Shown: positions 1 through 35,841 of the stretch, in pieces
How the letters are laid out: each line of letters begins with the position of its first letter
How positions within the stretch are numbered: position 1 is the stretch's first letter
Assembly (NCBI GenBank): GCA_018714755.1
Contig: DVMY01000082.1
Span: forward strand, 1 to 35,841
Length of the DNA: 35,841 bases
Origin: Candidatus Aphodousia faecigallinarum
GTDB taxonomy: Bacteria; Pseudomonadota; Gammaproteobacteria; Burkholderiales; Burkholderiaceae_F
Reading direction: 5' to 3'
The notes under the pieces: model-generated
Databases searched by the model: none
Seen by the model: only the letters and a program-made list of their open reading frames with translations
Told to the model about the DNA's origin: nothing
Program-made: the position numbers and the translations under genes

Positions 1-260
1 TAAAGACGCGCGCCAAGCACATAAATCCGAACATTTTGTTGTGCAAAATTCTCTACGATTGCGGAAACCTCATTACTAATGCCGCTTTCTTGCAATATAA
101 GCGCTTCCGGCATTACCGCATGCTCATTCATGGTGATCAGCAAGTGAGCCCCTTCGGCTAACGTCGCTCCTTCTTTTTTAATAAAACGAGTGTTTTCCGC
201 GAGTTTTTTCCAACGCTTGAATTTAGCGTTTGTTTCACTTTGAATGAGTTGATAATCCAT
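1..260 (-). CDS. SpoU/TrmH-family RNA methyltransferase, N-terminal part (runs off left edge)
   Basis: Own translation from ATG at 260 (minus): MDYQLIQSETNAKFKRWKKLAENTRFIKKEGATLAEGAHLLITMNEHAVMPEALILQESG..., open to the window edge. The EG.HL motif resembles the SpoU substrate-binding domain, and the gene overlaps the rnhB 3' end. Confidence 0.7.
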   Translation of the reverse strand, partial: MDYQLIQSETNAKFKRWKKLAENTRFIKKEGATLAEGAHLLITMNEHAVMPEALILQESGISNEVSAIVENFAQQNVRIYVLGARL

Positions 261-858
261 GAACAAAATCCTTAACCGGAGCGAATGTCATTCGGTGAAT
301 CGGTGTGGGTCCGAAATCTTTTAGGGCTTGCAAATGAACGGCTGTTCCATAGCCTACATTGTGTTCGAATCCGTACTGCGGATAGCGTTGAGCCATTTTC
401 ACCATGAACGCATCACGAGTTGTTTTCGCGATAATAGAGGCCGCGGAAATTTCAGCCACCGAATCATCGCCTTTGACAATCGCTTCTGACAGCCACTTCC
501 AACGAGGCAACTGATTGCCATCGACACGAATGAAGTCAGGTTCAACCGCGAGTTTTTCAACCGCTCGCTTCATCGCGCGAAGAGTGGCCTGAAGAATGTT
601 GATTCGATCAATCACGTCGGGTCCCACCTCTGCCACCGCCCAGGCAAGTGCTTTGCGCTTAATTTCATCGGCCAATTCATCCCGACGATGCGCCGAGAGT
701 TTTTTACTGTCACGTAACCCTTCAATGGGCTCGTCCGGATTGAGAATAACCGCCGCGGCCACGACCGGCCCCGCCAAGCAGCCTCGTCCTACCTCATCGA
801 CGCCCGCGATGTGGGTGAATTGATTCAGAGTAAACAAATCAAGACAGTCAACAGACAT
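235..858 (-). CDS. rnhB: Ribonuclease HII
   Basis: 207 aa with IAGVDEVGRGCLAGPVVAAAVIL; lies downstream of lpxB as in many proteobacteria. Confidence 0.97.
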   Translation of the reverse strand: MSVDCLDLFTLNQFTHIAGVDEVGRGCLAGPVVAAAVILNPDEPIEGLRDSKKLSAHRRDELADEIKRKALAWAVAEVGPDVIDRINILQATLRAMKRAVEKLAVEPDFIRVDGNQLPRWKWLSEAIVKGDDSVAEISAASIIAKTTRDAFMVKMAQRYPQYGFEHNVGYGTAVHLQALKDFGPTPIHRMTFAPVKDFVHGLSTHSK

Positions 859-861
859 GTT

Positions 862-2001
862 TTAGGATCCGCAGACACTCACTATGGCATCGGCTGCCAA
901 ACGAGGCGTGTCTCTTAACAGGGAGTCATGCATGCTCGCGAACCGATCCATCAAATACGAATCATTGCGTCTTTCGTATTCATGCCACAAGGCATACGCT
1001 AAGGTTTCAGCTCGACAGTAGTACTGCAAAATTTCCGGCACCAAGCGCTCACCCGCTAAAATATTCGGCAAACTCACAAAATCAATGATGCCTTTTTTCT
1101 GCATCAAAATGCCTGTCAATCCCGGCATGGCATACCCAACCACCATCGGTCGTTTAAATAGGGCAGCTTCCAGCGTCGCCGTGCCTGATGCAACCAAAAC
1201 GGCGTCACTCGCCTGCATCACCGTGTGGCTGTCTGAACGAATAATTCGGCTCGCGGCCTGCGCTTTCGGGAAATTTTTCAGTACCGAGAGAATCTGTGTT
1301 TCTCGAGCGGCGTCGGCCGCAGGAATCAGAAAAATACTTCTTGAGTCAAATTGCAGAACCTTTTCGCAAGCGCCGAAAAAGTGAGGTCCGCACCAGGCCA
1401 CTTCCGCTTGGCGCGATCCCGGCAATACAGCAAACACCGGACCTGTCGGATCAATGCCCAGTTTTTCCCTGGCGGCATCTTTGTCGGGATTCATTGGAAT
1501 CTCACGGGCTAAAGGATGCCCAATATAAGTGGAATCGATTTTAGCCTCATCCATCAATTGTTTTTCAAACGGAAAGATCAAAAGCATGTGATCAACCGCT
1601 CGCTTGATTTGATGGATTCTCTCGGGGCGCCAAGCCCAAATGGAAGGACAGACAAAGTGAATGGTTTTAATGCCTTCTCGGCGCAAATGCTCTTCAATAG
1701 AAAGGTTAAAGTCCGGAGCGTCCACACCAATAAACGCGCGAGGCGCCAGCTGAGTGACTCGCTTTTTCATCTCACGTCGGAGAGCAAGAAGCGAAGGAAG
1801 CTTTTTGAGCACTTCCACATAGCCGCGCACAGACAGAGCGCTGCTGTGATGCCACGGTTGAAGTCCCGCGGCAATCATGCGATCGCCCCCTATTCCCACC
1901 ATTTTTTCCGAAGGGTAAACCTCGGAAATTTTCGGCAGAACCAAGGAGGCGATGAAGTCACCGGAAGTCTCTCCGGCAAGCCAAACGATGTCGCGGGCCA
2001 T
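862..2001 (-). CDS. lpxB: Lipid-A-disaccharide synthase
   Basis: 379 aa with AGETSGD, VCPSIWAWRPERI and LPGSRQAEV motifs; follows lpxA. Confidence 0.97.
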   Translation of the reverse strand: MARDIVWLAGETSGDFIASLVLPKISEVYPSEKMVGIGGDRMIAAGLQPWHHSSALSVRGYVEVLKKLPSLLALRREMKKRVTQLAPRAFIGVDAPDFNLSIEEHLRREGIKTIHFVCPSIWAWRPERIHQIKRAVDHMLLIFPFEKQLMDEAKIDSTYIGHPLAREIPMNPDKDAAREKLGIDPTGPVFAVLPGSRQAEVAWCGPHFFGACEKVLQFDSRSIFLIPAADAARETQILSVLKNFPKAQAASRIIRSDSHTVMQASDAVLVASGTATLEAALFKRPMVVGYAMPGLTGILMQKKGIIDFVSLPNILAGERLVPEILQYYCRAETLAYALWHEYERRNDSYLMDRFASMHDSLLRDTPRLAADAIVSVCGS

Positions 2002-2007
2002 TGGCTA

Positions 2008-2805
2008 TCAGGCCTTCGGGCGAATAATGCCGCGCTCGCTCGTGGCGATAAAGTCACGCATCAACTGCAACTCACGAGCCACTTGCGGATTATTGGAAAT
2101 AAGCACATCCAAAACCTGAATAGCTTCGGCGATACGCAACCCGTCGCGGTAAATGGTCTTATAGGCGGCCTTGAATGCATTCAACGCCTTAAGATCGTAG
2201 CCGGCGCGGCGCAGACCCACCACATTTAAACCATGGGGTTCAGCGGGATTGCCATTGCAAATGACAAAGGGCGGCACATCCATCACCAAAATGGAGCCCC
2301 CGCCAACCATGGCGCCTTCACCGATACGGCAGAACTGATGCACGCCGGCTTGTCCGCCGATGATGGCTCGGTTTGCAACAATGCTGTGACCGGCCAAACC
2401 CACATTATTAGCCAAAATAGTGTCATCACCGACGATGCAGTCGTGAGCCACGTGCACATTGGCCATGAAAAGATTGCGGTTGCCGACAACCGTGATGCCA
2501 TGATCCTGAACCGTGCCGGTGGCAATGGTGACATGCTCACGAATAACATTGTCGTCACCGATTACCAAACGGGTGTCTTCACCTTTGTATTTTTTGTCCT
2601 GGGGTTCACAACCGATACTTGCGTTCGGGAAAATACGATTGCGTTCACCGATTTCTGTATTGCCAACAATATTGACATGAGAAATCAGCTCGGTTCCCGC
2701 TCCGATTTTCACTTTCGGTCCGATTACGCAAAAAGGCCCAACGATCACGTCATCGGCCAATTGAGCGGAAGGATCGACTAAAGAAAAATGATGAATTTTT
2801 GCCAT
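2008..2805 (-). CDS. lpxA: UDP-N-acetylglucosamine acyltransferase
   Basis: Left-handed beta-helix hexapeptide repeats and IGGQAGVHQFCRIGEGAMVGGGS. Start placed at the internal Met (MAKIHHFSLVDPSAQL); the ORF track runs to 2844. Confidence 0.96.
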   Translation of the reverse strand: MAKIHHFSLVDPSAQLADDVIVGPFCVIGPKVKIGAGTELISHVNIVGNTEIGERNRIFPNASIGCEPQDKKYKGEDTRLVIGDDNVIREHVTIATGTVQDHGITVVGNRNLFMANVHVAHDCIVGDDTILANNVGLAGHSIVANRAIIGGQAGVHQFCRIGEGAMVGGGSILVMDVPPFVICNGNPAEPHGLNVVGLRRAGYDLKALNAFKAAYKTIYRDGLRIAEAIQVLDVLISNNPQVARELQLMRDFIATSERGIIRPKA

Positions 2806-2880
2806 GATGGCTCGCCTATATTCGGTTAATCGATACCCGAACAAATCACTTTGTCCGGCCTTGGCTATCTAAGCAAATTA

Positions 2881-3330
2881 CTAGTCCATTTTGCGGCGAG
2901 CGCACATCATTGTGGCCACGCACGCGACCTGGTCATCAACCATGGCCGTCGCCTCAAACTTGCCAATACCGGCGCGATCCTTGATGAAGTGGCAATGAAT
3001 CTTAAGTTGATCACCGGGCTGCACCACTTTCTTGAAGCGAGCGTTATCAATACCGGCAAAGAAATACAACGAACCGTCATTGCGTTGTTCTTCAGTCAAA
3101 CGAGCCAAAGCAAGCACGGCGCAAGCCTGAGCCATTGATTCGATAATAAGCACGCCGGGCATCACGGGACATTCCGGGAAATGACCTTGAAATTGAGGTT
3201 CATTGGCCGTGATGTTCTTAATCACAACAGCTGTGGTCAAATCATCAGAAACGCTCTCCACCCGGTCAATCAACAAAAACGGATAACGGTGCGGGAGATA
3301 CTTCATGATATCTTGAATGTTGTATTTCAT
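2881..3330 (-). CDS. fabZ: 3-hydroxyacyl-ACP dehydratase FabZ
   Basis: 149 aa with LPHRYPFLLIDRV and GHFPECPVMPGVLIIESMAQA. Confidence 0.97.
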   Translation of the reverse strand: MKYNIQDIMKYLPHRYPFLLIDRVESVSDDLTTAVVIKNITANEPQFQGHFPECPVMPGVLIIESMAQACAVLALARLTEEQRNDGSLYFFAGIDNARFKKVVQPGDQLKIHCHFIKDRAGIGKFEATAMVDDQVACVATMMCARRKMD

Positions 3331-3332
3331 TT

Positions 3333-4427
3333 TTATTTTTCCTCTTTCGATTCCAATTTTGCCAAAGCGGCTTCCAACGCACGCAAGCGCTTACGCATCT
3401 CCGGCAAATGTTTAATCATGACAGCAGAGCGTTCAAACTCTCGATTGGGCATGGCGGGGAAAAAGCCCATCATGAGTTTGACGTCATCAGGATAAGAAAT
3501 AACGGTCGTGGCCGGTCCGATGGTGGCGCCACTTGGAATTTTGATGTGACCGTTGATGTTGGCCGCGCCCCCCACAGTGACATGATCGCCTAATGTGGTG
3601 GAACCAGCCATGCTGGCAGCACCCGCCATCACGCAATGTTCACCTAAACGGCAGTTATGCGCAATCTGAATTAAGTTATCCACTTTACTGCCTTTGCCGA
3701 TGACCGTGTCATCCAATGCGCCGCGGTCAACGGCGGTGTTGGCGCCGATTTCCACGTCATCTTCGATGCGCACACCGCCGATCTGAGGGATCTTCACCCA
3801 CTCGCCCTCAAACGGAGCGAAACCGAACCCGTCGCCCCCGATCACACAACCCGACTGCAAAACACAGCGCGCACCAATGGTGCAATGATGATCAACCGTC
3901 ACATTGGGATGAAGTCTTGTGTCGTCACCAATCACAGAACCCACTCCCACAACGCTATTGGCACCGATCCATGCTCGGGCTCCCACCACCGCGTGATCTT
4001 CAATGACGGCTCCCGCATCCACGCGAGCGCTCGGATCAACATGAGCGGTAACAGCGACAGAGGCGTGAGGATGAATGCCGCTTGCAAACTGACTTTCAAG
4101 TTTTTCCACCACTTGAAGAGCGAAAGCAAACCACGCATAGGGATTGGGCGTAATCACCATAGCCCGAGGAGTTTCATCGCCATAAATGGCTTCTTTGTCT
4201 TCCTTTCTGAGCACCACCACGCCGGCCTGACAATCTTTGACCTCATCAAGATATTTTGGATTGGCTAAAAAAGCGACCTCATCGGGCTTGGCGTGGCTCA
4301 ATGCTCCGATGCTTCTAACCGCAACCCCCTCGTAAGGTCCCACCAGTTCTTGTGACAAACGGTCGCCGCATTGCCGACGAACCGCTTCAACCAATACAGC
4401 GATCGGATAAGCCGTTCTCTTCGTCAT
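3333..4427 (-). CDS. lpxD: UDP-3-O-(3-hydroxyacyl)glucosamine N-acyltransferase
   Basis: 364 aa, hexapeptide repeats, [12 protein letters not shown] and [15 protein letters not shown] motifs. Confidence 0.97.
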
Positions 4428-4430
4428 AAC

Positions 4431-4925
4431 TTATTTCCCCAATGCTTTAATCACTTGATCGGTAATGTCCACATTTGGGCCGACATACACCGCTTCTTGC
4501 AGTATCACATCGTACTTCCCCTTGCGGGCAATATCTCGAATGATGTCGTTGCTGCGCATCAAAATGCTTTGCAACTCCTCATTTCTTCTACGATTTAAAT
4601 CTTCACGCAATTCACGTTCACGTCTTTGAAGTGTGCGTTCGCGGTCCGCCAACTTACGTTCCTCTGCGAGGCGCTCGCTTTTACTCATTTTTTCCATGCG
4701 CTTTTGATATTTTTCCACATCGGCTTTGAGCGCTTTAGCGGAAACGGAAAGCGATTTTTCACGATTGGCAAACTCTTTTTGAAGTTTCTCTTGAGCCGAT
4801 TGTGCTGCCGCGCTTTCACGCAAAATTCGGTCAGCATTAACCACCCCGATTTTCGTGTCAGCAACAGCAGCCTGAGTGAACATTGCCATCGATAAAACTG
4901 AGGCAAGCACCAATTTTTTCAGCAT
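4431..4925 (-). CDS. skp: OmpH/Skp-family periplasmic chaperone
   Basis: Signal peptide (MLKKLVLASVLSMAMFTQAAVA), charged coiled coil, location between bamA and lpxD. Start adjusted from 4967. Confidence 0.92.
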   Translation of the reverse strand: MLKKLVLASVLSMAMFTQAAVADTKIGVVNADRILRESAAAQSAQEKLQKEFANREKSLSVSAKALKADVEKYQKRMEKMSKSERLAEERKLADRERTLQRRERELREDLNRRRNEELQSILMRSNDIIRDIARKGKYDVILQEAVYVGPNVDITDQVIKALGK

Positions 4926-5018
4926 ATTTTCATATACTCCATGTACGTTCAAGGGAAAGGCGGCCATTAACCCCTTTCCCCCGAATCTCTCGGATTGTTT
5001 TGCGCAACGTTTAAACGC

Positions 5019-7349
5019 TTAGAAGCCCGTACCGATTTGGAACTGGAAGCGTTCGATTTCGTCGCCATCCTTGTCGTTTAGCGGCGCCGCGATACTGAAC
5101 TTCAACGGCCCTAAGGGCGAAATCCAGGCCACACCGACACCGACAGAGTAACGCAGGTCAGACAAGGAGATGCTCATCTTTTCATCCACGCGACCATTCG
5201 GACCATAGGAGTCACCCCAGACCCAACCGCCATCGAGGAAGGTGAACCAACGCAACGTGCGGTCCGCACCCGGCAAAGGCATCAACATTTCAACAGAGAA
5301 GTTAAGCGAGGCGTTACCACCGGCGCTATCGCCTTCTCCACCTTGAGAGTTGTCCTTCGGACCCAAGCTTGAATTTTCAAAGCCTCGAACGCTGCCGATA
5401 CCGCCTGCGTAGAAGTTCTTAAAGAACGGGTATTCTTTTCCGCCCCAGCTATCACCGTAGCCCACCTCGCCGTTGAATGCAAGCGTGAGATCACGAGTAA
5501 GGGGCCAATAATGTTGCAGCTGGTAACTGGCTCGATAGTAGCGAAGATCCAAAACTGGAAGCGTCACTTCAGCTGACAAACGCTGATAGGTACCGCGAGT
5601 CGGCGCCAATGCGTTATCACGGCTATCGCGCGACCAACCGAGAGTGGCCGCCACGGCATGTGGCGAATCACCGAAGTCTTCAACGTACTGACTGTAACGC
5701 GCAGGTGCCTGATGACCGGCTTCCACCAGCGTGTTTTCCCACTTGGCACCCAAGAACACACGGTCATATTCGGTAAACGGAATACCCCAGCTCACAGCCG
5801 CGCCGCGGGTCTCGTATTCAAGGTCTTCGGCCAAGTCAAGCTCTTCCATATCAACTCGGCGATCATACAAGTCGATGGAACGAGAGATGCCCTCAGGCGT
5901 GACGTACGGCTCAACCAATGACAACGCATAGGTGCGGGAACTGTCCGAAGTGTTCACTTCAGCGCTAAAGGATTTACCGGTACCGAAAATGTTGTTTTGA
6001 GCAAAGCCCGCCGAGAGAATCACACCGTCACTCGTTGAAAAGCCTGCGCCCAAATTAACGCTGCCGGTCGGACGTTCTTTGACGACCACTTCCAAATCAA
6101 CCTGATCGCGCGTGCCCGGAACCGGTTTCGGATCAACCGTTACCGAATCAAAGAAACCTAAACGGTCAATACGATCACGAGAAAGTTTGACTTGATCGCT
6201 GTTAAACCAAGCCGCTTCGTACTGACGCACTTCACGGCGAATAACTTCGTCTTGCGTCTTGGTGTTGCCGGAAATATTCACATGGCGGACATAGGCGCGG
6301 CGACCCGGGTCAATCGTATAGACCACCTTGGCTTCGTTATCTCCGGTTACCACAGGCGTGGGCTGAGCCGAAGCGAAAGCGTAACCCAAACTGGAAAGTT
6401 TGTTAGTAATCGCGGTCGAACCCGTATTGATGACTTCAGCGTTATATATTGAACCGGGTTCAACTTGGATAAGTTTTTCCAAATCGGCCTGCAAACCCAA
6501 CATGTCACCGGTCAATTCCACACCGGTGATGTGATACTGCTCACCTTCAGTGAGATTGATCGTGATGAAAATATCCTGTTTATTAGGCGCAATGGATACC
6601 TGAACACTATCGACCTTGAAGTCAAGGTAACCATTATTCATGTAGTACGAACGAATGGATTCAATATCCGCGGCGAGTTTCTCGCGCGAATATAAGTTGC
6701 TCTTCGTGTACCAGCTCATCCAGCCGGAAACAGTCAATTGCATTTGCTCTTGAAGCGTGTCATCATCCATCACGCGGTTACCCACGAAACGGATTGATTC
6801 GATACTGGCCGCCTCGCCTTCATCAACCACAATGGAGACACGAACACGGTTGCGGTCAAGAGGGGTCACCGTTGTTTTGACATCCACACCGTAGTAGCCT
6901 CTGGCGAGGTATTGACGGCGCAATTCCTGGTCGGCCCGGTCAAGCGTGGCATGGTCAAAGATTCGACCTTCTGCCATCCCCACGTCGCGCAGGCTCTGTT
7001 CAATCGCCGACTTATCGAAAGCACGAATGCCTTGCGTGCTGATCGAAGCCACTGCGGGACGCTCCTGAACCTGAACAATGAGAACATCGCCGTCCCGTTC
7101 CAGTCGAACGTCTCTAAAAAGACCTGAACCATACAAGGCATGAATAGCGGTGTTGCCCTTGGCACCCGTGAATTCATCGCCCACTTGGAAAGGCAAATGT
7201 GACAAAACCGTGCCCGGTTCGGTACGCGCTATGCCTTCGATTCGAATGTCCTTAATAACGAAGTCGGAAGCCGCGGCAAAAGCGACTCCAGCCACTGACA
7301 TGAGCGCCGTTACGACAGAGGCGCGCAAAAGGGAAGATTTCAAATGCAT
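5019..7349 (-). CDS. bamA: Outer membrane protein assembly factor BamA
   Basis: 776 aa, signal peptide, POTRA repeats, C-terminal barrel with GGIGSVRGFENSSLGP and terminal FQFQIGTGF. Confidence 0.97.
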   Translation of the reverse strand: MHLKSSLLRASVVTALMSVAGVAFAAASDFVIKDIRIEGIARTEPGTVLSHLPFQVGDEFTGAKGNTAIHALYGSGLFRDVRLERDGDVLIVQVQERPAVASISTQGIRAFDKSAIEQSLRDVGMAEGRIFDHATLDRADQELRRQYLARGYYGVDVKTTVTPLDRNRVRVSIVVDEGEAASIESIRFVGNRVMDDDTLQEQMQLTVSGWMSWYTKSNLYSREKLAADIESIRSYYMNNGYLDFKVDSVQVSIAPNKQDIFITINLTEGEQYHITGVELTGDMLGLQADLEKLIQVEPGSIYNAEVINTGSTAITNKLSSLGYAFASAQPTPVVTGDNEAKVVYTIDPGRRAYVRHVNISGNTKTQDEVIRREVRQYEAAWFNSDQVKLSRDRIDRLGFFDSVTVDPKPVPGTRDQVDLEVVVKERPTGSVNLGAGFSTSDGVILSAGFAQNNIFGTGKSFSAEVNTSDSSRTYALSLVEPYVTPEGISRSIDLYDRRVDMEELDLAEDLEYETRGAAVSWGIPFTEYDRVFLGAKWENTLVEAGHQAPARYSQYVEDFGDSPHAVAATLGWSRDSRDNALAPTRGTYQRLSAEVTLPVLDLRYYRASYQLQHYWPLTRDLTLAFNGEVGYGDSWGGKEYPFFKNFYAGGIGSVRGFENSSLGPKDNSQGGEGDSAGGNASLNFSVEMLMPLPGADRTLRWFTFLDGGWVWGDSYGPNGRVDEKMSISLSDLRYSVGVGVAWISPLGPLKFSIAAPLNDKDGDEIERFQFQIGTGF

Positions 7350-7375
7350 TTTATCTAACGATTTGATCGGATGGC

Positions 7376-8728
7376 CTATTGTATCAGCCTTATAAAGTCA
7401 TTGGAAAGGGCTAAAGCACCCAATGCCAAAACAATTAACAGTCCCACTTTCTGACCGGCCACGATCACCTTCTCGGGCAATGGCCGACCGGAAACAATTT
7501 CTACCAAATAATACAGGAGGTGACCGCCATCTAACAACGGTATCGGCAGTAAATTCAATAACCCCAAACTGACCGATATCATGGCTAAAAAGGATAAATA
7601 AACCCTCCAACCCATTTGAGCGGTTTTGCCTGCATAGTCGGCGATCGTCACCGGACCGGTTAAATTCTTGGTGCTGGCCTCTCCGGTCAACATTTGCGCG
7701 ACCGCTTTATAGGTCGTCTTGGTGATGGAAACGGTGCGATCCCACCCTGAAACAAGCCCATCAATGGGTCCCTTGGACAACCAAATCAGATCCGGTTTAA
7801 TGCCGACGTTAACACCGATCACCGCTCGCTCAACTTGCGCCCCTTTGCCATCATCGACCATCCGTAACTGGGGTCGCACGGTCACCTCACGGACTTGTCC
7901 GTCCTGATTCTGAAGTGTCAAATGAATCGGTTTTTCCCCTTTTTGGCGAATGTAGTTGACCAACTCTTGAACAGATAAACCGTAACGGGCATCCGCGCTT
8001 AAAACAACATCACCCTCGCGGATACCGGCCGACGCCGCAGGAGAATTCTCTTGTATGTTGAATAAAACCGGATCTCCAAAGCGAATATTAAGTCCTAATT
8101 GTTTGAAAGGACTCTCACTTTCTTCATCAATTTTCAAATTTTTAAGATCAAAAACAACTGTGAATCGTGTGCCGTTGCGATCTAATTGCATGGGCACCGC
8201 TTCATCACCGACATGCTCCAATATGGCCCAATTGAGGTCTTCGATTCCTTCAATTTCATTGTTGCCAAACGTCACTACACGGTCCAAACGCTCAATGTCA
8301 AGTTGAGCGGCTTGCGAATAAGCCACTGGCGTGTCCATGACCGGGCGAATTTCAGGCTGACCGCTCCAAGCCATGATGGCATAAAAAAGAATGGCAAGGA
8401 GAATATTGGCGATAGGGCCGGCAGCCACAATGGCAAACCGTTTGTACACAGACTGGCGATTAAAAGCTCGGTGCGCTTCTGAGGGATCTACCACACACCC
8501 CTCTTGTCGTTCGTCGAGCATGGACACGTAGCCGCCCAAAGGTAAAGCGGAAATGCACCATTCGGTTTTATCCCGTCCTAAACGCTTGCTAAAAAGCTTC
8601 GGACCAAAGCCAAAACTGAAAGTGAGAACCTTCACACCGCAAAGCTTGGCAACCAGAAAATGCCCTAGCTCGTGAAAAGTAATCAGGATACCCAGGGCAA
8701 CAATAAAAGCCACTACTGCCGTTACCAT
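7376..8728 (-). CDS. rseP: Site-2 intramembrane metalloprotease RseP
   Basis: 450 aa, HELGH zinc motif, PDZ region, LLPIPLLDGGHLL. Confidence 0.96.
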   Translation of the reverse strand: MVTAVVAFIVALGILITFHELGHFLVAKLCGVKVLTFSFGFGPKLFSKRLGRDKTEWCISALPLGGYVSMLDERQEGCVVDPSEAHRAFNRQSVYKRFAIVAAGPIANILLAILFYAIMAWSGQPEIRPVMDTPVAYSQAAQLDIERLDRVVTFGNNEIEGIEDLNWAILEHVGDEAVPMQLDRNGTRFTVVFDLKNLKIDEESESPFKQLGLNIRFGDPVLFNIQENSPAASAGIREGDVVLSADARYGLSVQELVNYIRQKGEKPIHLTLQNQDGQVREVTVRPQLRMVDDGKGAQVERAVIGVNVGIKPDLIWLSKGPIDGLVSGWDRTVSITKTTYKAVAQMLTGEASTKNLTGPVTIADYAGKTAQMGWRVYLSFLAMISVSLGLLNLLPIPLLDGGHLLYYLVEIVSGRPLPEKVIVAGQKVGLLIVLALGALALSNDFIRLIQ

Positions 8729-9885
8729 TGAGCGATGACCTCTCGGGTTTTAACTCGAGCCAAATGATCAACGGCGATCACCTCCTGCAAGGATTGGGGC
8801 GCATCAATTACTGATGAGTCCATCATCGTTCGACAGGCTCGCGCGATATCCAAAAACTTAATTTTTCTATCCAAGAAAGCTTCGACCGCAATTTCATTGG
8901 CGGCATTAAGAACAATGCTTGCCGCGCCTCCCATCCGAAGTGCTTCGTACGCGTACCCCAACTGCGGAAAACGCTTGATGTCCGGCGCTTCAAAGGTGAC
9001 ACTGCCCAAAGCGGCAAAATTAACACGTTTGGCGTAACCATCCAAACGATTGGGCCAGCCGAGCGAATAAGCAATGGGGGTTTTCATATCCGGCGATCCC
9101 ATCTGAGCCAAAATACAGCCGTCGGCATATTCAACCATCGAATGAATCAGACTTTGCGGATGGATCACCACATCGATTCAATCAGGCGGGAATCCAAAAA
9201 GCCAGGAAGCTTCGATAACTTCCAACCCCTTATTCATCAGCGTTGCGCTATCGACGCTGATTTTTCTGCCCATCTGCCACGTCGGATGGGCGACTGCGTC
9301 TTCCGGAGTCACATCACTTAAATCAAAACGGTTTCTGAAGGGGCCGCCCGAAGCGGTCAAAATAATTCTCGCCTGACTGCGATCGTGATCATTGGATGAG
9401 GCCAAGCACTGAAAAATCGCATTATGTTCACTATCAACCGGCAAGAGCTCCGCGCCGTGCTCTTTGATGCTTTGCATCAAAAGCGCTCCGCCGCAAACCA
9501 CACTTTCCTTGTTGGCAAGTAACAGCCTTTTACCGGCACGAGCTGCAGAGAAAGTCGGCGCAAGCCCTGCGGCGCCGACAATGGCCAATACAGCCACATC
9601 GACTTCAGGCAAGGCAGCCAGTTTCACCAAATCGTCTTCGCCTGCCCAAACTTCGATATCCGACAATCCCCTCTCGGAAAGACCAGAGGCGAGGTCAGCC
9701 TTTTTAGAGCAATCGGCGATCAGGGCAATCTGGGGATGATGCTTTTCGCACAATGCGACTAAATCCCGCACTCGGCTGTTAGCGGTTAGCGCAAAGACCC
9801 GATAGCGATCCGGATAGTGCGACAAAACGTCAAGGGTCGATCCTCCGATCGACCCGGTCGCACCGAAAATGGCAATGTTTTGCAT
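8722..9885 (-). pseudogene. dxr: 1-deoxy-D-xylulose 5-phosphate reductoisomerase, interrupted by an in-frame TGA
   Basis: ORFs 9178..9885 and 8722..9171 lie in one frame and join as ...[15 protein letters not shown][TGA][21 protein letters not shown]...; DXR motifs IFGATGSIG, ANKES and NKGLEVIEA are intact. Confidence 0.9.
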
Positions 9886-9905
9886 AATGGTTGCGTGTAA
9901 AGAAA

Positions 9906-10805
9906 TTAACCTAATGTGCCCGAGGCAATTAACACAGAGAGTAAAAAGCCCGCAGGCAAAGTGGGCATCATGGCATCAAGACGATCATAAAAACCGCCAT
10001 GACCCGGAAGTAAATTGCTTGAATCTTTAATGCCGGCCTGACGCTTAAGAGCGCTTTCAAAAAGATCGCCGACGATTGACAAAGACACCAAAACAAAAGC
10101 TACGACAAGCCAAACGATTGTACCCATGCTCTGAACCAAAACACCGGGGATCGTCTTAATTTCAGGGAAGAACCAAGCGAAAATCAGCCCCAAAATCATC
10201 ACGCTTAACATGCCGCCCGCCACTCCTTCCCAACTCTTTTTCGGGCTGATGGCAGGAGACATGCGGTGCTTGCCGAACGCCATGCCGGTAAAGTAAGCCA
10301 TTATGTCGGCGACCCAGACGATCGCCAGCAAGGATATGACCATCGAAATGCCAAATGAGGCGTACATTGCGACAAATCCCAACCAAGCCGCGGGAGGAAA
10401 AAAGACTCCGGTAACCCCCACGACAATTCTATTGACCGGAAGACCCGTCGTTCGAGCGAAGAACACACGAATGGAAATGCCCACCCACAACAAAGTGATC
10501 ACCGCCAGATACATGACAAATAGGCCGGAGAGGTTGGCATAAAGCATCTGAAATTCGCGCGACGCTTCATGGATCATCTGTAAATCGAGGTAGGCCAAGT
10601 AGGTCATTGCTGTCACCGTGCCGCCGACAATAGCCGCCACAACAGCCGAAGCCGCCGAACTTAAGCCCGAGAGTTTGAGCCATTCCCACTGAGCGAGAAT
10701 AAAGGCTATGGCCATGACGCCGGCGAAGGCAACCGGTCCCAACCAATAGGCTCCGATTAAAATCAGCAGTAAAACAATTGCCGTGATCACACGTTGCTTA
10801 AGCAT
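9906..10805 (-). CDS. cdsA: Phosphatidate cytidylyltransferase
   Basis: Multispanning protein with C-terminal SIVGDLFESALKRQAGIKDSSNLLPGHGGFYDRLDA signature. Start at MLKQRVIT; the track runs to 10880. Confidence 0.96.
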   Translation of the reverse strand: MLKQRVITAIVLLLILIGAYWLGPVAFAGVMAIAFILAQWEWLKLSGLSSAASAVVAAIVGGTVTAMTYLAYLDLQMIHEASREFQMLYANLSGLFVMYLAVITLLWVGISIRVFFARTTGLPVNRIVVGVTGVFFPPAAWLGFVAMYASFGISMVISLLAIVWVADIMAYFTGMAFGKHRMSPAISPKKSWEGVAGGMLSVMILGLIFAWFFPEIKTIPGVLVQSMGTIVWLVVAFVLVSLSIVGDLFESALKRQAGIKDSSNLLPGHGGFYDRLDAMMPTLPAGFLLSVLIASGTLG

Positions 10806-10807
10806 CT

Positions 10808-11575
10808 TTACTCTCCATGGCCGAGGGCCTGAACTTGTTCTCCGGTCATTCCAAAGCGGCGCTGACGTCCGGCATACCAATTAAGTGCTTCTTCGAGATC
10901 GGCTTGACCGAAATCAGGCCATAAAGTGGGAGAGGCAAACAGTTCCGCGTAGGCTGCCTGCCACAATATAAAATTACTGATACGCTGCTCGCCGCCGGTC
11001 CGTATCATCAAATCCACGGCGGGGGCCCAATCAAAAGCGAGATTGGCATCGACCAACTCTTCGGTAATCCTTTCCGGGTGAAGCGCCACCGAAGGATCAC
11101 GCAGCAAAATATTACGAAACGCCTGAACAATATCCCAGCGTCCACCGTAGTTAGCGCAAACCGTCAGAACCATCGCATCGCAATGCGCGGTAATCGCTTC
11201 GCTTTGACGGATACTTTCTCGAATCTCTTCGGAAAAGGCGCTCAAGTCTCCGGCAACCCGAAGACGCACGCCATGCTCAAGCATCGCTTGAGCTTCTTTT
11301 TTTAATGCGGTTGCGAAAAGCCGCATCAAAGCGTTCACTTCTTCGGCGGGCCGTTTCCAATTCTCACTGCTAAACGCGAAAAGGGTTAAATAACGAATCC
11401 CTTTTTTTGCAGCGGCTTCAATGACGCGGCGCACACTTTGCACCCCGCGGCGATGACCTTCAGCACGAGGCATGAGACGGCGCTGAGCCCAACGCCCATT
11501 ACCATCCATAATAATGGCGACGTGGCACGGAGCCCCGCCGCCGGATTGATTGGTGTGTTTCATTGCGGCGGTCAA
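10808..11575 (-). CDS. uppS: Isoprenyl (undecaprenyl) diphosphate synthase
   Basis: HVAIIMDGNGRWAQRR, LTLFAFSSENWKRP, DLMIRTGGEQRISNFILWQAAYAE. Start may be ATG at 11563 rather than TTG at 11575. Confidence 0.96.
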   Translation of the reverse strand: MTAAMKHTNQSGGGAPCHVAIIMDGNGRWAQRRLMPRAEGHRRGVQSVRRVIEAAAKKGIRYLTLFAFSSENWKRPAEEVNALMRLFATALKKEAQAMLEHGVRLRVAGDLSAFSEEIRESIRQSEAITAHCDAMVLTVCANYGGRWDIVQAFRNILLRDPSVALHPERITEELVDANLAFDWAPAVDLMIRTGGEQRISNFILWQAAYAELFASPTLWPDFGQADLEEALNWYAGRQRRFGMTGEQVQALGHGE

Positions 11576-11578
11576 AAA

Positions 11579-12139
11579 TTAAACCGTCATCACTTCTTTT
11601 TCTTTTTCAGCCACGCACTTATCAATTGCCACCACAAAATTGTCCGTCAACTTTTGGATTTCCTTCTCAGCGCGGGACTCATCATCCTCGGAAATTTCCT
11701 TGGCCTTGGTAAGCTTTTTGATTTGTTCGTTGGCGTCACGACGCAGATTGCGCACAGCAACCTTGGCTTCTTCACCTAAATGACGAACCACCTTGGTGAG
11801 TTCGCGACGACGTTCTTCGGTAAGAGGAGGAAGCGGAACGCGGATCAACATGCCGGAGGTAGCGGGGTTCAGCCCCAAATCAGACGAGCGAATGGCCTTT
11901 TCAACAGGGGCGACCATGGACTTTTCCCAGGGTTGAACCGTCAAGGTGCGAGCGTCAGCCACACCCACCTGCGCGACCTGGTTGATCGGGGTCATCGTAC
12001 CGTAGTAATCGACCATAACGTGGTCGAGCAAACCGGTGGATGCGCGACCGGTACGGATCTTGATGAAATCTTCACGCAAGGTTTCCACCGTACGGTTCAT
12101 CTTGTATTCGGTTTGTTTTTGAATTTCACTGATTGACAT
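11579..12139 (-). CDS. frr: Ribosome recycling factor
   Basis: 186 aa with [20 protein letters not shown] and [13 protein letters not shown]. Confidence 0.98.
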
Positions 12140-12173
12140 AAAAAATTACTCCGTTGACGAGTCTCGTCATTGG

Positions 12174-12902
12174 TTAAGGGTTGTAAACCAAGGTGCCTTC
12201 ATTTTCACCGCGGCAAACACGGGCAATAGAACCCTTCTTGCGGATGTTAAAGACCTTGATCGGCAGATTTTGTTCACGACACAAGGCAAAAGCTGTCGCA
12301 TCCATCACCTTCAAATCGCGTTTGATCACTTCGTCAAATGTAATCGTTTCATAGAAAGTGGCGTTCGGATCTTTCTTCGGGTCGGCCGAATAAATACCAT
12401 CAACCATCGTTGCTTTCAAAACGATATCCGCACCGATTTCAGCTCCACGCAACGCGGCGGTCGTATCGGTTGTAAAGTACGGATTGCCGGTGCCGGCCGC
12501 AAAAATGACGATACGCCCCTTCTCAAGGTGACGGAGGGCTTTGCCGCGAATATACGATTCAGCGATGCGCTCGATATTCAAAGCGCTCTGCACTCGGGCT
12601 TCTACGCCGTTTTTACGTAAAGCATCCTGAAGCGCCAAAGCGTTCATAAGTGTTGCCAGCATGCCCATGTGGTCGCCTTGCGTGCGTTCCATACCGGTTG
12701 AACCCAAAGCCACACCGCGGAAAATATTACCGCCGCCCACAACGATGCCGATTTGCACCCCCATGTCATAGGCTTCCTTGATATCTTCAACCGTTGATTG
12801 AATCGTTTCACGATTAATACCGAAAGCATCCGGTCCCATGAGGGATTCGCCGGAAAGCTTTAAAAGCACACGCTTATATTTAACAGGCGTTTGTTCCGTC
12901 AT
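12174..12902 (-). CDS. pyrH: UMP kinase
   Basis: 242 aa with [41 protein letters not shown]. Confidence 0.98.
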
Positions 12903-13061
12903 TTATAGAACTCCTGAAAATTAATATCGGGGCATAAGCGCACGACAAAGCGCGCTTGCAACCGCGAGTCACAGGCGCATCGTTACCTACGCGTTAGTGC
13001 CATTGTAATGAAAAGCCGAACGCTTGGCTTGTCTAAATGCAACAAAAGGAGTTTTAAGGTC

Positions 13062-13108
13062 AAAAAAAGACTCCCGTTTAAACCTTCGAGAGGTACCAGG
13101 AGTCTTTT
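13062..13108 (-). terminator. Rho-independent terminator downstream of tsf
   Basis: Minus strand AAAGACTCC...GGGAGTC followed by TTTTTTT; separates rpsB-tsf from pyrH-frr. Confidence 0.75.
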
Positions 13109-13130
13109 AATAAATCAGAAGGCTAAATGA

Positions 13131-14021
13131 TTAGGCCTTTTGAGCAGCGGCCATTTGTTCGGCCACTTCAGCAGCAAAGTCGCTTTGCTTCTTTTCAATG
13201 CCTTCGCCAACCACGTAGAGCACGAAGGAGGCAATGGAAGCGCCGTTTTGCTTGAGCAATTCGGCAATGCTCATCTTATCGTTCTTAACGAACGGTTGAG
13301 ACAGAAGCGTGACTTCCTTCAAGTACTTCTGAACCGTGCCTTCAGCGATGCGTTCGAGCATGGCTTCGGGTTTGCCGGCTTCACGAGCCTTTTCAATGGC
13401 AACGCGACGTTCCGTGGCGAGCAATTCCGGATCAACACCGTTGGCGTCCAAGGCCTTCGGCTTCAAAGCGGCGATATGCATGGCGATATCGTGACCGACT
13501 TCGTCATTGCCGCCAACCATGTCAACGATGACACCGATCTTGGAGCCACCGTGAACGTATTGATGAAGCTTGCCTTGAGCTTCGATACGCTTGAATCGAC
13601 GGAAGGTCATGTTTTCACCAATCTTGCCGACCAAACCGGTGCGGATGGATTCCATGGTTTGACCATTGACTTCCAAAGCGCTCAAAGCGGCGATGTCAGC
13701 CGGATTCTTTTCTGCGACCAAACGAGCGGCGTCAGCGGCCATTTGTTGGAACTCGGGGTTCTTGGCAACGAAGTCCGTTTCGGAGTTCACTTCAAAGATA
13801 GAGCCAAGCTTGCCGTCTTCAGTGATGTAGATGCTCACCACACCTTCAGCGGCGATACGGGCAGCAGCCTTGCTAGCCTTGTTGCCAAGCTTGACGCGAA
13901 GAATTTCTTCGGCGCGAGCCATGTCACCATCGGCTTCGGTCAAGGCCTTCTTGCATTCCATCATCGGAGCGTCGGTCTTGACGCGCAATTCTTTAACCAT
14001 AGCGGCAGTAATAACGGCCAT
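13131..14021 (-). CDS. tsf: Elongation factor Ts
   Basis: 296 aa, [36 protein letters not shown]. Confidence 0.98.
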
Positions 14022-14119
14022 GTATTTCTCCAGTAAGAGTTTGGTTTATGAATTTCTAAAAAGGGCGAGGCTTTTCAAATAAATCCCCGCCCCGAAAAAG
14101 AACTGATTATTGAAGTAAA

Positions 14120-14860
14120 TTAGACTTCTTCAGCGACTTCAACAAATTCTTCTTCACCGGCGACTTCCTTCAAGCCTTCTTCGCTTTCTTGGCGACCGGC
14201 CAAAATGGCGTCAGCCATTCCGGAAGCGTAGATGGAAACGGCCTTGGCCGAGTCATCGTTGCCAGGGATAACATAGTCGATGCCGAGCGGGCTGCCGTTC
14301 GTATCCACAACACCGATCACGGGGATGCCCAACTTGTTGGCTTCTTGAACAGCAATCTTGTGGTAACCAACGTCAACGATGAACAAAGCGTCAGGCAACG
14401 TCGTCATATCCTTGATACCACCGATGGAGCGGTTCAACTTTTCAACTTCGCGCGTGAAGTCCAGGGCTTCCTTCTTGGTCATCTTTTCCAAGCCGCCATT
14501 GGCCACGGTTTCTTCCATGTCCTTCAAACGCTTGATCGTGAGCTTTACGGTCTTGAAATTGGTGAGCGTGCCGCCCAACCAGCGTTGATCAACATAGCAG
14601 CAACCGGCACGTTGAGCTTCAGCCACGATCGTTTCACGACCGCCGCGCTTGGTGTCAACGAAAAGGATCTTGCCGCCCTTGGCAGACAATTCGCGAGCAA
14701 ACTTGAGGGCTTCTTCGAACTTCACAACCGTCTTTTCGAGGTTGATGATGTGAATCTTGTTGCGGGCACCGAAAATGTATTGACCCATCTTCGGATTCCA
14801 GAAGCGAGTTTGGTGACCAAAGTGGCAACCGGCTTCGAGCATTTCGCGCATGCTAACCAT
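14120..14860 (-). CDS. rpsB: 30S ribosomal protein S2
   Basis: 246 aa, [47 protein letters not shown]. Confidence 0.98.
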
Positions 14861-14988
14861 GATAATTTTTTCCTTCTAAGGTTTAAATCTGACAACGCGC
14901 CGCTATTTTGCGAGTCGATCCTTTCAACATAGGAAAGAATTACGACATTTAGGCAAAACAACCGTTAGATGACGCGCTGCGCTATTAG

Positions 14989-15071
14989 AGCTTTCCAAAA
15001 ACAAAAAAGCCGAGCCAGCGGACGGAAAGCTAAAAATCCGCTTCTCGACACGAAAAAAGTAGCTTTTTTCG
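14989..15071 (-). promoter_or_regulatory. Candidate structured 5' leader of rpsB
   Basis: Minus strand: hairpin CGAAAAAAG-CTA-CTTTTTTCG (15051-15071); stem AGCGGA/TCCGCT (15037-15042 with 15017-15022) whose loop contains AGCTTTCC (15024-15031), complementary to GGAAAGCT (14989-14996). Confidence 0.5.
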
Positions 15072-15082
15072 CACAGCTCGCT

Positions 15083-15088
15083 ATTATA
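15083..15088 (-). promoter_or_regulatory. Consensus -10 element (TATAAT) of the probable rpsB promoter
   Basis: Reverse complement of attata; the -35 is poor (TTGCTT-like in a T-rich stretch). Confidence 0.55.
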
Positions 15089-15152
15089 TGCGAAATCAGC
15101 TTAAAAAAAGCAAAATTTTCTCAATATTTTTAATAAGTAAGAAAGAATTACC

Positions 15153-15956
15153 ATGGCTATCATCATTAAAACCCCCGAAGAAATTGAAGGGATGAGAAAG
15201 GCCTGCCGACTTGCAAGCGAAGTCCTTGATTTTATTGAGCCATTTGTTCTGCCCGGCGCCAAGACCATTGATTTGGACAACCGAATGAATGACTTCATGA
15301 TAGAGCACGGCGCCAAATCGGCCTGCCTGGGTTACGCCCCGAAAGGATTCACTCCCTACCCCGGTTCCACATGCATTTCAGTCAATCACGTTGTCTGTCA
15401 CGGCATCCCGTCAGAGAAGGCGCTCAAAAAAGGCGACATCGTCAATATTGACGTCACCGTTATTTTGGATGGCTTCTATGGCGACACCAGCCGCATGTTC
15501 ATGGTTGGCAACAAGGTATCTGTCTCGGCTAAACATTTGGTTGAAGCCACCTATGAGAGCATGTGGCGAGGCATCGCCGCCATCGCCCCGGGACGCCCCT
15601 TAAATGACGTCGGCATCGCCTGCGAAAAGGTTGCGCACGCCGAGGGGCTTTCAGTCGTCCACGAATACGGCGGTCACGGCGTCGGTCGTAATTTCCATGA
15701 AGATCCGTTTGTCTGCCACTACAACACGCAAGACAACCGCGTAATCATGAAACCGGGAATGATCTTCACCATTGAGCCGATGCTTAACGCCGGACGCCGG
15801 CATATTTCCGAACTCAATGACGGCTGGACAGTAGTCACCGCTGACAGAAGTCTCTCCGCCCAATGGGAGCACACGGTTCTTGTCACAGAAACGGGCTATG
15901 AAGTGCTCACGCTCTCAGATGGATACCCGCCAATCCCCGATTACATTAAACGTTAA
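15153..15956 (+). CDS. map: Type I methionine aminopeptidase
   Basis: 267 aa with NHVVCHGIPS, DVTVILDGFYGDTSRMF, HEYGGHGVGRNFHEDP, FTIEPM. Confidence 0.98.
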   Translation: MAIIIKTPEEIEGMRKACRLASEVLDFIEPFVLPGAKTIDLDNRMNDFMIEHGAKSACLGYAPKGFTPYPGSTCISVNHVVCHGIPSEKALKKGDIVNIDVTVILDGFYGDTSRMFMVGNKVSVSAKHLVEATYESMWRGIAAIAPGRPLNDVGIACEKVAHAEGLSVVHEYGGHGVGRNFHEDPFVCHYNTQDNRVIMKPGMIFTIEPMLNAGRRHISELNDGWTVVTADRSLSAQWEHTVLVTETGYEVLTLSDGYPPIPDYIKR

Positions 15957-15963
15957 AAAGATT

Positions 15964-15986
15964 CGGCCGCTCACGCGGCCGTTTTT
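15964..15986 (+). terminator. Rho-independent terminator after map
   Basis: cggccgc-tcac-gcggccg-ttttt, perfect 7-bp stem. Confidence 0.9.
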
Positions 15987-15996
15987 GAGCGTCTCA

Positions 15997-17226
15997 CTAA
16001 TCAAGTTTCTTAAATATCAGACTGCCGTTTGTGCCACCGAAACCGAATGAGTTTTTCATGGCGTAACGGATAGTCTTTGCTTTGGCTTGATTGGCGCAGT
16101 AGTCCAAATCACACTCAGGATCGGGATTGTCTAAATTGATGGTGGGCGGAATCATTTGGTGGTGCAAAGCCAAAACCGTCAATACCGATTCCATGCCACC
16201 CGCGCCACCAAACAAGTGACCAATCATTGATTTCGAAGAGCTGATGGTGAGAGTCTTTGCGTGCTCACCAAACACTTCCTTAATCGCTTTGGTTTCATTG
16301 ATGTCACCTAAAACAGTGGAGGTGCCATGAGCGTTCAGATAGTCGATTTCATCCAGTCGAATCCCCGCCTGAGCAATGGCCATTTGCATGCAGTAAGAGG
16401 GGCCCTCTGTATTGGGAGTCGTGATGTGGTGAGCGTCAGCCGTTAACCCATAACCCACTAACTCAGCATAAATTTTGGCGCCGCGGGCCTGAGCGTGCTC
16501 GTATTCTTCCAGCACCAACACGCCAGAACCTTCCCCGAAGACAAATCCGTCCCGATCCTTGTCAAAAGGACGAGAAGCCTTCTGCGGTTCGTCGTTTCGA
16601 CGCGACATGGCGTGCATACTGTCAAAGCCTGCCATGGACAAAGCGCAAATCGGCGCATCGGTGCCGCCGGCCACCATGACATCAGCGTCTCCCCGCTTGA
16701 TCATCCAAGCAGCCTCCCCGATGCTGTGAAGACCGGTTGAACAAGCGCTCACATGAGCCATGTTGGGCCCCTTAAAGCCCGTCATGATCGCCAACTGGCC
16801 GGAAACCATATTGATAATGCAGCCAGGAATCAAGAAGGGTGAAACACGTCTTGGGCCTCTATCGATCAATGTTTTATCGTTATCCGTGATCATCGGAATA
16901 CCGCCGATCCCGGAGCCCACCGCGCAACCGATGCGACGAAGATTCTCGTTTTCAGCCACAAGACCGCTATCTTTGATGGCCTGAAAGGCCGCCGCAATCC
17001 CAAAGTGAATAAAACGGTCAAAATGCCTGGCCTCTTTAACTGACATATAGGGCGTCACATCAAAATCCTTCACCTCAGCGGCAATCCGGCAGCCGAAGTC
17101 CGAAGCATCAAATCGGGTTACCGTCCCTACGCCACTCACACCCTTGATGGCATTTTCCCAAACCGTTTTCACATCATTTCCGATCGAACAGACCGCCCCT
17201 AACCCAGTGACAACCACTCGACGCAT
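15997..17226 (-). CDS. fabF: Beta-ketoacyl-ACP synthase II
   Basis: KAS signature: SACSTGLHSIG (Cys), NAHGTST (His), MIGHLFGGAGG (His). Start MRRVVVTGLG preceded by GAGGAAT; the track runs to 17241. Confidence 0.92.
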   Translation of the reverse strand: MRRVVVTGLGAVCSIGNDVKTVWENAIKGVSGVGTVTRFDASDFGCRIAAEVKDFDVTPYMSVKEARHFDRFIHFGIAAAFQAIKDSGLVAENENLRRIGCAVGSGIGGIPMITDNDKTLIDRGPRRVSPFLIPGCIINMVSGQLAIMTGFKGPNMAHVSACSTGLHSIGEAAWMIKRGDADVMVAGGTDAPICALSMAGFDSMHAMSRRNDEPQKASRPFDKDRDGFVFGEGSGVLVLEEYEHAQARGAKIYAELVGYGLTADAHHITTPNTEGPSYCMQMAIAQAGIRLDEIDYLNAHGTSTVLGDINETKAIKEVFGEHAKTLTISSSKSMIGHLFGGAGGMESVLTVLALHHQMIPPTINLDNPDPECDLDYCANQAKAKTIRYAMKNSFGFGGTNGSLIFKKLD

Positions 17227-17426
17227 AGCTTTATTCCTCAAATCAAATCATGACGACAACGGTCCGAAACCTCCGCTAACAGACAAAGCTAAAGGTTCGA
17301 ACCGATTCATTGCGACTTGATGGTAACAAAACAATTCTCTATTGGGGATCACCTATTTAGGTTAAACTACAAACATTGTCCGGCGCATCAAATTGTTATT
17401 TCTCACAACCGATACCTGATTGAACC

Positions 17427-19976
17427 ATGTCCGATTGCATCGCTGATTTTAAAGAACACTCTCAGAGACTGGCCGAGAACTTTTTAAAAGACGCTCGAGT
17501 CAGCACCTATTTAAAAGGGCACACAAAGGCGGCAGATGATTGTGTCACTCAGTTGGCGCTGACTGAAGGTTTGGATGATCAAATCGCTCTTGTCGCACTC
17601 GGCGGTTATGGCAGACGTGAGCTTTTCCCCTGCTCGGATTTGGATGTGATGGTGCTCACGGAAAAAGAACCGGATAAAGAGTGCGCCGAAAGAATTGAAC
17701 ATTTTCTGATGCGCCTCTGGGACATGGGGCTTACCGTCGGCAGCAGTGTTCGCACGGTTGAAAGCGCGCTTGAAGAAAGTGCCAAGGACATCACCGTTCA
17801 AACTGCCTTGCTTGAAGCGCGTTTAATCAGCGGCAACGCCCTTTTGTTCGCTCAGTTGCAGAAGGAATTCTTCAACCAAATGGATGCGGCGAGCTTTTAT
17901 CGGGCCAAAGCGCTCGAAATGAAACAACGCCATCAAAAGTTTGAAGACACGCCTTACGCGCTGGAACCCAATGTAAAGGAAAGTCCCGGAGGGTTGCGCG
18001 ACCTTCATGTTCTGTTTTGGTGTTCACACGCGGCCGCCATGGGTTCAACACCTGAAGAAATGCTCGAAAGCGAGACCATCTCCGAACGGGAAGCGGACAA
18101 ACTCAAAGAAGTTCATCACGCGCTGATGACTTTTCGAATTTATTTGCATTTGATCGCCAAACGTCATGAGGATCGGTTGATTTTCGATCTTCAAACTCAA
18201 GTCGCTCAGGCCGCGGGCTACAAGGACACTGAAAATCAGCTCGCCAGCGAAGCGCTTATGAAGCGCTACTATTTGACCGCCAAATCAGTTCGCCAGCTCA
18301 CCGACATCTTCATGCAAATGTTTGAAGACAAGTTCTTCAACGAGGGCTACGTTCAGGAAACGGTTATTGACCGCTCATTCATCGCCCGCGGCTACACGCT
18401 TGACATCACTCACGAGGGCGCTTTTAAAGATGACCCCAACGCCATTTTGCGAGCTTTTTACCTCCTGGAGAGTTCTTCGCCGCTTAAACGTTTGAGCGTG
18501 TCATTATTGCGTGAACTTTTGAGCGCGCGCGAATTGATTAACGACTCCTTCAGAAGCGATCCGGCCAATAAACGCATGTTCATGCAGATCATCAAAATGC
18601 CTCACGGCGTGAGTCACGCGCTTACCGATCTCAATCAGTGGGGGATCTTAGGATTGTTTCTTCCGGAGTTTCAACACATTGTCGGCCAAATGCAGCACGA
18701 TCTGTTTCATACCTACACGGTTGATCAGCACACAATCAGAGTGGTAAGAAACATCCGCTATTTCACCCGAAGCGAATATGCGCACGAGTACCCTATTTGC
18801 ACCCGTCTGATGCAAACCATGAAGGATTCCTGGCGTTTAGTTCTCGCCGCTCTCTTTCATGATATCGGCAAAGGATTGGGAGGCCATCATGAAAAGGTGG
18901 GTGCGGAAATTTTTCAAAAATTTTGCGAACGTTTTGAAATTGACAAGCACACAACCGAGTATTTGCTTTTCTTGGTGCGAGAACACTTAACGATGAGCCT
19001 TGTCGCTCAAAAGCAAGACCTCTCCGATCCCGATGTCATTCGACGTTTCGCCGATATCGTGAAGACCGAAGAACGACTCAATGGTCTGTTTTTATTGACC
19101 GTTTGCGACATCCGCGCCACCGGCCCCAAAGTATGGACTCGATGGAAGAGTCAGCTGCTGCAGGATCTTTATTGGCAAACTTTGCCATTGGTTCGACAAG
19201 GCGGCGCGCCTGACAGAGAGTCTCTTCTGCTTCAACGACAAAAAGACGCCGCTCAAATGATTCTTCAAGCCGGAGTGGCAAGCGAGCAAATTGAAGCCAT
19301 TTGGAAAACACTGACGCTGCAATACTATCTGCGTCACACAGCCGAGAGCATCGCCTGGCAAACCATATCGCTCGCACGAGTTTTTCCGACCGAGTCCCCC
19401 TTTGTCGCCACTCGCGTATTGCCTCAAGGCGCTGGCATTGAAATTCTAGTTTACACACCAGACCGCTCCGGGCTTTTTGCGAGCATTTTGGGCTTTTTAC
19501 AAAAGAAACGCTTCTCCGTCTTAGACGCGCGTATCTACACAACGCTCGATCACAAAGCTTTTGACACCTTTGTGGTTTCTGACAACGGCTCAAGGGATAT
19601 TGATGACCTCGCAACCAATCTTGTCGGTGAACTTACCGATTGGCTTGAAAATCCAAAAGAACTTCCCAAAAGTAAACCCGGCAAATTATCACGCCGCTCA
19701 CGCCACTTCCCGCTGCAACCGTTAGTCAATATTGAAGCCGATGAATCCGGAAGAAACTATCTGCTGTCGGTGACCTGCATGGATAGAATTGGATTGTTAT
19801 TTGATATTGCAACAATATTAAATAAATATCATGTTAATCTTCAAACAGCTAAAATTATGACCATGGGAGAACGCGTGGAAGACGTTTTCCTCATTGACGG
19901 AGAAGCGCTTAAAGACATCCCCACGACTGTGGCGATTGAAAAAGATTTACTGGAAGTCTTAATGCCAAATATTTAA
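17427..19976 (+). CDS. glnD: Bifunctional PII uridylyltransferase/uridylyl-removing enzyme
   Basis: 849 aa: nucleotidyltransferase GGYGRRELFPCSDLDVMVL, HD domain FHDIGKGLGGHH, two C-terminal ACT domains. Confidence 0.97.
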   Translation: MSDCIADFKEHSQRLAENFLKDARVSTYLKGHTKAADDCVTQLALTEGLDDQIALVALGGYGRRELFPCSDLDVMVLTEKEPDKECAERIEHFLMRLWDMGLTVGSSVRTVESALEESAKDITVQTALLEARLISGNALLFAQLQKEFFNQMDAASFYRAKALEMKQRHQKFEDTPYALEPNVKESPGGLRDLHVLFWCSHAAAMGSTPEEMLESETISEREADKLKEVHHALMTFRIYLHLIAKRHEDRLIFDLQTQVAQAAGYKDTENQLASEALMKRYYLTAKSVRQLTDIFMQMFEDKFFNEGYVQETVIDRSFIARGYTLDITHEGAFKDDPNAILRAFYLLESSSPLKRLSVSLLRELLSARELINDSFRSDPANKRMFMQIIKMPHGVSHALTDLNQWGILGLFLPEFQHIVGQMQHDLFHTYTVDQHTIRVVRNIRYFTRSEYAHEYPICTRLMQTMKDSWRLVLAALFHDIGKGLGGHHEKVGAEIFQKFCERFEIDKHTTEYLLFLVREHLTMSLVAQKQDLSDPDVIRRFADIVKTEERLNGLFLLTVCDIRATGPKVWTRWKSQLLQDLYWQTLPLVRQGGAPDRESLLLQRQKDAAQMILQAGVASEQIEAIWKTLTLQYYLRHTAESIAWQTISLARVFPTESPFVATRVLPQGAGIEILVYTPDRSGLFASILGFLQKKRFSVLDARIYTTLDHKAFDTFVVSDNGSRDIDDLATNLVGELTDWLENPKELPKSKPGKLSRRSRHFPLQPLVNIEADESGRNYLLSVTCMDRIGLLFDIATILNKYHVNLQTAKIMTMGERVEDVFLIDGEALKDIPTTVAIEKDLLEVLMPNI

Positions 19977-19995
19977 TCGGTTGAGTCAACGACGG

Positions 19996-20424
19996 CTACC
20001 TGTTTTTCCGTTTAATCTCGACGTTATGGTAGCGGTTACGAAATTTAAGACCCACGTCCCAAATTTCGTCCAAACGAGTCGTTATCTTGTTGGCGCCCAA
20101 AACTTCCGCGCGAGGCCATTTTTGACGAATTTCTTTGAGAACCACATCAGGAATTTGATCCGCGAAGACATCCTCTTTGGCTTGGACGAGTTCACCGTTT
20201 TCCGCAATAAGCACTTCAACTTCCCGATGATCAATCTTGGCTTCAGCCTCGTAGGCATGACGATCCTCGTCCCAATCCCACTCGACGGCGACAACAGATG
20301 GATAAAGACTTGCAAATGTTTTCTTAACGGAATCCGGGAGCATGTCTGCCCGAATCTCGCCGGCGGCAGCAGACTGAACAACAAGCGCCGTTAAAGCAAC
20401 AAAAAGGAAACTTTTCGAACGCAT
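19996..20424 (-). CDS. Secreted PepSY-like (DUF2874-type) small protein
   Basis: Signal peptide MRSKSFLFVALTALVVQSAAAG then two repeats of the type P..V...F...YP.....W. Start placed at 20424 with GAGGAGA upstream. Confidence 0.6.
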   Translation of the reverse strand: MRSKSFLFVALTALVVQSAAAGEIRADMLPDSVKKTFASLYPSVVAVEWDWDEDRHAYEAEAKIDHREVEVLIAENGELVQAKEDVFADQIPDVVLKEIRQKWPRAEVLGANKITTRLDEIWDVGLKFRNRYHNVEIKRKNR

Positions 20425-20437
20425 ATCTTCTCCTCGA

Positions 20438-21172
20438 TCAAACAAATTGATTTTGTCGGATCACTTCATTTAAAAGCCGAACGAGCGTTTGAACAGAGCG
20501 GTCCATGGAGGTCTTGATAAGCTCAAAATCGAGTTTTTCATCAACCAAGCCTGCCGCCCAATTCACGCTGAAACAAAGCAAAGCGTAACGAATCCCCAAT
20601 TCTCGGGCAAGCGCCGCTTCCGGCATTGCCGTCATGCCAACCATATCACAGCCATCCATGATCATGCGTTTGACTTCAGCGGCCGTTTCAAGTCGAGGCC
20701 CTTGTGTGCAACCGTATGTGCCTCGGTTATACACGAAAATCTTCAAAGAGTGCGCGGCATCCAACACTTTCTGTCGAAGCGATTCATCAAAAGGATGCGT
20801 AAAGTCAATATGCTGACACGGCATATTGACTTCTCCCCAGTAGGTGCTTTCACGTCCCGCTGTGTAATCAATGATCTGGTCGGCGAGCGTGAAGTGACCC
20901 GGAGCGTTTTCAGCGGCCATGCCACCCACAGAGCCCAAGGCTATGACATCGGTCACCCCCGACTGTTTTAACGCCCACATCTGAGCCTTATATGGAATTT
21001 GATGCGGCGCCAGGCGATGATCTTTTCCATGACGATGCAAAAGAGCGATCTTTTGTCCTTGGCAAAACCCCAAATCAAATGAAGCTTTACCGAAGGGCGT
21101 CTGAACCGTGACGGTTTGCGCCTCTAAAAGTTCAAATGACTCAAAGCCGCTTCCTACCACCAAACCTAACAT
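20438..21172 (-). CDS. S-methyl-5'-thioadenosine/S-methyl-5'-thioinosine phosphorylase family protein
   Basis: 244 aa, LHRHGKDHRLAPHQIPYKAQMWALKQSGV, GCTQGPRLETAAEVKRM, MVGMTAMPEAALARELGI. Confidence 0.88.
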   Translation of the reverse strand: MLGLVVGSGFESFELLEAQTVTVQTPFGKASFDLGFCQGQKIALLHRHGKDHRLAPHQIPYKAQMWALKQSGVTDVIALGSVGGMAAENAPGHFTLADQIIDYTAGRESTYWGEVNMPCQHIDFTHPFDESLRQKVLDAAHSLKIFVYNRGTYGCTQGPRLETAAEVKRMIMDGCDMVGMTAMPEAALARELGIRYALLCFSVNWAAGLVDEKLDFELIKTSMDRSVQTLVRLLNEVIRQNQFV

Positions 21173-21176
21173 GATC

Positions 21177-23264
<2,088 letters not shown>

Positions 23265-23267
23265 TCA

Positions 23268-23293
23268 AAAAAGAGCGACCGACCGGCCGCTCC
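23268..23293 (-). terminator. Rho-independent terminator after zipA-like gene
   Basis: Minus strand GAGCGGCC-GGTC-GGTCGCTC-TTTTTT (one G-U pair). Confidence 0.75.
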
Positions 23294-23307
23294 TTAAATG
23301 TGTTCAA

Positions 23308-24612
23308 CTAGTCTCTGGTGAAAAGCACACGAGCGCGGGGACTGCCGGGTTCAATGTTAGCCTTATACATGTCAGCGTAATATTTCTTAAGCTGATAATT
23401 GATAGATTGAGCCGACTCCGTATTAATGGGCCGATCCCGGGAATCTTGAAGCTGAAGATTTAACCGAGCGCACAAATCGTTGCAGACACTAAAGAGCGTG
23501 CGCAAGGGATTGGAATCTGGCTGGGCAAGCGGCGCGTCCAAAGCTATCGTGAGGTAGCGTCGATCGAAATCATCCTGCGTAAGAAAAATCGTCGCCTGAG
23601 AAATATGCTGAACGCTGCCCAAAAAGTAGCGCATCGGGTTGAGCTGCGTAAAGCCTGCCAATTGAGCGGCCTCGGCCACATCATTGGGATTAAGCGGCTC
23701 TTTGGAGGCCATGATGAAATTAAGCTGCACATCCAGTCGGGCCACATCGTTGTAGAGTTTTTGCGCGCGCTGAACAATTTCGTGCGATGCCTCGGTGTCA
23801 CTATCGGCTTCCAGAGCGATGCCAATTTGCTGAATGGTGGTCGCAAAACGGCTGGCATCCATTTCGTTGATGCAGCCCTGACGGTTGGCCAATAAGAGAA
23901 CTACAGCCAATTCGTTATAACGGCCAAGCGGATTCGGCTGATACCAACGCTTGTTGTCCACGCGGCGCAAATAAATGCGCAATGGCAAATTCAACTTTTG
24001 AAGCATGGCAACCATTTCCATCATCTTGCCGCCATCGACGGGACGAACCGACTGAACCATGCCGACCGTTTCGGTGACTTCATCGTATTGGAAACGAACC
24101 AAGCCTTCTTTTGGGATACTAGGACTAACAGGCGTTGTTTCTTGAGATTGCTGTTCTTCTTTTTTCTCTTCAACAACTTGAGGTTTTTCAGCCTCAAAAT
24201 TCAATGGCTCTTGTTTGGGAGCGACCTTTTCATGAGCAGCTTCTTTGGGTTGCTCTTTTTGTATTGCAGCTGATTGAACCACTTCCTGAGGCTTGACAAC
24301 TTCTTTTACGGGCTCTGTGGGCTTCAAGGCGACTGAATTATTAACAGGCTCTTCTTCAGAGACAGCTTCAACCTCAAAAGGCTCATCAATCAGTGATTGA
24401 TCATCTTTAAGTTGCGAGACCAAATCCCTCTGCGTCGATTCACGACGAGGCGGCTTAATCTGCGTCATCCGCTGATAGATTTCTTCCCTCGACTCTTTAC
24501 TTAGACCAACCTTGCTCTGATTGTTTTTCTTAGCTTCCATCCGGGACCAAAGAAATAATCCCACCAAAATCACGGCCGCGCCGATCACTAAGAAAAGGAC
24601 TGTCTCATTCAT
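23308..24612 (-). CDS. zipA: ZipA-like cell division protein
   Basis: N-terminal TM (MNETVLFLVIGAAVILVGLFLW), Glu/Pro/Lys/Gln-rich linker, C-terminal ZipA-type domain; near smc and ligA. Start adjusted from 24624. Confidence 0.82.
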   Translation of the reverse strand: MNETVLFLVIGAAVILVGLFLWSRMEAKKNNQSKVGLSKESREEIYQRMTQIKPPRRESTQRDLVSQLKDDQSLIDEPFEVEAVSEEEPVNNSVALKPTEPVKEVVKPQEVVQSAAIQKEQPKEAAHEKVAPKQEPLNFEAEKPQVVEEKKEEQQSQETTPVSPSIPKEGLVRFQYDEVTETVGMVQSVRPVDGGKMMEMVAMLQKLNLPLRIYLRRVDNKRWYQPNPLGRYNELAVVLLLANRQGCINEMDASRFATTIQQIGIALEADSDTEASHEIVQRAQKLYNDVARLDVQLNFIMASKEPLNPNDVAEAAQLAGFTQLNPMRYFLGSVQHISQATIFLTQDDFDRRYLTIALDAPLAQPDSNPLRTLFSVCNDLCARLNLQLQDSRDRPINTESAQSINYQLKKYYADMYKANIEPGSPRARVLFTRD

Positions 24613-24742
24613 AAAAAACCTCAAAAGCGCAACGCTCGCTCGAAAGCGCTCCTGAAAAAATTCAGGAAGCAGTCAAACACACAATTTGCTATTTTAGATC
24701 AAGCACGCGGTTGTTTTCGAGCCAAAAGAAAATATTTTTTGC

Positions 24743-25384
24743 TTAATCGATCGGACGGTGCTTCGGGAAAAATCGTCCCCAAACTTTCAAAAAGACTTTC
24801 GCAATGGGACCTGAGCATACCGCTGTAATCAAAGTGCCTTCCCGAATACCTAAAATTTCTCCGAAAGCGATTAAAGAAAGACTCACAGCGCTCACAAGCA
24901 GGAATAAATCAACTGACATTTTAAGGGTTCCGAACGATCCGCCCCAGCGATTCATGATGGCCAGCACAAAACCTTCCGGCGGCAAAATGGCCAAGCGAGC
25001 GAAGACCAATGAAGCAATTCCCAGCGCGGTCAGTACACTGCCAACGAAAGCCATCAAGAGATGCTCAATGTAAGTTTGAGGCACGACATGGGAACTAATC
25101 CACAAGGACACATCGAAGATCATCCCGAAAACAAAGCAAATCGGCAATTGGCGCAGCGCTTTTTGCCATACAGCGCGATGGTCAATGATGATTTGCAAAA
25201 TAAAGAAGAAAACGTTCGTTAAAAAGACGAAAAAACCCATTGAAAAGTCAGTCATGTGATTGAGCACAAAAGCGACCGCGCTCACCGTGCCTGTTCCAAG
25301 GCCCGCGTTGGTGACAGTGGCGATACCCAAAGACATAATTGACAAACCAAAAAAGAAAATTACAAACCGTGCAAACATTTTCAA
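24743..25384 (-). CDS. YczE/YitT-like integral membrane protein
   Basis: 213 aa, about five TM segments, GIATVTNAGLGTGTVSAVAFVL and LREGTLI-type motif (GIREGTLITAVCSGPIAKVF). Confidence 0.7.
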   Translation of the reverse strand: MKMFARFVIFFFGLSIMSLGIATVTNAGLGTGTVSAVAFVLNHMTDFSMGFFVFLTNVFFFILQIIIDHRAVWQKALRQLPICFVFGMIFDVSLWISSHVVPQTYIEHLLMAFVGSVLTALGIASLVFARLAILPPEGFVLAIMNRWGGSFGTLKMSVDLFLLVSAVSLSLIAFGEILGIREGTLITAVCSGPIAKVFLKVWGRFFPKHRPID

Positions 25385-25444
25385 CTCACAAAAAAAAAGA
25401 AAACACCACTCTCTTGCGAAATCAGCTCACAAGATAATCCATTC

Positions 25445-25475
25445 AAAAAAGGAATCACCGATCAAGACAGATCGG
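25445..25475 (-). terminator. Possible terminator after smc
   Basis: Minus strand CCGATC-TGTCTT-GATCGG then TGATTCC-TTTTTT; U-tract offset by 7 nt. Confidence 0.45.
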
Positions 25476-25486
25476 ATTTCGCCTCA

Positions 25487-28400
25487 TTAGGATTGAGGTT
25501 TTTGAGCGTATTGACTCGCTTCTGCGATATCCACACTCACCACTCGGGACACGCCGGGTTCCTTCATGGTCACACCAATCAGTTGATTGGTGTGTTCCAT
25601 CGTGACACGATGGTGGGTAATCATCATGAACTGCGTGTTATCGCTCATTGCACCGACCAATCTAGACAAGCGCTCTTGATTGGCCTCATCCAAAGGTGCG
25701 TCAATTTCATCCAGAAGGCAAAACGGCGCCGGATTGAGCGTGAAAAAGGCAAACACCAAGGCAATAGCCGTCAATGTTAATTCACCGCCGGAGAGCTGCC
25801 TGATGGAATGGTTGTGTTTGCCGGGAGGATTGGCAAACATTTCAATCCCGGCCTCCAGAGCATCTTCACTGGTCATTTCCAAACGCGCGTGACCGCCATT
25901 GAACAACTGGGTGAATTTTTTATTGAACGCCTCGTTGACACGATTAAACGTATCGGTCAACAACGCGCGAGTTTCATGATCAATTTTCTTAATAGCCGCC
26001 TCAATCGTTTCAATGGCCTTTTCCAAATCAGCCACTTCAGCATCAATGCGTTCGACCTCGGTCTGCTGAATCTTTAACTGTTCAAGCGCCGCGTGGTTAA
26101 CCGCACCCAATTGGGCCATGGCTTGCGCAAGACGCTCCACCTCCTGACGAAGCGCGTTTAATTTCGGACGTTCGGTCTCATAACGTGTTCTGAGCTCTTC
26201 TTCATCGAAATTAAATTCTTCGAGACGGCTTTTAACCGTTCCGTACTCGACTTCGTGCTGACCGCGTCTGGTCAATAAATCGCCCATGCGATTTTGTTCG
26301 CGCCGCTTGGCTTCTTCGACTTCGACCAAGGCGACCTCTTGGTTGGTGACCTGCTCTTCTATCAAAGTCAGTGACTGCTTAGCTTCATCCACTTCTAGTT
26401 GCGCCTGCTCTCTTTTTTGAAGCAGCTCTTGAAGTCCGGCTTTTTCGCTATCCTCATCGAGTTCTTCAAGCGAAGCGGTGACATGTTCAATCTTTTCGTT
26501 TAATTCCTGCTGTTCATTTTGGGCCAAAAGCTGCGCGCGCTGAGCCTCCGCTATCCGCTCGGAAAGCGATTTAAGAGTGATCTCAATCTCCCTTTGCGTG
26601 TAGGCGAAAACATTGAAATCCTGCTCGGCTCGAGCTAAATCTTCACGAGCCGCCTCCCAGGCAATACGTGCATCCTCTGATTTTTGCTGACGAGCGGCCA
26701 CCTCTTCGTCCATCAGGCTAAAACGCTCATCGGTCTCTTCAATGGAGGCTGTCGTCTCTTCAAGTTGTTCTTGAGCTTCTTGAATCCACTCGCCCAGCTC
26801 CTCGCTTCGATTTTTATACGCGTCGATAGCTGCCGTCAGTCGTGTAATTTCAAGCGCCAACTCACTTTCCTTAGCGCGAATAGTCTCAAAATGCGTATTC
26901 GTATTTTGCAGACGCTCAGAATAACGCGATACCGTCATGTGGGCTTGACCCAACTGCTGATGAAGCGCCTCAAGCTCATGGCGAAGAGCAAAACTCTCCT
27001 CTTCCAACGTGGTGATCTCTGCTCGTCTGGACAGCAAACCGGTCGAATCATCGGCCCAAAAATTAACGCTCACCTTGTCAATCATGTGACCTTGAGGCGT
27101 TACAAAGTGGCAGCCGGCCGGCAGCAAATGAGCATTGGACAGAGCTTCCTGAACACTGGAAGCAACAAAATAATGAGACAACCAACGAGTCAAAGCCGCA
27201 CGTGTCTCCTCATTTTGAGTGTTGAATTTTAACTTTTCAATCAAACCGCTCAAACCCTCAATCGGCTCGACTGTTTCCGGGGCAATGAGGGTTGAGTAGA
27301 AAGTAAGCTTTGCGGGCGGAGGTATGACTTCAAAAGCCCCGGCCATGGTTAAATTAGAGATTCCCAGTGCGTTGACCCGCTCACGAAGAACCGCTTCCAA
27401 TGCCCTCGTCCACTCTGCCTCCGGCTCCAACTTTTCAAAAAGACGGCTCAGCGACGACAAGCCCTGACGATCAAGCCACTCGGAAAGCTTGTCGCCTGTC
27501 AAAGACTTTTCTTCCAGCTCTTTAAGGGTCGTTAATTTTGCCGTGATAGCGGCAAGTCGCTGCTCTTTTTCATGAATGTCTTTTTGTGTGCCAAAAAGCG
27601 TTTCTCTGGCCTCTTCAAGCATCGCTTGAGACTCTTCTCTTTCAAGTCGAAGCGCTTCACTTTCTTCTTTGACTGCGACAAGCTCTTCTTTTAAAGACTC
27701 GTAGCGCCCCATGTCCGGAGCTTGTGTTTGGGCGGCTTCTCGCTTGAATTTTTCCAACCGCAGGGTCAACTCTTCCTTGGTTCTCGATAATCTTGCCAAC
27801 TCGAGAGACAACGCTTTGGAGTCATTTTCAATGCGCTGAGACTCGGCTTGCAACGCCTCATAAATTTTCTGCCTTTCTTGGGTAAGCTCCAAGGCGCTGT
27901 CTTTCTTTTCTTCAAGCGCAGCTTGACGCTCATTGGCTGTCTCAACCAGCTCTTCTTTTTCGCTTCGCTGCTCGGCAAGAAGATGAATTTTCTCTGCCTG
28001 AGAAGACACTTCTCTTTTTCTCGCCTCCAACATTGAGCGATAACTTTCAAGCTGGGTCTTCAGTAGCGCCCGTCTTTCAACAATCGATCGAATATTGCCC
28101 TCAACGGCTGAAATTTGTTTATCAACATCAGCCAAGGATTGCGTTTTACCGAGCACCACAATATTGGCGTCATTGAGTTTGGCTCTCAGATTCTGTAAAA
28201 GCTCGCGCAACCTGTTCAATTCCGAGTCATTTTTCCCCACCTCGGCTTGCGCCGCGGCAATTTGCGTGTTGACTCGATCAATGGCGTTTTTCGCTTCCAC
28301 CATCTGAGTAAACCACCACAAAGACTCCTTAGCCTGGCGTTGAGCGTTGAGCGTTTGATACTCTTCGGCCACCCGGGCCTCTTCTTCAAGGCGCTTCAAA

Positions 28401-29011
28401 GACTCGCGGCGCGTTACCTGCAGGTCGCTTACTCGTTGCAAATTGGCCCGCGTGCTCGCCAATTTCGATTCGGCCTCCTTGCGGCGCTTTTTGTACTTTG
28501 AGACACCGGCGGCCTCCTCCAAATACTCTCGACGCTTCTCGGGAGAGTCTTTGGCGAATTCGGTAACCATACCCTGACTGATGATGGCGTAAGAGTTTGC
28601 TCCGAGACCGGTGCCCATGAAAAGATCCCGAACGTCGGTCGCGCGCACTTGTTGATTGTTGATTAAGTAAGAGCTGGTGTTATCACGAGTCAGAATGCGT
28701 TTAACAGAGATATCCGCATAGGAGCCCCACGGTCCCTGAAGCGTGGCGTCGCTGTTGTCAAAAACAAGCTCCACCATGGCGCGGCCGGCTTGTTTGCGAT
28801 TATCCGATCCTGCAAAAATGAGCTCACTCATGCTTTTGCAGCGCAAATCGCTCGCCTTTCCCTCTCCCAACGCCCAGCGCACGGCTTCAATCACATTGGA
28901 TTTGCCGCAGCCGTTAGGCCCCACAATCCCAACAATGGAAGAGGGCACTTCAATGACGGTAAGATCAGCGAAAGACTTGAAACCGCTGATGCGAATTTGG
29001 CGCAAACGCAC
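25487..29011 (-). CDS. smc: Chromosome segregation ATPase SMC
   Basis: Walker A GPNGCGKSNVIEAVRWALGE, long coiled coils with hinge, C-terminal LSGGELTLTAIALVFAFF and FCLLDEIDAPLDEAN. GTG start at 29011 (VRLRQIRISGFKSF) is more likely than 29053. Confidence 0.96.
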   Translation of the reverse strand: MRLRQIRISGFKSFADLTVIEVPSSIVGIVGPNGCGKSNVIEAVRWALGEGKASDLRCKSMSELIFAGSDNRKQAGRAMVELVFDNSDATLQGPWGSYADISVKRILTRDNTSSYLINNQQVRATDVRDLFMGTGLGANSYAIISQGMVTEFAKDSPEKRREYLEEAAGVSKYKKRRKEAESKLASTRANLQRVSDLQVTRRESLKRLEEEARVAEEYQTLNAQRQAKESLWWFTQMVEAKNAIDRVNTQIAAAQAEVGKNDSELNRLRELLQNLRAKLNDANIVVLGKTQSLADVDKQISAVEGNIRSIVERRALLKTQLESYRSMLEARKREVSSQAEKIHLLAEQRSEKEELVETANERQAALEEKKDSALELTQERQKIYEALQAESQRIENDSKALSLELARLSRTKEELTLRLEKFKREAAQTQAPDMGRYESLKEELVAVKEESEALRLEREESQAMLEEARETLFGTQKDIHEKEQRLAAITAKLTTLKELEEKSLTGDKLSEWLDRQGLSSLSRLFEKLEPEAEWTRALEAVLRERVNALGISNLTMAGAFEVIPPPAKLTFYSTLIAPETVEPIEGLSGLIEKLKFNTQNEETRAALTRWLSHYFVASSVQEALSNAHLLPAGCHFVTPQGHMIDKVSVNFWADDSTGLLSRRAEITTLEEESFALRHELEALHQQLGQAHMTVSRYSERLQNTNTHFETIRAKESELALEITRLTAAIDAYKNRSEELGEWIQEAQEQLEETTASIEETDERFSLMDEEVAARQQKSEDARIAWEAAREDLARAEQDFNVFAYTQREIEITLKSLSERIAEAQRAQLLAQNEQQELNEKIEHVTASLEELDEDSEKAGLQELLQKREQAQLEVDEAKQSLTLIEEQVTNQEVALVEVEEAKRREQNRMGDLLTRRGQHEVEYGTVKSRLEEFNFDEEELRTRYETERPKLNALRQEVERLAQAMAQLGAVNHAALEQLKIQQTEVERIDAEVADLEKAIETIEAAIKKIDHETRALLTDTFNRVNEAFNKKFTQLFNGGHARLEMTSEDALEAGIEMFANPPGKHNHSIRQLSGGELTLTAIALVFAFFTLNPAPFCLLDEIDAPLDEANQERLSRLVGAMSDNTQFMMITHHRVTMEHTNQLIGVTMKEPGVSRVVSVDIAEASQYAQKPQS

Positions 29012-29052
29012 GAATAGTTCCCAATAAAAAAGAATTTTTGATTTTAAAAACA

Positions 29053-29098
29053 AAAAGGGCGTCCTGTCCAGACGCCTAAGGGAGCTGACGCTCCCTTC
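29053..29098 (-). terminator. Tandem-hairpin terminator after the TRIC-family gene
   Basis: Minus strand AAGGGAGC-GTCA-GCTCCCTT followed by GGCGTC-tggacag-GACGCC-C-TTTTT. Confidence 0.75.
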
Positions 29099-29113
29099 AA
29101 AAATCCGAAGCTT

Positions 29114-29815
29114 CTACTGACGGCGATCTCGATCGGTCTCAGGCGACGGATCTTCGTGGATGAAATCGTCGTGGTAGGCGATCCGCCAGGAGCGGTAGTA
29201 GCACCACATGCGGAAGAAGCAAATAAAGAGCGAGCCCAACCAGATGCTCAGCGTATTGTCAAAACCCAACTCAATCATGGCAATGTAGAGCCAGCAACCC
29301 GCGAAAGCCACCGAACCGTATGGCTGATGATCGTAGATGAGCGAGGGTTTAATGTTAAGGAAGGTGTCGCGGCACAAACCTCCGAACACGCCGGTTGCCA
29401 CACCGCAAAGAACGGCCGGCAAATAAGGAACCCCTAAATTGACGCCGTGGCTGGTGCCCACCGCGGAGAAAAAGCCCAAACCGATCGCGTCGCTCCAAAC
29501 AAAGACATCGTAGGAAAGATGTTTTTTATAGAAGCGGAAAATCATTGGAGTGAAGATGGTGATCAAAAGCACCAACCAAACCAATTCCTGATTGGCGATC
29601 CAATACATCGGGCGTCTATCAATTAAAAGGTCACGCACGATACCGCCGCCGAAAGCGGTCGAGAAAGCTAAAACAAAAACGCCGACCGGATCACACTTCA
29701 TGCGTATGCCAATTAATACCCCCGCGAAAGCGAAGGCGACGATACCGATCACGTCGGTCAAATATAAGAGATCGACTTTGTTGTAGAACGCTTCCAGTGT
29801 AGCTGCGATATCCAT
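29114..29815 (-). CDS. TRIC-type (UPF0126) cation channel family membrane protein
   Basis: 233 aa, two-fold repeat with AFAGVLIGIRMKCDPVGVFVLAFSTAFGGGIVRDLLIDRRP and ATGVFGGLCRDTF. Confidence 0.87.
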   Translation of the reverse strand: MDIAATLEAFYNKVDLLYLTDVIGIVAFAFAGVLIGIRMKCDPVGVFVLAFSTAFGGGIVRDLLIDRRPMYWIANQELVWLVLLITIFTPMIFRFYKKHLSYDVFVWSDAIGLGFFSAVGTSHGVNLGVPYLPAVLCGVATGVFGGLCRDTFLNIKPSLIYDHQPYGSVAFAGCWLYIAMIELGFDNTLSIWLGSLFICFFRMWCYYRSWRIAYHDDFIHEDPSPETDRDRRQ

Positions 29816-29890
29816 ATCTATAGATCTAATTCGTTGAGCTTATTGAAAAATTTTGCTCATTTTAAGCAATTTTGCTTAATCGTTCAATTG

Positions 29891-30113
29891 AGACAAAACC
29901 ATTGTCTTAACAAAAATCCGAACTTCTGATTTTCCTCTAATTATCAGAATCTTTAATGCTAGGGTTAACACTAGTATCTTGTTAATTCTTCAATTAAATT
30001 CTGTTTATTTTGCAATTCTAAAAAATCATTGAATCCTGCATTTAACTGTAAATTCATTGAGAGATATTCAATTTTCCCTTATTAATATGATTTTTTATCA
30101 ACTAAAGATTGAT
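29891..30113. promoter_or_regulatory. Cluster of dyad symmetries upstream of dcuC
   Basis: agacaa-N5-ttgtct (29891-29907), ttaaca-N9-tgttaa (29965-29985) and atcaa-N7-ttgat (30097-30113) in a strongly AT-rich divergent intergenic region. Confidence 0.4.
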
Positions 30114-30211
30114 TTTATTGCCTTTTAAACATTTTAAAAATCTCTAATAATGCTGCTTCGAAGGACTAAAAGCGGTCCGTCTCTCAAATTGTTCTTCGAG
30201 GAGATTACTAA

Positions 30212-31483
30212 ATGACTTTTCAAATTTGGTGCGCGCTGGCGGTGATCGCTGTCACGATCTACGCACTGGTCAAACGCATTGAAACCAGAATGGTTTTATT
30301 TGTGGCCGGTCTGGTGATGTGCCTGATCGCGGGTTCCCCTGTCGCGCCTTTTAAAGCCTTCATCAAAGGCATGACCAATCCGACCTTGGTGCCTGCGATT
30401 TGTTCGGCGATGGGTTTTGCCGCGGTTGTCACCGCTTCAAAGTGCGACCTGCATTTGGTGAAAGCTTTGGCCGCCCCCCTTCGTAGCTTGGGGGCATTGC
30501 TTATCCCGGTTTGCACCATCATCACATTCTTGATCAACATCGCCATTATGTCGGCGGCCGGCACCGCCGCCACGGTGGGTGCCACATTCATTCCGCTTTT
30601 AATCCGCGCCGGCATCCGTCCGGCAGGCGCCGCGGCGGCTGTAGCAGGCGGCACCATGTGTGGCCTGATGCTCAATCCCGGCTGCGCGCATGACATCTAC
30701 ATTGCGCAAATGGCCAAAATGGAATTGATGGATTTTATAGGCTGGGGCGCCCCATTCATCGTGGCTCTATTTTTAGTTTCCGCCGTGGGATTGTCCGCGG
30801 TCAGCATTTTCAAGTACCACGATCACAAAATGAGCGCTGAAGAGAAAGCCGATTTTGACGTTGATGAAACGACAGACTTTAAAATCAATCCGCTCAAAGC
30901 CATCGCTCCGATTATTCCGATGGGCATTTTGATTGTGAGCGCCGTCTGGTTTCCCAAGGCCGGTGTTGACGTTGTGATGTCCATGATTATCGGTGTTATC
31001 TTCATTTGTCTGATCACGCTTAAGACACCCGGCGAATTCTCCAAGGCCTTCTTTAAAGGACTCGGCGGCGGCTACGCTCAAGTGATCGGTTTAATCATCG
31101 CCGCGGGCGTGTTTGTGGCAGGGCTCCAAGCCACAGGCGCCGTACCGGCTTTCATTGAATTTCTCAAGCACAGCAACGACATCGCCCGTTGGGGCGCCTC
31201 TTTAGGGCCATTCCTGATGGCTGCGGGCACCGGTTCCGGCGAAGCCGCTATTTGGGCCTTCAACCAAGCGGTCACTCCCTCCGCAGCCTCTTTCGGCATG
31301 ACAAGCGAAGGACTTGGCTTATTAGCCGCCTTGGCCGGTCAATTTGGTCGCACGGCAAGCCCCCTGGCAGGCGCCGTGATTATTGTGGCTGGCGTCGCCC
31401 ATGTCTCTCCCATCGAAGTGGCTAAGCGCACATGGGCCGGCATGCTCGCCGCGGTTGTTGTTGCCGCGTTGGTTTTGGTTTAA
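30212..31483 (+). CDS. dcuC: DcuC-family anaerobic C4-dicarboxylate transporter
   Basis: 423 aa, multispanning, AGTAATVGATFIPLLIRAG, MLNPGCAHDIYIA, GSGEAAIWAFN; SD gaggag upstream. Confidence 0.82.
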   Translation: MTFQIWCALAVIAVTIYALVKRIETRMVLFVAGLVMCLIAGSPVAPFKAFIKGMTNPTLVPAICSAMGFAAVVTASKCDLHLVKALAAPLRSLGALLIPVCTIITFLINIAIMSAAGTAATVGATFIPLLIRAGIRPAGAAAAVAGGTMCGLMLNPGCAHDIYIAQMAKMELMDFIGWGAPFIVALFLVSAVGLSAVSIFKYHDHKMSAEEKADFDVDETTDFKINPLKAIAPIIPMGILIVSAVWFPKAGVDVVMSMIIGVIFICLITLKTPGEFSKAFFKGLGGGYAQVIGLIIAAGVFVAGLQATGAVPAFIEFLKHSNDIARWGASLGPFLMAAGTGSGEAAIWAFNQAVTPSAASFGMTSEGLGLLAALAGQFGRTASPLAGAVIIVAGVAHVSPIEVAKRTWAGMLAAVVVAALVLV

Positions 31484-31510
31484 CTCTCTCAAACGAAATA
31501 AGGAAATATC

Positions 31511-32689
31511 ATGAAAAAATCCTTAATTTGCGCTGCAGTCGCTCTGACCTGCTCCCCCGCCATGGCTGGCGATGTGCAACTTTTCGGCTTTTTTGACCAA
31601 GGGATTTCATTTTTAAGTGAAAATCTAGCTCAAACAATGGGCGGCCCGGTGGGCGGTAATCAAGCTTTTGTTGATCCGGTTACCGGAAAGGTCGGCATGC
31701 AAGGCCGCAAAAACAATATCTCTCAGGGCACCGGCAACGTCAGCACCTGGGGCATTCGTCTCACCGAAGAGCTCGATGATGATTTGTCTGTCGGCGTGCA
31801 CCTGGAAAGCGGCTTTTTAGCCGACTCAGGCGAACTCTATAACAAAAACATCTTCTTTGAACGCGAATCCACGATCGCCATCAATTCCAAACAATTCGGT
31901 CAACTGAAGTTAGGCCGCATGCCCGCCATGATGACAGGTTCCGGCACCACGGGCATCTTCAATAGCCGCGTCAATCCTTTCGGAGCCGGCTGGGGCAACA
32001 TGACCGGCGGCTGGAAGTTCGTCGGCACATTGGCCACCGCTCGTTTCAATAATATGATTAACTACCGCTCACCCTCCTTCAATGGTGTAACCCTTCACGC
32101 TCAAACCTCATTCGGCGACACCAACTCAGCTCTGGATGCCGAAGAAGGAAGCTCCAAGGTGAATCACTACAACGCTTTGGGCGTGACGGTTCAGGGCGAT
32201 CGCTACTTCTTGGCCGCGGGCGTTGACTACCTGAAAATGGGCAGCAAAACAGGTAAAGTAACGGATGACTCGATGAAGGCTTTGATCGGCGGTCATTATG
32301 ACTTCGGTAGTTTTAAAGCCTACGCCACCGTTCAATACATGGATAATATTGAATACATCGGCGGCTACTCTACGAAAGAATACGCTCCGCTTGCCAAAGA
32401 AGGCGATCAAACCAAAGGCTTTGACGCCTGGGCCGTGTCTTTGGGCGCCGACACAAAGGTTTGGGGCGGAACCGCCAAATTCTCAGTGGGCTACGCTCAA
32501 GGTGAAAACCAAAACCTTGACGACGACAAGGACTTCAGTCGTCTGAATGTCGGTGTCGGCTATTTGTACCCGCTCTCAAAGCGCACATCCGTTTACGGTA
32601 TCGGCGGCTACTTCTGGGAAGATGCTGATTTCAATGAAGATGAAATCTACGCAAGCGAAGTCATCGTCGGTTTGATGCATCGCTTCTAA
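31511..32689 (+). CDS. Gram-negative general porin
   Basis: 392 aa, signal peptide MKKSLICAAVALTCSPAMAG, barrel starts VQLFGFFDQGISF, ends VIVGLMHRF. Confidence 0.92.
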   Translation: MKKSLICAAVALTCSPAMAGDVQLFGFFDQGISFLSENLAQTMGGPVGGNQAFVDPVTGKVGMQGRKNNISQGTGNVSTWGIRLTEELDDDLSVGVHLESGFLADSGELYNKNIFFERESTIAINSKQFGQLKLGRMPAMMTGSGTTGIFNSRVNPFGAGWGNMTGGWKFVGTLATARFNNMINYRSPSFNGVTLHAQTSFGDTNSALDAEEGSSKVNHYNALGVTVQGDRYFLAAGVDYLKMGSKTGKVTDDSMKALIGGHYDFGSFKAYATVQYMDNIEYIGGYSTKEYAPLAKEGDQTKGFDAWAVSLGADTKVWGGTAKFSVGYAQGENQNLDDDKDFSRLNVGVGYLYPLSKRTSVYGIGGYFWEDADFNEDEIYASEVIVGLMHRF

Positions 32690-32694
32690 AATGT

Positions 32695-32720
32695 ATTCGG
32701 GCGCCCTTTGGCGCCCGAAT
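32695..32720 (+). repeat. Perfect inverted repeat/hairpin between porin and lyase genes
   Basis: attcgggcgcc-cttt-ggcgcccgaat, 11-bp stem, no T-tract after it. Confidence 0.85.
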
Positions 32721-32748
32721 GACTTAAATGATGGGGAGTAAAAATACT

Positions 32749-34230
32749 ATGCTAGGTGTAACGATGACCGCGGCTGAAAATACTGAATCACTTCAGGCGC
32801 TGCAAACTTTAAAAAAGCACGACACCGCCTACTGGCTTTTTCGAATCAATGAAGCAAGCGTGATCGGCAATGTCGGCAAAGGACTTTTACCGAAAGAGCT
32901 TGCCATCAGAATTCGCGACACGCTTCGTCAAATGGAAAGTGACGCCGACAACGGCCGTTGGATTCGTCCGGATCTTTACATCACCTTCGAGCCTGAGCTT
33001 TTAAAACGCTGCGGTGTTGAAGCGAGCATCCTTCATGTCGGCCGCTCCAGTCAAGATATCCTCGCCACAACGAATTTCGCTCAAACGCGCGAAGCAATGC
33101 TGGCATTGGCCGATTCCACTGTCGGTTTAGTGCGGTCCTTCTGCAACAAAGCGGAACAATATTGGGACACAATCGTCCCCTTTTACACCAACGGCGTTCA
33201 GGCTCAGCCAGGCCGCTACAGCCATTACCTTTATGCCCAAGCCATTTCCTGGGGACGTGAACTGGATCGATTGATTGAATGCCTGAATCGCTACAACCGC
33301 TCTCCGATGGGCAGCGGTGTGCTCAATGGCTCTCCCTGGCCGCTCGATCAAGACTATACCGCTCGGGTACTGGGTTTTAATTGCGTCGCTGAAAACGCAT
33401 TTGAAGCCAACCAGCTCTCGAGCAATGATTTTCCGCTCGAAGCAAGCCAAGTCATTCAGGCGATGATGATCAAAATCACCAATTTCCTGCAGGACTTTAT
33501 GGTGCAATACGCCCAACCTCGTCCTTGGATTCATCTGGTGAAAGCAGGCAGCACCTACATTTCAAGCGCCATGCCTCAAAAACGCAACCCGGGTTTGATC
33601 AACAATTGCCGCCGCAACGCAGCTGTTGTAATCAGCGAGTCACAAAATGTCTTGCTGCGTATTCATAACCTCAACGAAGGTATGCCTGACGCCAGAGACA
33701 ATGAAATTAATCTGGAGTGGCTCTGCGACGCCTTGAATGTCATTGAAATGTTCAAAGGGATTGTTGATGGCCTGCAAGTCAACGATAAGCGCGCTTTGGA
33801 AGAACTTGACCAAGACTGGACGTGCACGCAAAACATCGCCGACATGCTCATGCTCAAAGCTCAAGTCCCCTTCCGCTTGGGGCATCATTTCGCGAGCAAC
33901 CTCGTCACCTGGGCAAGGGATAACAATAAGACGCCATCAAACGTCACTTACGCTGAAATTTGTGAGCAATGGCTTGTCTTCAACTCCAAAGGAGAAGGCA
34001 CACAAGGCGCATTTCCGATGTCAGAAACCGAATTAAAACTCGCCATGGATCCCGCGGGCATCGTCGCTGCGAGGGTGAGTTTCGGCGGACCGCAAGAATC
34101 CGACATGCAACGCCAAAAAGCAAATCTCGCCTCCTGGTGCAAGACGCATGAAGATGAAATCAATACGATTAGAGCTCAAATCTGTGACGGATTGAACAAG
34201 CTCACTCAAGACTTGGAACAACTGTCCTGA
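32749..34230 (+). CDS. Argininosuccinate lyase/fumarase-superfamily lyase, substrate uncertain
   Basis: Superfamily signature YISSAMPQKRNPG, LHVGRSSQDILATT, MGSGVLNGSPWPLDQ, FYTNGVQAQPGRYSHYL. Start chosen at ATG 32749 because GGGGAG lies at 32733-32738; the track starts at 32728. Confidence 0.85.
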   Translation: MLGVTMTAAENTESLQALQTLKKHDTAYWLFRINEASVIGNVGKGLLPKELAIRIRDTLRQMESDADNGRWIRPDLYITFEPELLKRCGVEASILHVGRSSQDILATTNFAQTREAMLALADSTVGLVRSFCNKAEQYWDTIVPFYTNGVQAQPGRYSHYLYAQAISWGRELDRLIECLNRYNRSPMGSGVLNGSPWPLDQDYTARVLGFNCVAENAFEANQLSSNDFPLEASQVIQAMMIKITNFLQDFMVQYAQPRPWIHLVKAGSTYISSAMPQKRNPGLINNCRRNAAVVISESQNVLLRIHNLNEGMPDARDNEINLEWLCDALNVIEMFKGIVDGLQVNDKRALEELDQDWTCTQNIADMLMLKAQVPFRLGHHFASNLVTWARDNNKTPSNVTYAEICEQWLVFNSKGEGTQGAFPMSETELKLAMDPAGIVAARVSFGGPQESDMQRQKANLASWCKTHEDEINTIRAQICDGLNKLTQDLEQLS

Positions 34231-34263
34231 TTTTTAGCATCAGCTATTTTTGCTTCTGACTTT

Positions 34264-34295
34264 GACCGAACTTTTCAGGAGTTCGGTCTTTTTTT
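34264..34295 (+). terminator. Rho-independent terminator after the lyase gene
   Basis: gaccgaact-tttcagg-agttcggtc-ttttttt, 9-bp stem; overlaps the 3' end of the convergent LysR gene. Confidence 0.9.
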
Positions 34296-35253
34296 AGAGG
34301 AATCCGGCAGCGGCAATTTCCTGCTTTAATTTTGAGAAGGTTTCCCGCTGTCTTTCCACAAGCCACTCCACGAATGTGGCAATTCGGCGGCATTGCAAAG
34401 AGTCTTCCTGAACATAGGTGAAGCACTCCTTGGTGGGAACATGCCATCCACCCAACACCGGCTCAAGCTTGCCTTCAACCAATTCCTTAAATGTGTGATA
34501 GAGACTCATGTCCACCGCGACACCCGCTCCGAGGAAGAGAGCGTTTTTTAAAGCCAGAACTGAATGAAACGCAATCGTGTTTTTCCATTTCAAGGGGAGA
34601 CGCTGTCCATCCTTGACCAAAAAGTCGGCGGGCGATCTGAAAGCGGAACTATACGTGAGCCCAATATGTCTCAAACAATCGTCAGGATCACGAGGCATTC
34701 CATGGCGACGCAAATAAACGGGCGAAGCGCAAGCTACAAAAGGCATATCCCCCACATACCAACCTTGGACACCAGAAAGTTCTTCACTGACTTGATAGCT
34801 CAGAATAACATCTACGTTTTTACCTTCACTATCTATAAAACCGGCCGGGGGCGGAGCCATCAACTCAACCAGATCAAACTCGATATCAGGGTAAATTTGC
34901 TGGAATTTCACCATTAAGGGGGCGACTTCCAACGCTCCGATGCCTCCATAAGTGGCCACTCGAATCATCCCGCTCATTTCGTTTATATCCGTGCGAAGTT
35001 TTGCCATCATACGGGTATGGTCTTCAATGAGACGCAGAGCTTGATCATAGGCGATCTTGCCCATCGTGGTAAGCGTCACCGGACGAGTGTTGCGCGAAAA
35101 AAGTTCAAAACCCAAGTCTCTTTCCAAAGCTTTAATAACGCGGCTGGCCGTGCTTGGCTCCATGTTGAGTTGATCACAAGCGGCATTAACGCTCCCCGTT
35201 TTCACAGTGGTCACCAAAAGCCGCCAAGCGTTAAGATCCATCTCTCGTCCCAT
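34294..35253 (-). CDS. LysR-family transcriptional regulator
   Basis: N-terminal HTH LLVTTVKTGSVNAACDQLNMEPSTASRVIKALERDLGFELFSRNTRPVTLT; second ATG (35253) is better spaced from AGGAG than 35256. Confidence 0.92.
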   Translation of the reverse strand: MGREMDLNAWRLLVTTVKTGSVNAACDQLNMEPSTASRVIKALERDLGFELFSRNTRPVTLTTMGKIAYDQALRLIEDHTRMMAKLRTDINEMSGMIRVATYGGIGALEVAPLMVKFQQIYPDIEFDLVELMAPPPAGFIDSEGKNVDVILSYQVSEELSGVQGWYVGDMPFVACASPVYLRRHGMPRDPDDCLRHIGLTYSSAFRSPADFLVKDGQRLPLKWKNTIAFHSVLALKNALFLGAGVAVDMSLYHTFKELVEGKLEPVLGGWHVPTKECFTYVQEDSLQCRRIATFVEWLVERQRETFSKLKQEIAAAGFL

Positions 35254-35428
35254 CATGTCTCCTTTCTTCTTCGAGCGCTTATTGCAGTATATATTCCAAA
35301 TAGCTGAGTTGAAACAGGTTATCTTTTTCTGCTTTGAGTCTTCAAAAAGAATTAACTAGAAATTTGATATTGATTAAGGAACAACTTTAAATTTGTTTTG
35401 TTGTTCATTATTCAACATTATTGGTAAT

Positions 35429-35456
35429 AAAAAGCCCAGACTGAATGGTCTGAGCT
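35429..35456 (-). terminator. Rho-independent terminator after the phosphoribosyltransferase gene
   Basis: Minus strand AGCTCAGAC-CATTCA-GTCTGGGCT-TTTT (one G-U pair). Confidence 0.75.
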
Positions 35457-35477
35457 CAAGACTTGAAATAAAAAACC

Positions 35478-35841
35478 TTAAAAATCGTGCCGACGCAGCC
35501 GTTCTAAACCGATCGCGTCATAACGCTCAAACGGCTGATGGATCCAAGGATTGTCTTCCAAGTAATCACACCAATAGTCAGGCTTACAAACGGAGTGCGA
35601 CTTCCACCAAAGAACGGCCACGCGAATTTCAGTGACGGCCGGATACTGCTTTTTGATATGTTCGGCAACTTGCACAATTGTCTTACCGGAATCGACCATG
35701 TCATCGACCAAAAGCAAGCGGCCGGCGATGTCTCCGCCCGTCTTCGTGATGAACTGAGCGATATCCAAGTCACCCTGCTCTTTTCCGGCGGCTTTACGAT
35801 ATGAACTCGTTGCTAAAATAGCCAATGGCATGTCATGCACG
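35478..35841 (-). CDS. Phosphoribosyltransferase (xanthine/hypoxanthine-type), probably truncated by right edge
   Basis: PRPP-binding motif LLLVDDMVDSGKT; the apparent N-terminus lacks the expected start region, so the gene likely continues beyond the window. Confidence 0.8.
   Translation of the reverse strand, partial: VHDMPLAILATSSYRKAAGKEQGDLDIAQFITKTGGDIAGRLLLVDDMVDSGKTIVQVAEHIKKQYPAVTEIRVAVLWWKSHSVCKPDYWCDYLEDNPWIHQPFERYDAIGLERLRRHDF

Follow-up and report, generated by a model that had tools for sequence, protein, structure and literature searches.

The dxr (ispC) gene in a stretch of 35,841 nucleotides, here called the window, is interrupted by a single in-frame TGA at codon 236, and this stop is probably absent from the living majority population. 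It could be an error of the consensus sequence or a minority or dying variant that was caught in a fragmented draft assembly. On this reading the gene is an ordinary dxr, present once in a Parasutterella-like bacterium, in which one arginine codon reads TGA, most simply through a single C-to-T change from CGA. As judged from the pathway, DXR is expected to be essential in this host, and the gene is conserved from end to end; the TGA is therefore most likely not part of the majority genome.

The interrupted reading frame and its surroundings

The minus-strand frame extends from 9885 to 8722 and comprises 387 codons with an ATG start and a TAA end. The TGA is its sole internal stop, and no frameshift, no second stop and no gap in comparison to congeners is present, which is in line with an error or a minority variant. 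The features of this region are as follows.

7376–8728, minus strand: rseP, intact, sharing 7 bases with the end of dxr
8722–9177, minus strand: 3' part of dxr, 151 codons and the terminal TAA, with the remaining catalytic domain and the C-terminal domain
9178–9180, minus strand: in-frame TGA, codon 236; Arg (CGC, CGT, AGA) in 6/8 and Gln (CAA) in 2/8 congeners
9178–9885, minus strand: 5' part of dxr (ispC), 235 codons and the TGA, with the NADPH-binding domain and the first part of the catalytic domain
9906–10805, minus strand: cdsA, intact, in the same operon upstream of dxr
10808–11575, minus strand: uppS, intact, in the same operon upstream of dxr; its product uses the isoprenoid product

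On the minus strand the stop is surrounded by CCG CCT GAT (9183–9181) TGA (9180–9178) ATC (9177–9175) GAT (9174–9172) GTG (9171–9169); rereading of the sequence gave exactly the order of TGA, ATC, GAT and GTG that the initial annotation had described. The Pfam domains PF02670 and PF08436 are found in the first half of the gene and PF13288 in the second. Furthermore, the NCBIfam model TIGR00243 matches at positions 1–232 in the first and 240–383 in the second half as colinear, adjacent parts of one DXR, and solved DXR structures (PDB) match residues 3–381 of the frame and so span the stop. These colinear matches bear out the earlier proposal that the two minus-strand ORFs are one dxr split by TGA. 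The 5' part carries the motifs VDSEHNA, SGGPFR and HPTWQMGRKISVDSATLMNKGLE, and the metal and substrate motifs of DXR are all kept in the frame (VDSEHNA at 150, SGGPFR at 179, the NKGLE region, HPQSLIHS at 242 and DMKTPI at 266). The gene is therefore filed as an interrupted dxr and not as a demonstrated functional enzyme.

The mechanical ORF of the 3' part (8722–9171) opens at GTG 9171, an in-frame codon two codons past the stop. A restart at this GTG or nearby might yield a second fragment which assembles with the first one into an active, split enzyme. However, a convincing Shine-Dalgarno sequence is missing upstream of GTG 9171, the cut interrupts the catalytic part and has conserved motifs before and after it, and a split gene occurs in none of 40 relatives; a two-fragment DXR is accordingly regarded as very unlikely.

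The draft genome of this gut bacterium is 76 % complete and comprises 1,496,018 bases on 108 contigs, of which the window is number 49. Among named organisms, the closest one found is Parasutterella secunda, with a DXR identity of 85 %. The gene is part of the conserved run frr-uppS-cdsA-dxr-rseP-bamA-skp-lpxD-fabZ-lpxA-lpxB-rnhB, in which every member but dxr is intact, and uppS and dxr, both in this run, lie in one operon as had been stated before. Gene names were read from the translations, and the genes up to glnD align over nearly their full length with the neighbouring region of the congeners.

Among the 29 window genes examined, dxr is the sole interrupted one. The absence of any sign of base errors in the other 28 speaks against an error or a minority variant, but the limited quality of the draft (108 contigs, 76 % complete, ispG spread over two contig ends) speaks in its favour. 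A 322 kb sample of the draft genome, window included, contained one further gene in which a lone in-frame stop was recognised; this survey used open-frame and codon-usage heuristics with the remaining junctions judged by eye and would miss some cases. The gene encodes an integron integrase (TIGR02249) on the minus strand of contig 106 (stretch 40001–53387, at stretch positions 10361–11359). Its halves match TIGR02249 colinearly (1–173 and 178–315), and the stop is a TAA at 10802–10804 of that stretch. Integron integrase genes commonly decay, and this stop is therefore neither for nor against base errors. Apparent TGA-split frames on contig 106 are shadows of rpoC. Elsewhere in the window, the mechanical ORF of smc (25487–29053, minus strand) opens at a TTG that precedes the likely true start (MRLRQIRISGFKSF, read from VRLRQ...). 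The apparent stops in the smc of P. secunda lie upstream of its start and reflect this over-extended window ORF.

Codon 236 in relatives and selection on the frame

An intact dxr in close relatives, a comparison which the initial annotation had recommended, was found throughout: the gene is without internal stop in 40/40 related genomes searched. Since every relative examined has an intact dxr, the stop is most likely due to a slip in sequencing, to a variant of a minority strain or to a mutation of very recent date, rather than to new biology. In a search of 399 genomes of the order, which gives the best matches listed and no full count, one other dxr was flagged for a stop (genome G268); this is its own normal terminal TGA and not a second interrupted gene.

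At codon 236 the eight congeners have CGC, CGC, CGT, AGA, CGC, CGC, CAA and CAA. With Arg in six and Gln in two of them, the site is variable as had been claimed, and a single C-to-T change from CGA to TGA would be the simplest path to the stop. CGA is an ordinary codon in this host (94 codons in the 29 window genes).

In comparison to three congeners, dxr has a dN of 0.115–0.137 and a dS near 2 or saturated, alike before and after the stop, and these values indicate strong purifying selection on the frame. This selection, the single copy of the gene and the intact dxr of all 40 relatives argue for an error or a minority variant.

Lineage-specific amino acid changes before the stop amount to 6/31 vs 112/617 in other genes (p = 0.81). 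After the stop they amount to 9/22 vs 112/617 elsewhere (p = 0.02), a weak excess in a test that was picked after the counts had been seen and to which little weight is given. In overlapping 150-residue stretches of the other genes, nine such changes occur in 1/139 and the same share in 7/139, and the changes after the stop are mostly conservative. The excess, absent before the stop, counts to some degree against an error or a minority variant; it could hint at a slightly relaxed downstream constraint and is compatible with a real mutation if this is recent, but not with an old one.

A real loss of DXR would make the gene a fresh pseudogene in a cell that obtains isoprenoid precursors from outside or by another route. 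The slight post-hoc excess after the stop would agree with this, and the truncated product would be without the rest of the catalytic motifs and the C-terminal domain. However, dxr has no further lesion and a dN far below dS, all relatives (40/40) keep the gene, and the isoprenoid genes described below are retained, so that such a loss appears unlikely.

Isoprenoid supply and decoding of TGA

In the 76 % complete draft genome a second dxr was found neither by family search nor by DNA search, which answers, as far as this draft extends, a check proposed in the initial annotation. The genes dxs and ispH are present. The ispG gene is also present, in two pieces that lie at contig ends (G000:C17:1-726 and G000:C39:23-355); this split is an assembly break and illustrates, for another gene of the MEP pathway, how fragmented the assembly is. 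An HMG-CoA reductase, sought as a sign of the mevalonate pathway for which the initial annotation had proposed a search, was not found in the same 76 % complete genome. Roughly one quarter of the genome is not covered by the draft, and these absences are provisional. DRL-type reductoisomerases gave no match, and control genomes gave no match either, so this search is uninformative. As dxs, ispG and ispH were found but an HMG-CoA reductase was not, a loss of DXR with a mevalonate bypass is unsupported; the retention of uppS also speaks against loss. The earlier option of a true loss with an alternative isoprenoid supply is thus unsupported, given the MEP genes looked for and found, the HMG-CoA reductase that was not found and the strong purifying selection. 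The same gene content favours an error or a minority variant.

This organism uses TGA as a normal stop. The codon terminates rnhB, lpxA, a mtnN-like gene and a lyase (4/29 window genes), and RF2 was found in the draft genome, cut by a contig end. Among 38 tRNA genes above the cut-off in the 76 % complete genome, none has a UCA anticodon or is otherwise UGA-reading. These observations, which likewise favour an error or a minority variant, uphold the earlier rejection of a genome-wide recoding of TGA, which had been based on the lyase. In two contigs of the source genome (25 and 90) a tRNA-Ala(GGC) is followed by a tRNA-Glu(TTC) in the same arrangement, forming a near-duplicate pair.

A genome-wide or programmed recoding to Trp, Gly or selenocysteine would explain the open frame, and the open frame is all that speaks for it. 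Against it, TGA is still used as a stop and no UGA-reading tRNA was found in the 76 % complete genome; in addition, a search of nine genomes of the genus gave no tRNA-Sec above the cut-off, and homologues carry Arg or Gln at this site instead of Trp or Cys. Matches to tRNA-Sec below the threshold are cross-matches and coincide in the source draft genome with ordinary tRNAs. Recoding is thus extremely improbable, and neither a code change nor a selenoprotein is indicated.

A different case is a real and recent TGA in the strain, with ordinary leaky decoding of UGA by a near-cognate tRNA yielding enough full-length DXR. Cells would survive on less enzyme until reversion. UGA is known as leaky, and its near-cognate decoder in E. 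coli is tRNA-Trp. Different residues are tolerated at the site among relatives and the frame is conserved past the stop. In-frame stops have been reported as widespread and short-lived in conserved genes of bacteria, with purifying selection often acting on them (PMC7918605). On the other hand, the suppressor tRNA considered by the initial annotation was not found among the 38 tRNAs, and in this incomplete genome a missed tRNA is possible. The tRNA-Trp has a normal GAGC D-stem with G24 and a five-pair anticodon stem. The classical UGA suppressor has A24. Anticodon stems of four pairs have been linked to UGA reading (PMC13092985). The tRNA-Trp is thus without the two known UGA-reading changes. 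Furthermore, the fold of the RNA downstream of the stop is no better than that of shuffled sequences (z = 0.37), the window has no Rfam element, and rseP, bamA and lpx genes lie downstream in the operon, where polarity would raise the cost. Leaky decoding of a recent TGA ranks second among the explanations and is less likely than an error or a minority variant. A TGA fixed in the species, with an essential DXR made only by UGA readthrough and a lowered, regulated or tolerated isoprenoid flux, is quite improbable. The TGA is either absent from the true genome or very recent, and perhaps tolerated via ordinary UGA leakiness.

Comparison with DXR proteins and with in-frame stops of other Bacteria

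The window gene resembles DXR/IspC (TIGR00243, PF02670/PF08436/PF13288) in its colinear full-length match, its conserved catalytic motifs and its order of NADPH-binding, catalytic and C-terminal domains, and the usual operon neighbours uppS, cdsA, rseP and bamA also lie beside it. It differs in the in-frame TGA at codon 236, by which the frame is not uninterrupted.

Belinky et al. (2021, PMC7918605) describe in-frame stops in bacterial genes as widespread and mostly short-lived, caution that many raw cases are artefacts, and retained stops common to two or more species to limit these artefacts. Should the stop in dxr prove fixed and be read through, dxr would be a rare example of an essential gene that depends on UGA readthrough. 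At present the case mainly cautions against taking a single in-frame stop in a draft metagenome assembly for gene loss, even where the gene is essential. Like the stops of Belinky et al. (2021), the dxr TGA is a lone stop within a gene that is otherwise subject to purifying selection, which fits a short-lived variant or an artefact. Unlike them, it has been seen in just one genome, and the gene concerned is expected to be essential.
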